64,000 nt of DNA from Shimia abyssi (lineage in GTDB: Bacteria; Pseudomonadota; Alphaproteobacteria; Rhodobacterales; Rhodobacteraceae). Positions 1 through 64,000 of the stretch are shown here, one piece after another. Position numbers and translations under genes: made by a program. The notes below the pieces were generated by a model, which made no database searches, was not told the origin of the DNA, and worked only from the letters and a program-made list of their open reading frames with translations. The stretch is from NCBI RefSeq assembly GCF_003014475.1, contig NZ_PYGJ01000002.1:186001-250000 (forward strand), given 5' to 3'. The stretch's first letter is position 1. Each line of letters starts with the position of its first letter.

Positions 1-506
1 CCCTTCACGTCCAGCACCACAGCACTGCCCTGATAGGTCAGAAGGTTTGGGATGACGAAGCCCGTCGTCTTACCGCGTCCGGTCGGGGCCACGATCAGGG
101 CATGGGGGAAGACCTTGGACATCACAAAGGGTTTTCGGCTCTTGGGTGTGCCCATTTTCCCGAGGACAAAGCCATGGCCGGGCTTGCCGAAAAAGCCGTT
201 CCGCTTCATCTCTGACATGTACTGCCAGTGGGTTTCACCGAATTTGGTCAGCGCGTCGTTCATCAACACAGCACTTAGCAAAACACCGGCGCAGGTGCAT
301 ATCCCGACGATCAAGTGAACGATCTGCATATCGGCCGGATGGGTCGCACGAAGCCCTCCATAGCCGCGCGCCAGCATCAGAAAATCGATATCCGCGCCGA
401 CCCCGAACCAGCGGAACGTCAGAAAGGCCGACGCCAGAACATAGCCCAAAGCCGCGCCCAGAGAAGCAAAGCTCATGACGCCGAATGCGATCCGAGCCTT
501 ACCCAT
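1..506 (-). CDS. TraG/VirD4-type conjugative coupling protein, N-terminal part (runs off window)
   Basis: Only the first 168 codons are in the window. The protein is an inner-membrane ATPase that in this family hands relaxase-bound DNA to a type IV secretion channel. Two hydrophobic segments (about residues 8-30 and 62-84) precede a nucleotide-binding domain whose Walker A loop, APTGRGKTTGF (residues 140-150), is visible before the sequence leaves the window. The ATG at 506 overlaps the TAA stop of the relaxase gene (499-501), so the two are probably translationally coupled, the usual relaxase/coupling-protein order. Family assignment is firm. Whether the gene is intact, and whether a full secretion system follows, cannot be seen. 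Confidence 0.85.
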   Translation of the reverse strand, partial: MGKARIAFGVMSFASLGAALGYVLASAFLTFRWFGVGADIDFLMLARGYGGLRATHPADMQIVHLIVGICTCAGVLLSAVLMNDALTKFGETHWQYMSEMKRNGFFGKPGHGFVLGKMGTPKSRKPFVMSKVFPHALIVAPTGRGKTTGFVIPNLLTYQGSAVVLDVK

Positions 507-2307
507 GTGTCACGCCCTTTTCGCCATCGGCATCGACGTGCCGCTCGCGCTGAACATCAATTTCTTCATTGGCGATCTCATCAAGGACATGCTCCATCGC
601 CACACTGTTTGCCAGTGCGGCGTCGCTCTGCAGATAGGCCTTGGCCGCATACAGCCGGTCGAGACGATCGCTCATATGTTCATCAAGCGTGGTCTCATCG
701 CCGATCGCCAAGTCCGGGGTGCTTTCTTCACCGACCAGTTCCTCCAGCTCGGCACGCAAGGTCTCGCGTTCCAGATCACTGTGGAAAGGATCTGCGGTTG
801 GGTCGTCCCTCATACGGCTCAGGATGTCAGCGGTGGTCGGCGGCAACCTGTCGACTATGGCATCCCGCCGGTCGGCCTCCACCGCCCCACTGTCTTTGAG
901 AATCTCAGCATCGGCCAACAAACGGCCCAGATCACTGTGCACCTGGTCGAGGCGGTCGATCGCTTTTTCGAGCTCATCGGCGCGTGACAGGTCAAAGCCC
1001 TCCTTATCGGCAATCGCCTTCAAATCTTGCCCCAGCCATTGCCGTTCCAACGCGGCATTGCCTGCGCCGATTTCAACGCGACGCGTCACCTCCCGTGCAT
1101 CTATGCCGGTGCCTTTCAAAGCCTGTTCAAGACGTTCGGCAAGAGCTGGATCTTGCAAGGCTCCTTGGGCCTCAGCCTGAATGTTGGCAGCCGAATAAAT
1201 CCCGCTTTTGGACGCGTCTTCGAGCAAGGTGTGGGACTGCGTTCCCATTGGGCTGAGATGCGACAGTGAACGATAGATGTCGTTCAGCTCGTGTTCGAGC
1301 GCAGCACGCCGATCCACTGGGGCCTCTGCAACAATGCGCTCGGCTTGGTTGATCTTGTCGTGAAAGGCATCCACGACCTCATCAAACGAATGCTGTTCTT
1401 CGGCCATGCCATATACCTTTCCATCTGCTTCAATCGGTTTGCCCTGCGCCAAAAGCGTTGCGGCCTTGTCCAAGGCTGCTGCAATGTCGTGCTGGTTTTC
1501 GCGCGAGGCCTCGGCAGCCAGGCCTCGATAAAGCCGCGCGTTCTGCGCCACCTCACGCAAGGTATGGTCGAGCTCTGGACCAACGCGCTCGCGCTCGGTC
1601 AGCTTTTGGCCCGTGGCTTCCGCGCGACGCTGGTCAACATCGCTCGGCCTCTTCGTCGTGATCCCACGCTCGAGCTTTCGCGTCGCCTCAAGGCGCAGCC
1701 CATAGCGGTCCGACACCTCAACCATCGCCTCGCGAAAACTGTCGTAGTTGAAGTGGTGCCCTTCCTTCAGAAAGAAGAACTCCCCATCCTTACTGCGCCG
1801 GTTCAGAACGATATGAGCGTGCGGGTGGACCCGGTCTTCATGAACGGCAGCGACATAGTCGAAGTGGCTGCCTTCACCCTGAAAAAAACGCTCGCAAATC
1901 TCGCGCGTGATCTCGGCGACATCCTCGCCGCGCGTGCCAATTGGGAAGGCCATCAAGAGGTGCGAGGTATGTCCCAGCTTGGGATGGAACCCCTCATTCC
2001 ATTGCGCTGAAAACCGGCGCGTGACCTGCTCGATCTCTTTCGCTGACAGAACGCTTTGGCCGTCATATGTTCCACGGCTGTCGATGATAAAGCTGGACTT
2101 GGTGGTCAGGTATTCCAGCTGGTTGCGCAGCTGCGTTTTATTGTGCGTGCCGCCGTCACGAATGGCTTTGAAGATCGCGGGGGAATGCCCCATGGCGGCG
2201 CGCGCCATTTGCTTGGCACGGGCGCGCGGGGCGCTGCCGCGAATGCGGCTCCAGTCGCGATCGAAGAAGGCATCCTGCGCGGCGGCAACGGCGCTATGCC
2301 GAGCCAT
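499..2307 (-). CDS. VirD2-like relaxase (MobA/VirD2 family)
   Basis: Predicted 602-residue relaxase that nicks the transfer origin and stays attached to the strand. The N-terminal domain holds NQLEYLTTK, where Tyr66 fits the catalytic tyrosine, and the metal-binding three-histidine motif HEDRVHPHAHIVLNRR (His161, His163, His165). The C-terminal half is charged and helical, as usual for these proteins. I chose the ATG at 2307 because a run of G lies about 9 bases upstream and it gives a 14-base overlap with the MobC-like gene. An in-frame upstream start at 2391 would add 28 residues that lie wholly inside that gene. Its order with a MobC-like protein and TraG is that of mobilisable Rhodobacterales plasmids and integrative elements. 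Confidence 0.88.
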   Translation of the reverse strand: MARHSAVAAAQDAFFDRDWSRIRGSAPRARAKQMARAAMGHSPAIFKAIRDGGTHNKTQLRNQLEYLTTKSSFIIDSRGTYDGQSVLSAKEIEQVTRRFSAQWNEGFHPKLGHTSHLLMAFPIGTRGEDVAEITREICERFFQGEGSHFDYVAAVHEDRVHPHAHIVLNRRSKDGEFFFLKEGHHFNYDSFREAMVEVSDRYGLRLEATRKLERGITTKRPSDVDQRRAEATGQKLTERERVGPELDHTLREVAQNARLYRGLAAEASRENQHDIAAALDKAATLLAQGKPIEADGKVYGMAEEQHSFDEVVDAFHDKINQAERIVAEAPVDRRAALEHELNDIYRSLSHLSPMGTQSHTLLEDASKSGIYSAANIQAEAQGALQDPALAERLEQALKGTGIDAREVTRRVEIGAGNAALERQWLGQDLKAIADKEGFDLSRADELEKAIDRLDQVHSDLGRLLADAEILKDSGAVEADRRDAIVDRLPPTTADILSRMRDDPTADPFHSDLERETLRAELEELVGEESTPDLAIGDETTLDEHMSDRLDRLYAAKAYLQSDAALANSVAMEHVLDEIANEEIDVQRERHVDADGEKGVTHG

Positions 2308-2884
2308 CGGCAAAGCCCCCCAGAACGCGGGCAACCTCGCCGGATAGCGCACTTCGGCGGCGCTGCGCCATGTCCTGCACCTGGTCCGCAATGTCGAAGA
2401 TCAGCCCGGCCAAGGCTCGCACCTGACGATGGGCTGAGTTGCCATAAGGCGGCGTCTTGCCCTGGCGCTTAGCCTCGTTCAGGCGCTGTGCAATCTGATT
2501 GATGTTGTTGCCGGTGCGATTGAGCGAGGCCGACAGCCCCTGCATCTGATTGGCCATTTCATCGTCGGGAACGAAGAGATCGTTTGAGGCATGGATCAGC
2601 CGCCGCAGCCCCTCCGCACGGCTGGCGATGTCATGCCGCGTCAGCACCGCATCAAAGCTCGCAAGCTCTTTTGGCGTGAGCCGGACATTCACCAGTTCAG
2701 AGCGCACGCGCGCATCAAACTTGCGGCTTTGATCGGCCTTCAAGGTGTAGAAGATACTGCGGGTCGTGACACCGAATTCGCGGGCCAGATCCTCAATCGG
2801 CATCCCCTCGGCACGCTTGCGCACGATGGAAAAACGTTGGTTCTGCGTCAGTCGCTTGTGCCGTGGTGCGCGCGGCTGGCCCAT
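2294..2884 (-). CDS. MobC-like relaxosome accessory protein
   Basis: A 196-residue protein. The N-terminus resembles a helix-turn-helix (about residues 18-50, with LAREFGVTTRSIFYTLK). The C-terminal half carries the MobC-type signature SLNRTGNNINQIAQRLNEA. MobC-like proteins bind oriT and help the relaxase open the strands. It is the first gene of a mobC-relaxase-traG transcription unit, and the 170 bases upstream contain strong palindromes that could be its binding site and oriT. Family recognition rests on the GNNINQIA motif and on the neighbouring relaxase. Confidence 0.8.
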   Translation of the reverse strand: MGQPRAPRHKRLTQNQRFSIVRKRAEGMPIEDLAREFGVTTRSIFYTLKADQSRKFDARVRSELVNVRLTPKELASFDAVLTRHDIASRAEGLRRLIHASNDLFVPDDEMANQMQGLSASLNRTGNNINQIAQRLNEAKRQGKTPPYGNSAHRQVRALAGLIFDIADQVQDMAQRRRSALSGEVARVLGGFADGSA

Positions 2885-2917
2885 GTGAAGTAATCCCCCC
2901 TATTTCTTGCCAGCATC

Positions 2918-2989
2918 ATACAGGCAGCCCTGTTATGGCACTTCGCCACAATTGATTCAATATTATAATATTGCATCAACTGCCTGTAT
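2918..2989. promoter_or_regulatory. nested palindromes upstream of mobC: candidate oriT or relaxosome-binding region
   Basis: A perfect 10-base inverted repeat, ATACAGGCAG at 2918-2927 and CTGCCTGTAT at 2980-2989, encloses a 28-base palindrome at 2952-2979 that is perfect except for one mismatched pair (centre CAATATTATAATATTG). Just beyond, 2998-3035 has two short GC-rich hairpins (GCAGCCatAGGCTGC and a CCGGGC/GCCCGG pair). An AT-rich palindrome within a longer inverted repeat, between mobC and the next operon, is where an oriT or mobC operator is expected. No nick-site consensus could be assigned by eye. Confidence 0.5.
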
Positions 2990-3058
2990 TCCGTTTGGAG
3001 CAGCCATAGGCTGCGACCGCCGGGCAAAGCCCGGCCAGATGCGCAAGGCATGGCACCA

Positions 3059-3340
3059 CTAGTCGTGGTTCCACGCCTCAGCATCGCTAAGCAATTGCAG
3101 CGCTATTGCGCGGGCCGCCCCTTCGGCGCTGATATAGGTCTGATGATCGGGCAGCTCGTGCAGATCAAAGGGCTGTTGCGGGTCGTCCGGGGTCTCTACT
3201 CGGACATAGATCGCCCAGCCATCGATCAGCGCCAGATCGTCACAATACTCCTGCCCGCCATCGGGCAGATTGCAGAACCCATGTAGATGCACGCTGGCGC
3301 GACCCTCTCGGGCCGCTTGTTTGACTTCGGAGAATTTCAT
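3059..3340 (-). CDS. small hypothetical protein of the ardC operon
   Basis: A 93-residue acidic protein with no family I can name. It begins MKFSEVKQAAREG and contains a CNLPDGGQEYCDD segment. The ATG at 3340 has GGAGG seven bases upstream and overlaps the stop of the preceding gene as ATGA, so it is translated from a coupled message. It is the last gene of a four-gene unit that begins with ardC at 4627. Similar small proteins often accompany antirestriction genes on transferable elements, but nothing in the sequence shows its function. Confidence 0.7.
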   Translation of the reverse strand: MKFSEVKQAAREGRASVHLHGFCNLPDGGQEYCDDLALIDGWAIYVRVETPDDPQQPFDLHELPDHQTYISAEGAARAIALQLLSDAEAWNHD

Positions 3341-3552
3341 GATGAAGCCTCCGTGCAATCTGCCATGAAGAACTCTTCCGGCAGCCCATTCAGACGCGTG
3401 CCGTCACGGTTGGTCAAACCGATAGCTGACCCGTTCCGCGCGAAGGTGATGAGGTACTGCCCGAGGCAATCGCGCGTCACTACATAACCCCTGTTTACCC
3501 AATGAACACGGTTGCCCGCGTCCACTGCTGTTTTGATCTCCGCCAAGGTCAC
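3337..3552 (-). CDS. small hypothetical protein of the ardC operon
   Basis: A 71-residue protein beginning with a GTG codon whose GTGA overlaps the stop of the upstream gene. Its own stop overlaps the next ATG as ATGA. It starts TLAEIKTAVDAGNRVHW. The K..V..G..V.W pattern resembles small proteins of plasmid accessory operons that I know only as hypothetical. The tight stop-start overlaps on both sides are the main support for it being real. Function unknown. Confidence 0.65.
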   Translation of the reverse strand: MTLAEIKTAVDAGNRVHWVNRGYVVTRDCLGQYLITFARNGSAIGLTNRDGTRLNGLPEEFFMADCTEASS

Positions 3553-3752
3553 TGCAACACCTCCTCAAGGATTGCGAGCGCCCCCAGACAATCGTCGATA
3601 TAGGGCTGCTCTTCGCCTTCCAGATCGTTGAGTTCCAGCCGGTTCAACACCGCGTAGAGCGTGGCGCGCGCTTCGCGGGCGGCGTTCCGAAGGCTCACGG
3701 TATCTTCCAGACGCGCAGTCGAGGAATCATCGCTGTGATGGTCCGGAGTCAT
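3549..3752 (-). CDS. small hypothetical protein of the ardC operon
   Basis: A 67-residue acidic protein beginning MTPDHHSDDSS. The remainder is predicted helical (LRNAAREARATLYAVLNRLEL). The ATG at 3752 has GGAGGTGGCAGC upstream and overlaps the ardC stop codon as ATGA. A much longer open frame reaching 3932 would read through the ardC gene on the same strand in another frame, so the short form is preferred. No domain recognised. Confidence 0.65.
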   Translation of the reverse strand: MTPDHHSDDSSTARLEDTVSLRNAAREARATLYAVLNRLELNDLEGEEQPYIDDCLGALAILEEVLQ

Positions 3753-4627
3753 GCTGCCACCTCCTTGCTCTGACTTGCTGCGTGTAAAACAAAGTCGGCA
3801 GCTTTCTGCGCCTCCGACGCCGCGCGAAAAACGGCCCGTTTGTCTTCTTTGAGCGCTTTCAACCACCCTTCGACATAGGCGGCGCTTTGGTCGAATTCCG
3901 GCGCGACGCCAATCTGAGCACCAAGGAAACAAGCACCGATTTCCGCCACCAGCTCTTCAAAGGCGTAGGCCTCGCGGTTCGCAAATTTCTTGATCCGCTC
4001 AAGCCGCTTTTCGCTACCGGTCCAGTGGATAACCTCATGGGCCAACGTCCCATAGTAGCCTGCCGCAGCGTGAAAAGTGGCAATCGGCGGCATGTGGATG
4101 TGGTCTTTGGCGGGGCTGTAGTAGGCGCGCGGGTCGTCGCTGGTCAGGATCTCCGCCCCTGTCCGGCTGAAAAACGCCTCAAGCCCAGGATCAGCCTCAG
4201 TGCCAAGATCGCGCGGGGCCTCGGGACGGATGTAGTACTCCTCAGGCAAACCTTCGATCTGATCCGCGTTGAAGACGCGGTATGCGCGCGCATAAGGCAG
4301 TTCTTCCTCAATGCCCAATTCGTTCTCTCGGGTGAACGTCCCGTATTTGACCACGGTCGACGACGATTCGCCTTTTCGAACCTGTCCGCTCAGCTCTTGC
4401 GCCTGCTTGTAGGTCATCCAGCGGTTGGATACATAACCATGCTTGGCCGCCATGACCCAGAGCATCAGGATATTGATCCCGCGATACTCTTCCCCGTTGT
4501 GTCGGGTCGGCAGGGCGATGCCGGACGCGCTTCCGGTCCACGGTTTGCGCCATGGCGGCGTGCCCGCCTCGATCTCTGCAATAATGGTGTCGGTGACATG
4601 GGCATAAACATCAAACTTCGGTGCCAT
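3749..4627 (-). CDS. ardC: ArdC-like antirestriction protein
   Basis: A 292-residue protein of the ArdC/zincin type. The N-terminal 125 residues match the single-strand DNA-binding domain (TPPWRKPW, followed by the GINILMLWVMAAKHGY block). The C-terminal part is a metallopeptidase-like domain with HEVIH at residues 197-201 and a downstream glutamate in YAFEELVAEIG as the likely third ligand. ArdC proteins travel on conjugative DNA and protect the incoming strand from restriction. The ATG at 4627 has AAGGAGG eight bases upstream. It is the first gene of a four-gene operon whose members overlap by four bases each. Confidence 0.88.
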   Translation of the reverse strand: MAPKFDVYAHVTDTIIAEIEAGTPPWRKPWTGSASGIALPTRHNGEEYRGINILMLWVMAAKHGYVSNRWMTYKQAQELSGQVRKGESSSTVVKYGTFTRENELGIEEELPYARAYRVFNADQIEGLPEEYYIRPEAPRDLGTEADPGLEAFFSRTGAEILTSDDPRAYYSPAKDHIHMPPIATFHAAAGYYGTLAHEVIHWTGSEKRLERIKKFANREAYAFEELVAEIGACFLGAQIGVAPEFDQSAAYVEGWLKALKEDKRAVFRAASEAQKAADFVLHAASQSKEVAA

Positions 4628-5493
4628 TTGTGGCCTCCTTGATCAAATTGACGCGGGTGAGGCTTCGCGCCCCCTTTCCGCCGATGGGCTGCGCCTCGGC
4701 CACCTGATCTGACCGAATACGCATGTATTCGGCGGAACAGAGTGGGAGAGGGCAAAGCCCGACCCACGGCCCTGGCCGGGGCTGTCAATCGGCCACATTT
4801 GCGAAGAAAATGTCTGCGCCAAAATCAGACGCCAATTTGCCCCGCGAGGAATGGCTCGCCTGCGAGACAGGGGAAATTGGTGGCTGATTTTGGGGATGGA
4901 CTAAGGTTGACCGCCACGGTCAGGGGTGTTGGGCGGACCAAACCAAAGGAATGATGCCTGAATCGGGGTGAGCGGGCCAACGGCCCGTTGAGCCCCTGTT
5001 CAGTCGATTGGAATTTGTCGCCCGCGCACCAAAGCGCGGGCTCGTATCCATATTCGGGAAGATATATTTTTTCGGACCGTCGGAAAGAATGAAACTCGGC
5101 TGGTGGGAGACTTTCATGCTGAACCACCTGAAACCGACATTGAAACTTCTTCGAAATCGAATTTTTCGTTGCGCTGCCGCATGTCCGCTTGGAGCCCAAC
5201 CTGTTCCTTGGATTTTCTCGCTGCTTGCACTCGCAGCGTCAGGAATGCCAAGTGAGCAACAAGTTCGGTGCCGCTATGCAGCGGAAGCAACGGTCATTCA
5301 TACAGGCTGCAGCGAGAATCACACGTGGAATTCACAAGTCGCGGACGAAGCCGAAACTGGACAACTGCGTGGTTAACCCTAAGCTTTGGTACCTAGGGCC
5401 AAAAGATCAAGCAGTTGTCATGGGAAGTCTCCTGTACGTGGTTCCGCCGCGGTCGCAGTAGCGGCGGGTTAGTTCAGAAAGTAAGCCGATATT
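4628..5493. other. gene-free, hairpin-rich region between ardC operon and soxG
   Basis: About 870 bases without a convincing gene. The first part must hold the ardC promoter (minus strand). Visible structures are CCGAATAC-gcat-GTATTCGG at 4713-4732, the large inverted repeat at 4819-4893, CGGGCC-aac-GGCCCG at 4973-4987 and GCCCGCGC-accaaa-GCGCGGGC at 5020-5041. From 5050 to 5490 I see nothing recognisable. Open frames here lack ribosome sites and family resemblance. The region separates mobilisation genes from metabolic cargo. Confidence 0.5.
4819..4893. repeat. 75-base imperfect inverted repeat with internal hairpin
   Basis: The left arm CCAAAATCAG (4819-4828) continues with CCAATTTGCCCC. 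The right arm is GGGGAAATTGG then CTGATTTTGG (4884-4893), its near-complement. The centre contains another hairpin, GCGAG-gaatgg-CTCGC (4844-4859). The arms match over 10 bases at the outside and about 10 at the inside, with a few mismatches between. It could be a terminator, an alternative oriT arm or the trace of a small mobile element. No T-run follows on either strand. Confidence 0.55.
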
Positions 5494-6057
5494 TCAAAGG
5501 GCCGAACGGGCGGCAGTCTCCAAAGCATGGTGCAGAGAGCCCGCGTAAGAGCGCGGGCCAAGAACCGCGTAGTGGCTGGCAGTTTCAAAGCAGATGATCA
5601 CACAGCTAAGGTGCTCCAGCAGCGCGCGTGTGGCGCTCCCGGGCTCCATCGCAGCCAGATTGACGCCGCTCAAACGTTCAAACACACCCCGGCACGCACC
5701 CTCCAGATCAAAACGGCACCAGCCGTCTGTTTGCTCTGTTACCGAGGCTAGGCCCTCCACGGCATCCGCGAGTTGGTAGGACATAAGTTCATGCTCCGGG
5801 ATTTCTGCGGAGATCAGCCACTGATCCTGCGCAAACCAGCTAGCCGCGTATGAGCCCGCTGCGGCGTGCTTCCCGACCGCAGGCAAAGCTAATCCCAGCA
5901 TGGCCTCGGCCGCTTTCCGGCCTTCGTCTTCGCGCCCCCTACGCAATGCAAGCGAGGCAAGCGCCCGGTTCGGAACCTCAGTGATTGTCAGCCCATTGAA
6001 TCGGTCGACACGCGGCGTTTCTCCCCAAAGCGGGGTGATGGATTGAAGATCAAGCAC
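5494..6057 (-). CDS. soxG: sarcosine oxidase-type gamma subunit (SoxG)
   Basis: A 187-residue protein at the end of a soxBDAG operon. It begins VLDLQSITPLWG and holds the SoxG-type C-terminus (RSYAGSLHHALETAARSAL). The gamma subunit closes the heterotetramer near the folate-binding side of the alpha subunit. I prefer the GTG at 6057, which has AAGGAGG eight bases upstream and overlaps the end of soxA by eight bases. An upstream TTG at 6081 lacks such a site. Assignment rests on operon order and overall similarity. The substrate need not be sarcosine. Confidence 0.82.
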   Translation of the reverse strand: MLDLQSITPLWGETPRVDRFNGLTITEVPNRALASLALRRGREDEGRKAAEAMLGLALPAVGKHAAAGSYAASWFAQDQWLISAEIPEHELMSYQLADAVEGLASVTEQTDGWCRFDLEGACRGVFERLSGVNLAAMEPGSATRALLEHLSCVIICFETASHYAVLGPRSYAGSLHHALETAARSAL

Positions 6058-9007
6058 GCAGGCGCCCTCCTTCCGGGTCAAAGAAATGTGTGGGAATGAC
6101 CTGAGCCTTTACATCGGTTCCCCGCACGGGATCGACTACGCGGATAATCTCGCCCATGCGCTGATCACCGCCTTTGAGAAAGGCCATTCCGATGGAGTGC
6201 CCCAGATGTGGCGAGATACAGGCTGATGTCACATGCCCCTGTTCGCTGTCGATATGAACAGGCGCAGTTTCATTCACCAACTGGGAACCGGCGGTTATCA
6301 CTTCGCTTTGGTTCACGGGCTTCAGGCCGACAAGGCGCAATCCATTGGGATCAGTCAGCCCCTCCCGCTGGTCCAGTGTACTGCCGATGCTGTCTTTTTT
6401 GCGGGATACCATGCGCCCCATACCCAGCATCAGTGCGGTGGCCCTGCCGTCGAGTTCGCGACCCGTCGGGTGGCCTTTCTCAATGCGCATGATGTCGAGC
6501 GCCTCAAGACCATAGGGAGCTACTCCAAGATCTTGCCCCAACTCTAGCATTCGGCGCCACAGCGCATCGCCATAACGGGTGGGAACAGCCAATTCATAGG
6601 CCAGTTCACCCGAGAATGAGATCCGAAACAGGCGTGCCCTCAGGCCGCCGCACAGCGTCACGGAATCGCAGGCCATGAACGGGAATGCCTCGTTTGAGAT
6701 ATCAAACTCGGAATCCACAATCCTCTGCAGCAGTTCGCGCGATTTCGGTCCAGCGATGGCATACTGCGCCCAAGCCTCTGTGGTCGAGATCAGCTGCACG
6801 TCCATGTCCGGCCACAAGCATTGACGGGCAAATTCCATGTTTCTCAGAACCGCCCCGGCATTGGCTGTTGTGGTCGTGATGACGAAGTGTTCTTCCGCCA
6901 ATCGTGCAGCGGTGCCGTCATCGTAACAGGCGCCATCTTCGCGCAGCATGATGCCATAGCGCACCTTACCCACTGCCAGCTTGGCAAAACCATTGGCATA
7001 GACCCTGTTCAGGAATGACGCGGCATCCGCGCCCTGAACGTCGATTTTTCCCAGTGTGGTCACATCGCAGATGCCCACATTCTTGCGCACGTTACAGGCC
7101 TCTCGGTCAGCGGACTGGCGCCAATGGGTCTCGCCCGGCTGCGGAAACCAGCGCGCCCGCATCCAGTCGCCGGCAACGTCAAAGGGCGCATTATGTTCTC
7201 TGGCCCATTTGTCAGTCGGGGTTTCGCGCGTCGGGTGGAAGTGTTTGCCCACCGTGCGCCCGCCGATTGTGCCCAGTGCAACCGGTGTATAGGGCGGCCG
7301 GAAAATCGTCGTTCCCGTTTCGGGGATCGATTTGCCGGTCAGCTCGGCCATTATTGCCAAAGCATTGACGTTAGCAGTTTTGCCCTGGTCAGTGGCCATG
7401 CCGAGAGTAGTGTAGCGTTTGAGATGCTCGACCGATCGGTAGTTCTCCTGATGTGCCAGCTTAACGTCCTTGACGGTCACGTCGTTCTGCTGGTCCAGCC
7501 AAGCCCGGCCCTTGCCATGGGGCACATGGTAAAGTGGCTGGAGGTTATAGGCGCCGTTATCGGCGCGCGGCAGCTTCAATGCGCTGGCGGCGATACCCAG
7601 GCTTTCCAGGGCAGCCACAGCTTCTTCCGCCCCGCTGCGCATTGCGTCTTCAGTCGAAAACAGGCCTTTGGCCGCACCCGCCACCGACATGCCAACTGGG
7701 ATGTTCCGGCCGGGAACGAAAGCTGCAATACTCTCAATCCAGACAGGACGGCCGCCCTGGTGGCAGGTCAGGTGGACGTTGGGATTCCAGCCGCCAGACA
7801 CGCCCAAGGCGCCACAGGCTAGCGTTTCCTCGTGGCCATCCGCTTGACGGACCCGGATGCTGCTCAGGCCATGCCGCCCCTTGGTGCCGATAACATGCGC
7901 GCCACTGATCAGCCGCACATCCGTCAGTGTCGGCGCATCCAGCCGGGCATCGACGATGGCTGTGACATCAACACCTTTTGCCATCAGGTCTACCGCAGTG
8001 CGATGGCCATCATCATTGTTGGTGAAGACCGCCACCTTCCGCGCGGGGGTTGCAGCCCAGCGGTTGGCATAGGCCCGCATCGATCCTGCCAGCATCACCC
8101 CCGGACGGTCGTTGTCCGGGAAAGCAATTGGACGCTCGGTTGCCCCGGCACAAAGGATCGCGCGCTTTGAATAAACCCGCCACAATGTCTGCCGCGGCTT
8201 CCCTGCCACAGGGGTTTGCAGATGGTCTTGCACCCTCTCAACCACACCGTAAACCCCGTGGTCAAAGGCCCCCATCGCCGTGCTTCGCGGCATCAGGCGC
8301 ACATTGTCCATCGCGGTTAGCTCGGCCAGAGTCTGCTCAACCCATTCGACCGCAGGCTTTCCGTCGACATCTTCCTGTTCGACGTTCAGGCGCCCGCCAA
8401 AACGGCTATCTTCATCCGCGAGGATGACGTTTGCGCTTGCACGGCCCGCGGTCAGTGCCGCCATCAGGCCAGCGGGCCCACCCCCAATCACCAGCAGATC
8501 GCAATGGAGGAAGCCCTTTTCATATTCATCCGGGTCATCTTCCCCAGACAGGCGACCAAGGCCTGCAGCTGAGCGGATGATGGGTTCATAGACTTTCTCC
8601 CAGAAAGCCGCCGGCCACATGAACGTCTTGTAATAGAAACCGGCGCTCAGAATATCCGAGAACAAATCGTTCAGGGCAAGCAGGTCGTAACGTAAGCTGC
8701 CCTTGTAATTCTGGGAGCAAGCAACCAGCCCTTCGTACAGCTCCGCTACTGTAGCGCGTGTGTTTGGTTCCTGCCGGGCTCCACTGCGCAATTCGACCAG
8801 CGCGTTTGGCTCCTCGGAGCCAGCGGTGAAAATACCACGCGGACGGTGATACTTGAACGATCGACCCAGGAAACGCACGCCATTGGCCATCAGGGCAGAC
8901 GCCAGCGTGTCGCCCTCATACCCCAGATAGGCACGACCATCGAAATTGAAGTTCAGTGGCTTTCCGCGGTTGATCAGGCCGCCATTCAAACGGTTGGATT
9001 GGGTCAT
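6050..9007 (-). CDS. soxA: sarcosine oxidase-type alpha subunit (SoxA)
   Basis: A 985-residue protein of normal length for the family. In order: an N-terminal ferredoxin-like fold (NGVRFLGRSFKYHRPRGIF, residues 43-61), an FAD/NAD-binding domain (LLVIGGGPAGLMAAL, near residue 172), and from about residue 600 an aminomethyltransferase-like, folate-binding domain (ACNVRKNVGICDVTTLGKIDV). The complex demethylates N-methyl amines and passes the methyl group to tetrahydrofolate or releases formaldehyde. The ATG overlaps the soxD stop as ATGA. The nearby enolase-type, DadA-type and Ldh-type enzymes suggest an N-methyl amino or imino acid substrate. Confidence 0.92.
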   Translation of the reverse strand: MTQSNRLNGGLINRGKPLNFNFDGRAYLGYEGDTLASALMANGVRFLGRSFKYHRPRGIFTAGSEEPNALVELRSGARQEPNTRATVAELYEGLVACSQNYKGSLRYDLLALNDLFSDILSAGFYYKTFMWPAAFWEKVYEPIIRSAAGLGRLSGEDDPDEYEKGFLHCDLLVIGGGPAGLMAALTAGRASANVILADEDSRFGGRLNVEQEDVDGKPAVEWVEQTLAELTAMDNVRLMPRSTAMGAFDHGVYGVVERVQDHLQTPVAGKPRQTLWRVYSKRAILCAGATERPIAFPDNDRPGVMLAGSMRAYANRWAATPARKVAVFTNNDDGHRTAVDLMAKGVDVTAIVDARLDAPTLTDVRLISGAHVIGTKGRHGLSSIRVRQADGHEETLACGALGVSGGWNPNVHLTCHQGGRPVWIESIAAFVPGRNIPVGMSVAGAAKGLFSTEDAMRSGAEEAVAALESLGIAASALKLPRADNGAYNLQPLYHVPHGKGRAWLDQQNDVTVKDVKLAHQENYRSVEHLKRYTTLGMATDQGKTANVNALAIMAELTGKSIPETGTTIFRPPYTPVALGTIGGRTVGKHFHPTRETPTDKWAREHNAPFDVAGDWMRARWFPQPGETHWRQSADREACNVRKNVGICDVTTLGKIDVQGADAASFLNRVYANGFAKLAVGKVRYGIMLREDGACYDDGTAARLAEEHFVITTTTANAGAVLRNMEFARQCLWPDMDVQLISTTEAWAQYAIAGPKSRELLQRIVDSEFDISNEAFPFMACDSVTLCGGLRARLFRISFSGELAYELAVPTRYGDALWRRMLELGQDLGVAPYGLEALDIMRIEKGHPTGRELDGRATALMLGMGRMVSRKKDSIGSTLDQREGLTDPNGLRLVGLKPVNQSEVITAGSQLVNETAPVHIDSEQGHVTSACISPHLGHSIGMAFLKGGDQRMGEIIRVVDPVRGTDVKAQVIPTHFFDPEGGRLRA

Positions 9008-9291
9008 TTGCTGCGCCCCTGCTTGCGGGCCACATCGCTGGCCAGTTCGACATTAGTGATTTCATGCGTCACCGTGTTGCGTGTTACGACTAGCCACGAG
9101 CGGTCGCCATGCTCGTGATACCAAAGCTCGCGGTGCTCCCCGGCTGGATCATCACGCAGGTAGACGTATTCGTAAAACTGATCCATCGCGTTCCCGGCCT
9201 GCCAGTCGGGACGGTCAATCAGGCAAGCATCGCCGAGATAGGTGAATTCCTGCCGGTCACGCGGCCCCAAAAGAGGGTGATTGATAATCAT
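9004..9291 (-). CDS. soxD: sarcosine oxidase-type delta subunit (SoxD), zinc ligands missing
   Basis: A 95-residue protein recognisable by NHPLLGPRDRQEFTYLGDA at the start and WYHEHGDRSWLVVTRNTVT near residues 57-75. In the classic delta subunit a zinc ion is held by a Cys-x2-Cys pair at the N-terminus, a histidine and a further cysteine in the second block. Here the first pair is His and Leu and the last cysteine is Asp. The only cysteine in the protein is Cys23, outside the motif. So the fold is kept and the metal site appears lost. Position between soxB and soxA, with four-base overlap to soxA, is the usual order. Confidence 0.85.
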   Translation of the reverse strand: MIINHPLLGPRDRQEFTYLGDACLIDRPDWQAGNAMDQFYEYVYLRDDPAGEHRELWYHEHGDRSWLVVTRNTVTHEITNVELASDVARKQGRSK

Positions 9292-9302
9292 TTGACCGCT
9301 CC

Positions 9303-10550
9303 TTACTGCCGGTTCGGGTTCGGGCCTTGGCCCTTTTCATCAAGCAGGTAGCCGGTCCGGAACCGGTCAAGACGATAGGGCTTGGCAAGTTCATGCGGCT
9401 GTTCTGTGCTTAGAAGATGAGCAAAGCATTCGCCGGCTGCGGGTGTTGCTTTGAATCCGCCGTAGCACCAGCCGCCGTTCAAATAGAGACCCTTGATCGG
9501 CGTTTCGTCGATCACCGCATGGCCATCCATGGACATATCCTGCAAACCGCCCCATGCCCGCAAAAGACGAGCGCGCGACAGCATTGGGAACAAGGTCACA
9601 GCGGCTTCAATCACCGATTCAAAGACCGGCAGGTTGCCCCGCTGGGCGCAGGAATTGTACTGATCCAGGTCGCCTCCCATAACCAGGCCGCCTTTGTCCG
9701 ACTGCGAAATATAGAAGTGACCTGCGCCATAATTGACTTGGCCGGGAATGATGGGCTTGAGCCCTTCAGACACGAAAGCCTGAAGAACATGGCTTTCGAT
9801 TGGGGTACGAATGCCCGCCATGTCCATCACTCGGCTGGTATTTCCAGCTACCGAGACACCAACCTTCCTTGCGCCGATGAACCCGCGGGTTGTCTCAATC
9901 CCCAGGACCTTACCTTGCTCAATCCGGAACCCCATAACTTCGCAATTCTGAAGGATATCTACTCCGCGCCTGTCGGCCGACCGCGCATATCCCCAGACCA
10001 CAGCGTCATGGCGGGCGGTGCCACCGCGCCGGTGAAGATAGGCACCCGTGATAGGGAAACGTCCGTCGAAATTCATCGAGGGGTACATCTTGCGCACCTG
10101 CTCAGGCCCCAAAATCTCGCCATCTGTGCCTTGCATCCGCATGATGTTGGTTTTGCGATAGTGGTCGTCCCTCTCTGAGTCGTTGTGGTGCACGAACAAC
10201 AAGCCACGCTGTGAGTGCATGACATTGAAGTTCAACTCCCGCTCCATCTTTTCCCACAGGCCAACACTGTGATCGTAGAAGCGGGTATTTGGAGGCAAAG
10301 TGTAGTCACCACGCACAATTGTCGTGTTACGCCCGGCATTGCCGGACCCAATCCAGCCTTTTTCGACCACTGCGATGCTTTTCTCACCATATTTCGTCGC
10401 TAGGTAATGTGCAGTCGCCAACCCGTGGCCTCCGCCGCCAATGACAATGATGTCGTAATTGGGTTTGGGTTCCGGATTGCGCCAAGCAGGCTTCCAACCT
10501 TTTTGGCCATTCAAGGCCTCTCTAATGACTCTTAGCCCTGAGTACCTCAT
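9303..10550 (-). CDS. soxB: sarcosine oxidase-type beta subunit (SoxB)
   Basis: A 415-residue FAD-dependent oxidoreductase of the DAO fold. The dinucleotide-binding loop IIVIGGGGHGLATAHYL (about residues 34-50) and the segment GGTARHDAVVWGYAR (177-190) are typical. A histidine in this second region carries the covalent FMN in known enzymes, and His181 is the best candidate here. It begins MRYSGLRVIREALNG; the ATG at 10550 fits the usual N-terminus, with AAAGGAAAAG upstream, and an in-frame ATG at 10583 is possible. It is the first gene of soxBDAG, and the only gap before the next gene upstream carries a LacI-type palindrome. Confidence 0.9.
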   Translation of the reverse strand: MRYSGLRVIREALNGQKGWKPAWRNPEPKPNYDIIVIGGGGHGLATAHYLATKYGEKSIAVVEKGWIGSGNAGRNTTIVRGDYTLPPNTRFYDHSVGLWEKMERELNFNVMHSQRGLLFVHHNDSERDDHYRKTNIMRMQGTDGEILGPEQVRKMYPSMNFDGRFPITGAYLHRRGGTARHDAVVWGYARSADRRGVDILQNCEVMGFRIEQGKVLGIETTRGFIGARKVGVSVAGNTSRVMDMAGIRTPIESHVLQAFVSEGLKPIIPGQVNYGAGHFYISQSDKGGLVMGGDLDQYNSCAQRGNLPVFESVIEAAVTLFPMLSRARLLRAWGGLQDMSMDGHAVIDETPIKGLYLNGGWCYGGFKATPAAGECFAHLLSTEQPHELAKPYRLDRFRTGYLLDEKGQGPNPNRQ

Positions 10551-10870
10551 GGCATTCTTTTCCTTTATGGCATGGGTGCCCATTTGGCACCCAGTTCGTG
10601 GAACCGGCCAGTTTCAACGCTGATGTGGGCAATGCCGAATCCCATGTTCTGGAACGCTTAATGCTCATAAGTTAATCGATTAACTTCCAATTCGTCAATC
10701 ACCTTCAACGCCAATAGGAGTCGCAGTTCAAGTATCACTTACAGTGCTGGGCGTTCGCCCGGGTGGGCGGACGCGTGCCCGATACTTGCGTATCGGGCGG
10801 GTAAACGCGATCAAATGCGACACCCTCCAAAAGACAACTCAGGCAACCAAATGGCGATCTTGTGCCTGAT
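10551..10870. other. intergenic: soxB promoter region and Ldh-gene 3' end
   Basis: This 320-base gap holds the promoter of soxBDAG. It contains the palindrome AGTTAATCGATTAACT (10670-10685) about 120 bases before soxB. The hairpin GCCCGATAC-ttgc-GTATCGGGC (10777-10798) could end the transcript of the upstream dehydrogenase gene, though no clean T-run follows it. Nothing else recognised. Confidence 0.55.
10670..10685. promoter_or_regulatory. LacI-type operator upstream of soxB
   Basis: AGTTAATCGATTAACT is a perfect 16-base palindrome with the central CG step typical of LacI-family operators. The same sequence occurs at 18531-18548, next to the lacI-family gene at 18659. This links soxBDAG to that regulator. 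Binding is inferred from sequence identity only. Confidence 0.75.
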
Positions 10871-11881
10871 TCACGAATCGGGACGACTACAAAGCTCTTG
10901 AATGGTGGCGACAAGTTTCGCATCTATGGCACGGTTGGTTGTATCATTGCGGTTGTTGTGGCGCCTTGCGCCCGGCAGACGAGATCCCGGAATTGCCTCG
11001 TATTTTTCGAAAAACTCTTCGCAATGGCCCTCCCAACCTTCACCGGCCAGTAGTGATGGCGAAAATGCCAGGAAAAACTCTCCCCCACGGGGAGGGCCAC
11101 CATCACCGTTGTCGGCATCTTGCGCTTCATAGCTAAACCGTTCACCGGTCGCACCAGCCGCCAAGAGTTCAACCATCGTTGCAATAGCAGAACCCTTGTG
11201 CCCTCCGAAGGGAAGCAAAACGCCTTTCAAGATTGCTGCCGGATCGGTGGTTTCATTGCCATTCTCATCCAATCCGGTTCCAAGGGGGACCGAATGGCCA
11301 TCTCTTGCGGCAATTGCAACATCGCCGCCTGCCATTGCGGAGGTTGCCATGTCGAATACAAATGGTGGTTTGTTTTTCCGTGGCCAGGCAAAAGCGAGCG
11401 GATTGGTACCAAATAAAGGCTTGTTTGAACCATGTGGTGCGACATTTGGCATATAACTTACACAAGCCATCCCTGCCAAATTTTGTTCGGCCAATGCCTC
11501 AACTTCTGGCCAAAGGGCAGCAAAATGATGCGTGTGGGTAAGAGTCATTACTGCGATACCGAACTCACTCGCTGCTTTCGCCAGCGCTGGAATACCTCGC
11601 TCGATTGCCAAGGGGGCATACCCATCGTCGCCATTCGCGTTAACAATTACAGGTGATTTGTTGGAAATCTGCGGATCGGCGGCGCCGTTGACCTTCCCAC
11701 TACGTAGGGATGCCACATATCCGGGCACCCTGAACAAGCCGTGGGAATGAGACCCGTCTCGCTCAGCAGCAACAACCGTCCGGGTCAGGGCCCCGGCGTT
11801 TTGAGGGTCGCATCCATTTTGGGTGAATGCTTCTAGTGCGAGATCATGTATCTCACTCAGCGATAGGTTTACGACGGTCAT
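10871..11881 (-). CDS. Ldh-type NAD(P)H oxidoreductase (malate/L-lactate dehydrogenase 2 family)
   Basis: A 336-residue protein of the family that includes Delta1-piperideine-2-carboxylate/pyrroline-2-carboxylate reductases and ureidoglycolate dehydrogenases. Supporting segments are GSHSHGLFRVPGYVASLRSG (residues 43-62), THTHHFAALWPEVE, and APHGSNKPLFGTNPLAFAWP with the catalytic-histidine region. In this setting (SoxBDAG, DadA-type oxidase, enolase-type enzyme) reduction of a cyclic imino acid is a reasonable reading, but the sequence alone does not fix the substrate. It is the last gene of the 18463-10871 run. The C-terminus is rather hydrophilic (RRHNNRNDTTNRAID). Confidence 0.82.
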   Translation of the reverse strand: MTVVNLSLSEIHDLALEAFTQNGCDPQNAGALTRTVVAAERDGSHSHGLFRVPGYVASLRSGKVNGAADPQISNKSPVIVNANGDDGYAPLAIERGIPALAKAASEFGIAVMTLTHTHHFAALWPEVEALAEQNLAGMACVSYMPNVAPHGSNKPLFGTNPLAFAWPRKNKPPFVFDMATSAMAGGDVAIAARDGHSVPLGTGLDENGNETTDPAAILKGVLLPFGGHKGSAIATMVELLAAGATGERFSYEAQDADNGDGGPPRGGEFFLAFSPSLLAGEGWEGHCEEFFEKYEAIPGSRLPGARRHNNRNDTTNRAIDAKLVATIQELCSRPDS

Positions 11882-12001
11882 TAGAAAAGCCTCCTCAGCC
11901 GGGCACGGAACGAAATCGAATTTTGTAGCGCAGTATTATTCATGACTTTCTTCTTTTGGTGTCTGGGCCATTGTTTATGGCGGGTGATGTTGCGGAATAT
12001 C

Positions 12002-12916
12002 TCAATTCAACGGTCCCAAGTGTTTCGAGAACCGGCGGATGCATGCTGCGCCGAAATCAGTCGCTGGCAATGAGGGTTCTCGGCTGCCGCCAAGCTCAAT
12101 TCCCAAACGCGCTGCGGCCAGCATCTTTCCATAGGTCAGGAAATGTGGAATTCCCTGCATGATAAAGCAGAGAACCGGCAATAGATCGGCATATAGCTTA
12201 TCGGCCCGCTCTTCGGTCCCAGCAGTGAATTCAGCGAAAATTTCGCTGGTCTTATCTACCGTATCAATCGCCGGGATCAGCCCACTGGCACCCGCGCGCA
12301 GGTTGTCAGGTAATTCCAGTCCGCACCGACCATTGAAAAGCATCACGCTATCCCCGAGCTCTGACGCGACAGACTCAAGATTGACGGCGTTGCATTCCAG
12401 TTTCGCGATGGTGAAATTTTCGTGGTCATTCGCAAGCGCGATCAAGCTCTGGTTACTTAGTCCGAAGCCAAGGAACTCCGGCGCGTTCTGAATCCCAACC
12501 GGGCAATCGACCGCCGAGATAATCTCGGAGAAAAAGCCCGCCAGCTTTGCATCGTCCATTTTCTGCGAGGGAGGCTGGAGCATCAGTGCCGACACGCCGC
12601 TTTGAATTGCTCGCTTCGAAAACTCAATCTGCTCGGTGATCGTATCGCCATAGACGGTCGCCAAGAGCGGTTTGCGTCCTTCAATGCGCTCCGCGACGAC
12701 TTCAAGGACCTCGATGCGCTCATCGAATGTCAGCTTCGAGACCTCCGTACCCAGCCCCAGAATCGCAACTCCGGCAGCCTGGGTGCCCAAAGCCGCATCC
12801 ACCTGACGCCGAAACGGATCCTGGCGCAATACACCGCGATCGTCAAAGAACGCATAGAGCATTGGATAAATGCCGGGCGATACGACCGCAGATGAATTGT
12901 CTTGCAATGCTATCAT
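12002..12916 (-). CDS. DHDPS/NAL-family aldolase or dehydratase
   Basis: A 304-residue TIM-barrel protein of the dihydrodipicolinate synthase/N-acetylneuraminate lyase family. The Schiff-base lysine is in TIAKLECN and the GxxxE block is seen as GLGTEVSKLTFDER. The usual catalytic tyrosine motif YNxP is replaced by QNAPEF, as in some keto-deoxy-acid dehydratase-like members. Reaction uncertain: cleavage, dehydration or deamination of a 2-keto acid. The ATG at 12916 has TTTGGAGG upstream and overlaps the previous stop as ATGA, so it is coupled to the enolase-superfamily gene. Upstream in-frame codons to 13078 lie inside that gene and are unlikely to be used. Confidence 0.82.
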   Translation of the reverse strand: MIALQDNSSAVVSPGIYPMLYAFFDDRGVLRQDPFRRQVDAALGTQAAGVAILGLGTEVSKLTFDERIEVLEVVAERIEGRKPLLATVYGDTITEQIEFSKRAIQSGVSALMLQPPSQKMDDAKLAGFFSEIISAVDCPVGIQNAPEFLGFGLSNQSLIALANDHENFTIAKLECNAVNLESVASELGDSVMLFNGRCGLELPDNLRAGASGLIPAIDTVDKTSEIFAEFTAGTEERADKLYADLLPVLCFIMQGIPHFLTYGKMLAAARLGIELGGSREPSLPATDFGAACIRRFSKHLGPLN

Positions 12917-14061
12917 GTTACCTCCAAACCATTCTTCTTGTCGTAGGCTTCTGCGGCCCGACCAACGGCGTCCTCGTTCAGGGTAAATCCAAGACCAGGG
13001 GCGGACATGACCGGAATTTTCCCGACATTTGGCGCCAGATCCGGGCTTTCGACGATGTCCTCTTGCAGGAGTTGCCACATGATCTGATTGCCATCATCCA
13101 AATTCGGAACACCCGACGCAGCTTGTATCGAGGCGCAGGTGGTAATTCCGGTCTCCCAAACACCGTGAATACACACGTTGATGTCGAATACCTGAGCTAT
13201 CGCAGCGACGCGGCGGAACCCAAGAATACCTCCAGTTTCGTGCAGACCCACAGTCAGCAGGCTTGCCGCACCGCTGGAGCACATCGAGTGAGCCTCCTCT
13301 AGTGTGTACACGGACTGGTCGGCGGCAATTGGGACTGAGCAGGATTGTTTCAATGCCTTCAATGCCGGAACGCCGGCAATCGCCGACACCGGCTGTTCAA
13401 CCATCTCGAGATCATACTTGGCGAGCTTATTGATCATCACCTGGGCCTCCATCAAGTCCCAGGCCTCATTCGGGTCGATCCGAAGTCGCTTGTTGCCAAT
13501 TGCCTTTCTGACAGCTTCGACATTGGCCATATCTTTATCGTTGGTGTATCCGGCCTTGAGGTAAATCACTTCAAAGCCGTCCGACGCCAACTGACCGGCA
13601 TGTGCTGCAACCTCTTCCGTACTGTCTCCCTGGACAAACCCCATGAAACTCACCGTGTCATGGATCTTCCCACCCAACAGGGCATGAACCGGCAGATCCA
13701 ACGATTTGCCAAGTGCATCCCAAAGGGCCAATTCAACACCTGCAAACGCAAAATTGCCTATTCTTGGATGAGATTGGCTGGCATAGTGATGTCCAAAATT
13801 TTGCGTAAAGAGCTGTTTCATCAAATCGGTGATCTGAGTGATGGGCTGCCCTATCAGGACCGTTTTAGCGGTTAGTAAGAGCGCATGGATCGCCTCTGGG
13901 GACGTCATCGTCGGGGCGGTTTCGCCGTAGCCGACGACGCCCGCATCCGTTTCGACCTCAATCAGGATTGTTGTTTGACCAAGATTCTTGCCCATGGCCC
14001 AGACATAGGGCGTCTTGAACTTGGAAAAGAGCCGTGTGAGGCGAATATCTTTTATTTTCAT
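12913..14061 (-). CDS. enolase-superfamily enzyme (mandelate racemase/muconate lactonizing type)
   Basis: A 382-residue protein with the two-domain MR/MLE layout. Metal ligands are visible in order: RIDPNEAW (Asp), MVEQPV (Glu) and IAADQS (Asp). The KxK position reads YLKAG, so the second lysine is kept and the first is Tyr. The opposite-face lysine region reads GLHETGG, with no lysine; a histidine stands in IHGVWETG. This points to an epimerase or dehydratase with altered general acid/base residues. Its place between DadA-type and DHDPS-type genes suggests work on an amino or hydroxy acid. I prefer the ATG at 14061 (GGAAGA eight bases upstream) to the one at 14076. Confidence 0.85.
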   Translation of the reverse strand: MKIKDIRLTRLFSKFKTPYVWAMGKNLGQTTILIEVETDAGVVGYGETAPTMTSPEAIHALLLTAKTVLIGQPITQITDLMKQLFTQNFGHHYASQSHPRIGNFAFAGVELALWDALGKSLDLPVHALLGGKIHDTVSFMGFVQGDSTEEVAAHAGQLASDGFEVIYLKAGYTNDKDMANVEAVRKAIGNKRLRIDPNEAWDLMEAQVMINKLAKYDLEMVEQPVSAIAGVPALKALKQSCSVPIAADQSVYTLEEAHSMCSSGAASLLTVGLHETGGILGFRRVAAIAQVFDINVCIHGVWETGITTCASIQAASGVPNLDDGNQIMWQLLQEDIVESPDLAPNVGKIPVMSAPGLGFTLNEDAVGRAAEAYDKKNGLEVT

Positions 14062-14092
14062 GACCTTGTCTTCCATTAGGTTTATCTTCTGT

Positions 14093-15358
14093 CTAGTGTG
14101 ATCGAGTTACTGCATAGCTGGATGCGTCCAAGGCTGTTGGCTTGCCCATGATGAGGTCAGCAAGCAACTCTGCCGACCCGGTGGCGAGGGTCCAACCCAG
14201 ATGGCCGTGCCCGGTATTGACCCAAAGCCCCTTGCTGGATGCTTCGCCGATATAGGGCAAACCGTCAGCACTCATCGGGCGGAATCCAGTCCACGGCTCG
14301 CGCTTGCAGCCGTCAAGCGTCTGCGCAAGGTTGGGGTAAACGGATTTGGTCAGGCGATCGAGTTGCCGGATTATTTTGGGGCTTAGAGTGTCGTCATGCC
14401 CGGCGAACTCGGCAATTCCAACAGCGCGCAATTTGCCATTTATTGGAACAATCCCGACATGCATCCCTTCGTCGATAACGGGATACGAAGGCAGGTCGTT
14501 GACGCCGGTTGTATCGTATGTGACCGAGTACCCTTTCACGGGGCGCACCAAGATTGATCTTGCGTCGTTTGCAGCCAATTTTCTTGTATTGGCCCCAAGG
14601 GCCAGAATGGTATTCTTCGCCCGAATATCTCCGATTGTTGTACGCGCGCCGATGACCTTTTCGCCTGACATCAGCAGTTCATTGGCTTGGCAACTAACAT
14701 GTATTATCTGACCGGAAGCGACGAGGTCATCGCGGAGGATTTGACAGAATTTTCGCGATTCCGCCACCACATCAGCGGAAAAACGAATTCCGCCTGCCAG
14801 CTGCGGGGCCAGCGCTTGAAGGTGCGGCTCAGCCTCAACAGTTTGATCAGGCGTTAGTGCCTCCCAATCTAGCCCAACCTCACTGAGGTGACGATTGGAT
14901 CTGATCTGGGCTTCCAGACCTGGTTGGTCGCGGTAGATTTTGATGGTGCCACATTTTTTGGCTTCGAATTGGTCTGCGTATCCTTTGTAGTATTCCTCAA
15001 AGACATCCATGGAAAAGAGCGCCAGTTCGAGCAATCGGCGGGTATGGAGTTCGTGCAGATGCGGCTTTGAGTTCTTGAGAAATTGCAGGCCCCATTTGAA
15101 CAGGGACGGGATAGCTTTCGGCTTGATCCGCACTGCGGAATTTTGTGTCACGATTGACCTCAAAAGCGTGGACAATATCCCTGGCGAATTCCATGGCATA
15201 GTTTGTGAAGGCACCAGCATCGCACCGTTTGCAAAGTTGGCACCAAGACCGACATCCTCGTTGGCCTCCACCAGCACGACCGAGCAGCCGCGTTTGGCCA
15301 ATCGGTGGGCCGTTGTGATGCCAATCAGCCCACCGCCGATTATGAGCGCGTCCGCCAT
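14093..15358 (-). CDS. DadA-type FAD-dependent D-amino-acid dehydrogenase/oxidase
   Basis: A 421-residue FAD oxidoreductase of the DAO family. The N-terminal loop ADALIIGGGLIGITTAHRLA binds the ADP part of FAD. The C-terminal blocks REPWTGFRPMSADGLPYIG and NTGHGHLGWTLATGSAELL are the hallmark of D-amino-acid dehydrogenases and hydroxyproline-type oxidases. It likely oxidises a D-amino or imino acid made by the neighbouring racemase-like enzyme. The ATG at 15358 overlaps the stop of a 36-codon ORF as TGATG. Direct electron transfer to the respiratory chain is typical of the family. Confidence 0.87.
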   Translation of the reverse strand: MADALIIGGGLIGITTAHRLAKRGCSVVLVEANEDVGLGANFANGAMLVPSQTMPWNSPGILSTLLRSIVTQNSAVRIKPKAIPSLFKWGLQFLKNSKPHLHELHTRRLLELALFSMDVFEEYYKGYADQFEAKKCGTIKIYRDQPGLEAQIRSNRHLSEVGLDWEALTPDQTVEAEPHLQALAPQLAGGIRFSADVVAESRKFCQILRDDLVASGQIIHVSCQANELLMSGEKVIGARTTIGDIRAKNTILALGANTRKLAANDARSILVRPVKGYSVTYDTTGVNDLPSYPVIDEGMHVGIVPINGKLRAVGIAEFAGHDDTLSPKIIRQLDRLTKSVYPNLAQTLDGCKREPWTGFRPMSADGLPYIGEASSKGLWVNTGHGHLGWTLATGSAELLADLIMGKPTALDASSYAVTRSH

Positions 15359-15468
15359 CACGACTTGTCCGTGATATGAGCGTGGGCAGCGAAATCAAAA
15401 TTGGCTTTCGGAGCCAGAATTTCAGCAACGACAACCGTCGCCCGGTTTGAAGGAACAGAGTTTTGCAT
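15358..15468 (-). CDS. 36-codon ORF coupled to the DadA-type gene
   Basis: A short frame from ATG 15468 to TGA 15358-15360, ending at the TGATG overlap with the DadA-type gene. The product begins MQNSVPSNRATVVVAEILAP and ends HAHITDKS. A weak AGAAG lies upstream. It fills the whole gap between the TRAP permease gene and the oxidase gene, and the overlap is of the kind used for translational coupling. It may be a real small protein or a leader that controls translation of the downstream gene. No family recognised. Confidence 0.5.
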   Translation of the reverse strand: MQNSVPSNRATVVVAEILAPKANFDFAAHAHITDKS

Positions 15469-15506
15469 ACCAACTTCTTTCTATTCTGGCTGGTGTTTTC
15501 GTGTTG

Positions 15507-16799
15507 CTAGGAGCCGAAGAACATGTTCGGCAACCAAAGAGCGATCCCAGGGATAAATGTGGTGATCAGCAAAGTTGGCAGCCAAGCAAACACGATGAAA
15601 ATCAGTGTCGGCCAGATCAGTTGTCGGACAGGCACGTCTGTCACTTGCGATCCGAGATACAGAAGCGGTGCCGTTGGCGGCGTGATGTTGCCCATGCCAA
15701 GATTGACACCAAGAACGGCGGCAAAGTGGATTGGATCCATTCCAGCTCCAACAGCGATGGGTAGCAGAAGCGATGCGCTCAGGATGATTCCGCTGATATC
15801 GTCCATCAGCATACCAATCAGAAGCATGACCAGATTGAGCATCAGGAAAATCATTATTGGGTTATCTGAAATGGAATAGATCAGATCCTCGGCGAGACCG
15901 GGAATATCTTCGAAAATCAGGAAGCGACTGGCGATTAAGACTGTGAAGATCATGACCATGACCACGCCGATCGTGATCGCCGAGTGTTTCATACTTTCAT
16001 AGAAGGTTTTGAGTGTCAGGCCGCGGTAGACGAAGAAGCCCACCGGAATGGCATAAATTACGGCGACGCCAGCGGCTTCGGTGGGCGTCATGATGCCACC
16101 ATAAATGCCGCCCAGAATGATCAGTGGCATCAGGATCGCCGGTGTTGCGATGGCTGTCTTACCAGCAAGTGCACGGAAGAAACGTTCCGGAACTTCGGTA
16201 ACCAGAATCTCGGTATCCTTCCGAAGGATCACGAAATTCACGATGATCAACAGGGTCATAAGGATCAGTCCTGGTACGACCGTTGCGAGGAAACACTCAA
16301 GAACGTTCAACTGACCGACCCAAGCATAGAGCAACTGTGCGCCGCTTGGCGGAATCAATAGGCCTAGAGGACTCGCACTGATTACCAATGCGCCGGAAAT
16401 GCCTGCGGGATACCGTGCCTTGCGCAGATGCGGCATGATGATCGAGCCGATGCAGGTCAATGTGGCGGCACCGCTGCCCGAGATTGCGCCGAACATCGCA
16501 CTGGCCACGACCGAGGCAGCAGTTAGCCCGCCGCGGAGATGGCCGAACATAAGCTCTGCAATCTCGACAATCGGCTTTGCAATTTTGCCCCGCTGCATAA
16601 TATCGCCAGCCATGATGAAAAGAGGAATGGCCAGCAGGATAACTGAATTCATCTTCCAGTGGCCCGTCGCGAAGAACCCAGAGACATCGTACCCTCCGGT
16701 ATAGGCCAGAAGGATCAGCACACCGCCAAAGGCCAATGGAACCGAGACGCCGATTGCCAGCAGGACGCAGATAAGGATTATGGCGATGAGGATTACCAT
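15507..16799 (-). CDS. TRAP transporter large permease (DctM type)
   Basis: A 430-residue membrane protein with about twelve hydrophobic segments. DctM-type landmarks include GAISGSGAATLTCIGSI and ASPLGLLIPPSGAQLLYAW. It forms the channel of a solute-binding-protein-dependent secondary transporter driven by sodium or proton gradient. Its ATG (16799) overlaps the stop of the small permease gene, and GGAGG lies nine bases upstream. With the genes at 16793 and 17462 it makes a complete P-Q-M set feeding the downstream catabolic enzymes. Confidence 0.93.
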   Translation of the reverse strand: MVILIAIILICVLLAIGVSVPLAFGGVLILLAYTGGYDVSGFFATGHWKMNSVILLAIPLFIMAGDIMQRGKIAKPIVEIAELMFGHLRGGLTAASVVASAMFGAISGSGAATLTCIGSIIMPHLRKARYPAGISGALVISASPLGLLIPPSGAQLLYAWVGQLNVLECFLATVVPGLILMTLLIIVNFVILRKDTEILVTEVPERFFRALAGKTAIATPAILMPLIILGGIYGGIMTPTEAAGVAVIYAIPVGFFVYRGLTLKTFYESMKHSAITIGVVMVMIFTVLIASRFLIFEDIPGLAEDLIYSISDNPIMIFLMLNLVMLLIGMLMDDISGIILSASLLLPIAVGAGMDPIHFAAVLGVNLGMGNITPPTAPLLYLGSQVTDVPVRQLIWPTLIFIVFAWLPTLLITTFIPGIALWLPNMFFGS

Positions 16800-17380
16800 G
16801 TCACAACCTCCTCTTCATCGGGCTCTGCCCGTCGCGCATTCTCCATGGCCTCGGCATATCGATCGGGGCCCACTCGCAGCATCAGGAAGATCGACAAGGC
16901 GCTGTAGAACGCCATAAACACGAACCCCACGAAAATTCCAAAGCGTGGAACAATAAACGGAATCTTCAGGGCGATGGTGGTTTTCCATTCAGGATATGCC
17001 GCGATCTCATCCGCAATCATCAGCCAGGCCCAGTAAACAAGTACCAGCGTTATGGACAGCTCGATGATCTGGATCACGAGCTTGCGAAGCCACAGCAGTG
17101 TTGAATTTTCGGTGACTGTATCAAGAAGATCAGCGTTGATCTGCTTGTCGTAGTAAGTGCCAAGCGCACTGCCCAGAAAGAAGACCCAGAAGCAGATCGG
17201 CATGAGCCATTCTTCGTAGGCAAAAAGATCGCGTTCCAGAATGTACCGGAACAACACGACAAAGAAGAACGTTATCGGCAGTATCGGAAGCGCGACCGCG
17301 ACCAGGACTGACTTTATCCGAACCATCAGCCGAACGAACCGGCTCAGACCGGGTGGCAATGCATCTTCAAATAGTACCAT
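16793..17380 (-). CDS. TRAP transporter small permease (DctQ type)
   Basis: A 195-residue protein with four hydrophobic segments and the DctQ pattern: a long second helix ending FFVVLFRYILERDLFAYEEW, with the helix WLMPICFWVFFLGSALGTYY. It pairs with the large permease encoded next. The ATG at 17380 has GGGGAGTG nine bases upstream. Codons up to a TTG at 17419 would cut into the hairpin between dctP and this gene. The C-terminal tail is acidic (EPDEEEVVTW). Confidence 0.9.
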   Translation of the reverse strand: MVLFEDALPPGLSRFVRLMVRIKSVLVAVALPILPITFFFVVLFRYILERDLFAYEEWLMPICFWVFFLGSALGTYYDKQINADLLDTVTENSTLLWLRKLVIQIIELSITLVLVYWAWLMIADEIAAYPEWKTTIALKIPFIVPRFGIFVGFVFMAFYSALSIFLMLRVGPDRYAEAMENARRAEPDEEEVVTW

Positions 17381-17404
17381 CGAAAGTTCACTCCCCGTTA
17401 AGAG

Positions 17405-17432
17405 GGGGATGCCAGACAATCACGGCATCCCC
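17405..17432 (-). terminator. hairpin between dctP and dctQ (attenuator)
   Basis: GGGGATGCC (17405-17413) pairs perfectly with GGCATCCCC (17424-17432) around a ten-base loop, just after the binding-protein gene. No U-run follows on the minus strand, so it probably stabilises the dctP message or lowers downstream expression rather than ending all transcripts. This position is common in TRAP operons, where the binding protein is needed in excess. Confidence 0.6.
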
Positions 17433-17461
17433 AATTAATGAGCAACCAAAGAAAATCTTGG

Positions 17462-18463
17462 TTACTTGGCGGTCAGCTCGTCGATAAGGTCCTGCCCAAC
17501 CAAGTCCGCCAGTTCCGGCCAGACTTTTTCCTGGATGTGGGCAACCATCGCAGCGCGCTCTTCAGGGCTGTACTCAAGAATTTCCCAGCCAGCTTCCTTC
17601 AGCTTTTCGACGAAGCCTTGATTGCGGTCCCAGGATGTGTTGATCGCAACGTTGGCGGCTCTCTCGGCGGCAGCCCGGATAACGTCGCGCTGTTCCTGGT
17701 TCAACTTCTCCCAGGACTTGCCACTGGCATAGAATGATGACGCTTCGATAGCCGTGTTCACGGGAATAAAGTATTTCCCCACGCCGGCGGCCGCGAAGGT
17801 CGAATAGGCCCATTCCGGCGTACAGCAGATCGCTCCGTCGATGACGCCAGATTGAAGCGCTGGCAGAACCTCCGCCCAGTTCATCGTTGTCGTCCGATAC
17901 CCGAGGCTTTCGGTGGTCTTTTTGGCGACCTCTGAACTCCAGACGCGGATGTTCACGCCCTTATCACCGAAACCGGCATAATCGGTAGGTTTTTCGTTCG
18001 CGACAATACCGACCAACCCTTCACCGGTATTGGCAAGATAGACCAGCCCCAGGTCGTCCATGATCCCGGCCAGGATCTGGTTAAACTTGGAGTCCGGGTT
18101 GCCGTAGACCGCTTTCAATTCGTCAAAAGTCGTCACCAACCCTGGCAGGTTCATGACTTCCAGCCGAGGATCGGCCTGAGCGTAGATGAACGCTTGTACA
18201 AGGTCGATATTGCCGCGTTGGGCATCCTCGATCAGTTCTTCGCCGGATCCCAACTGTGAGGCCGGGAAATAGGAGATTTTCACGCCTACGTCTGCGTCTT
18301 CAATCTCTTTGATCATGTTTTCGACAATCTCGTGGCCGAAGTGGTTGACTGGATAGGTCCCGGCCAATTTCAGCCTGACCGTGTCGGCAAGGGCTGTTGT
18401 TGCAAGTAGGCCTGACAACGCCAGCCCCGAGATTATACCGAATGCATATTTTTTGAGTTTCAT
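17462..18463 (-). CDS. TRAP transporter solute-binding protein (DctP type)
   Basis: A 333-residue periplasmic protein. The signal peptide is about 26 residues long and cuts after ATTALA. The family arginine that holds the substrate carboxylate is in VNIRVWSSEVAKK, followed by the expected LPALQSGVIDGAICC helix. Ligand unknown: an organic acid or betaine-type amino acid fits the neighbouring oxidase genes. It is the first gene of the 18463-10871 operon. Its promoter faces the lacI-family gene across a region with two LacI-type operators. Confidence 0.92.
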   Translation of the reverse strand: MKLKKYAFGIISGLALSGLLATTALADTVRLKLAGTYPVNHFGHEIVENMIKEIEDADVGVKISYFPASQLGSGEELIEDAQRGNIDLVQAFIYAQADPRLEVMNLPGLVTTFDELKAVYGNPDSKFNQILAGIMDDLGLVYLANTGEGLVGIVANEKPTDYAGFGDKGVNIRVWSSEVAKKTTESLGYRTTTMNWAEVLPALQSGVIDGAICCTPEWAYSTFAAAGVGKYFIPVNTAIEASSFYASGKSWEKLNQEQRDVIRAAAERAANVAINTSWDRNQGFVEKLKEAGWEILEYSPEERAAMVAHIQEKVWPELADLVGQDLIDELTAK

Positions 18464-18530
18464 GTTCGTATCCCTGTTGTGAATTCGTTTGGCTCCGAAT
18501 GCTTGGGTAGTTCTGCATGGGAGTCACGCA

Positions 18531-18548
18531 AAGTTAATCGATTAACTT
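18531..18548. promoter_or_regulatory. LacI-type operator 1 in the dctP-lacI intergenic region
   Basis: AAGTTAATCGATTAACTT is a perfect 18-base palindrome, identical in its core to the site in front of soxB. It lies 68 bases upstream of dctP and 111 bases before the regulator gene, so it can control both. A second, weaker copy follows at once. Confidence 0.8.
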
Positions 18549-18559
18549 TTACAAATCAA

Positions 18560-18575
18560 ATTAAATCGATTAACT
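18560..18575. promoter_or_regulatory. LacI-type operator 2 (degenerate copy)
   Basis: The right half GATTAACT is identical to operator 1 and the left half ATTAAATC differs at two positions, giving 14 of 16 matches. Centres of the two sites are 28 bases apart. A doubled site next to the regulator suggests cooperative repression or autoregulation. Confidence 0.6.
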
Positions 18576-18658
18576 CTGACTTCTCATGGGCAACTTGCCC
18601 GAAAGAACGTTGGAAATTACTACCCTAGGCAACCATAACCATAGGAAAAATAATAAGA

Positions 18659-19669
18659 ATGCAGAAGCCGACCCTTAGTCAAATCGCAAAACAGTTAGGA
18701 CTTTCCACTGCAACTGTTTCTTTGGCGATGAAGGAAAACAGCCGAATCTCGGACCAGACGCGCGCCAGGGTCAAAGAAGCGCTGCGCGAATCTGGCTATG
18801 TCTATCAGCGTTCCGCGGCAGGATTGAGGAAGTCAAAGACTGACACGGTGGGTATCGTGCTTAACAACGTGTCCGACCCGTCCTTCAGCGAGATTCTGGG
18901 AGCGATTGAAGGTGAACTTGCCAAAGTAGGAAAAACGGTCTTCCTGTGCAATACGGATGAAAAAGTGGAGAGACAATCCGAATTCATCAGGAAAATGTCT
19001 GAGTACAATGCAGATGGCATCGTCCTGGTTCCTGCGATTGGAACTCAGGCGACCGACCTGGAAGAGATGAAGAAATTCAGCCCCCCAATAGTGTGTGTCT
19101 CGCGAGAGATCAGTGGCTATCCCATCGATTCAGTCGTGGCTGATGAGACACTTGCGGGTTACACGGCGGCAAAACATCTGCTTAACCTTGGTCACAGACG
19201 CATTGCCGCTGTTGGCGGCACAGTCAATATTTCCCCATTTAACCGTCGCATGAAAGGCATCAGGCAAGCATTTGACGAAGCGGGTCAAGAGTTCGATCGT
19301 GCGCTTGTTTTCGAATGCCGCCCTGTTCGTGCTCAGGGATACGAAGCAGCGGCGAGAATTCTGGATGTCGAAGATCCGCCGACTGCTGCCATCGGATATA
19401 ATGCTATCGTCACCCTTGGACTGAAAGCCGGTTTGCAGAGGTTGGGAAAAAAAATCGGAGAAGATTTCTCGTTGATCGCGAACGAGGGGATCGATGAGTT
19501 GCAACACACCAATCCGCCGCTGAGTACGACAAGCATTGATCTGCAAGAGATGGGGAGAGTTGTCATTCAACATCTGCTAAGCCGTATCTCGGATCCGACA
19601 GCGCCAACTAAACTCACTCTCGTCCCGACAGAATTGATCCTGACTGATAGCGTTAGCTCACATCGTTAA
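18659..19669 (+). CDS. LacI-family transcriptional regulator of the sox/TRAP regulon
   Basis: A 336-residue protein. The N-terminal helix-turn-helix LSQIAKQLGLSTATVSLAMK (residues 5-24) is followed by a hinge and a periplasmic-binding-type sensor domain (TDTVGIVLNNVSDPSFSEIL onward). The ATG at 18659 has AGGA nine bases upstream. It is divergent from the TRAP/oxidase operon. Matching palindromes upstream of dctP and of soxB make it the probable repressor of both units, with the transported substrate or a product as inducer. Confidence 0.9.
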   Translation: MQKPTLSQIAKQLGLSTATVSLAMKENSRISDQTRARVKEALRESGYVYQRSAAGLRKSKTDTVGIVLNNVSDPSFSEILGAIEGELAKVGKTVFLCNTDEKVERQSEFIRKMSEYNADGIVLVPAIGTQATDLEEMKKFSPPIVCVSREISGYPIDSVVADETLAGYTAAKHLLNLGHRRIAAVGGTVNISPFNRRMKGIRQAFDEAGQEFDRALVFECRPVRAQGYEAAARILDVEDPPTAAIGYNAIVTLGLKAGLQRLGKKIGEDFSLIANEGIDELQHTNPPLSTTSIDLQEMGRVVIQHLLSRISDPTAPTKLTLVPTELILTDSVSSHR

Positions 19670-19888
19670 AGTATGTCGCGTTCTATCGTATTGATTTCGA
19701 CCAAGTGCAGTATACGGTCTCGTTGGGTTGAGAAGAATGTGGGAGCGGCCTATGTCGCGAACGTGAAAATCACCGGCTCCTCCCGCAAGGCACCAATCCA
19801 AGAACTGTTCTCATCATGCCATAGTTGGCCGAGCGGGGCAGTTGCGGCCTATGTTTTTGGTTCAACGATGCAACCGCCCAGTCTTACT

Positions 19889-20803
19889 TCACTTGCCCCA
19901 GGACAGGACGAGCGGATCAATCGGCCGAAGAATATCCAAGAGCCCCGCAAGGGTCTCAGGATGCAACGGTGCAATCGGGTGGCGGCAGCAGTCGGAATTG
20001 ATCACCCCCCCCTCCATCATCGCGGCCTTTGAGGCGCGCCAAAGGCACTGGCGGTTTTCGAAGTTGATCACCGGCAGCACCTGACGGTAGACTTCGGATG
20101 CACCTTCGCGGTTGCCTTCGGCGTGCAAAGCCAGAATGGGCTTGATCTTGTCGGGAATTGTGGCAGAGGTCATGGTGCCAGTAGCTCCGGCATCCAAGTC
20201 GGCCATCAATGTGATACCTTCTTCACCGTCGAAGGGGCCTTGAATCGCGTCACCGCCTGCAGCAATAAGCTCGCGCAGCTTACCGGTTGCCGGAATGCAC
20301 TCGATCTTAAAGAGCTTCACCATCTCGATTTCGCGGGCCATCCTGACCAGAAGCGGCACAGTCAGATCATTGCCGGCCATCGGCGCATCCTGCACCATGA
20401 TCGGGATGCCCACCTCGCCGACCGCTTCAAACTGCTGAAAAATTTGCTCCGGCGTCCCCCGCAGCGTTGTCCCGTGATAGGGGGGCATCAGCATCACCAT
20501 GCTGGCGCCAAGCGATTTCGCGAGACGCGCGCGCTCCACCGCAATCTGGGTTGCGAAGTGGCTGACAGTCACGATCACCGGCACCCGGTGCGCCACATGT
20601 TCCAGCGACAATCGAGTCAGCACTTCGCGCTCTTCATCAGACAGCACAAACTGCTCGGAGTAATTCGCAAGGATGCAGATGCCATCGACGCCCGCATCGA
20701 TCATGAAGTCGAGCACGCGCTTCATACCCTCAAGGTCGAGTGTTCCATCGTCATGAAAAGGGGTCGGGGCAACCGGCCAGATGCCTTTGTACATTTTAGC
20801 CAT
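19889..20803 (-). CDS. DHDPS/NAL-family protein, probable keto-deoxy sugar acid dehydratase or aldolase
   Basis: A 304-residue TIM-barrel protein. The Schiff-base lysine lies in VKLFKIECIPATGK and the tyrosine motif is replaced by VQDAPMAG, as in 2-keto-3-deoxy-sugar-acid dehydratase-like members. It probably acts on a 2-keto-3-deoxy acid. The adjoining ketoglutarate-semialdehyde dehydrogenase suggests a dehydration that yields that semialdehyde. It is the last gene of the 27923-19889 run, with AAGGA seven bases before the ATG. It is a distant paralogue of the protein at 12002, in another operon. Confidence 0.82.
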   Translation of the reverse strand: MAKMYKGIWPVAPTPFHDDGTLDLEGMKRVLDFMIDAGVDGICILANYSEQFVLSDEEREVLTRLSLEHVAHRVPVIVTVSHFATQIAVERARLAKSLGASMVMLMPPYHGTTLRGTPEQIFQQFEAVGEVGIPIMVQDAPMAGNDLTVPLLVRMAREIEMVKLFKIECIPATGKLRELIAAGGDAIQGPFDGEEGITLMADLDAGATGTMTSATIPDKIKPILALHAEGNREGASEVYRQVLPVINFENRQCLWRASKAAMMEGGVINSDCCRHPIAPLHPETLAGLLDILRPIDPLVLSWGK

Positions 20804-20821
20804 AATATTATCCTTGGACGT

Positions 20822-22327
20822 TCATTTCAGATCTTGAGGCAGCAGTGCCTCTGGCATGTTTTGAAAGCATACAGGCCGAAGGAAACGTCGGATCGACAGA
20901 GTACCCACCGAGGTCGCACCAAAATTTGTCGAGGCCGGATAGGGGCCGCCATGGACCATCGTGTCAGATACTTCGACGCCGGTCGGAAAGCCGTTGACCA
21001 AAACTCGCCCCGCCTTGCGCTCAAGGATTGGCATCAAGGCCTGCGCCTGGGCGGTGTCGTCTTCACTCATATGGACGGTGCAGGTCAGCTGCCCTTTAAG
21101 TCCCTTCGCAACAGCAGTCATTTCGGCCGCATCTTCTGCTTCGACAACCAGGCCCAGCGGACCGAAGACTTCCTCGGCCAACGCATCATTTGCCAACCAC
21201 TCACGCGCAGTGACGCGGAAAAGGTACGGCGTTGCATTGCGCAGGACGCAGGTGGTGGTGAGGATTCCCTGCACGCTGGAATTGGCGCGGATCCGGTCGC
21301 GCCCATCGCGATAGGCTGCGGCGATCCCGTCAGTCAGCATTGTCTGCGCGCCAACCTGCTCCAATGCCTTGGTAGCTGCCGCAACAAAACGTTCGGCATC
21401 TGCGCCCGACTGCACGACGGCAATCCCTGGATTGGTGCAGAACTGGCCGGCTCCCATAGTCAAGGAGCCGGACCAGCCCTCGCCCATTGCCTCAGCACGG
21501 GAGGAGAGAGATCGTGGCAGCAGGAACATCGGATTGACTGAGCCAAGTTCGCCAAAGAACGGGATAGGCTCTTCGCGGGATGCGCACAGATCGAACAGGG
21601 CCCGCCCGCCACCCAGCGAACCGGTAAAGCCAACCGCCCTAACCAATGGATGCTGAACCAGCGCAGCTCCTACGTTCCGCTTGTCTCCTTGGATCAGGTT
21701 GAACACGCCAGGGTGCAGATCCATCGCCTTCACGGCCTTGTCGATGGCTTGAGCCACCAGCTCCCCCGTTCCCGGGTGCGCTGAGTGGCCTTTGACCACT
21801 ACGGGGCAGCCTGCGGCCAATGCTGCTGCGGTGTCACCCCCTGCGGTCGAGAAGGCCAGTGGAAAATTCGAAGCACCAAAGACCGCAACCGGGCCAATGG
21901 GCCGCTGAACCATATACAGCTCAGGCCGCGGCAGCGGCTGCCGGTCAGGCAAGGCGCTGTCATGGCGACGGTCCAGATAATCGCCTTTCAGGATATGCTC
22001 TGCGAACAAGCGCAGCTGGCCGACAGTCCGACCGCGCTCACCGGTCAAGCGAGCCTCGGGCAAACCTGTCTCCTGGCTTCCGATCTCAGTGATTTCATCT
22101 CCAAGGGCGTCAATTTCATCTGCAATCCGGTGCAGGAACGCAGCACGTTTTTCCACGCCAGAGTAGCCATAGGACCAGAAAGCCTCTTCAGCCGCCTCAC
22201 AGGCACGTCCGACAAGATCCACCGTTCCGACAGCAAAGTTATGGGCGGAGCCGTGAGCAGGCTGTGATGAAAAAGTGCTGGCGCTGCCTAGCCATTCGCC
22301 GGCAATCAGATGTTTTCCGTTTAGCAT
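20822..22327 (-). CDS. 2-ketoglutarate semialdehyde dehydrogenase (NADP+-dependent ALDH)
   Basis: A 501-residue aldehyde dehydrogenase. The catalytic cysteine is Cys297 in GAGQFCTNPG and the general-base glutamate is Glu260 in FFGELGSVNP; GFTGSLGGG forms part of the cofactor loop. The GASNFPLAFSTAGGDTAAA stretch is characteristic of the KGSA dehydrogenase group. It oxidises 2-ketoglutarate semialdehyde to 2-ketoglutarate, the exit into the TCA cycle for pentonate, glucarate and hydroxyproline pathways. The XylX-like gene beside it supports the pentonate (Weimberg-type) route. Confidence 0.88.
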   Translation of the reverse strand: MLNGKHLIAGEWLGSASTFSSQPAHGSAHNFAVGTVDLVGRACEAAEEAFWSYGYSGVEKRAAFLHRIADEIDALGDEITEIGSQETGLPEARLTGERGRTVGQLRLFAEHILKGDYLDRRHDSALPDRQPLPRPELYMVQRPIGPVAVFGASNFPLAFSTAGGDTAAALAAGCPVVVKGHSAHPGTGELVAQAIDKAVKAMDLHPGVFNLIQGDKRNVGAALVQHPLVRAVGFTGSLGGGRALFDLCASREEPIPFFGELGSVNPMFLLPRSLSSRAEAMGEGWSGSLTMGAGQFCTNPGIAVVQSGADAERFVAAATKALEQVGAQTMLTDGIAAAYRDGRDRIRANSSVQGILTTTCVLRNATPYLFRVTAREWLANDALAEEVFGPLGLVVEAEDAAEMTAVAKGLKGQLTCTVHMSEDDTAQAQALMPILERKAGRVLVNGFPTGVEVSDTMVHGGPYPASTNFGATSVGTLSIRRFLRPVCFQNMPEALLPQDLK

Positions 22328-22339
22328 GAGTGTCTCCGT

Positions 22340-23488
22340 TCAGAGCAGGCCACGGCGGGCCAAATTGCGCATCAGATGCGAGGCTGCGAAGTCCCAGGGC
22401 GGGCATTCGGTAGAAAGGCGCACGGTATTGACCAAAGCACCCAGATCAGAGTTTGAAATGGTCACGACGTCGCCCATTTTGTGCGTGAAACCACCCCCGG
22501 GGTGATCACGGTCCTGGGTTGGAGCGAAAAGGGTTCCCATCATCAGCATGAAACCATCGGGATACTGGTGGTGCGCACCATAAGCCTGCCCAACCAGGTC
22601 AAGCGGGTCGCGGCTGATCTCGGCCATTGTGCTGTGACCGTCCATCACAAAGCCATCCTCCCCGGTAACCCGCAAATCAAGTTCCGCTTTACGCACATCC
22701 GCGATCGAATAGGTTCCATCAAAGAGGCGAATGGCAGGTCCTACCGAGCTGGCAGCATTGTTGTCTTTTGCCTTTCCAAGCAGCAGCGCCGAGCGGCCTT
22801 CGACATCGCGAAGGTTCACGTCGTTGCCGAGCGTGGCACCCTTGACCTCACCCCGGCTGTTTATCGCCAGAACCACCTCCGGTTCCGGGTTATTCCAGCG
22901 CGACATTGGATGCAGGCCGACGCTTGCACCCCAGCCAACCGAAGACAGCGCTTGAGCCTTGGAGAAAACTTCTGCATCCGGGCCAATTCCGACTTCAAGG
23001 TATTGCGACCAGGCTTCCTCGGCGAGAAGCGCGTTCTTCAATTGAATTGCTTGGTCTGACCCGGGAACAATCCCGGTCAGGCTATCGCCTAAAATAGTCT
23101 CGCAGCGCCCGCGGATCACCTTGGCCTTGGTAGGATCACCGAGTGCCTGCTCTTCAATCACCCGCTCCAACATTGAGGATACAAAGGTCACGCCACATGC
23201 TTTAACTGGCTGCAGATCGCAGGGCGCCAGAAAATAGGGTAATTTAGGATCAGGCCGTTCGACGGAACTCTCCTCGAGCTCGCCCAGCGTGCAAACTGCT
23301 TCGCCTGAGGCAGACTTGATCCAGCCCGCCGGATCGTCCTGCTCAAGCAGGTCGCGTACTGTTGCCACTTCACGCGAGGTCACATCGACAATGCATCCGT
23401 CGCGCAAGTGGCAAACCGAAGGCCCTGAAACCGCTGGATTCCAGACCCGCAAAACAAAACAGCCCTGGTCAGGCAAACCGATATGCAT
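22340..23488 (-). CDS. xylX: XylX-like 2-keto-3-deoxy-pentonate dehydratase (FAH superfamily)
   Basis: A 382-residue FAH-superfamily protein that closely resembles, from memory, Caulobacter XylX. Shared blocks are GVTFVSSMLERVIEE, SQYLEVGIGPDAEVF, RWNNPEPEVVLAIN, GNDVNLRDVEGRSALLLGKA, and HQYPDGFMLMMGTLFAPTQD. XylX dehydrates 2-keto-3-deoxy-D-xylonate to 2-ketoglutarate semialdehyde, the substrate of the dehydrogenase encoded just downstream. Metal ligands are expected in the EPE motif. The pairing of the two genes matches the Weimberg pathway. Stereochemistry of the true substrate is unproven. Confidence 0.85.
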   Translation of the reverse strand: MHIGLPDQGCFVLRVWNPAVSGPSVCHLRDGCIVDVTSREVATVRDLLEQDDPAGWIKSASGEAVCTLGELEESSVERPDPKLPYFLAPCDLQPVKACGVTFVSSMLERVIEEQALGDPTKAKVIRGRCETILGDSLTGIVPGSDQAIQLKNALLAEEAWSQYLEVGIGPDAEVFSKAQALSSVGWGASVGLHPMSRWNNPEPEVVLAINSRGEVKGATLGNDVNLRDVEGRSALLLGKAKDNNAASSVGPAIRLFDGTYSIADVRKAELDLRVTGEDGFVMDGHSTMAEISRDPLDLVGQAYGAHHQYPDGFMLMMGTLFAPTQDRDHPGGGFTHKMGDVVTISNSDLGALVNTVRLSTECPPWDFAASHLMRNLARRGLL

Positions 23489-23526
23489 ATTCGTATCTCC
23501 AAGTGCTGTTACGCCAGTTTGACCGC

Positions 23527-24192
23527 TCAGAAGCGCCCGTAGGTCAGGTAGGCTTCTTTCGGATCCGTCCCGCTACGGATAGCCGAGCGGACCTTGTTCT
23601 CGGTGTTCATCACTTCCTCGACCTCAACCACGATCTCTTCTGCGATTTCACCTGGGATAAGGATGGCCCCATCAATGTCGGCAATCAGAAAATCCCCGGG
23701 CTTAACGACAACGTCACCGATCTGCACAGGGACTTCCATTTTGTCGACCGACCATGCGCCCACCACATCGCGGGCGGTGTAGAAGCGATGGAAAACGGGG
23801 AAACCGATGTTACGAATGAAATTGCTGTCCCGACACCCGCCATTGGTCACATATCCGCGCACACCGCGCATCTGGAGCGTCTCGGCAGACAGTTCCCCCA
23901 TCATCGCGATGTCGTCAGTGTGGCCATTGCAAACTACGACATGGCCAGACGGCGCTGTTGAAAGGAAACCCGTCCAAGCCAGCAGAGCATCATCAGCACT
24001 AATCCCAGGTTTTGGTGTTCCTGAAATTGTGAAAACGGGACCAGCAAGAACATGAGTATCGTCAATCGGCCGGATGTCTTTGGGCAGAACAGTATTGTCT
24101 ATCCCTCTCTCGCGCAGGGCGTCATAAACTGCACCGCTGTAGCATTTTGCAAGGCGTTCGGTGAGAGCGGCTTTTTTGTCATTATCTGTCAT
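23527..24192 (-). CDS. RraA/HMG-aldolase family protein
   Basis: A 221-residue protein with the RraA/4-hydroxy-4-methyl-2-oxoglutarate aldolase core: MGELSAETLQMRGVRGYVTN followed by GGCRDSNFIRNIGFPVFHRF, where the arginine and aspartate bind pyruvate and the metal in aldolase members. Although often labelled a ribonuclease E inhibitor, family members in catabolic operons are more likely pyruvate-releasing aldolases or decarboxylases. It could split a keto-hydroxy acid here. It sits between the XylX-like gene and an SDR gene in the same orientation. Confidence 0.8.
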   Translation of the reverse strand: MTDNDKKAALTERLAKCYSGAVYDALRERGIDNTVLPKDIRPIDDTHVLAGPVFTISGTPKPGISADDALLAWTGFLSTAPSGHVVVCNGHTDDIAMMGELSAETLQMRGVRGYVTNGGCRDSNFIRNIGFPVFHRFYTARDVVGAWSVDKMEVPVQIGDVVVKPGDFLIADIDGAILIPGEIAEEIVVEVEEVMNTENKVRSAIRSGTDPKEAYLTYGRF

Positions 24193-24225
24193 GGGTTTTC
24201 CTCCAAGTGACTTAATTTACAAGAG

Positions 24226-24954
24226 TTAGTAGGTGGCCCGGCCGCCAGACAGATCGAATACAGCTCCAGTGGTGAAGGAGTTTTCAGGTGAAACCGCCCA
24301 AACGATCATCTTCGCGGCCTCTTCGACCTCCAGGAACCGGCCACGAGGGATTTTGGAAAGCATATAGTCAATGTGCTCCTGGCTCATCTGGTCGAAAATC
24401 CGGGTCCGGGCCGCAGCCGGCGTCACGCAGTTTACTGCAATATCGTAGCCAGCCAGTTCCTTGCCCAAGGACTTAGTCAAGCCGATCACCGCGGCCTTGG
24501 AAGCCGAATAGGCGGAAGCATTAGGATTGCCGTCTTTGCCTGCGATGGACGCGACATTCAGGATGCGTCCATAGCCTTGCTCTCGCATTCCAGGAACGCA
24601 GACGCGGTTCACATAGAATGTGCCGTTCAGGTTAATGTCGATGATCTTGCGCCAAGCTTCGGGATCGTAGGTGTCCAGCGGTTCGTTGGGACCTGCGATC
24701 CCAGCACTGTTGATCAAAATCGAAGGAATTCCCGCTGCCTCGCAAGTACGCTTGTAGGCCGCTTCCACCGAAGACAGATCGGTGATATCGCAGTCCACCG
24801 CGAAAGCATTGCCGCCCAGAGCAGCCATTGCGTCCCCGTTGCTTGCATCAATGTCCCAGCTGACGACCTTCGCACCTTTTTCGATCAGAAGCCGAGCCGC
24901 AGCCAGGCCTATTCCCTGCGCACCGCCGGTTACGATTGCAACTTGGTTTTCCAT
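24226..24954 (-). CDS. short-chain dehydrogenase/reductase (sugar or sugar-acid dehydrogenase)
   Basis: A 242-residue SDR. It shows the cofactor loop TGGAQGIG (near residues 9-16), NSAG, and the catalytic YSASK within NASAYSASKAAVIG. The C-terminal LSGGRATY is a usual SDR end. It probably oxidises a sugar, lactone precursor or keto-sugar acid in the pentonate pathway. The ATG at 24954 is preceded by GGAGGACAAAGTG. An earlier in-frame start at 24999 lacks a ribosome site. The exact substrate cannot be told from sequence. Confidence 0.85.
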   Translation of the reverse strand: MENQVAIVTGGAQGIGLAAARLLIEKGAKVVSWDIDASNGDAMAALGGNAFAVDCDITDLSSVEAAYKRTCEAAGIPSILINSAGIAGPNEPLDTYDPEAWRKIIDINLNGTFYVNRVCVPGMREQGYGRILNVASIAGKDGNPNASAYSASKAAVIGLTKSLGKELAGYDIAVNCVTPAAARTRIFDQMSQEHIDYMLSKIPRGRFLEVEEAAKMIVWAVSPENSFTTGAVFDLSGGRATY

Positions 24955-25123
24955 CACTTTGTCCTCCTGATGAAAATCACGGCTACAGGCAGCCTTCATT
25001 CACTGGGCTTGCCTTTTGAGACCGATATGGATGTAGGCCTCGGGAAAAGATGGACCGGGCAACCAATATAGCTGGCCCAGGAACAGCGCCAATGGGGTGA
25101 ACGGCCTGGCGCCGGGGAGAAGG

Positions 25124-25966
25124 TCAGCACTGCACAACGTCCTGGCGCTGCACGCCCAGGCCTTCGATGCCGAGTTCCATCTTGTCGCCCGCCTTAAGGT
25201 ATACGGGCTCAGGCTTGATCCCCATGCCCACACCCGGAGGTGTGCCGGTGGAGATGATGTCGCCTGGCTGCAGGCTCATGAACTGTGACAGGTAAGAGAC
25301 GATGTGAGCCACCCCGAACACCATTGTGTTCGTGCTTCCGTCCTGGCGGCGCTCTCCGTTCACTTCCAGATACATCGGCAGATTCTGCGGGTCAGAAACC
25401 TCGTCGCGGGTCACCAGCCAAGGTCCAATAGGACCGAACGTGTCGGCAGATTTGCCCTTGGTCCACTGCCCTGCGCGCTTGTTCTGGAAATCACGTTCGG
25501 AAATGTCGTTGATCACGCAGTAGCCCGCAACATGTTCGAGAGCTTCTGCCTCATCGACATATTTTGCCTCTTTGCCAATTACGACGCCCAGTTCAACTTC
25601 CCAGTCGGTGGCCTTCGAGCCGCGGGGGATTTCTACCGTGTCGTTGGGACCGCAAATTGCCGAAGTCGCCTTGGCAAAGATCACCGGCTCCGGCGGCACC
25701 TCCAGCCCACTTTCCTCGGCATGGTCGGAGTAATTGAGCCCAATACAGATGAACTTGCCAACACCGCCGACGCAGGGCCCATAACGGTCGACCTCAACGG
25801 CAGGCAGCGACGACAGGTCAGCTTCGGCAATGCCGGCCAGGCCTTGATCCGTCAGAACCTCACCGGCAATGTCATCCACCAAGCCGGACAGATCGCGGAC
25901 AACACCGTCAGCGTCGACGATACCGGGTTTTTCGTGCCCTTTCGGGCCATAACGCAAAAGTTTCAT
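25124..25966 (-). CDS. FAH-family hydrolase, 2,4-diketo-3-deoxy-acid hydrolase type
   Basis: A 280-residue FAH-family protein beginning MKLLRYGPKGHEKPGIVDA, the N-terminus seen in proteins often labelled ureidoglycolate lyase that hydrolyse 2,4-diketo-3-deoxy-L-fuconate or rhamnonate. Metal-binding residues lie in ATDWEVELGVVIGK and the catalytic region in YCVINDISERDFQ. Next to the SDR at 25979 this gives the pair that oxidises a 2-keto-3-deoxy acid at C4 and splits it into pyruvate and a hydroxy acid. The ATG has GGAGAC upstream. Confidence 0.85.
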   Translation of the reverse strand: MKLLRYGPKGHEKPGIVDADGVVRDLSGLVDDIAGEVLTDQGLAGIAEADLSSLPAVEVDRYGPCVGGVGKFICIGLNYSDHAEESGLEVPPEPVIFAKATSAICGPNDTVEIPRGSKATDWEVELGVVIGKEAKYVDEAEALEHVAGYCVINDISERDFQNKRAGQWTKGKSADTFGPIGPWLVTRDEVSDPQNLPMYLEVNGERRQDGSTNTMVFGVAHIVSYLSQFMSLQPGDIISTGTPPGVGMGIKPEPVYLKAGDKMELGIEGLGVQRQDVVQC

Positions 25967-25978
25967 GATAGTCTCCGT

Positions 25979-26725
25979 TCAGAGGGCCCAGCCGCCGTCG
26001 ATGATATGGGCCTGGCCCGTGGTGAATCCGCTGGCATCCGAGGCAAGGTAAACTGCAAGCGCTGCAATTTCGTCTGCATCGCCAACGCGCCCCATAGGCT
26101 GGCGCGCGATGAATTGCTCCCGCGCCGCCTCGTAATCGCCCGTGGCCCGCAACCGGTCGTGCAGCGATGGGCTATCTACGGTGCCAGGGCAGATCGCATT
26201 GCAACGGATGCCTTGGGTTACGTAGTCAGCAGCGATCGCCTTGGTCATGCCGATGACCGCTGCCTTGGACGCGCAATAAACAAAGCGGTTTGGAACGCCC
26301 TTCAAGGAGGATGCCACCGAGGACATGTTGATGATCGACCCCTTGCCCTGTTCAAGCATGCCCGGAAGGACTGCCTTACACAGGCGGTACATGGCCTTGG
26401 CATTCAGATCGAAGGCAAAGTCCCAATCTTCCTCGGTGCTATCCAGGATGCTGCCGGTATGGACAAATCCAGCGCAATTGAACAGCACATCCAGCCTACC
26501 AGCTTCAGGCAGTACCCGCTTGATGTCTTCGGGATCGGTTGCATCCAGTTTCCATGCGGTAATGCCGTCAATCGCATTGAGCTCAGCTAGCGAAGTCTCA
26601 TTGATGTCTGTGGCAATGACCGAGGCGCCAGCCTGGGCAAAGGCCTCGGCGCTGGCACGCCCGATACCCTGCCCAGCGGCAGTAATCAGCGCGGTTTTAC
26701 CCTCAAGGCTGAGTTGATACGTCAT
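25979..26725 (-). CDS. SDR, 2-keto-3-deoxy-L-fuconate/rhamnonate 4-dehydrogenase type
   Basis: A 248-residue SDR with LEGKTALITAAGQGIGRAS at the start, FNCAG, and YCASK in NRFVYCASKAAVIGMTKAIA. The ITAAGQGIG start and the PGTVDSPSL and QPMGRVGDADEIA segments resemble DHRS6-like enzymes and bacterial 2-keto-3-deoxy-L-fuconate dehydrogenases. It probably makes the 2,4-diketo acid that the FAH hydrolase encoded next would cleave. The two genes are 12 bases apart. Confidence 0.85.
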   Translation of the reverse strand: MTYQLSLEGKTALITAAGQGIGRASAEAFAQAGASVIATDINETSLAELNAIDGITAWKLDATDPEDIKRVLPEAGRLDVLFNCAGFVHTGSILDSTEEDWDFAFDLNAKAMYRLCKAVLPGMLEQGKGSIINMSSVASSLKGVPNRFVYCASKAAVIGMTKAIAADYVTQGIRCNAICPGTVDSPSLHDRLRATGDYEAAREQFIARQPMGRVGDADEIAALAVYLASDASGFTTGQAHIIDGGWAL

Positions 26726-26750
26726 GTCTTTCCTCCCCGATATTGAGGCA

Positions 26751-27923
26751 TCACTTCGAGAGGAACGGCTCGAGCCGCTTGAAGGCCTCTTCCAGCACTT
26801 CTGCCGGCTGCGCGTAGCAGAGCCGCAAATAACCTTCTCCCTGCGGACCGAACGCCACGCCCGGCGCTAGCCCGACCTTGGTCTGCTCAAGGATTTCACC
26901 AGCCGCAGCGAAGCTGTCAGTCAGCCCGTCAACTCGGAAGAAGCAGTAGAAAGCACCATCAGGCTCAATGAACTCCACCCGCGAAAAAGCGTTGAGGCGT
27001 TCTGCCGTGATTTCGTACCCAGCCTGGATCTTGCTCAGTAGGCTGGCAATTTCTTCCTCACCGTCGCGTAACGCGACAATGCCCGCTTCCTGGACAAAGC
27101 CGGCTGTGCAGGACGTGTTGAACTCGGTCAGCTGACCCAGCTTAGCCTCGAACACGGCTGGCGCCGTAATCCAGCCGAGCCGCCATCCGGTCATCGACCA
27201 GCACTTTGAAAATGAATTGACGGAGATCAGCAGATCCTCAGGCTCCGCAATAGACAGGAATGACGGCGCATGCCGACCGTGGCGGTAGAGCCGTGTATAG
27301 ACATCATCAGCAACGATCCAGATGCCATGCCGACGGCAATGTTCCAGAACCCGACGCTGCTCCTCAACCGGCATAGTCCAGCCAGTAGGATTGTTGGGCG
27401 AATTGATCACTACTGCCTTGGTGCCCGGGGTCAGCGCTGCGATTAACTCTTCCACGTCCAGCGCCCAGTGAGCCTCCTTCGGCGCAATTGATACGCTTGC
27501 GATCTCTGCACCAGTTGCTTTGAAAGCACCGATGATGTTTGGCCAGCCCGGCTCCACTGCGACAACCCGGTCGCCGGGTGTTACAAGAAACTCCGCAGTC
27601 AGCATGAGGCCTTGCATACCGGAAGGAGTTACTGTGATCTGCGCCGGCTTCAGGCGGCTGCCCAATAGGTCGTTGCTGTAGGTGCAAATCGCCCGCCGCA
27701 GCGGCATCGCGCCATTATTCGGCTGGTACATGTGATTGCCGACCTTGAGCGAGGAAACTGCCGCATCCACGATCAGCGGATTGGTCGGCCAGGCTCCCTC
27801 TCCGAACCAGAGCGGCAGGACACCTCCCTGCTTCATTCCAAGTTCCGCAACCTCACGGATCTTAGAGGCTTCCAAAGCCTGCGCACGGGACGAAATCGAA
27901 TTGAACAGAGCTGCGTTTTCCAT
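26751..27923 (-). CDS. class I/II PLP-dependent aminotransferase
   Basis: A 390-residue fold-type I aminotransferase. The PLP lysine lies in SVNSFSKCWSMTGWRLGW; INSPNNPTGW carries the conserved asparagine and GVAFGPQGEGYLRLCYA the substrate-carboxylate arginine. It is the first gene of the sugar-acid operon and is divergent from an Lrp-type regulator, which suggests that an amino acid or amino sugar acid is a substrate or product here. The ATG at 27923 is chosen over an upstream TTG at 27941. No strong Shine-Dalgarno is visible. Confidence 0.86.
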   Translation of the reverse strand: MENAALFNSISSRAQALEASKIREVAELGMKQGGVLPLWFGEGAWPTNPLIVDAAVSSLKVGNHMYQPNNGAMPLRRAICTYSNDLLGSRLKPAQITVTPSGMQGLMLTAEFLVTPGDRVVAVEPGWPNIIGAFKATGAEIASVSIAPKEAHWALDVEELIAALTPGTKAVVINSPNNPTGWTMPVEEQRRVLEHCRRHGIWIVADDVYTRLYRHGRHAPSFLSIAEPEDLLISVNSFSKCWSMTGWRLGWITAPAVFEAKLGQLTEFNTSCTAGFVQEAGIVALRDGEEEIASLLSKIQAGYEITAERLNAFSRVEFIEPDGAFYCFFRVDGLTDSFAAAGEILEQTKVGLAPGVAFGPQGEGYLRLCYAQPAEVLEEAFKRLEPFLSK

Positions 27924-27980
27924 AACAGAAATGTCCGTCAATACCGCTAGCTTTGTCGCCTGTTAAAACGATTGAAATCA

Positions 27981-28015
27981 TAGGCAATCTGCCTATAACG
28001 TAGACAATCTGCTTT
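27981..28015. promoter_or_regulatory. two Lrp/AsnC-type sites between aminotransferase and lrp genes
   Basis: TAGGCAATCTGCCTA (27981-27995) is an inverted repeat, TAGGCA-atc-TGCCTA. A related half-conserved copy, TAGACAATCTGCTTT, starts exactly 20 bases later (28001-28015), two helical turns away. The 15-base length and paired spacing suit an Lrp/AsnC dimer binding across the divergent promoters. Regulation of the operon by the adjacent gene is inferred. Confidence 0.6.
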
Positions 28016-28033
28016 CCGGGAACGGCTTGAAAA

Positions 28034-28459
28034 ATGCGTGATGAGATCGACGAGCAAATTCTTGAGACGCTGCGCCGGGACTCGCGTACTCCAATCACTG
28101 AACTGGCCAGGAAGGTGGGACGCTCCCGTACAGCGGTGCAAGCACGGCTAACGAAACTAGAGCAAACGCAGCAAATTCTAGGATACACCATCAAGGAACC
28201 CTCGACTGTTGAAACAGGCGGCCTAGGCGCAATTGTCCTGATAAGTATGGAGATCCGCAGTAAGGGAGAAGCAGCGGCACGCGAGTTTGCGAGCATGCCA
28301 GAAGTTGCAAGCTGTCTAAGAGTCATAGGAGACCACGACTTCGCGCTGCTCATCAAGCCAATCGAAAAGCCGCGTCTGAATTTCATGTTGGAGCAGATCT
28401 ATAAAATCGATGGCGTCAAGCGCACCGAAACGATCATGTCACTTTCCAAAGAGTTCTAA
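28034..28459 (+). CDS. Lrp/AsnC-family transcriptional regulator
   Basis: A 141-residue protein. The N-terminal winged helix (DEQILETLRRDSRTPITELA, then VGRSRTAVQARLTKLE) and the C-terminal RAM-type ligand/oligomer domain (LRVIGDHDFALLIKPIEK) are intact. It is divergent from the aminotransferase-led operon with 110 bases between, in which two spaced sites lie. It is probably a local regulator that senses an amino acid from the same pathway. Confidence 0.88.
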   Translation: MRDEIDEQILETLRRDSRTPITELARKVGRSRTAVQARLTKLEQTQQILGYTIKEPSTVETGGLGAIVLISMEIRSKGEAAAREFASMPEVASCLRVIGDHDFALLIKPIEKPRLNFMLEQIYKIDGVKRTETIMSLSKEF

Positions 28460-28709
28460 ACGACTACCGGCTTCTAAGGTTGCTGAATTATACTGGTTTA
28501 ACCGAGTTGCACACCGATGAATGTCCCCAAACAGAAAGTCGTCTGCGATGCAACAAATAGCGTGCCGCGCCTGCGAGCAGATGCTGTGTCAGCAAACACC
28601 CGGAAGGGCAACGGCGGAAAAGTCCCGCATTGTGCCAGTTCAGGCAAGACGCAGTGAAGGGTCAATATTCGAACAAACCGAGCAAAAACCGTTACCGCCA
28701 ATTCAGCAC

Positions 28710-28922
28710 TCAACTGGACCCGCCCCTATCAGTCTCCCTCTCTGGCCAGCCAGAAAGAAAAAACTGCCACGTCGCGGTTGCCCCAGCCGCACCAAACAGC
28801 ATCGCCCAAAACAAGTTTCCGTTCACAAGCTCCAAAATTGACCATCCAAAGCACAAAAGCGAGACTGCGACCCGCCGCCATAGCGAAAGAAAAAAGGGCG
28901 TTCGTAACTCAAACATGTTCAT
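28710..28922 (-). CDS. small two-helix membrane protein (DUF3329-like)
   Basis: A 70-residue protein, LRTPFFLSLWRRVAVSLLCF, with two hydrophobic segments (about residues 17-34 and 38-56). It resembles short Rhodobacteraceae proteins I recall as DUF3329 (FELxTPFFxPLWRRVA and a second helix near FWAILFGA). The start may be ATG 28922 or the in-frame ATG 28916, and no strong ribosome site is visible. It stands alone between the lrp gene and the ABC transporter operon. The 250 bases to its left (28460-28709) show nothing recognisable. Confidence 0.6.
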   Translation of the reverse strand: MNMFELRTPFFLSLWRRVAVSLLCFGWSILELVNGNLFWAMLFGAAGATATWQFFLSGWPERETDRGGSS

Positions 28923-29146
28923 CGGGGCGTCGCTTTAAGGTTTCGGAAAACGGAAAGTTGGACTCCTGTTACGATAGAGGCGACAGAATGCTCGATCAAC
29001 TTTCGCCTCTATCCAAGGTTTCGGGTTTCAGTTTCTGCTGAAACAATCGGTTACACGCCGTTGTCGTCGGACCAGCAACTCTGAAGTCCACCTCCTCGGA
29101 ATCGCGATCTACATCTCAGGCGGCCTCGCCAGACTGTCGGTCGCGG

Positions 29147-30148
29147 TCACTTCACCACTTCAATCTTGCTGCGGTTTAGAGAAATCGCGATAGCGGCGAT
29201 CAGCAGCAGGCCTAGGGCAACTTGACTCCAGGACGGCGGAACTCCCGCAATTGTCAGTCCGTTTCGAACGATTGTCAGTGTCAAAGCACCAATTATCGTT
29301 TTGACAACGCTGCCGTAACCGCCGGTCAGGGGCGTGCCGCCCAGGGCAACGGCAGCGATGGCGTCGAGTTCCATCATCATTCCGGCCTGGGGGGTAGCCG
29401 CCCCGGCGCGCGCAAGATTGACGCAAGCCGCGAGACCAACCATCAGCCCTGCGGCGGCGAAAACTTTGATCTTAAAGGTAGTGACGTTGATGCCGACGAG
29501 GCGCAGCACTTTTTCGTTGCCGCCGACGGCGCGAAGCTGCTGGCCGAAGACGGTTTTCTCGTAAAATACCCACATGCCAAAGGCGACGATGGCGGCGATG
29601 ATGAAGATCGCCGGGAACTTGCCCATCGATAACAACCAGGGTGCCGCGACGGAGGAAATGTTGCCTCCGGAGGCGCCGCTATCGGCCGTGATGTAAATCG
29701 AGGTTCCGTCGGACATGATGATGACCAGCGCGCGCACGATGATCAGCATGGCCAATGTGGTGACAAAGGACGGGATCTTCAGAAGCGAAATGATACAGCC
29801 GTTGACCATACCGACGAAACCGCCTGCCAGGATACCAAGGATCAGGCCAACGTCTCCGAACCACAGCATTCCCAAAGCGCCGAGAAAGGCCGAAAAGGCA
29901 AGGCTGGAGCCGATGGAAATATCAATTGATCCGGTTGTGACGATCATCAACTGGGCAAAGGCCAGAAGTAGAAGAACAGGCGTTTGTTGGGCGATGAAGG
30001 TCCAGTTGCGGACAGACATGAATCGGTCGCCAGAGATGGCCCAGAACATCAGGATAACCAGCGCGATGGCGATGAAGGGCACATAATCGCGCAACTTTTC
30101 GACCCTTTCGGGCGTGAGGAAAGGCTGGGCTGTAGCTGTATCGGACAT
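29147..30148 (-). CDS. sugar ABC transporter permease (RbsC/FrcC type)
   Basis: A 333-residue membrane protein with about nine hydrophobic segments and the RbsC-type signature VTTGSIDISIGSSLAFSAFL and AIAAVALGGTPLTGGYGSV. It is the pore of a ribose/fructose-class importer. The ATG at 30148 has AGGAGAAAC before it. It is the last gene of the operon running from 37434, and works with the ATPase encoded next to it and the binding protein at 36358. The operon resembles rhizobial frcBCAK by content, not by close similarity that I can assert. Confidence 0.9.
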   Translation of the reverse strand: MSDTATAQPFLTPERVEKLRDYVPFIAIALVILMFWAISGDRFMSVRNWTFIAQQTPVLLLLAFAQLMIVTTGSIDISIGSSLAFSAFLGALGMLWFGDVGLILGILAGGFVGMVNGCIISLLKIPSFVTTLAMLIIVRALVIIMSDGTSIYITADSGASGGNISSVAAPWLLSMGKFPAIFIIAAIVAFGMWVFYEKTVFGQQLRAVGGNEKVLRLVGINVTTFKIKVFAAAGLMVGLAACVNLARAGAATPQAGMMMELDAIAAVALGGTPLTGGYGSVVKTIIGALTLTIVRNGLTIAGVPPSWSQVALGLLLIAAIAISLNRSKIEVVK

Positions 30149-30159
30149 GGCGTTTCTCC

Positions 30160-30915
30160 TCATTCGCCTAAGGTGATGGCTTTGACGAGCCGATCTGATG
30201 TGATTTCGTCGCGCTTGAACTCGCGCGATGTGACACCGTGATGGGTGACAATGATCCGGTCTGCCAGACGACGCACCTGGTCGAGATTGTGACTGATCAG
30301 GATAAATGACGTGCCATGTTGATCACGGACATCTTCGACCAGCCGCTCAACCTCGGCGGTCTCGTTCGGGCCAAGGGCGGCGGTCGGTTCATCCAGAATA
30401 ACAATGTCGCTCCCCCAGGCAATCGCGCGACCGATGGCGATGCTTTGCTGCTGCCCACCTGACATTGATGAAATTGGCTGCGACAGGTCCTGAACCGTGG
30501 TGACGTTGAGTTGCTCGAGCACCTCTCGCGTCTTCTTACGCATCTTTTTTTCGTCAACAAACAGCCCCCACTTTCGGGGAATACGGCCGAGAAACAGATT
30601 GTAGGGGGCAGTCATGTTGGGAACCAGCGCAAGGTCCTGATAAACGACCTCTATCCCGCAGGCCTGCATGTGAGACACGCTGTGGTCCGCCCGTGATACC
30701 TCGACGCCCTTGATGCATATGCGCCCGCTATCTGGCACATGCGCGCCAGACACGATCTTGGCCAAGGTCGATTTTCCGGCCCCGTTTCCGCCAACGATTG
30801 CGACAACTTCGCCGCGCTTGAGGTCGAATGACCCGTCCCGCATCGCCTGCACGCCGCCGAAGGATTTCGTGACGTGCTCAACCGTCAAAAGCGGTTCCGC
30901 GCCTGATCCATTCAT
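30160..30915 (-). CDS. sugar ABC transporter ATPase, single-domain (FrcA type)
   Basis: A 251-residue ATPase with one nucleotide-binding domain rather than the fused pair of RbsA. Walker A is VGGNGAGKST, the signature ISSMSGGQQQSIAIGRA and Walker B IVILDEPTAAL. Single-domain partners of RbsC-type permeases are known from fructose importers. I place the start at ATG 30915 with GGGAGA six bases upstream; a GTG at 30933 would overlap the ROK gene stop as GTGA. Its own stop is 12 bases from the permease start. Confidence 0.9.
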   Translation of the reverse strand: MNGSGAEPLLTVEHVTKSFGGVQAMRDGSFDLKRGEVVAIVGGNGAGKSTLAKIVSGAHVPDSGRICIKGVEVSRADHSVSHMQACGIEVVYQDLALVPNMTAPYNLFLGRIPRKWGLFVDEKKMRKKTREVLEQLNVTTVQDLSQPISSMSGGQQQSIAIGRAIAWGSDIVILDEPTAALGPNETAEVERLVEDVRDQHGTSFILISHNLDQVRRLADRIIVTHHGVTSREFKRDEITSDRLVKAITLGE

Positions 30916-30929
30916 TTCCATTCTCCCTG

Positions 30930-32147
30930 TCACCCCGTATCGTTGGTAGCCTTGTCTTGAGTTTCTCGCGCTGACCCCAAATAGGTCTGTGAAAACACAT
31001 CCAAAAATGTGCCTTTGAGAACGGTGTCCTCTGTCAGGTTGCTGAGTTCGATCACAACTGAGCGGTACACGCTCGGAAGGACCGCCTTTTCCACTTGGCG
31101 TTTGATTGCGTCCAGAAATGGCTCTCCCAACAGCGCATATTCGTCGCCAATTACGATCAGATCGGGGTTGGCGAAATTAATGCAGTTGGTGATGCCCTGG
31201 GCGAGGTATCGCGCGACCTTGTTAACTTCTTCCGTCGCTACCGGGTCGCTATCTGCATAGGCCGCGACCACGTCCGAGAATGTGGCTTCTGTGGTTAAAC
31301 GGGCCGTTGCTCGTTCACGAATGGCACGCAGTAGCGCAATTCGAGACGCGAATATCTCAAGGCAGCCGGTATTTCCGCATTTGCACTGCGGTCCATCGAC
31401 TTTGATTGACATATGACCCATCTCACCCGCCAGGCCGAGCGCGCCTCGGTAAACTTCGCCGCCAACAACGAGGGCTGAGCCGATGCCTTGCCCAGCGGAG
31501 ACATAAAGCAAGACTTTCGCCCCATTTTTGTGTGCGGTGTGGCGCCACTCGGTGAGCGCGGCTGCCTTCGCGTCGTGTGTGGAATGCAATGGTATGTTGG
31601 GGAAACGCGCCCGAAGCTCAGGGATCAGATCAAAACCCTGCCATTCGGGACTTTCAGTTATCAGAATGACACGCTCATCGCGTTCAAGGAATGGCCCTGG
31701 AACCGCAATGCCGATACCATCAATCTGCTGCAAGCCTGCGACCCGCCGTTCCAACGCATCCGCAATATCGCTGAATGTGCTTGCTGCAGGCTGTCCCCGT
31801 GGAATGGGGAACTCTTCTGGCTCAACGGGTTCTCCGCGCAGGTTAAAGCCCGCGATTGAGAAGCTGCGTCTTTGCAATCGCAAGCACAGGATATGCCGCC
31901 CGCCCGCGGAGAAATCGAGGTTGATCGACCGCCTGCCGCGCCCCCCTTTGACGAGGCCCACTTCTTCAACAATTCCGTCATCAAGTAGCGGGCCAATGGC
32001 GCGCGTGACCGTCGCTTGGTCAAGTCCTGAAACGACGCTGATGTCCTTGCGCGAACATGTCCCGAGGTCGTGAAGTGCTTTCAATATGACCTGTCGATTG
32101 TGGCCCTGTACGCCTTCAATCGACAATCCTTTTTGTGTCGCCCTCAT
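30930..32147 (-). CDS. ROK-family regulator with N-terminal HTH
   Basis: A 405-residue protein. The N-terminal winged helix (RKDISVVSGLDQATVTRAIG) precedes a ROK sugar-binding domain with the zinc and signature motif GEMGHMSIKVDGPQCKCGNT followed by GCLE. ROK repressors sense sugars or sugar phosphates. It lies inside the transporter operon, so it would be autoregulated. A candidate operator is the palindrome at 37501-37512. The start ATG 32147 has GGAGGGTG nine bases upstream; an earlier ATG at 32183 lacks one. Confidence 0.88.
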   Translation of the reverse strand: MRATQKGLSIEGVQGHNRQVILKALHDLGTCSRKDISVVSGLDQATVTRAIGPLLDDGIVEEVGLVKGGRGRRSINLDFSAGGRHILCLRLQRRSFSIAGFNLRGEPVEPEEFPIPRGQPAASTFSDIADALERRVAGLQQIDGIGIAVPGPFLERDERVILITESPEWQGFDLIPELRARFPNIPLHSTHDAKAAALTEWRHTAHKNGAKVLLYVSAGQGIGSALVVGGEVYRGALGLAGEMGHMSIKVDGPQCKCGNTGCLEIFASRIALLRAIRERATARLTTEATFSDVVAAYADSDPVATEEVNKVARYLAQGITNCINFANPDLIVIGDEYALLGEPFLDAIKRQVEKAVLPSVYRSVVIELSNLTEDTVLKGTFLDVFSQTYLGSARETQDKATNDTG

Positions 32148-32225
32148 TGCTCGCACCCTCCAAGTTGCTGATATTTCCAGCATAGTGGGAATTGCTTGCA
32201 GACGACAATGAATTGATAGCCGGGA

Positions 32226-32870
32226 TCAATCATCTGCGTGCTCATAGAACAGGATGTCCTCGCGCTGCCGATCATTCCTGATGATCCGAGCATTTGGCAT
32301 ATCGGTGCGATTAATTTTTTCTAGCGCTTCACTTTGCGACCGCCCGCTTCTTTGGTGCCGCACCATAAGTCTCTGGCGGAGCACCTCATCCGGCGTATCA
32401 ACAAAGATGGACAGGTTGAACGCGTCGCCCGCGGCCCGCCAAGGTTCGGTCTTAGAAAGCACGTAGTTTCCTTCGACAACGTAGACGCCCTCGGTCCCGG
32501 AAATTCTGGTCCCTTCAGGTATGGGGTCATGCCTTTGGCGTGAGTACACCGGCCACCAAAGAGAGGTTCTGGCCGCCAATCGCTGAACCGCTGCGACAAA
32601 GGCGTCAGCATCGAACGTATCAATTCGGCCTTTCGCGGGGCGTAGCCCCAAAGAGTCCAGTTGCACATTTGTCAGGTGGAACCCGTCCATGGGACAAAAG
32701 CAAGCTTGTTCCCCAGCGGCATTAAGATCGCCGACCAATCGCTCTGCAAGGGTGGACTTGCCGGTCGCAGGCGGCCCCGCAATCCCGATCAGGAATGGCG
32801 CGCCCTTGCGGCCAAATTGATCCAAAACGGTCTGTAACAATACATCATATGTACGAATGGTCTTAGGCAC
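32226..32870 (-). CDS. P-loop nucleoside/sugar kinase family protein (FrcK/YggC-like)
   Basis: A 214-residue P-loop kinase related to uridine and pantothenate kinases. Walker A is GIAGPPATGKST; the PMDGFHLTNVQL block and YVVEGNYVLS are typical of the YggC/FrcK group, which accompanies fructose-type ABC transporters. Substrate unknown. I choose the GTG at 32870: GGAG lies eight bases upstream and it overlaps the stop of the PfkB gene (GTGCCTAA). An ATG at 32930 would extend 60 bases further into that gene. Confidence 0.82.
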   Translation of the reverse strand: MPKTIRTYDVLLQTVLDQFGRKGAPFLIGIAGPPATGKSTLAERLVGDLNAAGEQACFCPMDGFHLTNVQLDSLGLRPAKGRIDTFDADAFVAAVQRLAARTSLWWPVYSRQRHDPIPEGTRISGTEGVYVVEGNYVLSKTEPWRAAGDAFNLSIFVDTPDEVLRQRLMVRHQRSGRSQSEALEKINRTDMPNARIIRNDRQREDILFYEHADD

Positions 32871-33711
32871 GCATCCAGCTCCGAGTGCCGGCAAATTCGC
32901 AAGATTTCGCGGCGATCCGGTTGGCACCATCTAAGGCCGCAACAAATTCACCGGTTTCGGCGTATGCATGGCAAAACGCGCCGTGAAAGATATCACCAGC
33001 ACCCATGGTATCCACGGCGGCAACCTCCACCGCCGAAATTTCGCCAGATGTGCCGCCGTCCTGCCAAATGACGCCATTTGCCCCGCGCGTTATGGCCCAA
33101 CGCGATATCCCGAGATCGTTACACATTTCAGCGAATGCGCGCGGTCCCTCAGGCAAAAATACTTCCGAAACGACGGGCACATCGGCAAGCCGAAGAAAAT
33201 CAGGCGACCAGTCTTTCCAACTTCCACCGTCCAATATGACCGGGCCATCAAAGGCTCGGATGTTGTCGAAGTTTTGCTCGACAAAGGGGCGTTCGTATTG
33301 GTCTAGCTGGATCAGGTCAATGTTGCTGGCGAACAAATCGCGTCCGTCCTTTAGACGGCTGCAATCATCCTGTGCACCGTTGACGATCATTCGGGCACCG
33401 AGGCTGCGTGTCGAAACGACCGTCGACAGGGGGATCTGGTAGTCAGAGTCATCGCAAATGTCACACAGATCGACACCGTAGGTGTTCAAGTCATCGGTCA
33501 CAAAGTCTCGAACAATCCCCTTTGCACCCATAGAGGTAGCCAAGGTTGCATTGCCACCAAGATAAGAAAACACCATAGCCGCGTTCAGTGACGATCCACC
33601 GGGTATCAGATCATTTGCCATCGCTTTAGCTTTGCCGTCCGGGCCAGGAAAATCCTCAACCAGGGCGATGATGTCCAGCACGGACCGACCTATGAACAAC
33701 GCGCGGGTCAA
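32863..33711 (-). CDS. PfkB-family carbohydrate kinase
   Basis: A 282-residue ribokinase-fold protein. The PfkB signature 2 is VDTMGAGDIFHGAF near the C-terminus, with the catalytic aspartate in GAGD; GGSSLNAAMVFSYLGG corresponds to signature 1. It probably phosphorylates fructose or another ketose imported by the same operon. The start is a TTG whose TTGA overlaps the aldolase stop, which implies translational coupling. No strong ribosome site is visible, so the exact start is tentative. Confidence 0.87.
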   Translation of the reverse strand: MTRALFIGRSVLDIIALVEDFPGPDGKAKAMANDLIPGGSSLNAAMVFSYLGGNATLATSMGAKGIVRDFVTDDLNTYGVDLCDICDDSDYQIPLSTVVSTRSLGARMIVNGAQDDCSRLKDGRDLFASNIDLIQLDQYERPFVEQNFDNIRAFDGPVILDGGSWKDWSPDFLRLADVPVVSEVFLPEGPRAFAEMCNDLGISRWAITRGANGVIWQDGGTSGEISAVEVAAVDTMGAGDIFHGAFCHAYAETGEFVAALDGANRIAAKSCEFAGTRSWMRA

Positions 33712-34781
33712 GCCGCGGCAACACGCGGATCAAGCACGCCCTCCGCATAACGCTTGGCCATATCGGCCACCGAAATCGGCTTGATCTTGCGCGCCTGTCC
33801 GGCGGCTCCAAACCGTTCAAACCGATCTCGAACCAGCGTCTCAAGTTCTGCCATCGCCGCCAGAATGAAGGCGCGCGGGTCAAAGGCTTGGGGGTTTTCA
33901 ATAGCAAATCGGCGCATCGCCCCGGACATCGCCATTCGACAGTCCGTATCAATATTGACCTTGCGCACGCCATGCTTGATGCCGCGTTCAATCTCTTCTA
34001 CGGGTACACCCCATGTTTGCGGCATCTCGCCGCCATATGCATTGATCACGTCTTGCAAATACTGTGGAACGGAACTGGATCCGTGCATCACCAAGTGCGT
34101 TTCAGGCAAGCGTTTGTGGATCGCTTCAATCTGGGTCATCGACAGAATGTCGCCATCAGGGGCACGGGTGAACTTGTAAGCGCCGTGAGACGTCCCACAT
34201 GCAATCGCCAAAGCGTCAACTTTGGTCGCCTTAACAAACGCAGCGGCCTCGTCCGGATCAGTCAAAAGCTGATCTCGATCCATCTTGCCTTCCGCGCCTG
34301 ATCCGTCTTCTTGTCCGGCTTCGCCTGTCTCCAGTGAGCCAAGCACGCCAAGCTCACCTTCAATTGACGCTCCAATCCAGTGGGCTATCTGCGCCACCCG
34401 ACCGGTGATATCGACGTTGTGTTCGTAGTCAGCAGGCGTCTTACCATCACCCATCAACGAGCCGTCCATCATGGCCGAGGTAAATCCCGCGCCGATTGCA
34501 CTCACGCAGGCCTGTTCATTATGGCCATGATCCTGGTGCAGGCAGATGGGATTGTCGGGGTACATCTCGGCCAGTGCCTCTACGATCCCGACAATCATCC
34601 TGTCACCAGCATAGACGTTGCGCACATTCAGGCTGGCCTGAAGGATCACTGGCGCGTCACAGGCGCGCGCCGCGTTCATGATCGCCAGACCCTGTTCCAT
34701 ATTCGAAATGTTGAAAGCTGGCACGCCATAGCCGTGCTCAGCGGCATGATCGAGGAGTTGTCGGAGAGTTATCAAGGGCAT
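33708..34781 (-). CDS. class II fructose-bisphosphate aldolase
   Basis: A 357-residue metal-dependent aldolase. CLHQDHGHNEQA (residues 80-91) carries the catalytic aspartate 84 and zinc ligand His85; MDGSLMGDGKTPADYEHNV and the phosphate-binding HGVRKVNIDTDCR follow. It cleaves fructose 1,6-bisphosphate, or a tagatose-type analogue, to triose phosphates. Beside a PfkB kinase and a GH32-like hydrolase it completes a route from a fructose-containing sugar to glycolysis. Family is firm; the stereochemistry of the substrate is not. Confidence 0.92.
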   Translation of the reverse strand: MPLITLRQLLDHAAEHGYGVPAFNISNMEQGLAIMNAARACDAPVILQASLNVRNVYAGDRMIVGIVEALAEMYPDNPICLHQDHGHNEQACVSAIGAGFTSAMMDGSLMGDGKTPADYEHNVDITGRVAQIAHWIGASIEGELGVLGSLETGEAGQEDGSGAEGKMDRDQLLTDPDEAAAFVKATKVDALAIACGTSHGAYKFTRAPDGDILSMTQIEAIHKRLPETHLVMHGSSSVPQYLQDVINAYGGEMPQTWGVPVEEIERGIKHGVRKVNIDTDCRMAMSGAMRRFAIENPQAFDPRAFILAAMAELETLVRDRFERFGAAGQARKIKPISVADMAKRYAEGVLDPRVAAA

Positions 34782-34791
34782 GTGTTTGGCT

Positions 34792-36279
34792 TCACTTTCG
34801 GAAATTCAGGTCATGAAATGTCGCAGAACCTTCCTGCACAAACAGTCCGCAGGCGTCGGTGTTTGAGATGTCGTAAACCCGGAACGAGGCGACAACCTGC
34901 CCGGCAACAAAGCACTCGATAGCAGATCCGTTTCGCAGGATTTGAACGCGGTACCGCCTATCTTCGGGCGTAAAGGCCAGTGGCCGCTCCACCAACGGGC
35001 TGTCGATCTCCTGGCTGACTTCGATACCGTGCCGTTCATTCAGAACCAGACTATCCCAGAGGGGATCCATGGCGGCAGGCCAGCGATCAAAAACCACGCG
35101 TTCCTTCATCGGCTCGATGGCAAGGCTGTAACCACTGTCGAGGTGATCACCGCCGCGCGGTTCGATCAGAACACCGACAGCTTCAGTGTTGGCGGCGGGT
35201 TCAATGACGACATCCAGAAGCACGTCATCCCGATCTGGTCCATCCAGAAACGCATAGGCATAGCTGCCGGTGGCGTCACATTGTGGGCTATATCCGCCAG
35301 CCCAATCGCCCAGCATGGGGCGAAGCTGGTGCTCGACAGATGTATCATAGCTGTCATCCACTTCCTGAGGCAGACGGCTGACCAGCGTTCCGTCAGGCAG
35401 CGCGGCCAGTTCACGCGGACTGCCCAGTTCGCCGCCCCAGACCCAGCTGCGCTTGGGGCCGTGGTGTTTGCGGAACGGAATCCACGCGAAACTGAACCGA
35501 CGTTCGCCGTCGCTGGCAGATTTAGCTGCATAGAAGCGGCGCCCATCAAGACTATCGAGCTTGCGGCTTTCCCAAGGCCCTTCGGGAGATCTTGCCACAC
35601 GGTAAAGTGTCTGCATCCGCTCAGAGTAACGGCTTTCAACCAGATACCACCAATCCCCAAGCTTGAAGATTTCGGGGCATTCCGGGCAATGGGTCAGCAT
35701 GGACGAGGCCAGCGGCGGACCAACTTCCCAGTGTTCCAGGTCGTTGGAGGTGGCAACCGCTACACAGCCGCGACGAAACTGTGGCCCGTCTTTCAGGCGC
35801 GCTGAAATCAGCATCTTGAAGCAACCCGCTTCTTCATCACGGTAGACGAACGGATCGCGCCAATCGACGGTTTCATACCAACGCGGATCGGGCAAGATCA
35901 GGGGGTTGCCGCCTGATTTGTCCCAGGTTTTCATATCGGTGGATGTCGCCTTGCAAATGCTCTGCGGCGAGGCGGACTGGCGATTGTAGCCCGTGTAAAA
36001 GAAGTGAAAGACGCCTTCGTACTCAATCACCGAGCCGGTCCAAATGCCATCACCATCACATTCACCATGCGCGCCGGGGCCGAACGCGTCGGGCATAACC
36101 GTCCAGCTCACCAGATCGTCTGATTGCAAATAGGCCGTTGAGACGCGGGCGCGCTCTACATATTCCCATGCGCCGACGGGGGGCTGGGAAAAGAACAGGT
36201 GCCATTTTCCATCATGGTAAAATGGCATGGTATCGCCAGCAGCGGCACCTCGTTCAGGAGCATAGCCGAATAGTCTCAT
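34792..36279 (-). CDS. GH32-like beta-fructosidase, atypical N-terminal motif
   Basis: A 495-residue five-bladed-propeller glycosidase without signal peptide, so cytoplasmic. It has the RDP transition-state motif (WRDPFVY, residues 140-146), the acid/base EC motif (CPECPEIF, Glu200) and WTGS (residues 80-83). The usual nucleophile block WMNDPNG is absent; AAGDTMPFYHDGKWHLFF stands there, with Asp16 the likely nucleophile. The C-terminal beta-sandwich is present. It may hydrolyse a fructoside such as sucrose or a difructose compound after import. The ATG at 36279 has GAGG six bases upstream. Confidence 0.82.
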   Translation of the reverse strand: MRLFGYAPERGAAAGDTMPFYHDGKWHLFFSQPPVGAWEYVERARVSTAYLQSDDLVSWTVMPDAFGPGAHGECDGDGIWTGSVIEYEGVFHFFYTGYNRQSASPQSICKATSTDMKTWDKSGGNPLILPDPRWYETVDWRDPFVYRDEEAGCFKMLISARLKDGPQFRRGCVAVATSNDLEHWEVGPPLASSMLTHCPECPEIFKLGDWWYLVESRYSERMQTLYRVARSPEGPWESRKLDSLDGRRFYAAKSASDGERRFSFAWIPFRKHHGPKRSWVWGGELGSPRELAALPDGTLVSRLPQEVDDSYDTSVEHQLRPMLGDWAGGYSPQCDATGSYAYAFLDGPDRDDVLLDVVIEPAANTEAVGVLIEPRGGDHLDSGYSLAIEPMKERVVFDRWPAAMDPLWDSLVLNERHGIEVSQEIDSPLVERPLAFTPEDRRYRVQILRNGSAIECFVAGQVVASFRVYDISNTDACGLFVQEGSATFHDLNFRK

Positions 36280-36357
36280 CGCAGACCTCAAAGAAATATG
36301 TTGAATGGTAAGCACCCCCGACCAACCGAGTCGGGAGTGCCTCGTGCATGGGAGAGG

Positions 36358-37434
36358 TTATTGCACGTAGTCCCGCCAGTTTTCCTGCCAGTTGTTGATG
36401 AAGCCCACCAGATCAGCGTCCGGATTATGAACTTTGCTGAGGCTGCGCACAGTCTCCGGCGACAGAATACATCCGTTCAGCAAACCGTTTGCATAGGTTT
36501 CCACATTGTCCGAGGTGACCGGGATCAAGCCGACCTTCGGCTGCGTGTCCTCGATCGGATGACCATGCAGGTAGTCGTAGAGCTGGATCAACCCGAAGCC
36601 GCCAACCATCCAGTGACCGCCGATCGAGAATTCAAGCTCGCCTTCGGCAATGAACTGAGCGACCTGTTCGTCAATGTCCGTGGTGATGACGGCAATATCG
36701 TCGCGCCCGGCCTGATCGATAGCGAATTTGCTGCCCAGACCGGCAACCGCGCCAATCACGATAAAGGCGTCCACTTCCCCTAGGGCGAAGCGGGCGATGT
36801 ATTGTTCGGCATATTTTTGGCCGTTTTCACGGCTCAGCACATCCCATGCTTCTGCCACAACTTCGACGCCACCGGCTTCGAGTTCACGGGCAACACCTTC
36901 CCAGATCTCGGTCGCAGAAATGTTGCCCTTCTGGGTCCAGATCATGGCCACTTTCTCGTAACCAAGCTCAACGGTCGCTCGGCCCATGGCTTCACCCCAG
37001 GTGGCGTTGTTTTGTGTGACTTGGGCAATGAAATCTTCGCCTTCGTAGTCATCGTCGTAGCTGGAGACGACCAGACGGCCAACAGCAATGCCAGGAATGT
37101 CATTGTCTTCGAGAAGGCGTGCAACCTGGATACCCGCAGGCGCAGTCAGGGGGTTGAAGATCAACCCGTCCGGCTGGCTCGCCATGATAGATTCGGCCTG
37201 CGAGACATGTTGTTCCTCAGAGTTTTGGTCATCGAACTCTCTCAGTTCCACACCAAGTGCGTCAGCGACGCAACGTTCAAATCGATGGCGATTGATAACC
37301 CAAGGGTTAGTTTCAGGTTGGCCAAGATCCGCGATCACCAGATCAGTGCGGGAATGGCTATCTGCGATTGCCGCGCCAGCGAGTGGCAGCAAAGCAGCCG
37401 TCGCAAGCAGGGTCTTTAGAAGGTTCTTAGTCAT
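36358..37434 (-). CDS. sugar ABC transporter periplasmic binding protein
   Basis: A 358-residue protein. The signal peptide is about 24 residues long (LLATAALLPLAGAAIA). It has a periplasmic-binding type I fold with NPLTAPAGIQVARLLEDNDI and VITTDIDEQVAQFIAEG, as in ribose/galactose/fructose binding proteins. It delivers sugar to the permease and ATPase encoded downstream. It is the first gene of the operon, with GGGAGGAG before the ATG. The C-terminal tail (WQENWRDYVQ) is rich in aromatics. Confidence 0.88.
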   Translation of the reverse strand: MTKNLLKTLLATAALLPLAGAAIADSHSRTDLVIADLGQPETNPWVINRHRFERCVADALGVELREFDDQNSEEQHVSQAESIMASQPDGLIFNPLTAPAGIQVARLLEDNDIPGIAVGRLVVSSYDDDYEGEDFIAQVTQNNATWGEAMGRATVELGYEKVAMIWTQKGNISATEIWEGVARELEAGGVEVVAEAWDVLSRENGQKYAEQYIARFALGEVDAFIVIGAVAGLGSKFAIDQAGRDDIAVITTDIDEQVAQFIAEGELEFSIGGHWMVGGFGLIQLYDYLHGHPIEDTQPKVGLIPVTSDNVETYANGLLNGCILSPETVRSLSKVHNPDADLVGFINNWQENWRDYVQ

Positions 37435-37843
37435 GTTCTCCTCCCTGGAGAGTATTCAGTTTGTAAGGCAATGGTCGAATCAGCCTATTAAATGCGTAAC
37501 GCAATTAATTGCTTCTCGCAATAAATGTTTGCTCGCACCGCAAACCGGCGGTCGCCGAGGCAGCGTCGGACAAAGCAACTTCGACCAAGAAAGAAGACGT
37601 TGGAGCGCTGGATCACTTTGACCCGTGCGCAATCAAGCGTAGCTATTGGTTCGAGCTCAGCGAACGGTAACTTCGTCCCGCAGAGCACCAGTTCCGCCAA
37701 CTGCCGATTTCGCACTTGTAGCGAAGGTCCGGTCTATAGGAGTTGCGCCGATGCGACATCGGATACTTGTTGAAGTCCAATTGGCAGCGATCCACACTCA
37801 GCTTCGGTTTTTCCGGGGCGGAAAACCCGCCCCGGCGCACCGG
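37435..37843. other. intergenic: promoter of the sugar ABC operon
   Basis: About 410 bases without a convincing gene. The left part carries the operon promoter and the palindrome at 37501-37512. Between 37520 and 37840 I see only short unsupported frames. Confidence 0.5.
37501..37512. promoter_or_regulatory. palindrome upstream of the sugar ABC operon, candidate ROK operator
   Basis: GCAATTAATTGC is a perfect 12-base palindrome 67 bases before the binding-protein start, in AT-rich DNA and flanked by further short repeats (GCGTAAC, TTCTCGCAA). It is a reasonable operator for the ROK repressor encoded in the operon, inferred from position only. Confidence 0.45.
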
Positions 37844-38041
37844 TCACTCGGCAACTGGATCGTCATCGCGGCGTGGGAAGGCGACCATTTCGACGTCGGG
37901 GAACATGCTGTGTTTGACGTTGATCGACGTGACGTTGCCGCGGTCGTCGGTGTTGACGAAGAGCACGCCGCAGCGGTCCCAGAAGTTCTTGCCGTCTTTT
38001 TCACCGGATTTGACGTTCAGTTTCAGAGTTTGAGTAGCCAT
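37844..38041 (-). CDS. small conserved-looking hypothetical protein
   Basis: A 65-residue protein beginning MATQTLKLNVKSGEKDGKNF and ending PRRDDDPVAE. The ATG at 38041 has GAGGATC about eight bases upstream. The residue pattern (DRCGVLFVNTDDRGNVTSIN) looks like a folded beta-rich protein, and I recall similar short proteins on roseobacter plasmids, with no known function. It is a monocistronic minus-strand gene between the sugar operon and hipA. The gap to hipA (38042-38310) shows no gene I can support. Confidence 0.65.
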   Translation of the reverse strand: MATQTLKLNVKSGEKDGKNFWDRCGVLFVNTDDRGNVTSINVKHSMFPDVEMVAFPRRDDDPVAE

Positions 38042-38310
38042 TGTTTGATCCTCATTTTGAGTGTTTCGATGAACACGACCAACGCGGGCACCAAGGAGAT
38101 GTCAGCTGGAATATTGGGTCGCGAGGAATGCGCTGGCGCAGGGGAATTTTCTTGTTGAAGCGGGGCTTGCACCGCGTCCGGCACGGCTGTCCGCTTATGT
38201 TCAGCAATCAGAAACACGGCGTTGAGGATCTGAGTTTGGCACGCCAACCTGACCTGATTTCGTTTGAACCAGAATAGACGCGTTTTCGCACCAGGCAGGC
38301 GCAACCCGCT

Positions 38311-39612
38311 TTAGTTCAGCAGGTGCAACCTAGCCTTCAGAGCGCCGTCGATCGAAGAAAGCAACGCCTCAGGGAAACCCTCCGGAAGCTGATTGAACGT
38401 GGCCTCAACGATCGCTTGTGAAGTCTCCTGCAGTTCTTCGAATAGGCCCTGTACGACAGCGCGGGATAAGCCGGATTGAACTCCGGTCTCCACGATGTGC
38501 CGACCAACGATATTCGAAACCTTGTAGTGGTTTGAGTTGCCGAAATTCATGGCCAGTTTGAAGTACTTTCGCTCGATCTGTCGCGCATCGACAGTCGGCT
38601 GCACCGTCAAAACGTCGTAAAGCGGTGTCATGCGAAAGCGACCGCCGGGTAAGAGGCTGACGCTGAAGTTTTTACCATGTCCGTCTGTCGCGCCCAGCAA
38701 CCAGAACAGGACATTCGCTTTGAAAAAATCGTACCGGTCTTTGTTGGGGTCATCACTTCCCAACAATAGATCCATGATATCTGAGATTCCTGGGCCGCCC
38801 TCGTTCTGGTACTTCTGGGTAGGCACAACGGACAATGCTTGACAGCAATCCTCCTGCGGCAGACGGATCAAGCGGCCATCAGACGTCCAGCGCCGATCAA
38901 AACGCTCAACCACCAAGGCTTGCTTGTCGCCAAACTGAGCCATTTCAACATTCGCAGCCCGAAGCCCAAACGCTTCCATCATCTTCAGGCAAAGGTATTC
39001 GTTTTCTACACTGTCAGACAGATCCATGCCATTGGGCAGCCTGCCGATTTGCGGCTTGATGATGTGCGTGGTTGGCGTCGTGCCGGTTGGCTCAATCCAC
39101 TGGCCACCTTTACGAAGCAGCGCCGTTTTTTCCTGCGCGCCCGCGACGGAAATTCGGAAGTCATTCTCGCGGCGAATGCCCAGTGGCGCGAGATCAAGAT
39201 CGCTCAAAATTGCCCCAATCTGAGCCTCATTCACAACTTCTCCAGTCAACTCGGACATTGGCTGTGGCTCTTGCCCGTCGGGCAGAAACTGAAGCGCGCC
39301 GATACAGTCTCGCCCAATTTGTGACAGTAAGCTGAAGGCATCGACGCCCTCGGCCCCGACGCGTTCTGCTACCCTTCGACGGATTAGGTCACTGTCTGGC
39401 AACAGGTTGTCAAAAACGGCCATCACAGGTGCGCCGATGTACCGGTTCTCCTGCAATGGCAAAGACAACGACACCGGCATCCGGTGCTCCCAGTCGAGCC
39501 AGTCTCGTGCATAGGCGAAACTGACGCCGCCTGAAGGCTCACGTACCAGCTGGCCCACGAGCCGCGAGTTCAGGAACACGTTCAGCGGTGTGTAGCTGCG
39601 CTTGCGGCCCAT
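38311..39612 (-). CDS. hipA: HipA-type serine/threonine kinase toxin
   Basis: A 433-residue kinase very like E. coli HipA along its length. The glycine-rich loop RISVAGAQEKTALL contains the serine that is autophosphorylated in HipA; TPTTHIIK, the catalytic ATDGHGKNFSV and metal-binding TPLYDVLT follow. HipA phosphorylates glutamyl-tRNA synthetase and slows growth unless bound by HipB. All kinase motifs are intact. It follows hipB by one base. On a mobile element such a pair helps keep the element in the cell. Confidence 0.93.
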   Translation of the reverse strand: MGRKRSYTPLNVFLNSRLVGQLVREPSGGVSFAYARDWLDWEHRMPVSLSLPLQENRYIGAPVMAVFDNLLPDSDLIRRRVAERVGAEGVDAFSLLSQIGRDCIGALQFLPDGQEPQPMSELTGEVVNEAQIGAILSDLDLAPLGIRRENDFRISVAGAQEKTALLRKGGQWIEPTGTTPTTHIIKPQIGRLPNGMDLSDSVENEYLCLKMMEAFGLRAANVEMAQFGDKQALVVERFDRRWTSDGRLIRLPQEDCCQALSVVPTQKYQNEGGPGISDIMDLLLGSDDPNKDRYDFFKANVLFWLLGATDGHGKNFSVSLLPGGRFRMTPLYDVLTVQPTVDARQIERKYFKLAMNFGNSNHYKVSNIVGRHIVETGVQSGLSRAVVQGLFEELQETSQAIVEATFNQLPEGFPEALLSSIDGALKARLHLLN

Positions 39613-39613
39613 G

Positions 39614-39865
39614 TCAGAAAATGTCCTCTAGCCCGTCTGATGTGCCTTTGCTGCGCTCGGCCACCGTGATCTCGAGGTCCAAGGCCGCAATCAAATCGAA
39701 TAACGTTTCCAGCTTTGTGCCCCCGCTGCCGTTCTCGATCTTGGAAATTGTCTCCTGCCAGACACCGCTCATAGCGGCGAGTTCCTTCTGGGTTAGGTTC
39801 TTGGCCTTCCGAGCCCGGCGAATTGCGTGGCCCAAGTTTTTTGATGTACGAACGAGGTGCTTCAT
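39614..39865 (-). CDS. hipB: HipB-type antitoxin, XRE family
   Basis: An 83-residue helix-turn-helix protein (LTQKELAAMSGVWQETISKI). It would neutralise HipA and repress the operon by binding the three repeats just upstream. The ATG at 39865 has AGGAG nine bases before it. A longer frame reaching 40039 reads through those repeats and is not used. The C-terminal tail (ERSKGTSDGLEDIF) is acidic, as in HipB, where it is the degradation tag region. Confidence 0.9.
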   Translation of the reverse strand: MKHLVRTSKNLGHAIRRARKAKNLTQKELAAMSGVWQETISKIENGSGGTKLETLFDLIAALDLEITVAERSKGTSDGLEDIF

Positions 39866-39886
39866 GGCGGTTCTCCTGCCACTGTA

Positions 39887-39958
39887 TATGACCCCTGGAT
39901 CATAAATTGTCAATATGATCTCCAAATCATAAAGTCGCAGTATGATCCAGGCATCATA
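39887..39958. promoter_or_regulatory. three 18-base palindromic operators spaced 27 bases (hipBA)
   Basis: TATGACCCCTGGATCATA (39887-39904), TATGATCTCCAAATCATA (39914-39931) and TATGATCCAGGCATCATA (39941-39958) share TATGAt-N6-aTCATA arms. Start-to-start distances are exactly 27 bases. They lie 20-95 bases before hipB, where HipB-type autorepression acts. Confidence 0.82.
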
Positions 39959-40004
39959 AACCTCAACAGCGTTGCAAGCTGCCTCCCAGACTTCGCCAAT
40001 ACAA

Positions 40005-40868
40005 TCACGCCTGCATCCCCGCCGCGCGCACCTGCTCAAGCGTCACCAGCTTTGACGCAATCAGATCCTCGATCTGCCGGTTGGTGATGTGGCGGCACAG
40101 GGGATGGCGCTCATGGATCCACTCGGCAAGGCTCGCACGGCCTTTGGCTTCAGCCTCTCGCGCCTTCTCGCGGTCGGCCTGGATCTGGGCCAGTCCCTTG
40201 TCCCACCGGCGCATCTTGAACCAGTTATCCGAGAAACAGACCTTGCTGCGCGTGTAGCCCTCACTTTCCTTGGCATAGGCCTCGACCGCCTGTTTCAGAT
40301 CATCGGGCTTCAGCCCTGCCTTCAGGGCCGCAGCGATCAAGCGCAGAGTAGTCCGCCGGTCTCGGATCCTGTCTTCGGGATAGGCTGCTAAGATCTTCTC
40401 AGCTTCAAAATCTTCAACCTCCTCCGCCGCCTCGCGCTTGCGCGTAGGTGGTTTATGGATGGTTTTAGGATGGTTTGGGGTCCACAGTGAACCCCGTACC
40501 CCGTTCACCGTGGACCCCGTACCGGGTTCAGGCTGGACGGGGTTCACAGTGACCCCCGTCTCAATATCGGGCTCGGCCGTGGGTTCGAGCGCGGCCACCC
40601 GCTCCAGAACAATGCGGTAAATGACGGTGTAGCCATTCTTGCAGTGCCGCCGCCCTGTCTCGATCAAAATGCCTTCGCGCAGGAAGTCGATGATTGTACG
40701 CTTCACCGTGCTTTCGCTAAGCTCTGTGTGGCGCTGGATCGTCCCCTTGGAGCACCATATGCCCGAGCCGTCGTCGCTCGCCTTATCAGCCAGGAACATG
40801 ATGATCTGCTTGCGCGCGGCGCTGCCGAAGCGACGCTCAGCGCATTCATTTGCGATACGCCAGCTCAT
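40005..40868 (-). CDS. helix-turn-helix protein, replication-initiator-like
   Basis: A 287-residue protein. The N-terminal winged helix matches the type seen in phage and plasmid replication proteins (MSWRIANECAERRFGSAARK, then CSKGTIQRHTELSESTVKRT). The middle is Pro/Thr-rich and variable, and the C-terminal part helical and basic (CFSDNWFKMRRWDKGLAQI). Proteins like this lie beside integrases and tRNA attachment sites in Rhodobacteraceae islands. A role in element replication or excision control is plausible but unproven. The ATG at 40868 has GAGG seven bases upstream. Confidence 0.65.
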   Translation of the reverse strand: MSWRIANECAERRFGSAARKQIIMFLADKASDDGSGIWCSKGTIQRHTELSESTVKRTIIDFLREGILIETGRRHCKNGYTVIYRIVLERVAALEPTAEPDIETGVTVNPVQPEPGTGSTVNGVRGSLWTPNHPKTIHKPPTRKREAAEEVEDFEAEKILAAYPEDRIRDRRTTLRLIAAALKAGLKPDDLKQAVEAYAKESEGYTRSKVCFSDNWFKMRRWDKGLAQIQADREKAREAEAKGRASLAEWIHERHPLCRHITNRQIEDLIASKLVTLEQVRAAGMQA

Positions 40869-40974
40869 TGGACCACCTCACGGTTCAGAGGCCGCGGAAA
40901 AGCTGACTGAGCGTTTGCGGTAAGGCATTGGCCCGCGCTAAGGTCTTCCGAAAGCTGACAGGCTTTTTCTATTT

Positions 40975-41013
40975 GGCCCCGGTTCACAGTTGCCGCTGTG
41001 ACGGGGCCTTTTT
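40975..41013 (+). terminator. strong plus-strand intrinsic terminator
   Basis: GGCCCCG (40975-40981) pairs with CGGGGCC (41002-41008), with an inner stem CACAG/CTGTG, and is followed at once by TTTTT (41009-41013). This is a textbook rho-independent terminator on the plus strand, yet no plus-strand gene ends here. It may stop read-through towards the tRNA fragment or end an unrecognised small RNA opposite the start of the gene at 40868. Confidence 0.7.
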
Positions 41014-41118
41014 CGTTTTGAACCGGCGAATTTGGCTTTGAAACTTTCGCTTTTTGTTCACTTTTTGCCAGGGGGTGTTTTGCACCCTTAAGCCCTTGTT
41101 TTCGCTTTATCTCTTTCT

Positions 41119-41165
41119 GGATTGCAAATCCGTCTAGACCGGTTCGATTCCGGTACTCGCCTCCA
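41119..41165 (+). tRNA. 3' half of tRNA-Cys(GCA): attachment-site duplication
   Basis: GGATTGCAAATCC is the anticodon arm with anticodon GCA, followed by the T-arm ACCGGTTCGATTCCGGT and the 3' acceptor strand ending CTCGCCTCCA. The D-arm and 5' acceptor are absent; the sequence to the left is unrelated. This is the typical duplicated 3' segment left at the distal end of an element integrated in a tRNA gene. An intact tRNA-Cys would be expected beyond the left end of the window. Confidence 0.85.
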
Positions 41166-41180
41166 TTTAAAGTCAAGCAC

Positions 41181-41405
41181 TTAGCCATCTCCTTCTTGTG
41201 CCCCTAACGGGGCGTTTACAGTTGCGTTTACATTTTTGCCCTCGCGACGCTGCTTTTCGCGCTTCAGTAAGTCGAGAACTTCCGCGCTCTCTGAAGGCGA
41301 AACGGCGGCATAATGTTCTATGACGGCGGCTGCGTAGCGAAGCGACCACCCCATGTGATTTGCGATCTGGTTGAGACCAAGGCCTGCGCGGAGAAGCCTT
41401 GTGGC
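41181..41405 (-). pseudogene. tyrosine recombinase (integrase) C-terminal remnant
   Basis: Only about 75 codons remain. ATRLLRAGLGLNQIANHMGW and AAAVIEHYAAVSP match the end of phage-type integrases around the catalytic tyrosine. Its end faces the tRNA-Cys fragment about 15 bases away, the normal layout of an integrase beside its attachment site. The N-terminal part and the Arg/His active-site boxes are missing; the frame breaks at about 41405, where an HNH gene fragment on the other strand begins. Confidence 0.65.
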
Positions 41406-41409
41406 TACC

Positions 41410-41667
41410 AGCCAGCACATTGTCGATCACATCGACACCAACCGAATGAATAATCGCCCGGAAAACCTTCGCTGGATCACGAAACTTGAGAACATCTTAC
41501 TGAACCCGATCACACTTAAGCGGGTTCTTGAGGCATACGGTTCCGTTGAAGAGTTCTTTGCCGACCCCACGAAGCCGAAGCATAAGTCGCTTCCGAACCA
41601 ATACGGCTGGATGCGCACGGTAGCGGGTTCCCAATTCACCCACTTCCCCGCCTTCCAACATTCCTAA
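41410..41667 (+). pseudogene. HNH endonuclease C-terminal fragment
   Basis: In-frame residues HIVDHIDTNRMNNRPENLRW and LENILLNPITLKRV are the second half of an HNH homing-type or phage endonuclease. The first half, including the opening of the HNH motif, is missing. The fragment starts exactly where the integrase remnant stops, so a deletion or recombination joined them. Confidence 0.65.
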
Positions 41668-41685
41668 AAAAAAGAGATTGGTCCG

Positions 41686-42063
41686 ATGCAAGATTGCGAG
41701 ACCACTGACACAGCCCTACCCAAGCAAATCGAACGCGCACATGTCGTTGCCGCTTGCCTCATGGTTCTGACGCATGAGGTCTATAACGCTGGGCTTGAAA
41801 CCCAAACTGCCTTGGACTTGCTTCGCGACGCGCCGGACAAAATCGAGGCCGCTCTTACTCGAGGTTCTCGCGCCCTGGTAGTTTACCGGCTCGATAAACA
41901 TGGGGCGCGGAGTATCGTTGGTGAAAGCGACGCTCGACTGAAGCACTTTGTCGCCACTGCCGAACAGTCACACGCTCCCATGTTTGGTTTCTGCCCGGCC
42001 GCAATTGCCGAGGTCGCCAACTGTATCGAGGCCAGTCTCGGCTCCTTGCGAAAGGATGCCTGA
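41686..42063 (+). CDS. hypothetical protein of phage-remnant region
   Basis: A 125-residue protein beginning MQDCETTDTALPKQIERAHV with no recognised family. The ATG at 41686 is preceded by a purine stretch (AAAAAAAAGAGA). It ends four bases before the start of the broken prohead protease gene, so it was probably part of the same phage operon. Predicted mostly helical. Whether it is still expressed is unknown. Confidence 0.45.
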   Translation: MQDCETTDTALPKQIERAHVVAACLMVLTHEVYNAGLETQTALDLLRDAPDKIEAALTRGSRALVVYRLDKHGARSIVGESDARLKHFVATAEQSHAPMFGFCPAAIAEVANCIEASLGSLRKDA

Positions 42064-42066
42064 CCC

Positions 42067-42423
42067 ATGCAATACGAGCGTTTCCAAAACACAAATACCC
42101 CTTCCTTTGGCCCTGAGATTGAAGCCGAGGCCAAGGTGGAGGAAGGCGAGCGATTGGTTCACCTATCCTTTTGAAGTGAAATCCCGGTCTTGAGGGATGG
42201 CCCTCAAGGACCGGCCTACGAGGTCTTAGGCCACGATCCGAGCGAAGTTGAGCTAGGTCGGCTCAACTCCGGTTCCGCACCAGTCCTCAAGGATCATCGG
42301 CGTGACGTGGACTCGATGGTAGGGACGGTAGTTTCCGCCCAGATCGAGGGACGCCGAGGCCGCGCAGATGTGCGGCTCGCAGACACGAAGGAACCCGCAT
42401 CATGTTGGGAGCCGCCGCGCTGA
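42067..42423 (+). pseudogene. phage prohead protease, interrupted and truncated
   Basis: Reading from ATG 42067, the N-terminus (VEEGERLVHLSF) meets a TGA at 42172-42174, codon 36. The same frame then continues SEIPVLRDGPQGPAYEVLGH and VELGRLNSGSAPVLKDHRRD, the pattern of HK97/Mu-type head maturation proteases with the catalytic-histidine region (the usual L-x-H is L-G-H here). The frame ends early at 42423. It is thus a remnant with one in-frame stop and a lost C-terminus. Downstream to 42574 nothing is recognised. Confidence 0.6.
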
Positions 42424-42574
42424 CCACGAACCGAAGCATGTACCCGAAAGACCTCAGCGCAAGGCAGCCAGAAGGTAGAGACAGGTAAACCCAATCCGAG
42501 CGAACCGCCTTGGCGGGCCATTTGATTGAGCAAGATCGCTTGACCGAGGCGACTTTGTTACCGAATTCCTAAGC

Positions 42575-43357
42575 CTAGTTAGGTTCGCCATTTGGCGAAA
42601 AGATGGCCTCTCTTATCTTGTTGGCAGCGCCTTGAAGCGTTGCGAGATGGGACAATGCAACATCAAATGACAGTCTCTGTAGCGGCCCGTGAATCGCTAG
42701 AGCCGCGACAAATCGGCCGGAATGATCTGTGACCGGGACGGCAATCGCGATCATCCCGTCAAGAAACTCCTGACGATCGAGCGAATAACCCTTAGCGGCA
42801 ATCTCCTTCAACTCAGCCAATAGTGTGTTTGGATCGGTATGTGTTTGATCAGTCAGCTTTTCTAACTTCATCGAAGCCAGAAATGCGCGCCGACTGCGCG
42901 GAGGCATACATGCAAGAAAACACTTGCCGCTGGCGGTGCAGTGGAATGGTACGTGGGTGCCAATCGGCAACTGAATCCGAAAGGGCCACGCCGTTTCAAC
43001 CCGATCTGTATAGCTCATCCCGAGTTTTTCAGGGACTACGAAGTTGACGGTCTCGTTCACTTCGCGGGCAACTTGAACCAGTATTTGGTGCCGAGCAATG
43101 TGCATACGGGACGCATCCAGTAACCCCGCCGAAACATCGCGCAGCCGACGGGCCGGCTGATATCGCTTGGAATTGCTCTGCTGCGTCAAAAACCCAGCCT
43201 CGACCAAAGTGTTGCACAAGCGGTGCACTGTTTGCTTGGGCAGTCCGATTTCCTGATTGATCTCGGTGGCGGTGAGCGGGTGGTCACTCTTGCTAAGTGC
43301 TTCGAGGATCAAAAGCGTTCTGATGTTGGTCGGTATTCGATCGCTTTCTTCCGTCAC
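42575..43357 (-). CDS. IclR-family transcriptional regulator
   Basis: A 260-residue protein. The N-terminal winged helix (LTATEINQEIGLPKQTVHRL) and C-terminal effector domain (SGKCFLACMPPRSRRAFLAS and QEFLDGMIAIAVPV) are complete. It is divergent from the GMC oxidoreductase gene and probably controls the sulfonate cluster to its right. I choose the GTG at 43357, with GGAG six bases upstream. An in-frame ATG at 43444 would leave almost no promoter space before the neighbouring gene. Confidence 0.87.
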   Translation of the reverse strand: MTEESDRIPTNIRTLLILEALSKSDHPLTATEINQEIGLPKQTVHRLCNTLVEAGFLTQQSNSKRYQPARRLRDVSAGLLDASRMHIARHQILVQVAREVNETVNFVVPEKLGMSYTDRVETAWPFRIQLPIGTHVPFHCTASGKCFLACMPPRSRRAFLASMKLEKLTDQTHTDPNTLLAELKEIAAKGYSLDRQEFLDGMIAIAVPVTDHSGRFVAALAIHGPLQRLSFDVALSHLATLQGAANKIREAIFSPNGEPN

Positions 43358-43464
43358 ACTCTCAGCTCCAAAAATTGACAATTGTTTTATCTGCGAATCG
43401 TTGTAGCGTATCCATTGTGCGAAAATCGAGATAAAAAGTCTCATTTATTGACAAAAAGGGTGAA
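43358..43464. promoter_or_regulatory. divergent promoter region, iclR and GMC gene
   Basis: A short AT-rich gap containing ACAATTGT (43378-43385) inside AAAATTGACAATTGTTTT, and a related TTATTGACAAAAAG near 43446-43459. Repeated TTGACA-like elements may be promoter -35 boxes or IclR half-sites; they cannot be separated by eye. Confidence 0.35.
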
Positions 43465-45066
43465 ATGGAGTTCGATTTTGTAATTATCGGGGCCGGTTCC
43501 GCCGGATGCGCACTTGCAAACCGGTTGTCCGAAAGCGGGCGGTTTTCGGTTGCGCTGTTGGAGGCGGGGCCGCGGGATCTAAACCCTTGGATTCACGTTC
43601 CGGTCGGATATTTTCGGACAATGGGCAATCCCGGCACCGACTGGCAGTATCGGACAGAGGCGGATAACGGCATTGCTGGGCGATCCATTCCTTGGCCGCG
43701 TGGCCGGGTGCTGGGCGGGTCTTCTTCTATCAACGGGCTGCTTTATGTCCGTGGCCAACCCCAGGATTATGACGGTTGGGCCCAGTTGGGCTGCTCGGGG
43801 TGGTCATGGGAGAGTGTTCTGCCGTATTTCAAGCGCTCGGAAACTTGGAAAGGCGCGAATGGCGCGGAGCTTCGCGGGACGGATGGACCATTGTCAGTTC
43901 AGACTTCGCGACTGTCACGCGACATTGTCGATCACTGGATCGAGGCGGCTGTGAATGCCGGCTACAAGAGGGCTGAGGACTACAACGGTGCCGATCAGGA
44001 AGGTGTCGGGCATTTTCAATTGACGATGAAGGGGGGACGGCGGTGTTCCTCAGCGGTGGCCTATCTGAACCCAGCGCGCGGGCGAAAGAACCTTGAGATC
44101 ATCACCAATGCGCAGACCGAAAAGGTGGTTCTGAAAGGCAAACGGGCCGTTGCAGTACGGGCACGGATCAACGGCACCATGACCGATATTCGCGCCCGCC
44201 GAGAGATTGTCCTGAGTGCGGGGGCTATTGGATCGCCGCAGATATTGATGCTTTCGGGTGTCGGTGATCCGGCGGAGTTGCGACCCCACGGGATTGATGT
44301 GCAGGTTGAGAGTAAGGGTGTGGGCAAGAACCTTCAGGATCATTTACAAGCCCGCCCGATATTCAAGACTGACCTCAGCACAATCAATGTAGAGACAGAC
44401 AGTTTTTTCAAACAGGCCATGATCGGGTTGCAATACCTGGTCTCTCAGACCGGTCCAATGACAATGGCGGCCAGCCTGGGAACTGGTTTCCTGAGAACTG
44501 AAGAGCATCTCGAAACGCCGGATATTCAGTTTCACATTCAGCCCTTTAGTGCCAATAATGCCGTCGAGGGGCCGCACCCGTTTTCGGCTTTTACCGCGTC
44601 GGTCCTGCAATTGCGGCCAGAGAGCGCTGGGCATTTGACGCTGACGTCCAGCAGCATGGATGATCATCCCAAAATCCATCCGAATTACTTATCGACCGAC
44701 ACCGACTGCCGTACAATCGTGCGTGGCATTCAGGTGGCGCGCACGATTGCGCAATACGAGCCGCTGAAGTCACATGTAACCGAGGAATACGCGCCGGGCG
44801 TTGACGTGGCCTTTGACGACGAAGAGGCGACGCTCGATTGGGCAAGGCGGTCGGCAGTGACAATTTATCACCCCACGGGGACCTGCAAGATGGGCATTGA
44901 CGAGTGTGCGGTTGTCGATCCTCGTTTGCGTGTACGGGGCCTGGAAGGGCTGCGCGTGGCGGATGCATCGATCATGCCACGCATCGTAAGCGGAAACACA
45001 AATGCCCCGGCGATCATGATCGGGGAAAAGGCAAGTGATCTGGTGTTGGAGGACGCGGATTCATGA
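43465..45066 (+). CDS. GMC-family FAD alcohol dehydrogenase (choline-dehydrogenase-like)
   Basis: A 533-residue flavoenzyme. The FAD loop is FVIIGAGSAGCALANRLSES at the N-terminus, GMC signature 1 is GRVLGGSSSINGLLYVRGQP, signature 2 is REIVLSAGAIGSPQILMLSG, and the catalytic His region is TIYHPTGTCKMG with the second His/Asn in VSGNTNAPAIMIGEK. It oxidises a primary or secondary alcohol. Its place at the head of a TRAP/HpsN cluster suggests that a polyol sulfonate such as dihydroxypropanesulfonate, or an isomer, is the substrate. Cytoplasmic; no signal peptide. Confidence 0.88.
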   Translation: MEFDFVIIGAGSAGCALANRLSESGRFSVALLEAGPRDLNPWIHVPVGYFRTMGNPGTDWQYRTEADNGIAGRSIPWPRGRVLGGSSSINGLLYVRGQPQDYDGWAQLGCSGWSWESVLPYFKRSETWKGANGAELRGTDGPLSVQTSRLSRDIVDHWIEAAVNAGYKRAEDYNGADQEGVGHFQLTMKGGRRCSSAVAYLNPARGRKNLEIITNAQTEKVVLKGKRAVAVRARINGTMTDIRARREIVLSAGAIGSPQILMLSGVGDPAELRPHGIDVQVESKGVGKNLQDHLQARPIFKTDLSTINVETDSFFKQAMIGLQYLVSQTGPMTMAASLGTGFLRTEEHLETPDIQFHIQPFSANNAVEGPHPFSAFTASVLQLRPESAGHLTLTSSSMDDHPKIHPNYLSTDTDCRTIVRGIQVARTIAQYEPLKSHVTEEYAPGVDVAFDDEEATLDWARRSAVTIYHPTGTCKMGIDECAVVDPRLRVRGLEGLRVADASIMPRIVSGNTNAPAIMIGEKASDLVLEDADS

Positions 45067-45182
45067 GCTGTTACCAGAAAGGAATGATGACGGCAGGAAA
45101 TTGAAGACGTGAACCGGGGCTAAGGCCTTCGCCCCCGGTCACACAAAGATAAATCAGAAGGCAACACCTTTGGGAGGTTAAG

Positions 45183-46277
45183 ATGATAAACGCTAAAACA
45201 CTGGCGGCAGGCGCAGCAGCGCTGGCGCTGATGGCAACCAGCGCTATGGCCGAAAAAGTCCTGCGCATTCAGTCGGTTCTGCCAAATACTGCCGACGAAG
45301 TATTCATGCTCAACGAGTTCGGCAAAGACGTGGCCGCCTTGACCGGCGGCTCACTTACAATCGAAGTGCTGCCCGCAGGCGCTGTTGTCGGCCCGCGAGA
45401 CATCATGGATGCGGTTGATGCCGGACTGGTCGAAGGCGGCTTTGCATGGACCCACTATTGGGGTGGCAAGCACGTTGCGGCCAACCTGTTTGGGGCACCT
45501 GTGGCGGGTGCCGGAGTTGGCATGGACAACATCGCATTTCTGAGCTGGTTCCAATATGGCGGCGGCAAAGAGCTCTATGACCGTCTGTGGGAAGAGATGG
45601 GCGTAAACGTCAAAGGCTTCATGCTTCAGCCAGTTGGCCCTGAGGCGCTGGGCTGGTTCCCTGAGCCGATTAAATCCATGGATGACTTCCGCCAGATGCG
45701 GTTCCGCGCACCTCCGGGCATGGTGGGTGCAGCCTATGCAGATGTTGGTGTACCTGCCGTTGCGATGGGCGGTGGCGACATCCTGCCTGCGCTTGAGAAA
45801 GGCACAATTGACGCAGCCGAATGGTGCTGCCCCAAGCCCGACTCTGTCTTTGGCTTCCAAAAAGTACTCAAGCACTATTACCTGCAAGGCTTGCACCAGG
45901 TTGTTGTGAATGCGGACATGTATGTGAACCTCGACTTCTACAACGACCTGACGGATCTTGAGAAAAAGGCGTTGGAAGTTGCAGCAACTGCGTCTCTGTC
46001 CAAGTCAATGTCCTATCGCATCTACGAAAACGGTAAGGCGCTTAAGGATCTGACCGACAATCACGGTGTCATTCTGGAAGACACGCCTGCCGACTACTTT
46101 ACCGAGTATATGGCAGCGGCAAAAAATGCGCTTCAAGAAGCGGCGGACGAGAATGAGTTCTTCGCGGAAGTGTGGCAATCACAAAAGGATTTTGCTGACG
46201 TTGCGGTTCCGTTCTGGGCCGGGGCGCAGGCCTCCAATGCGAGCTTGGGCAAAGCCCATGCCGACACACTTAAGTAA
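45183..46277 (+). CDS. TRAP transporter solute-binding protein (DctP type)
   Basis: A 364-residue periplasmic protein with a signal peptide of about 23 residues ending ATSAMA. The substrate-binding arginine block is MRFRAPPGMVGAAYADVGVP, followed by the LPALEKGTIDAAEWCCP helix. TGGGAGGTTAAG precedes the ATG. In this cluster the likely ligand is a C3 sulfonate, dihydroxypropanesulfonate, by association with the HpsN homologue. It belongs to the larger DctP branch used for keto acids, taurine and sulfonates. Confidence 0.9.
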   Translation: MINAKTLAAGAAALALMATSAMAEKVLRIQSVLPNTADEVFMLNEFGKDVAALTGGSLTIEVLPAGAVVGPRDIMDAVDAGLVEGGFAWTHYWGGKHVAANLFGAPVAGAGVGMDNIAFLSWFQYGGGKELYDRLWEEMGVNVKGFMLQPVGPEALGWFPEPIKSMDDFRQMRFRAPPGMVGAAYADVGVPAVAMGGGDILPALEKGTIDAAEWCCPKPDSVFGFQKVLKHYYLQGLHQVVVNADMYVNLDFYNDLTDLEKKALEVAATASLSKSMSYRIYENGKALKDLTDNHGVILEDTPADYFTEYMAAAKNALQEAADENEFFAEVWQSQKDFADVAVPFWAGAQASNASLGKAHADTLK

Positions 46278-46289
46278 CGCTTAGCAATC

Positions 46290-46382
46290 AAGAAAACCCG
46301 CCTCAGTGCAGTGCGCCGGGGCGGGTCCATCACGCGCTTTGCCCTGTATTGGTAAGCCGCCCCGCTAAAGTGGGCCGCTTTT
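46290..46382 (+). terminator. hairpins between binding-protein and permease genes
   Basis: ACCCGCC near 46295 can pair with GGCGGGT near 46320 across a GC-rich loop. A second imperfect stem at 46353-46378 (AGCCGCCC / GGGCCGCT) is followed by TTTT. Together they look like an attenuator that leaves less message for the permease than for the binding protein. Confidence 0.5.
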
Positions 46383-46401
46383 GAATAAGGGGACGATGAG
46401 A

Positions 46402-48882
46402 ATGGCAGACGAAGTCAATCCAGACGAGCTGGAAATTGCCGACGAACTTATTGCGGAGCGGCGATCTGAACAGCCGGGCGAGACTCCTGAAGATATGACC
46501 GCGTGGCAGCGCCCCATAACGGCGGCCATCGACGTGATCAACTATCGGGCGGGTCAACTTATCTCATCCCTGTTGGTGCCGTTGATTGCGGTCGTAGTCT
46601 ACGAAGTCTTTGCCCGAAACTCGTTTTCGATCCTGTCCAATGCAGGCATGGGAGAATTTGCCCGGTCGCTGGGGCTGGGCCCGACACTTTGGGTCTACGA
46701 CACCAGCCGCATGTTGGCCGGGGTGCTGTTTATGGCAGCGGCAGGCTACGGCCTGATGCGAGGCGTACACATCCGGGCGGACTTTCTATATCGCAACTGG
46801 TCAAGCAAGACACAGGCAACAGTTGACGCAATTTTGTATCTTTTGTTCTTCATCCCCGCGATGATTTTTTTCACTGTGGTGTCTGCGCAATTCTGGTGGC
46901 TGGCTTTTTCAACGGGTGAGACAATGCAGATCGACAGCGCATGGGGGCCGCTTTTGTGGCCAGCACGCACTGCGATGCCAGTTGGCGGCTTCCTGTTACT
47001 GCTGCAAGGCATTCCCGAGATTTTCCGAGCGTTTCATAAAATGGGCAAGGAGCGGGAACGCATTTTTGTAATCGCGCTACCGATCTACCTCATTGGTTTG
47101 ACTTGGTTGGTGCTGGCGATCTTTGCCCCCGATCTGGTTCCAGGTGGCGAATGGTTCACCAACATCATGAGTGCCCGACCCAATATTTCGAAGCCAACCA
47201 TTGGCTTGATCATGCTGGGTGCGATGCTTTTCGTGATTTTCATCGGGTTTCCGATTGCTTTCACACTCATATTTCTGGCTTTCGTGTTTGGCATCTGGGG
47301 TGCCAATTTCAAGCTGACGACGCTGTTGATGACGCTGAACACCAACTCGACAATGTTGAACGATCAGCTGATGGCCGTGCCCTTGTTCGTTCTGATGGGA
47401 ATCGTGATGGAGCAAGCGGGGCTGATGGAACGTTTGTTCGGCTCCATCCAGATGATCATGTCGCGCGTGCGTGGCGCCCTTTATATCGCGGTGCTTGTGG
47501 TTTCAACGATCTTTGCAGCTGCGACGGGCATTGTTGGGGCATCTGTGACCATCCTAGGCATCATGGCCGGTGCCACGATGAGCCGGTCAGGATATAATGT
47601 GCAGCTTGCGGCGGGGACAATCACCGCCGGTGGGACATTGGGCATTTTGATCCCTCCGTCTATTATGCTGATTGTGATGGGGCCGGTACTAGAAGTTTCA
47701 GTATTGGATCTGTTCCGGGCCGCATTCATTCCCGGCGCGCTGTTAGCGTCGCTCTATCTGCTCTACACGTTGGGCCGGTGTTGGTTGAATCCAGATCTTG
47801 GGCCGATCCTTGCTGAAGAGGATCAGCCGGTTACATCCAACAATTATGGCGCCGAGGTTGTCTTGATCTGTCTTGGCGTGTTGGCCGTGTGCCGCGTGTT
47901 TGGTTGGGCGCTGGGTGGCTCGTTTTCCGGTCTCTTCCCGTTTGCCGGCCTTATTGCGACGCTTGCCGCAATTTGGCTCGCCTATCTTGCCTACAAGAAA
48001 TTGACAATCCTGCGCATCGTGGCCGCAATTGTGGTCGGCGGGCAAATCTTGCTGTCGGTCAGTGCCCTCTTGGCGGGTAGCATGTCCGGGACCGCGACGG
48101 TTCTCACTGTTGCCTGGCTGTTCTTCATAACGGTCGCGGGCTACTTGATCCTGCCGATTTACAGGTCGGACGCAAAGGAGAACTTCTATTTCTCAGATCT
48201 GTGGGATGAATTCTTTCAAGGGCTGATGCCGCCCACAATCCTAATCAGTTTTGCGCTGGGTTCAATCTTGTTGGGGTTGGCGACACCAGCCGAGGCCGCC
48301 GCAATGGGGGCATTCGGTGCGATCCTCTTGTCTATTGGATATCGCAAATTCACGTTCAAGGGGTTTGGCGAATGCTTAATAAAGGCGCTGGAAATCACGG
48401 TATTGATCATGTTCCTTGTGGCCGCGTCGAATTTCTTTGGTGCAGAGTTCTCCAATCTAGGCACGCCCAAGATGCTGACAGACGGCCTATTGGCCTTGGA
48501 CATGTCGCCCTACATGGTTCTGATCCTGATTATGGCGCTGGTGTTTCTGCTGGGTTGGCCATTAGAGTGGGTGCCGATTGTTCTGATCGTGGTGCCGATC
48601 CTGCTGCCCACGATCATCGCGCTTGACCTGCCGGGATTCGAAAGCAAGTACGACCTGTTGGTGTGGTTTGGCATTCTGGTGGCTGTGAATCTGCAAACTG
48701 CGTGGTTGTCGCCACCTGTGGCACTATCAGCGTACTTCCTGAAGGGCGTGGTGCCCAATTGGGACCTCAGAGACATTTACCTCGGCATGATGCAGTTCAT
48801 GCTGGTGCAATTGCTCGGGCTTATCCTGTTGTTTACCTTTCCGCAGCTGGTGCTGTGGTTGCCCAAAGTCATGGGAGGCTGA
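46402..48882 (+). CDS. TRAP transporter fused small/large permease (DctQM) with extra helices
   Basis: An 826-residue membrane protein. Residues about 40-230 are a DctQ domain and from about 265 a DctM domain (MLFVIFIGFPIAFTLIFLAF, then ATGIVGASVTILGIMAGATM and TAGGTLGILIPPSIMLIVMG). About 100 residues with some four hydrophobic segments (near 486-588, VLICLGVLAVCRVFGWALGG to LILPIYRSD) are inserted before the last DctM part (GLATPAEAAAMGAFGAILLS). It forms the transporter with the preceding binding protein. I use ATG 46402, with GGGGA eight bases upstream; TTG 46381 and ATG 46396 are alternatives. Confidence 0.9.
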   Translation: MADEVNPDELEIADELIAERRSEQPGETPEDMTAWQRPITAAIDVINYRAGQLISSLLVPLIAVVVYEVFARNSFSILSNAGMGEFARSLGLGPTLWVYDTSRMLAGVLFMAAAGYGLMRGVHIRADFLYRNWSSKTQATVDAILYLLFFIPAMIFFTVVSAQFWWLAFSTGETMQIDSAWGPLLWPARTAMPVGGFLLLLQGIPEIFRAFHKMGKERERIFVIALPIYLIGLTWLVLAIFAPDLVPGGEWFTNIMSARPNISKPTIGLIMLGAMLFVIFIGFPIAFTLIFLAFVFGIWGANFKLTTLLMTLNTNSTMLNDQLMAVPLFVLMGIVMEQAGLMERLFGSIQMIMSRVRGALYIAVLVVSTIFAAATGIVGASVTILGIMAGATMSRSGYNVQLAAGTITAGGTLGILIPPSIMLIVMGPVLEVSVLDLFRAAFIPGALLASLYLLYTLGRCWLNPDLGPILAEEDQPVTSNNYGAEVVLICLGVLAVCRVFGWALGGSFSGLFPFAGLIATLAAIWLAYLAYKKLTILRIVAAIVVGGQILLSVSALLAGSMSGTATVLTVAWLFFITVAGYLILPIYRSDAKENFYFSDLWDEFFQGLMPPTILISFALGSILLGLATPAEAAAMGAFGAILLSIGYRKFTFKGFGECLIKALEITVLIMFLVAASNFFGAEFSNLGTPKMLTDGLLALDMSPYMVLILIMALVFLLGWPLEWVPIVLIVVPILLPTIIALDLPGFESKYDLLVWFGILVAVNLQTAWLSPPVALSAYFLKGVVPNWDLRDIYLGMMQFMLVQLLGLILLFTFPQLVLWLPKVMGG

Positions 48883-48885
48883 GGC

Positions 48886-49938
48886 ATGATCAGTGCACAG
48901 CGTTCGACACTTTCCTATCTGAAATGGCCTCTGATCGTGACGTTTGTCGGTCTGGTGTTATCCGGCTGGCTAGGCTGGGCTACAGAAGGCACCCTTGGCG
49001 GCATCCTGTCGTTCCTGTTAATCGGGAGTGTACTGGCGGCGTTGGAGATCGGGTTGTCTTTCGACAATGCCATTGTGAATGCCAACAAGCTGGAAGACAT
49101 GACGCCGGTCTGGCGACAGCGGTTTTTGACGTGGGGCATCCTGATCGCCGTATTCGGGATGCGCATTGTTTTCCCGCTGGCGATTGTCGCGATTTTTGCG
49201 TGGATCAATCCGTTTGAGGCGATGAAGCTGGCCTTGTCGGACCCAGACGAATATTCGCACATCATCGAAGGCGCACATGGATCCATCGCTGCATTTGGCG
49301 GCACGTTCCTAATGATGGTGGCGCTAAAGTTTTTTGTGGACGAGGACAAATCCATCGACTGGATTGTCGGGCTGGAGTGCCGATTGCGAAAATGCGGGTC
49401 GGTCCGGGGGTTCGAGATTGCGTTGGTCCTTGGGATCATGTTGAGCATCTGCTATTTCCTGCCGACGCATTTCCAATCGACATTCCTGTTCTCGGCAATC
49501 ATGGGCCTATTGGTGTTCACGTTGGTGGATGGGTTGGGCACTTATCTGGACTATAAGTCAAACCAGATGGCCCAGATGGGCGCTCGCGGCGGTCTGGGCG
49601 CTTTCCTGTATCTCGAAGTACTGGACGCCAGCTTTTCATTTGACGGTGTTATTGGCGCCTTCGCGTTGACAGCGAATATTCTGTTGATCGCGATTGGGCT
49701 GGGAATTGGCGCTATGTATGTGCGCTCAATGACAATTCTGTTGGTCGAAAAAGGTACGTTGCAAGAGTTTCGCTACCTCGAACATGGGGCGTTCTATTCG
49801 ATTTTCGCCCTGTCCGTAGTCATGTTTGTGCAATCGCTGACCCATGTGCCTGAGATCCTGACTGGGGGCATGGGTGTGGCTTTTATCGGGTACGCATTCT
49901 TCTCATCCATTCGCCATAATCAACGAGAAACCCAATAA
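48886..49938 (+). CDS. DUF475/TerC-family integral membrane protein
   Basis: A 350-residue membrane protein with about nine hydrophobic segments. SVLAALEIGLSFDNAIVNAN and EVLDASFSFDGVIGAFALTA are the duplicated SFDNA/SFDGV motifs of the TerC/DUF475 family, whose acidic residues lie in the membrane. TerC proteins are linked to metal ion export. What one does in a sulfonate operon is unknown: it might export manganese or an anion such as sulfite. It is four bases from the permease stop and overlaps the next gene (TAATG), so it belongs to the operon. Confidence 0.85.
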   Translation: MISAQRSTLSYLKWPLIVTFVGLVLSGWLGWATEGTLGGILSFLLIGSVLAALEIGLSFDNAIVNANKLEDMTPVWRQRFLTWGILIAVFGMRIVFPLAIVAIFAWINPFEAMKLALSDPDEYSHIIEGAHGSIAAFGGTFLMMVALKFFVDEDKSIDWIVGLECRLRKCGSVRGFEIALVLGIMLSICYFLPTHFQSTFLFSAIMGLLVFTLVDGLGTYLDYKSNQMAQMGARGGLGAFLYLEVLDASFSFDGVIGAFALTANILLIAIGLGIGAMYVRSMTILLVEKGTLQEFRYLEHGAFYSIFALSVVMFVQSLTHVPEILTGGMGVAFIGYAFFSSIRHNQRETQ

Positions 49939-51266
49939 TGGATCGGACATCGCGCGCCATGACAAGAACCTATCTCAAGAAAGCAACGCTAACGGCAGTG
50001 TCGGATGCGACCGAAGTCCGTGAAACCGTGTCACGAATTTTGCAGGAGATAGACACGCACGGAGATGCGGCAGCGCTGGAATATGCTGCGAAGTTTGACA
50101 AGTACGACGGCAACATCCTATTGACCGAAGAGGAAATCGCAGCGGCGGCGGCAAAGGTGCCGCAGAAGTTGAAGGATGATATACGGTTTGCACAGGACAA
50201 TGTGCGCCGGTTCGCAGAACAGCAAAAACAAACGGTTTCTCATATTGAATATGAAATTGTGCCGGGTCTAATTGCGGGGCAAAAGGCTATCCCAGTTGCG
50301 GCGTCAGGATGCTATGTTCCAGCGGGTCGCTATCGCCACATTGCCAGCGCCGTTATGACGGTGACTACGGCCAAGGTTGCCGGGTGCAATCATATCACCG
50401 TGTGCAGCCCGCCCCAACCTGGAGAAGGCATCAACCCGGCTATTGCCTATGCCGCCAAGGTCAGCGGCGCGGACAAAATCATGGCGATTGGTGGCGTTCA
50501 GGCAGTTGCGTCCATGGCGTTTGGGTTGTTGGGTCAGCCCAAAGCAAATATCATCGTTGGCCCCGGCAACCAGTTTGTCGCCGAAGCCAAGCGCAGTTTG
50601 TATGGTCGTGTCGGTATTGACATGATCGCAGGTCCAACCGACAGTCTGGTCCTGGCCGACAAGGACGCGGACGCATTTATCGTCGCTACTGACCTAGTTA
50701 GCCAGGCGGAACATGGCTATAATTCACCGGTGTGGCTCGTTACCGATGACGGAGCACTGGCAGAGAATGTTCTGCGTTTGGTTCCCGATCTAATCGAAGC
50801 GCTGCCGGCGCTCAATCGCGAAAACGCTGCCGCAGCATGGCGGGATTATGCAGAGGTGATCTTGTGTACGGATCGCGAGGAGATGGCGGCGACATCAGAT
50901 GAATACGCGCCCGAGCATCTTACGGTTCAAGCGGCTGAACTGGATTGGTGGCAAGACCGCCTAACATGTTATGGTTCGCTCTTCTTGGGCGAGGAAACCA
51001 CTGTATCGTATGGTGACAAAGCGTCAGGGACGAACCACGTTCTGCCAACGTCGCGCGCAGCAACATATACTGGGGGCTTAAGCGTTCATAAGTACATGAA
51101 AATCGTGACATGGCAGCGCGCTACACGCGAAGGTTCTAAATCAATTGCCCAGGCAACCGCGCGTATTTCGCGACTGGAGGGCATGGAAGGCCACGCCCGC
51201 GCGGCCGATGTTCGGCTGGCCAAATACTTCCCGGATGAGGATTTTGATCTATCGGCAGATGGATGA
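49938..51266 (+). CDS. hpsN: HpsN-like sulfopropanediol 3-dehydrogenase (histidinol dehydrogenase family)
   Basis: A 442-residue zinc dehydrogenase of the HisD family. It has GPGNQFVAEAKR, DMIAGPTDSLVLADKDAD and SQAEHGYNSPVWLVTDD (HisD itself has a different residue set after SQAEHG), EYAPEHLTV, and NHVLPTSRAATYTGGLSVHK. These match, from memory, HpsN, which converts (R)-2,3-dihydroxypropane-1-sulfonate to (R)-sulfolactate with NAD+. The IclR/TRAP context excludes histidine synthesis. The start at 49938 overlaps the stop of the DUF475 gene. ATG 49959 would give the usual shorter N-terminus (MTRTYLKKATL). Confidence 0.87.
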   Translation: MDRTSRAMTRTYLKKATLTAVSDATEVRETVSRILQEIDTHGDAAALEYAAKFDKYDGNILLTEEEIAAAAAKVPQKLKDDIRFAQDNVRRFAEQQKQTVSHIEYEIVPGLIAGQKAIPVAASGCYVPAGRYRHIASAVMTVTTAKVAGCNHITVCSPPQPGEGINPAIAYAAKVSGADKIMAIGGVQAVASMAFGLLGQPKANIIVGPGNQFVAEAKRSLYGRVGIDMIAGPTDSLVLADKDADAFIVATDLVSQAEHGYNSPVWLVTDDGALAENVLRLVPDLIEALPALNRENAAAAWRDYAEVILCTDREEMAATSDEYAPEHLTVQAAELDWWQDRLTCYGSLFLGEETTVSYGDKASGTNHVLPTSRAATYTGGLSVHKYMKIVTWQRATREGSKSIAQATARISRLEGMEGHARAADVRLAKYFPDEDFDLSADG

Positions 51267-51331
51267 ATCGCAACCAAAGAGCAAATCAGATTCGGGGCAC
51301 AACTGGCTCCTAACCATAGTCGGAGGTTTCC

Positions 51332-51736
51332 ATGTACAACAAAATTCTTGTTCCATTGGCGTTAGATCACGGGTTGTCGCATCTACTACTAGATATCGCG
51401 CGCGGGCTGTTATCGGCGAAGGGCGAGATTTTAGCGCTGCATGTCGTCGAAGAAGCATATGGACTCGCGCGCGCAACGCAAAGTGATGCGCAAGCGCGAT
51501 TGGCATTTGAACGGTCTCAAACTCTTATGAAAGACAAGATGTCAGGAGAGCTGGGTATTCACGGCCATGTGGTCGAAGGTCATGTGTATCGCAGCATTAT
51601 CGAGTTCGCTGCTCAGCATGAGATAAACTGCATTGTCATGGGGTCACACAAGCCTGGCCTGAGTGACTACCTGTTAGGCTCAACCGCCGCACGTGTGGTG
51701 CGCCATGCGCCATGCGCCGTACATGTTCACAGGTAG
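51332..51736 (+). CDS. universal stress protein (UspA family)
   Basis: A 134-residue Usp-fold protein. It begins MYNKILVPLALDHG and ends with the ATP-binding type motif GSHKPGLSDYLLGSTAARVV followed by RHAPCAVHVHR. USP proteins of one domain often accompany TRAP permease operons and may tune transport or stress response. It lies 65 bases after hpsN on the same strand, with GGAGG before the ATG, and is probably the last gene of the cluster. Confidence 0.88.
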   Translation: MYNKILVPLALDHGLSHLLLDIARGLLSAKGEILALHVVEEAYGLARATQSDAQARLAFERSQTLMKDKMSGELGIHGHVVEGHVYRSIIEFAAQHEINCIVMGSHKPGLSDYLLGSTAARVVRHAPCAVHVHR

Positions 51737-51933
51737 CCCCAAACGTCTAAAGTCAAGATTTCCGGCCACCAAAGCGCTGAAGACTACGTAATTCCACCGA
51801 AAGGTGTACAACTCATCATCATTTAATACATTTTGATAATAGCTGGTCTACCAACGGCATTCAGCCACACCGATAGAATGCCGTTAGTACAAGAGGTCGT
51901 GTGCAGTAAGTGAAAAACTATCACTGATTGTTT

Positions 51934-53082
51934 CTAGAACTTAACCCACGCAGCGTTACGATTGGACGAAGCGACACACGCTTCAATAAACGCAACACCT
52001 CGAACGCCATCGTAGACTGTTGGATAAACCACCTCCGGGTCGGTTTTTTGCCCCGCCTGCCGACCGCGTATTGCCTTCGCCGCTTCAGCATAGATGTTGG
52101 CAAACCCCTCCAGATACCCTTCTGGGTGCCCACCCGGTGTTCGTGAAACTCGCGCGGCGACGGAATTCGCGGCCACCCCACCTCGAGTAATCAGGCGTTT
52201 TGCCTCGCCAAACGGCGTATACCACAGATAGTTTGGATCTTCCTGCGCCCATTCCAGCCCGCCCTTGGAACCATAGACACGCAATCGCAGCGCATTTTCA
52301 TTGCCTGGTGCAACCTGACTGGACCACAGCATCCCACGCGCACCGCCCTCAAATCGCAGCATTGTGTGAGCATTATCATCCAAACGGCGGCCCGGAACAA
52401 AGCTTTGCAAATCGGCCGCGAGAGATTCAGTTTCTAGACCAGTGACAAAACTTAGCAGATTAAAGGCATGGGTTCCGATGTCCCCAATTGATCCACCAAC
52501 TCCAGACCGGGCCGGGTCGGTCCGCCATTCTGCCTGCTTGTTGTCTTGCAATTCCTCCGCTTCAGTCAACCAGTCCTGAGGGTATTCTGCCTGCACAACA
52601 CGAATGTCACCAATGTCACCTTTGCTGACCATTTCACGAGCCTGTCGTACCATAGGATACCCAGTGTAGTTATGGGTAAGCACAAATAGCGCATTCGACT
52701 TCTCCGCAGCTTCCAGGAGTTTCTTTGCATCCCGTAAATTTGACGACAAAGGCTTGTCACAGATGACATGGATTCCTCGCTTTAAGAACTCGCGGGCCGC
52801 AGGAAAGTGCATATGGTTGGGTGTAACGATTGTGACTGCTTCGATACCGTCCTTAAGCCGTGCTTCGCGCATGGCCATCACCTTGAAGTCATCGTAAATC
52901 CGATCCGGCGCAAGACCAAGCGCCCTGCCAGACGCCTGCGCCCTATCCGCTGTCGAGGACAACGCACCCGCGATCAAGTCAAAGTCACCATCTATCCGCG
53001 ATGCGATCCGATGAACGTCGCCAATGAACGCACCCGCTCCTCCTCCAACCATTCCTAATCGAATTGGACGTGCATACCCCAT
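51934..53082 (-). CDS. Gfo/Idh/MocA-family NAD(P)-dependent dehydrogenase
   Basis: A 382-residue oxidoreductase. The Rossmann start is IRLGMVGGGAGAFIGDVHR; the EKP-type motif appears as CDKPLSSNLRDAK, and the catalytic histidine as GSIGDIGTHAFNLLSF. It oxidises a sugar, inositol or its derivative. The ATG at 53082 is one base past the isomerase stop, with GGAAAC upstream. Encoded with a TIM-barrel isomerase and an ABC importer, it probably starts catabolism of the imported sugar or polyol. Confidence 0.9.
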   Translation of the reverse strand: MGYARPIRLGMVGGGAGAFIGDVHRIASRIDGDFDLIAGALSSTADRAQASGRALGLAPDRIYDDFKVMAMREARLKDGIEAVTIVTPNHMHFPAAREFLKRGIHVICDKPLSSNLRDAKKLLEAAEKSNALFVLTHNYTGYPMVRQAREMVSKGDIGDIRVVQAEYPQDWLTEAEELQDNKQAEWRTDPARSGVGGSIGDIGTHAFNLLSFVTGLETESLAADLQSFVPGRRLDDNAHTMLRFEGGARGMLWSSQVAPGNENALRLRVYGSKGGLEWAQEDPNYLWYTPFGEAKRLITRGGVAANSVAARVSRTPGGHPEGYLEGFANIYAEAAKAIRGRQAGQKTDPEVVYPTVYDGVRGVAFIEACVASSNRNAAWVKF

Positions 53083-53083
53083 A

Positions 53084-54142
53084 TCAGTTTCCAATCCCGA
53101 GCATCCGACGGTTGGCCTGCGCGTTGGTCTCGCCACCTGCAAAGTCGTCAAACGCCTTTTCAGTTACGCGAATAATATGATCTTTTACAAAACTAGCCCC
53201 TTCACGCGCACCGTCTTCTGGGTGTTTCAAGCAGCACTCCCATTCGACAACAGCCCAACCGTCAAAATCCATGGCAGCGAGCTTGGAAAAGATCGCCGGA
53301 AAATCGACTTGCCCATCACCCAGCGAACGGAACCGACCAGACCGATCCACCCAGCTTTGATAGCCAGAGTAAACACCTTGTCTACCAGTCGGATTGAACT
53401 CCGCGTCCTTGACGTGAAACATCTTGATCCGATCGCGATAGATGTCCAAATTGTCTAAATAATCAAGGCACTGAAGCATATAGTGCGATGGATCATAAAG
53501 CATGTTCGCACGCGAATGGTCTCCCAGCTTTTCAAGAAACATCTCGAACGTGACACCATCATGAAGATCCTCGCCCGGGTGAATTTCGTAACAGACATCA
53601 ACTCCCATATTTTCAGCGTGGTCTAAGATGGGGCGCCAGCGTCGCGCAAGCTCTGTAAAAGCTTCATCAATCAGGCCTGGCGGGCGTTGCGGCCACGGAT
53701 ACAAGAAGGGCCACGCCAACGCGCCCGAGAAAGTGGCGTGCGCATCGATCCCGAGGTTGTGGCTCGCTGTCAGTGCCAGCTTAACTTGGTCAACGGCCCA
53801 GGCCTGTCGGGCGATTGGGTTGCCCTGAACTTCAGGCGCGGCAAAAGCATCGAACGCTTCATTATAGGCAGGATGCACAGCAACAAGCTGCCCTTGAAGG
53901 TGGGTTGAGAGTTCCGTTACCTCCACACCGTTTTCCCGCGCGGTTCCCAGAAATTCATCACAATATGATTTTGAACTTGCCGCAAGTTTGAGGTCAAAAA
54001 GTCGACTGTCCCAACTGGGAACCTGCACACCGGCATAACCACAATCGGCCGCCCAATTAGTTATAGAGTTCCAGGAATTGAATGGCGCTTCGTCCGAGGC
54101 AAACTGCGCAAGGAAGAGCGCGGGGCCCTTGATCGTTTTCAT
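53084..54142 (-). CDS. sugar phosphate isomerase/epimerase (AP endonuclease 2 fold)
   Basis: A 352-residue TIM-barrel protein of the xylose-isomerase-like superfamily. Metal-binding residues are expected in CYEIHPGEDLHDG (Glu and His), YDPSHYMLQ (Asp/His), MFHVKDAEF (His/Asp) and VVEWECC (Glu). It would isomerise or epimerise a keto-sugar or keto-inositol made by the dehydrogenase. The ATG at 54142 has AAGGA upstream. Substrate unknown. Confidence 0.85.
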   Translation of the reverse strand: MKTIKGPALFLAQFASDEAPFNSWNSITNWAADCGYAGVQVPSWDSRLFDLKLAASSKSYCDEFLGTARENGVEVTELSTHLQGQLVAVHPAYNEAFDAFAAPEVQGNPIARQAWAVDQVKLALTASHNLGIDAHATFSGALAWPFLYPWPQRPPGLIDEAFTELARRWRPILDHAENMGVDVCYEIHPGEDLHDGVTFEMFLEKLGDHSRANMLYDPSHYMLQCLDYLDNLDIYRDRIKMFHVKDAEFNPTGRQGVYSGYQSWVDRSGRFRSLGDGQVDFPAIFSKLAAMDFDGWAVVEWECCLKHPEDGAREGASFVKDHIIRVTEKAFDDFAGGETNAQANRRMLGIGN

Positions 54143-54212
54143 CACATGTCCTTAGGAAAGTTTTGATGGGAGAGAGGTTTACCCCTCTCCCAAGTGCTGC
54201 AATCTACCGCCC

Positions 54213-55172
54213 TTAAAAGGGAGAGTCTGGGAAATAGAAGGACGCAGCATTCTCAGGTGTAATCAGTGTCGCACCAAGGATGTAACGCCCGGCCACGGGC
54301 CCGTTCGACTTGAACGCTTGAACGGTGACATCCATCGCCGTCGCAATCATTGCAGGCGGATAGAGCACGTCGACTGGGATAAGTTCATCACCATCCATAA
54401 TCGACTTGATAATCTCTTTCATACCAGCGCCGCCAACAACGAACATACCGTCACCGTCGCGCCCCGCTTGCTTAAGCGCTGCAACAACGCCAATTGCGAT
54501 GTCGTCATCCTGCGCCCAGACTGCGTCAATGTCCGGGAAACGGCTCAGGAAATCTTGCATGACCTCGAAACCATCGTCGCGGTTCCAATTGGCGTGTTTG
54601 TGATCCAACACGTTTACCCCTGACCCCTCCATCTCGGCCATGAAGGCATCAAAGCGCTCATTGTCGATCAAGGTCGGAATACCGCGCAACACAACTATGT
54701 TGTCGCCTTCACTCAGGCGGGTCTTCATATACTGTGCCGACACGCGTCCAAGCTCCGGATTGTTCCCGGCAACATAGATGTCTTCGATACCTGGCTGGCT
54801 TAGTCCTCGGTCGACGACCGTAATCAAGGCGCCCGACTTTTTGACGTTCAAAACAGGATCGGTGAGTGGCTCAGATTCAAATGGCAACACAACCAACGCG
54901 TCAATCTGATGCACAGATACCAGATCCTCAAGCGCGCTTGCCTGAGCACCTGGATCGGGTGAATTGACAAGTATGAGATCCACATCCGGATACAGTGCCT
55001 CCAAGCGTTCTTCGGCCTTTTCCGCATGCCAATTCATCCCAGAGGCCCAGGCATGTGTCGGTGTAGGGTAGCTGACCCCAATCTTGATCTTTTCCTGCGC
55101 AAGTGCCGCTCCGCCACTCAGGGCAACAGCCCCTACCAATGCGATGGCGCTGAGTTTGGTTAGTGTTTTCAT
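54213..55172 (-). CDS. sugar ABC transporter periplasmic binding protein
   Basis: A 319-residue protein with a signal peptide of about 25 residues (ALVGAVALSGGAALA). The type I periplasmic-binding fold is shown by SDxP-type loops: VNSPDPGAQASALEDLVSVH, VVDRGLSQPGIEDIYVAGNN, and AVWAQDDDIAIGVVAALKQA. These are as in ribose/xylose/inositol binding proteins. The gene lies after the ATPase and permease genes rather than before them. The 105-base gap to the permease can form CCTGTC/GACAGG and GCC/GGC stems, possibly for message processing. Confidence 0.9.
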   Translation of the reverse strand: MKTLTKLSAIALVGAVALSGGAALAQEKIKIGVSYPTPTHAWASGMNWHAEKAEERLEALYPDVDLILVNSPDPGAQASALEDLVSVHQIDALVVLPFESEPLTDPVLNVKKSGALITVVDRGLSQPGIEDIYVAGNNPELGRVSAQYMKTRLSEGDNIVVLRGIPTLIDNERFDAFMAEMEGSGVNVLDHKHANWNRDDGFEVMQDFLSRFPDIDAVWAQDDDIAIGVVAALKQAGRDGDGMFVVGGAGMKEIIKSIMDGDELIPVDVLYPPAMIATAMDVTVQAFKSNGPVAGRYILGATLITPENAASFYFPDSPF

Positions 55173-55278
55173 GATTTTCTCCTCCGATAGTTGGTCTCTA
55201 GGCGCACTTTTCCTGTCCGGTGACGCCGGTTGTTTCTTTGGCGGGGATGACAGGCCCCGTTTTAGGATGTGAAACTAC

Positions 55279-56298
55279 TTAAGTTGTGCGGATCTTCGAT
55301 TTACCCCAACTGGCCCGTTGCAGCATAACGGCTACAATGATGATCAATCCTTGCATCGTTCCGTTCAGATAGTTCGAGATCATGTCTGTGAAGTTCAGAA
55401 TGTTGCCAATAGTTGTAAGGATCAGCGCCCCAAGGATTGTCCCGCCAATCCGGCCATACCCCCCCTTGAGGACCGTGCCTCCAATGATCACTGCCGCTAT
55501 GGCTTCAAGTTCCCACAAAACACCTGTTGTCGAAGATGCTGACCCCAAGCGAGGCACATAAATGATAGTTGCCACTGAGACGCACACGCCTTGGATCACA
55601 TAGGTTAAGGTTTTGACCCGATCCACTTTGATTGCAGAATACTTGGCGACAGCCTCGTTTGATCCGATCGCCGTGCAATAACGCCCAAATGCGGTTCGGT
55701 TCAAAAGAAACCAACCAGCGACCGATACGATGATAAAAGCCCAGACCGGGATCGGCAGGCCCAGAAAACTGTCGTAATAAACAGGGCGATAGGTGCCGCG
55801 CAGGTCGAAATTCAGCGACAACGTGCCGCCATCCGCAAAATACGTCACTAAAGACCGGTAGATGCCCATTGTCCCTAACGTGACAATAAAGGCTTCGATT
55901 TTGCCCTTGGTCGTCAAGACACCGTTAATAAGCCCTGCCCCAAAACCTAGAATTACTGAACATCCACAACCCAGCAGGACTGTCGCGACTCCCGTGCCAA
56001 ACGCATCGACTGCGCTGTTCATGATAATGATCATGACTCCTGCAATCGCCGCTGCCATTGATCCGACCGAAAGATCAATCCCACCCGCCGTGATAACAAA
56101 GGTTGCCCCGATGGCGATAATCCCAATGAACGCAGAGCGCGTCAGAAGGTTCGTCAGATTTCCCTCACTCAGGAATGCAGGGTTCAACAAAAATCCGATC
56201 ACGCAGAGCACAAGCAGCGCAATTGCCGGTCCGGCCGTTTTGATGTCAAACTGCATCGACCTTCCTTTCAACTCTGAATTCGTAGTAACTTCGCTCAT
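55279..56298 (-). CDS. sugar ABC transporter permease (RbsC type)
   Basis: A 339-residue membrane protein. Landmarks are FVITAGGIDLSVGSMAAAIA, GAGLINGVLTTKGKIEAFIV with TLGTMGIYRSL, and ELEAIAAVIIGGTVLKGGYG. The ATG at 56298 overlaps the ATPase stop as ATGA and has GGAGG eight bases upstream. It forms one importer with the neighbouring ATPase and binding protein. Confidence 0.92.
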   Translation of the reverse strand: MSEVTTNSELKGRSMQFDIKTAGPAIALLVLCVIGFLLNPAFLSEGNLTNLLTRSAFIGIIAIGATFVITAGGIDLSVGSMAAAIAGVMIIIMNSAVDAFGTGVATVLLGCGCSVILGFGAGLINGVLTTKGKIEAFIVTLGTMGIYRSLVTYFADGGTLSLNFDLRGTYRPVYYDSFLGLPIPVWAFIIVSVAGWFLLNRTAFGRYCTAIGSNEAVAKYSAIKVDRVKTLTYVIQGVCVSVATIIYVPRLGSASSTTGVLWELEAIAAVIIGGTVLKGGYGRIGGTILGALILTTIGNILNFTDMISNYLNGTMQGLIIIVAVMLQRASWGKSKIRTT

Positions 56299-57818
56299 GC
56301 CGCTTCCTCCTGTTTAAGGCCGGCCGCGTAGCGAACGATCTCGGCTTCGTTGATGTGATCACCTGTCAAAGATCCCATGACTCTGCCCTCTCGCATCACG
56401 ATCACACGATGACAAAGTCCAATAATTTCGGGCATTTCAGACGAAATCACCACCACAGACACGCCCTCGGCCGCAAGCGCAGCGATGAAATGATACACCT
56501 GCTGTTTTGTGCCAACATCGATGCCGCGTGTCGGCTCATCGATGACTACAATGCGCGGCTCTGCCTCCATGACCTTGGCCAACAACAGTTTTTGCTGATT
56601 GCCGCCAGACATGTCGCCCACGTTGATACTCGGGTCTCTAGCACGGATGTCAAAACGCCGAATGGCACGTTTCAACGCGACCTCTTCTGCCGCCTTATCC
56701 AATCGCAATCGTTTTACAAATTGATTCAGCGCAAACAGCGTTAAATTGGGCCGCATGCGCTGCTGCATAAGCAAACCCTTGGATTTGCGATCTTTGGTCA
56801 GATACGCAATGCCCGCATCCCGCGCCTTGGCAACCGAACCGAAATTGGCTGATTGTCCTGCGACGAACACCTCGCCATTTTCAATAGGTATTAACCCGCA
56901 CACCGCCTCGAACACCGCCGTACGACCTGCGCCGATCAATCCTGAAAACCCGAGGATTTCACCTTGACGCAATTTGAAGGAAACGTCGCGAATGCCCTTA
57001 CCGCTCAGCCCCTTCACCTCCAAAATGGTATCGGCATCAAAGTCCACTTCGTTCATCGGAGGATAAAGATCGGACAGCTCGCGCCCGACCATCATCTGCG
57101 CCATTGCATCTGGCGTAAGTTGATCGGCATCTTGCGTTGCGATCCACTGCCCGTCGCGCAAGATCGTCACCCGATCAGAAATTTCTTTCACTTCGCCGAG
57201 CTTGTGCGAAACGAATACAATTGCGACGCCTTGTTCCTTCAATCGGCGCACTTGTCTAAAGAATATTTCAGTTTCTGCTTCCGTTAGTACAGCAGTGGGC
57301 TCATCCATAATCAGAACACGAGCATCTCGGCTGATTGCCTTCACGATTTCGACCATTTGCTTCTCCGCAATTGATAGGTCAGAAATCCGCGAAGCTGGTG
57401 AAATATCCAATCCCACCGCATCTAGATAGCCGCGCACCTTTTGGCGCATCTCCACTCGGCTTAGAACACCGCCACGCCTCAACTCTCGCCCCAGAAAAAC
57501 ATTTTCCTCAACGGTCATCTGTTCAGCAAGGTTAAGCTCTTGGTGAATCAGCACGATACCCAGATGCTCTGCTTCACCGTTGGGCGGCAGCTTGACCTCC
57601 GTTCCATCCAATAGAATTCGACCCGAAGTGGGTTTGTGAAATCCGGAAAGGGTCTTTATGAGCGTCGATTTGCCGGCACCATTTTCGCCAATTAGAGAGT
57701 GAACCTCTCCAGGTCGAATGTCAAAGCTGACACTAAAAAGCACCGGCACAGACCCAAACGACTTGCTGACACGTTCCGCGGCAAGGATTGCCGTTTCTTT
57801 CTTCGGACTCTTTTGCAT
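56295..57818 (-). CDS. sugar ABC transporter ATPase, two-domain (RbsA type)
   Basis: A 507-residue protein with two nucleotide-binding halves. The first has Walker A IGENGAGKST and Walker B RVLIMDEPTAVL, and the second has the usual degenerate Walker A (FSGLIGAGRT) with signature NVGDMSGGNQQKLLLAK and Walker B IVVIDEPTRGID. It energises import of a pentose, hexose or polyol. The ATG at 57818 follows a GGGGGGAG stretch. First gene of its operon, divergent from a lacI-family gene. Confidence 0.92.
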   Translation of the reverse strand: MQKSPKKETAILAAERVSKSFGSVPVLFSVSFDIRPGEVHSLIGENGAGKSTLIKTLSGFHKPTSGRILLDGTEVKLPPNGEAEHLGIVLIHQELNLAEQMTVEENVFLGRELRRGGVLSRVEMRQKVRGYLDAVGLDISPASRISDLSIAEKQMVEIVKAISRDARVLIMDEPTAVLTEAETEIFFRQVRRLKEQGVAIVFVSHKLGEVKEISDRVTILRDGQWIATQDADQLTPDAMAQMMVGRELSDLYPPMNEVDFDADTILEVKGLSGKGIRDVSFKLRQGEILGFSGLIGAGRTAVFEAVCGLIPIENGEVFVAGQSANFGSVAKARDAGIAYLTKDRKSKGLLMQQRMRPNLTLFALNQFVKRLRLDKAAEEVALKRAIRRFDIRARDPSINVGDMSGGNQQKLLLAKVMEAEPRIVVIDEPTRGIDVGTKQQVYHFIAALAAEGVSVVVISSEMPEIIGLCHRVIVMREGRVMGSLTGDHINEAEIVRYAAGLKQEEAA

Positions 57819-57875
57819 ATCGGCTCCCCCCGAATAGCACACCGATTTTCCCCAAGTGTGCGCGCTGTTTGACCG

Positions 57876-57935
57876 ATGTAAACCTTTTCATCATTTATGT
57901 AAACCTTTACATACTACAATGTAAACCTTTTCAAT
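57876..57935. promoter_or_regulatory. three repeated operators for the lacI/ABC divergent region
   Basis: ATGTAAACCTTTTCAT (57876-57891), ATGTAAACCTTTACAT (57897-57912, a perfect palindrome of 7+2+7) and ATGTAAACCTTTTCAA (57919-57934) follow each other at 21-22 bases, two helical turns. They lie 58-116 bases before the ATPase gene, where a LacI-type dimer or tetramer could repress. Confidence 0.7.
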
Positions 57936-58025
57936 GCAAAACAGCGGAGGTATAGACATTCCTAAGCAACTGGAGTTGAACCTAAATTTCCTCGAAGGGC
58001 ACTTCCACAATCCGGAATCAACTTA

Positions 58026-59057
58026 GTGAACGAAAACAGCAACAAACCCGCAACAATCGAAGATGTCGCTAAATTGGCAGGCGTCTCAATTGCGACGGTT
58101 AGCCGTGCGATTCGAAAGCCTGAGAAAGTCGCTGAAAGCACCCGCAAAAAGGTGACACAAGCCATTGCTCGAACTGGCTATACCGCAAACGCAATGGCCC
58201 AGAATCTGCGGATGCAGCGCTCTAAAATGGTCATGGTGCTGACATCCTCAATTGCAGACCCCAATTTCCCCGGCATCCTGATTGGGCTGGAAAAGACCGC
58301 GAATGAGCGAGGATACGGTGTTTTGATCGGCAATACGGAAGGCACTATCTCCCTTGAGGAAAACTACCTCCGGTTTTTGTCCGCTGGCATGGTGGACGGG
58401 CTTGTCCTGTTGACGGGTCATTTACCTGTCGCAGGCTGGCCCAAGAGCCCTGCTGGCTCGTTCCCTCCAATGGTTGCTGCAACATGCCCTGCGTCCGGCG
58501 CGTCAATACCCTATATCGGTACGGACGATGTTGCCGCCGCCAAGATGGCGACTGAATATCTCGTCTCACTTGGCCACAAAAGGATCGTTTACGTTGGCGC
58601 GGGTTCCAGCGATCACATCTCTGACCTGCGCCACCTTGGTTATCGCAAAGGATTGGAGGAATCCGCCACTCCCATTGAGGATTGGCGCGTCGATGGCGAC
58701 GGTAGCAGCGAGGGTGGGCGTGCCGTTGTGGAACGCTTGTTTATCAAAGACACCCTTCCAACGGCCTTCTTTTGCTACAACGATGACACCGCGATTGGTG
58801 TAATCAGCGCATTGCGGCTACGCGGTCACAACGTACCCAGAGACTTTTCTGTAATTGGGTTTGACGACATTCCCTTTGCCAACAATATTACCCCCGCTTT
58901 GACAACGATCCGCCAGCCAAGAAACAAAATTGGCGAAATCGCAATGGCGACCTTACTGGACCAACTCAGCAGCCCTACGAAAGAGGCGTTCCAAACGTTG
59001 CTTCACGGCGACCTCGTCGTTCGCGAGAGTTGCGGTCCAACAAAAAGCGAAGTTTAA
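58026..59057 (+). CDS. LacI-family transcriptional regulator of the sugar ABC cluster
   Basis: A 343-residue protein starting at GTG 58026 with GGAA eight bases upstream. The helix-turn-helix is TIEDVAKLAGVSIATVSRAI, the hinge region ARTGYTANAMAQNLRMQRSK, and the sensor domain ends with the FSVIGFDDIPFANNITPALT motif. It is divergent from the ABC transporter operon, and the repeats at 57876-57935 are its probable sites. Confidence 0.92.
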   Translation: MNENSNKPATIEDVAKLAGVSIATVSRAIRKPEKVAESTRKKVTQAIARTGYTANAMAQNLRMQRSKMVMVLTSSIADPNFPGILIGLEKTANERGYGVLIGNTEGTISLEENYLRFLSAGMVDGLVLLTGHLPVAGWPKSPAGSFPPMVAATCPASGASIPYIGTDDVAAAKMATEYLVSLGHKRIVYVGAGSSDHISDLRHLGYRKGLEESATPIEDWRVDGDGSSEGGRAVVERLFIKDTLPTAFFCYNDDTAIGVISALRLRGHNVPRDFSVIGFDDIPFANNITPALTTIRQPRNKIGEIAMATLLDQLSSPTKEAFQTLLHGDLVVRESCGPTKSEV

Positions 59058-59460
59058 CGCTCAAAGGCACACGCCAGTACCCAATGTGGATGTCTCGCTT
59101 TTTTTGTGAGTGGGTACGGCTACTCTTTGGAGGTTTTGGGCAGCGAATTATTTCTGTTTTTTCGCTTCCTTTCCCAAGCCTCCAAGAACCAAAGCTCTTG
59201 ACGGACCTATTGGCGCAATACGTCACAACTCAACGTTTTCCAGGCTGACCAAGCAACACACGATCCAGATACGACAGGCTAGCGAGCAGCCTTAATATCG
59301 GTTTGCACCACCGTCCCAAAAGTCGTTTTTCGTGCACGCCATTCGCATTTCGTGCACAAACACCTGTTTTTCATGGCCCAATCGTTGGTCGAACAACTTC
59401 TATCCGGCACAGATTTCGAACGCTTACGTAAGCAGGAAGTCAAACCGGGAGGAACTAGGG
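59058..59460. other. intergenic: coxM promoter region
   Basis: About 400 bases without a gene. GTACCCA (59075) and TGGGTAC (59111) form a wide inverted repeat after the lacI-family gene. TTTCGTGCAC occurs twice, at 59328-59337 and 59348-59357, 20 bases apart, about 110 bases before coxM, and may be a regulator site. Nothing else recognised. Confidence 0.5.
59328..59357. promoter_or_regulatory. direct repeat TTTCGTGCAC x2 upstream of coxM
   Basis: Two identical 10-base copies, each with a GTGCAC palindromic core, separated by exactly two helical turns. A dimeric activator or repressor of the CO dehydrogenase operon could bind here. No regulator gene for it is seen in the window. Confidence 0.45.
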
Positions 59461-60294
59461 ATGATCCCAGCTAATTTTGAATACCATCGGCCGTCAGAAA
59501 TCTCTGCCGCAATTGGTATCATTCAGCAACATGGAGACGAGGCGCGCGTGGTCGCCGGGGGTCACAGCCTGATCCCGATGATGAAACTGCGAATGGCCGA
59601 AATGGGTCACCTTGTAGATCTTCAGGACATAGAGGAACTCAAAGGTATCGAATTCTCCGATAGCTCTGTCGTTATGGGGGCAATGACAACCCAGCATGAG
59701 CTGATCGACAACGCCGACCTTGCCTCGCGTCTACCCATCTTGCGCGAAGCCGCTCTGCAAATCGCCGACCCGCAGGTTCGTTATATGGGTACCGTCGGCG
59801 GGAATGTCGCTAACGGCGATCCGGGTAACGACATGCCGGGCTTGATGCAGTGCCTCAATGCCACCTTCGAAGTTGTCGGCCCCGATGGCAGGCGCTCTAT
59901 CCCTGCCCGTGATTTTTACGAAGCTGCGTATTTCACCGCGCGCGAAGATGAGGAAATCTTGACCAAGATTTCCATTCCTGTACCCGCTACCGGAACCGGC
60001 TACGCCTATGAAAAACAAAAACGCAAAATTGGTGACTACGCCACTGCCGCCTCTGCGGTCATGATCGGGAACGGTGCCGCATCAATTGCAATGACAAACT
60101 TGTCCGACACGCCAATCTGGTCTGAGGCCGCTGGCACTGCCCTCGCCGCCGGTGATGTCGACGGCGCCGTCGCCGCCGCCCTGGATGCCATTGACCCGCA
60201 AGAGGACATGCGCGGCCCTGTCGAATTCAAGAAACATGTGGCCGGCGTTATTCTACGCCGCGCCATCGCCCGCGCTCAAAGCCGCGTCGGGTAA
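59461..60294 (+). CDS. coxM: aerobic CO dehydrogenase medium (FAD) subunit
   Basis: A 277-residue FAD-binding subunit of the molybdenum hydroxylase family. AGGHS (residues 32-36) and TVGGNVANGDPGND (from residue 111) are the two FAD-binding motifs conserved in CoxM. It passes electrons from the iron-sulfur subunit to the respiratory chain. The ATG at 59461 follows GGGAGGAAC. Upstream codons to 59332 cross the repeats and lack a ribosome site. It is the first gene of coxMSL. Confidence 0.92.
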   Translation: MIPANFEYHRPSEISAAIGIIQQHGDEARVVAGGHSLIPMMKLRMAEMGHLVDLQDIEELKGIEFSDSSVVMGAMTTQHELIDNADLASRLPILREAALQIADPQVRYMGTVGGNVANGDPGNDMPGLMQCLNATFEVVGPDGRRSIPARDFYEAAYFTAREDEEILTKISIPVPATGTGYAYEKQKRKIGDYATAASAVMIGNGAASIAMTNLSDTPIWSEAAGTALAAGDVDGAVAAALDAIDPQEDMRGPVEFKKHVAGVILRRAIARAQSRVG

Positions 60295-60306
60295 GGGAGA
60301 AATACC

Positions 60307-60801
60307 ATGAGCAAAATGCACGTCAAACTGAACCTCAACGGCGAAGAAGTTGAAGGTCTGGCAGAGCCACGCACCCTTCTGATCCACTTCTTGCGCGAGA
60401 ACCTTAAGGTAACCGGCCCACATATCGGATGCGAAACCTCGCATTGTGGCGCCTGCACTGTCGATATCGACGGCAAGTCTGTAAAATCCTGCACCGTTTT
60501 TGTCGGGCAAGTGAACGGCAAAGACGTCACTACAGTCGAGGGACTCGTGAATGATGACGGCTCACTCGGCATTATTCAGGAAATGTTCCGTGAACATCAC
60601 GGTCTGCAGTGCGGCTTCTGCACCCCCGGTATGATTACCCGCGCGCATCGGTTGCTTCAGGAGAATCCAAACCCAACCGAGAAAGATATCCGCTTTGGCA
60701 TGGCTGGCAATCTCTGCCGCTGCACTGGATACCAGAACATCGTCAAGGCAATCGCGGCATCCGCCGACATGATGAACGCTCAAAAGGAGGCAGCGGAATG
60801 A
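60307..60801 (+). CDS. coxS: aerobic CO dehydrogenase small ([2Fe-2S]) subunit
   Basis: A 164-residue protein with two [2Fe-2S] clusters. The plant-type cluster uses Cys42, Cys47, Cys50 and Cys62 ([16 protein letters not shown]), and the second uses Cys102, Cys105, Cys137 and Cys139 (CGFCTPGM and CRCTGYQ). It wires the Mo-Cu site in CoxL to the flavin in CoxM. It lies 12 bases after coxM and overlaps coxL as ATGA. Confidence 0.95.
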
Positions 60802-63218
60802 AGGACGAAGTACCCACCACCGAAGAACGCGTCGCCAACCTCAAGGGCATGGGCTCATCGCGCAAACGTGTCGAAGATGTCCGCTTTACCCAAGGCCGGG
60901 GCAACTATGTCGACGATATCAAACTCGACGGCATGTTGTTTGGCGATTTTGTACGTTCTCCCTATGCCCACGCGCGTGTCACCACGATCCACACTGAAGA
61001 AGCAATGAAGGTTCCCGGCGTGCTTGCCGTGATCACCGCAGCCGACCTCGAACCACTCGGCCTGCATTGGATGCCAACGCTGGCCGGAGACAAGCAGATG
61101 GTTCTGGCTGACGGCAAAGTGCTGTTTCAGGGACAGGAAGTCGCCTTTGTTGTCGCAACCGACCGTTACGCCGCCGCCGATGGCGTTGAAGCCGTCGAAG
61201 TGGATTACGAAGAACTGCCCGTCGTCGTGGACCCTTTCAAGGCAATGGAACCGGACGCCCCCGTGCTGCGCGAAGACCTCGAAGGCCAGACCGAAGGTGC
61301 GCACGGCCCGCGTCGCCATCACAATCACATCTTCACGTGGGAACAGGGAGACAAAGACGCGACCGAAGCCGTTATGGCCGAGGCAGACGTTGTTGCCGAA
61401 GAGATGATCTACTACCACCGTACCCACCCCAGCCCGCTGGAAACCTGCGGCTCGGTGGCATCGATGGACAAGGTGACAGGCAAGCTGACCCTTTGGGGCA
61501 CATTCCAGGCCCCTCACGCGATCCGCACAGTGGTTTCCTTGATCTCTGGTATTGCCGAGCACAATATCCGTGTCATCTCACCCGATATCGGCGGCGGTTT
61601 TGGCAATAAGGTCGGCGCCTATGCGGGGTATGTCTGCTCGGTTGTCGCCTCAATTGTCACCGGCAAGCCCGTGAAATGGGTCGAAGACCGCATGGAAAAC
61701 CTTATGTCCACCGCCTTTGCGCGCGACTACTGGATGCAGGGAAAAATCGCGGCAACCAAGGAAGGCAAGATAACTGGCCTGTGGTGCCACACCACAGCAG
61801 ATCACGGCGGCTTTGACGCATGCGCCGACCCGACCAAGTTCCCGGCCGGTTTCATGAACATTTGCACCGGGTCCTATGACATCCCCACAGCCTATCTGGC
61901 GGTGGACGGGGTCTATACCAACAAGGCTCCGGGCGGCGTGGCATATCGCTGTTCGTTCCGAGTAACTGAGGCGGCCTATTTCATCGAGCGCATGATCGAA
62001 GTACTCGCGATCAAGTTGAACATGGACGCCGCCGAACTGCGCCGGATCAACTTTATCAAAAAAGAACAGTTCCCATATAACTCGGCTCTGGGTTGGGAAT
62101 ATGACTCGGGCGATTATCACACCGCTTGGGACAAGGCGCTCAATGCGGTTGGATATGACGACCTGCGCGCAGAACAGGCCCAACAGCTTGAAGATTTCAA
62201 GGCTGGCAAGACCCGCAGGCTTATGGGCATCGGACTGACACACTTCACCGAAATCGTCGGCGCCGGGCCAGTCAAAAACTGTGATATCCTAGGGCTTGGC
62301 ATGTTCGACAGTTGCGAAATTCGCATCCACCCCACAGGATCGGCGATCGCGCGCCTTGGCACAATCAGCCAAGGTCAGGGCCACGCCACAACCTTTGCCC
62401 AGATCATCGCTAGCGAGATCGGCATACCCGCCGATGACATCACACTGGAAGAAGGGGACACCGATACGGCACCGTATGGGCTTGGCACCTATGGCTCTCG
62501 TTCCACTCCGGTGGCCGGAGCGGCGACGGCCATGGCTGGACGCAAGATAAAGGCCAAGGCCCAGATGATCGCAGCGTATCTTCTTGAGGTGCATGACGAC
62601 GATGTCGAATTCGACGTGGATCGCTTTGTGGTCAAAGGCGCGCCAGAGCGGTTCAAGACGATGAAGGAGATCGCTTTTGCCGCCTATAATCAAGCTATTC
62701 CGGGTGTGGAACCAGGCCTTGAGGCGGTCAGCTACTATGACCCTCCCAACATGACCTATCCTTTCGGGGCCTATATCTGTGTGCTAGACATTGATGTGGA
62801 CACTGGCGAAGCAGAGGTACGCAAGTTCTATGCGCTGGATGATTGTGGCACGCGGATTAATCCGATGATCATCGAAGGGCAGGTACATGGCGGCCTGACC
62901 GAGGCACTGGCCATCGCGATGGGACAAGAGATTGCCTATGACGAAATGGGCAACAACAAATCTGCGACGTTGATGGACTTCTTTATCCCCACGTCTTGGG
63001 AAACGCCCAACTACGAAACCGATCACACCACCACCCCTAGCCCGCATCACCCGATCGGTGCCAAGGGTGTTGGCGAAAGTCCGAATGTCGGTGGCGTTCC
63101 TTGTTTCTCAAATGCGGTGCATGATGCGTTCCGCCCATTTGGGCTAACGCAGAGTCACATGCCCCATGACCATTGGCGCATCTGGAAGACGGCCAATGGC
63201 TTGGGGCTGCACAGCTGA
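60798..63218 (+). CDS. coxL: form I aerobic CO dehydrogenase large (Mo-Cu) subunit
   Basis: An 806-residue catalytic subunit. The form I signature AYRCSFR occupies residues 382-388, with Cys385 in the place of the copper-binding cysteine. That motif separates genuine CO dehydrogenases from form II homologues. [15 protein letters not shown] contributes to cofactor binding, and the C-terminal GAKGVGESP holds the glutamate near molybdenum. It oxidises CO to CO2 in the cytoplasm or at the inner membrane. The ATG at 60798 has AAAGGAGG before it. Confidence 0.96.
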
Positions 63219-63243
63219 GTGCGGATTAACTGAGAGAGGTTTC

Positions 63244-63289
63244 GGATCGGCCTTTGGCCGATCCGACCGAAGCGGGGGCCAGCCCCCGC
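63244..63289. repeat. double hairpin and Rhodobacterales-type intergenic repeat after coxL
   Basis: CGGATCGGCC-ttt-GGCCGATCCG (63244-63266) is a perfect 10-base stem. GCGGGGGC-ca-GCCCCCGC (63272-63289) is a second. The following stretch ACCCCCGAAGTATTTCTGG leading into AAGATGAAG is one I recall as a common intergenic repeat in roseobacter genomes. It lies between coxL and coxD and may end or attenuate the coxL message. Confidence 0.6.
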
Positions 63290-63329
63290 ACCCCCGAAGT
63301 ATTTCTGGCAAGATGAAGAGAAGCGGCCC

Positions 63330-64000
63330 GTGACCCATTTGGAACTGCAAGGAAGTTTGAGCGCAACCGGCTATGTGGCCGATGAAAGCTTATCGATGGC
63401 GTTGCACTTGGCGCTTGCACTGGGCCGCCCACTTCTGATTGAGGGGCCCGCTGGTGTAGGAAAGACTGAAATTGCCAAGGCACTAGCCGAAATGCAGAGC
63501 ATCGAATTGATCCGTCTGCAGTGTTACGAGGGGCTGGATGCCTCGCACGCGATCTATGAATGGAATTACCAGCGCCAACTTCTCTCAATCCGGGCGGAAA
63601 ACACTTCTGAAGAAGAATTGTTTTCGGAAAAGTACCTGCTGAAACGTCCTCTTTTACATGCAATTTCGCGAGACAAGGCTCCGGTACTTCTGATCGACGA
63701 GATTGATCGGGCGGACGAAGAGTTCGAGGCATATCTTTTGGAAATTCTATCGGATTTCCAGATCACCATCCCGGAACTTGGCACGATCCACGCCAAGACA
63801 CGCCCGATTGTGATTCTAACGGCGAATGGCACCCGCGACCTCTCGGACGCGCTGCGCCGCCGCTGTCTTTATGTTTACGTCGACTATCCCGACCGTGACA
63901 GTGAGCTGGCAATTTTGCGAAAACGCGTGCCTCATGTCGAAGACCGACTCGCACGTCAGATTGTTGGCACCGTGCAGGCCATCCGCCGCGAAGATCTCGA
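63330..64000 (+). CDS. coxD: CoxD-type MoxR AAA+ ATPase, N-terminal part (runs off window)
   Basis: About 223 codons are visible, open to the window end. Walker A is EGPAGVGKTEIAKAL, Walker B PVLLIDEIDRADEE, and the MoxR-type NGTRDLSDALRRRCLY sensor region follows. CoxD is a chaperone that helps insert the [CuSMoO2] centre into CoxL. The start is the GTG at 63330, with GAAGAGAAGC upstream, which matches the usual N-terminus of the family. coxE and other maturation genes are expected to the right. Confidence 0.88.
   Translation, partial: MTHLELQGSLSATGYVADESLSMALHLALALGRPLLIEGPAGVGKTEIAKALAEMQSIELIRLQCYEGLDASHAIYEWNYQRQLLSIRAENTSEEELFSEKYLLKRPLLHAISRDKAPVLLIDEIDRADEEFEAYLLEILSDFQITIPELGTIHAKTRPIVILTANGTRDLSDALRRRCLYVYVDYPDRDSELAILRKRVPHVEDRLARQIVGTVQAIRREDL

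Follow-up and report, generated by a model that had tools for sequence, protein, structure and literature searches.

Within the window, as we call the whole 64,000-base stretch of DNA analysed here (C2:186001-250000 of a 4.73-Mb genome in 48 contigs; positions without a contig are those of the window), a 71,240-base ICE inserted in a tRNA-Cys gene reaches its outer end, and the 3' half of the gene that it displaced had probably been joined already to an older element, now decayed. In the history that we propose, recombination between the attP of the ICE and tRNA-Cys would have split the gene upstream of its T arm, giving it a new 3' half at the left end of the element and pushing the former 3' half to the right end. 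This displaced half was probably already attached to the older element. All that would survive of that element's integrase, which belongs to a different family but also targets tRNA-Cys, is a C-terminal stump beside remnants of phage genes.

The border is marked by positions 41119-41165 (plus strand), where 45 of 47 bases agree with the end of the host tRNA-Cys (bases 28-74), while ARAGORN reports no tRNA gene in the window, the expected outcome with half a gene. The sole other match to this segment in the whole genome (C2:155879, E ~1e-15) sits within an intact tRNA-Cys(GCA) gene at C2:155852-155925, and an integrase of 343 residues (PF00589) ends 68 bases past that gene on the opposite strand. 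As attR, this segment forms the outer end of an ICE that extends from core to core over 71,240 bases (C2:155879 to C2:227165), with its left end, the intact tRNA-Cys and integrase, 30 kb left of the window and its right part at 1-41165 (plus strand). A preliminary description of this DNA, made from the letters alone, had recognised a tRNA-Cys 3' half lacking its 5' half, had proposed that 1-41165 belongs to an island with an intact tRNA-Cys and integrase left of the window, and had called for a search for a second copy of the repeat; the half gene is as described, the one other copy lies inside the intact gene, and the predicted left end is present 71.2 kb to the left. The two mismatches give CTAG instead of GTAC in the variable loop, as placed by manual folding of the tRNA-Cys gene, and the stems are the same. 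G+C content, at 0.566 in the element and 0.567 and 0.563 in its flanks, offers no contrast and was rejected as an island marker.

The integrase and flanking att repeats at a chromosomal site are accompanied by the other components that characterise an ICE, namely a type IV secretion system of the mating-pair type with VirB4, and a relaxase and coupling protein (PF03432 and PF02534). Left of the window lie genes for VirB1, VirB3, VirB4, a second SLT protein, VirB5, VirB8, VirB9 (CagX), VirB10, VirB11 and VirB6; VirB2 is represented by a 96-residue candidate reading frame only, and VirB7 was not identified among the VirB genes. The window itself begins in a VirD4-like coupling protein (1-506, minus strand; T4SS-DNA_transf, E 3.5e-86), the rest of which lies left of the window (L187:1614-3506), followed on the same strand by a MobA/VirD2-like relaxase (499-2391; PF03432, E 9.1e-13) that is 90-94% identical across five ICEs, a helix-turn-helix protein with a weak MobC match under the curated cut-off (2294-2884) and an ArdC-like anti-restriction protein (3749-4627; PF08401, E 2.2e-38; PF18818, E 3.6e-47). 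Toward the right end, again on the minus strand, are HipA (38311-39612) and its helix-turn-helix partner HipB (39614-40039), with copies of the pair in genomes G005 and G010 at 96-97% and 89%, and then a replication-initiation protein, Rep (40005-40868; phrog_270, E 2.2e-16), with 86-95% identity in four other ICEs. Between the start of rep and the core runs an attachment arm of the int1 type (40869-41118), in which a simple scan found neither promoter nor terminator; one promoter-like site, at 41426, lies outside.

Cargo occupies three places in the ICE. Left of the VirB genes are an amidotransferase, a PALP enzyme, an aspartate dehydrogenase, a solute-binding protein, an M24 peptidase and PhyH. 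Among the proteins encoded in the gap between VirB6 and VirD4 (L005:16083-19493, equal to C2:181083-184493), one has a CTD6 domain as in ABC-three-component systems, and this gap may hold a defence system. The main block, at 5494-37434, encodes sarcosine-oxidase-type enzymes, DHDPS, MR_MLE, TRAP and ABC transporters, dehydrogenases, FAA hydrolases, a class II aldolase and GH32, most of its genes having no counterpart in the corresponding stretches of other ICEs. These functions suggest cargo for the use of amines, amino-acid derivatives and sugars.

Two integrase families, int1 and int2, which are 20-24% identical to each other, share the tRNA-Cys target. Among 77 distinct int1 loci, obtained from the best 80 of 96 relatives and including some duplicated records, so that the counts are not independent, 74 lie 71-78 bases from tRNA-Cys (62 intact genes and 12 half genes); the exceptions are L050, where the stretch ends 70 bases past the integrase, L096, without a match, and L108, with a half gene farther away. 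All 13 int2 loci sampled in a survey of 149 family genomes adjoin a tRNA-Cys gene accepted by ARAGORN. The conserved ICE backbone carries either of these two distantly related integrases, both aimed at the same site. Further arrangements at this site include an 11-kb element with a third integrase (28% identical to int1) stacked ahead of an int2 ICE in G017 and, in G127, a mirror order of tRNA-Cys, an int2 element of ~15 kb, a 3' half and a remnant of an int1-type integrase. Across many named genera of Rhodobacteraceae (L038-L061, L095, L102), int1 integrases share 96-98% identity, which suggests recent spread. Despite the distant relationship of their integrases, many int1, int2 and int3 loci have a TCAAtgACTT-like motif after CCA (41166-41190 in the window), which might serve as an arm site or form a tRNA trailer.

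The sequence to the right of attR carries the trace of the older element. A C-terminal stump of an int2-type tyrosine integrase occupies 41181-41405 on the minus strand, its stop codon (41181-41183) lying 15 bases beyond 41165. Positions 41229-41405 align with the last 59 residues of an int2 integrase at 59% identity, and the stump is 82-88% identical over 65-74 residues to the intact int2-type integrases of G164 and G127, genomes of two other genera, reaching their C-termini; both of these integrases adjoin an intact tRNA-Cys. On the plus strand follow an HNH endonuclease fragment (HNH_3, 41371-41667; PF13392, E 1.8e-11) that has a 57% relative elsewhere in this genome, on contig C3, a 125-residue protein of unassigned function (41686-42063), 69% identical over 121 residues to a protein of G002, and a broken prohead protease remnant (42069-42425), whose two pieces, split by a stop codon, were searched separately and gave 86% over 73 residues to a relative's Peptidase_S78 and Phage_capsid protein. 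The integrase end facing the tRNA half and the HNH and protease remnants had all been recognised in the preliminary description. The 125-residue protein has no relative among phage records or viral contigs, where two pattern matches were obtained and none was confirmed. In G002, a tyrosine integrase ~27% identical to int1 comes after a relative of this protein and a protease-capsid protein, on a contig (C53) other than that of tRNA-Cys (L188:6320-9956). The open reading frame at 41173-41430 was rejected as the integrase, not being in the integrase frame, and its 17kDa_Anti_2 match (Pfam, E 0.0012) was taken as noise.

The preliminary description had read this junction as successive insertions at one tRNA gene, the right-hand one now decayed. 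This reading is supported by the stump, which comes from a different integrase family, itself associated with tRNA-Cys; 217 kb of sequence revealed no far border for the right-hand element, nor did a third tRNA-Cys 3' end appear near the island in that span at up to 3 mismatches over 20 bases. Under the strict tandem-array rule, by which every island must bring an integrase and a tRNA fragment, the ICE qualifies and the right-hand element, for which 217 kb yielded no such fragment, does not. The arrangement looks like a decayed tandem array that falls short of this strict Islander rule.

A rather unlikely alternative, though the strongest of those considered, is that the stump is debris, which either came from another place or stayed behind when integrase modules on the ICE were incompletely exchanged. 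The lack of a far border would suit this account, as would the occurrence of int2-type integrases on ICEs with the same backbone. Moreover, the HNH and protease pieces are absent from 60 kb taken from each of G164 and G127, the closest intact relatives of the stump, and may therefore be other decayed phage DNA. However, the place and orientation of the stump are those of an intact int2 integrase beside tRNA-Cys, and the bases that follow CCA resemble int2 loci. The ICE-borne int2 of G011 and G017 is also less similar to the stump (59-69% identity) than are the G164 and G127 integrases, so the stump is not the recent former module of the ICE. An older element docked at the same tRNA-Cys remains our preferred reading of the stump.

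Related ICEs place the borders in a wider context. The backbone recurs in four genomes of the same genus, G005, G010, G011 and G017 (VirB4 95-96% identical, relaxase 90-94%), bounded in each by tRNA-Cys 3' copies, and host DNA left of tRNA-Cys matches at 65-82% across relatives. The gene comparisons used long open reading frames picked by length, not gene-finder calls, and the p213 comparison was made without G010. The relaxase was found at E <=1e-200 in 4 of 149 sampled family genomes and Rep at E <=1e-80 in 10 of 25 genus genomes, this genome being included in both counts. A stretch of ~10.5 kb between the tRNA and a 3' copy in Ruegeria sp. HKCCSA071 (L039) contains this integrase and Rep, with no match to the VirB proteins of the ICE.

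Comparison with relatives lacking the island, as the preliminary description had suggested, succeeded for a related ICE and not for this strain. The G010 flank outside the 3' half aligns at 73% (G007) and 70% (G019) with the sequence that follows tRNA-Cys in those genomes, where no second tRNA-Cys piece was found; these loci represent a filled and an empty site. An ancestral right flank is recognisable in seven relatives, but the present genome gives no long match to it, so an empty site is not demonstrable in this strain itself. A large rearrangement was judged a less likely cause of the odd right flank than replacement. Of 15 genomes, four (G007, G009, G017 and G023) have tRNA-Cys and the sequence at C2:302001 on one contig, and in all four the latter lies downstream with its orientation unchanged; DNA immediately left of tRNA-Cys keeps its place in 14 of 15, with G009 as the exception; the farther part of the left-flank query is found elsewhere in G004, G008, G014 and G017. 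Since the flanks keep their orientation and place, it is likelier that the stretch between the tRNA-Cys flank and C2:302001 has been replaced. Positions 42683-51266 (an IclR regulator, GMC oxidoreductase, TRAP transporter and histidinol dehydrogenase) form a block that is collinear at ~70-74% in five relatives checked, in none of which it lies beside tRNA-Cys.

The cargo blocks vary among related ICEs, and at least two tRNA-Cys matches occur in 15 of 23 genomes of the genus, marking tRNA-Cys as a much used docking site in marine Rhodobacteraceae. Both observations could be taken to mean that the two tRNA pieces bound at least two stacked elements whose inner tRNA copies have been lost. We regard this as improbable, given that the backbone genes occur in the same order and at both ends of the element in G005, G010 and G011, with the cargo between them, and that the 217 kb searched held no inner tRNA-Cys 3' end at up to 3 mismatches over 20 bases. 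Neither a chance match nor a tRNA pseudogene unconnected with integration is a credible explanation of the half gene, as E ~1e-15 for a 47-base match excludes chance and the segment is preceded by element-type arms and followed by an integrase stump, in the same arrangement as in relatives.

Among the five ICEs, the start of the repeat falls on tRNA base 27 or 28, where the anticodon stem begins, and its end on CCA; in most other loci it starts at base 27-31, and two loci have a start at 23-24 with mismatches. In G008 and G017, a T stem of GAG/CTC replaces CGG/CCG in the displaced halves. They are preceded by an arm of the int1 type in G008 and of the int2 type in G017, and the outer flanks behind them match at 86.6% over 6.8 kb and 82.6% over 3.4 kb. 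Because the T stem and flank are common to both genomes and the arms differ in type, the T arm belongs with the host side. The intact tRNAs that G008 and G017 now possess have the other T arm, which would have been brought by an element, and the crossover most likely splits tRNA-Cys upstream of the T arm, in the anticodon loop.

Displaced tRNA halves can thereby preserve former tRNA alleles. The CTAG loop at 41119-41165 may be the host allele from before the arrival of the ICE, the alternative being a later mutation. Of 394 family genomes, two contain the exact 47-mer, namely the present one and G057, where its bases read as an intact tRNA; the 3-kb locus of G057 has no match to backbone or integrase proteins of the ICE. 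CTAG is also present in an intact tRNA beside an int1-family integrase at L088. We considered whether the CTAG loop is tied to int2-type elements and found no link, the tRNAs beside the two closest relatives of the stump being without it.

The arms from rep to core are 87-91% identical among three int1 ICEs and 82% between two int2 ICEs, as opposed to 63-66% across types, where 50 shuffles of one arm gave a mean of 60 and a maximum of 66; Rep is 86-97% identical across the int1 and int2 types. Arm typing covered 13 Rep loci, and the 12 with a core in reach comprise five int1-type and seven int2-type arms; the other, L216, has an arm that scores int1-like, yet an int2-type integrase in the same locus. 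Divergence of the arms starts at the rep start codon. The other breakpoint falls inside an Arc-like protein, whose N-terminal DNA-binding half follows the integrase type while its C-terminal half is common. These breakpoints are ~69 kb apart when the element is integrated and enclose one cassette in the circle. Since the cassette is contiguous only in the excised circle, the simplest reading is that integrase, arm and the DNA-binding half of the Arc-type regulator would be exchanged between excised circles.

The active ICE would be excised to such a circle, replicated by Rep and moved by the VirB/VirD4 machinery and relaxase. The integrase and rep lie on the same strand at opposite ends of the ICE and, from the coordinates, transcription of int in the predicted circle crosses the core and reaches rep after ~365 bases. 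This order exists only across attP, so strong Rep expression would be expected only after excision. We tentatively hypothesize, as a view with somewhat less than even support, that tRNA-Cys is kept as the one target while cassettes are exchanged between circles, that Rep is strongly expressed only post-excision, and that arriving elements overwrite the 3' half of the tRNA and leave fossil alleles behind. A separate arrangement involving a related Rep was observed in G022, where a 66% Rep relative occurs twice, 18.9 kb apart (L239, C2:139025; L240, C2:157923), the two places sharing at least 2,551 identical bases. One copy is beside an intact tRNA-Arg(CCT) and the other beside a copy of its 3' part, and an integrase-like C-terminus, read by eye from the bases, lies upstream of the second copy in the same direction; the pair may have arisen by tandem duplication of a related element at a different tRNA.

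A 47-base scrap of tRNA has thus led to a precisely bounded mobile element of marine Rhodobacteraceae with ~30 kb of mostly catabolic cargo. Given that old alleles can survive in displaced halves, the sequence becomes a record of where past insertions crossed over and in what order they occurred. Moreover, two barely related integrases with one target and one backbone provide a natural test of what fixes integrase specificity. We found no description of a tRNA-Cys ICE family of Rhodobacteraceae or Shimia among the open-licence papers that our searches listed, as judged from titles and the beginnings of abstracts. A roseobacter prophage study gives tRNA targets, with Cys absent from the available part of its text (PMC8224337), and the available parts of two papers on marine mobile elements contain nothing on tRNA-Cys (PMC12016528, PMC11104534).

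Tandem islands at tRNA and tmRNA genes have been documented (PMC4383910, PMC3146451), and integration is described as leaving tRNA fragments (PMC9897764). The tRNA islands and ICEs of the Islander catalogue (PMC4383910) likewise have a tyrosine integrase by the restored tRNA and a displaced 3' fragment at the far end, with attachment sites of the anticodon type and known tandem arrays; in contrast to them, the right-hand member here has no tRNA fragment of its own, and the portion of the catalogue paper available makes no mention of a tRNA-Cys ICE family in Rhodobacteraceae. In Dehalococcoides, several islands are stacked behind the one ssrA gene, each bound by a 3' repeat and with small differences between gene and displaced repeat as seen here, although those islands use a serine integrase and a tmRNA target and have no conjugation genes of their own (PMC3146451). 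Streptococcal ICE families, which exchange integration modules, similarly pair related conjugation modules with unrelated integrases, but at many integration sites, whereas both integrases here use one tRNA-Cys site (PMC4701971). Conjugative plasmids of Rhodobacteraceae and Rhizobiales with a VirD2-like relaxase share the relaxase family and the neighbouring coupling protein, yet all 535 matching records are below 60% identity to the ICE relaxase, and the ICE is chromosomal with an integrase and att sites. The ICE belongs to a known kind of island; notable in its family is the regularity with which the cassette appears to be exchanged while the target stays constant.
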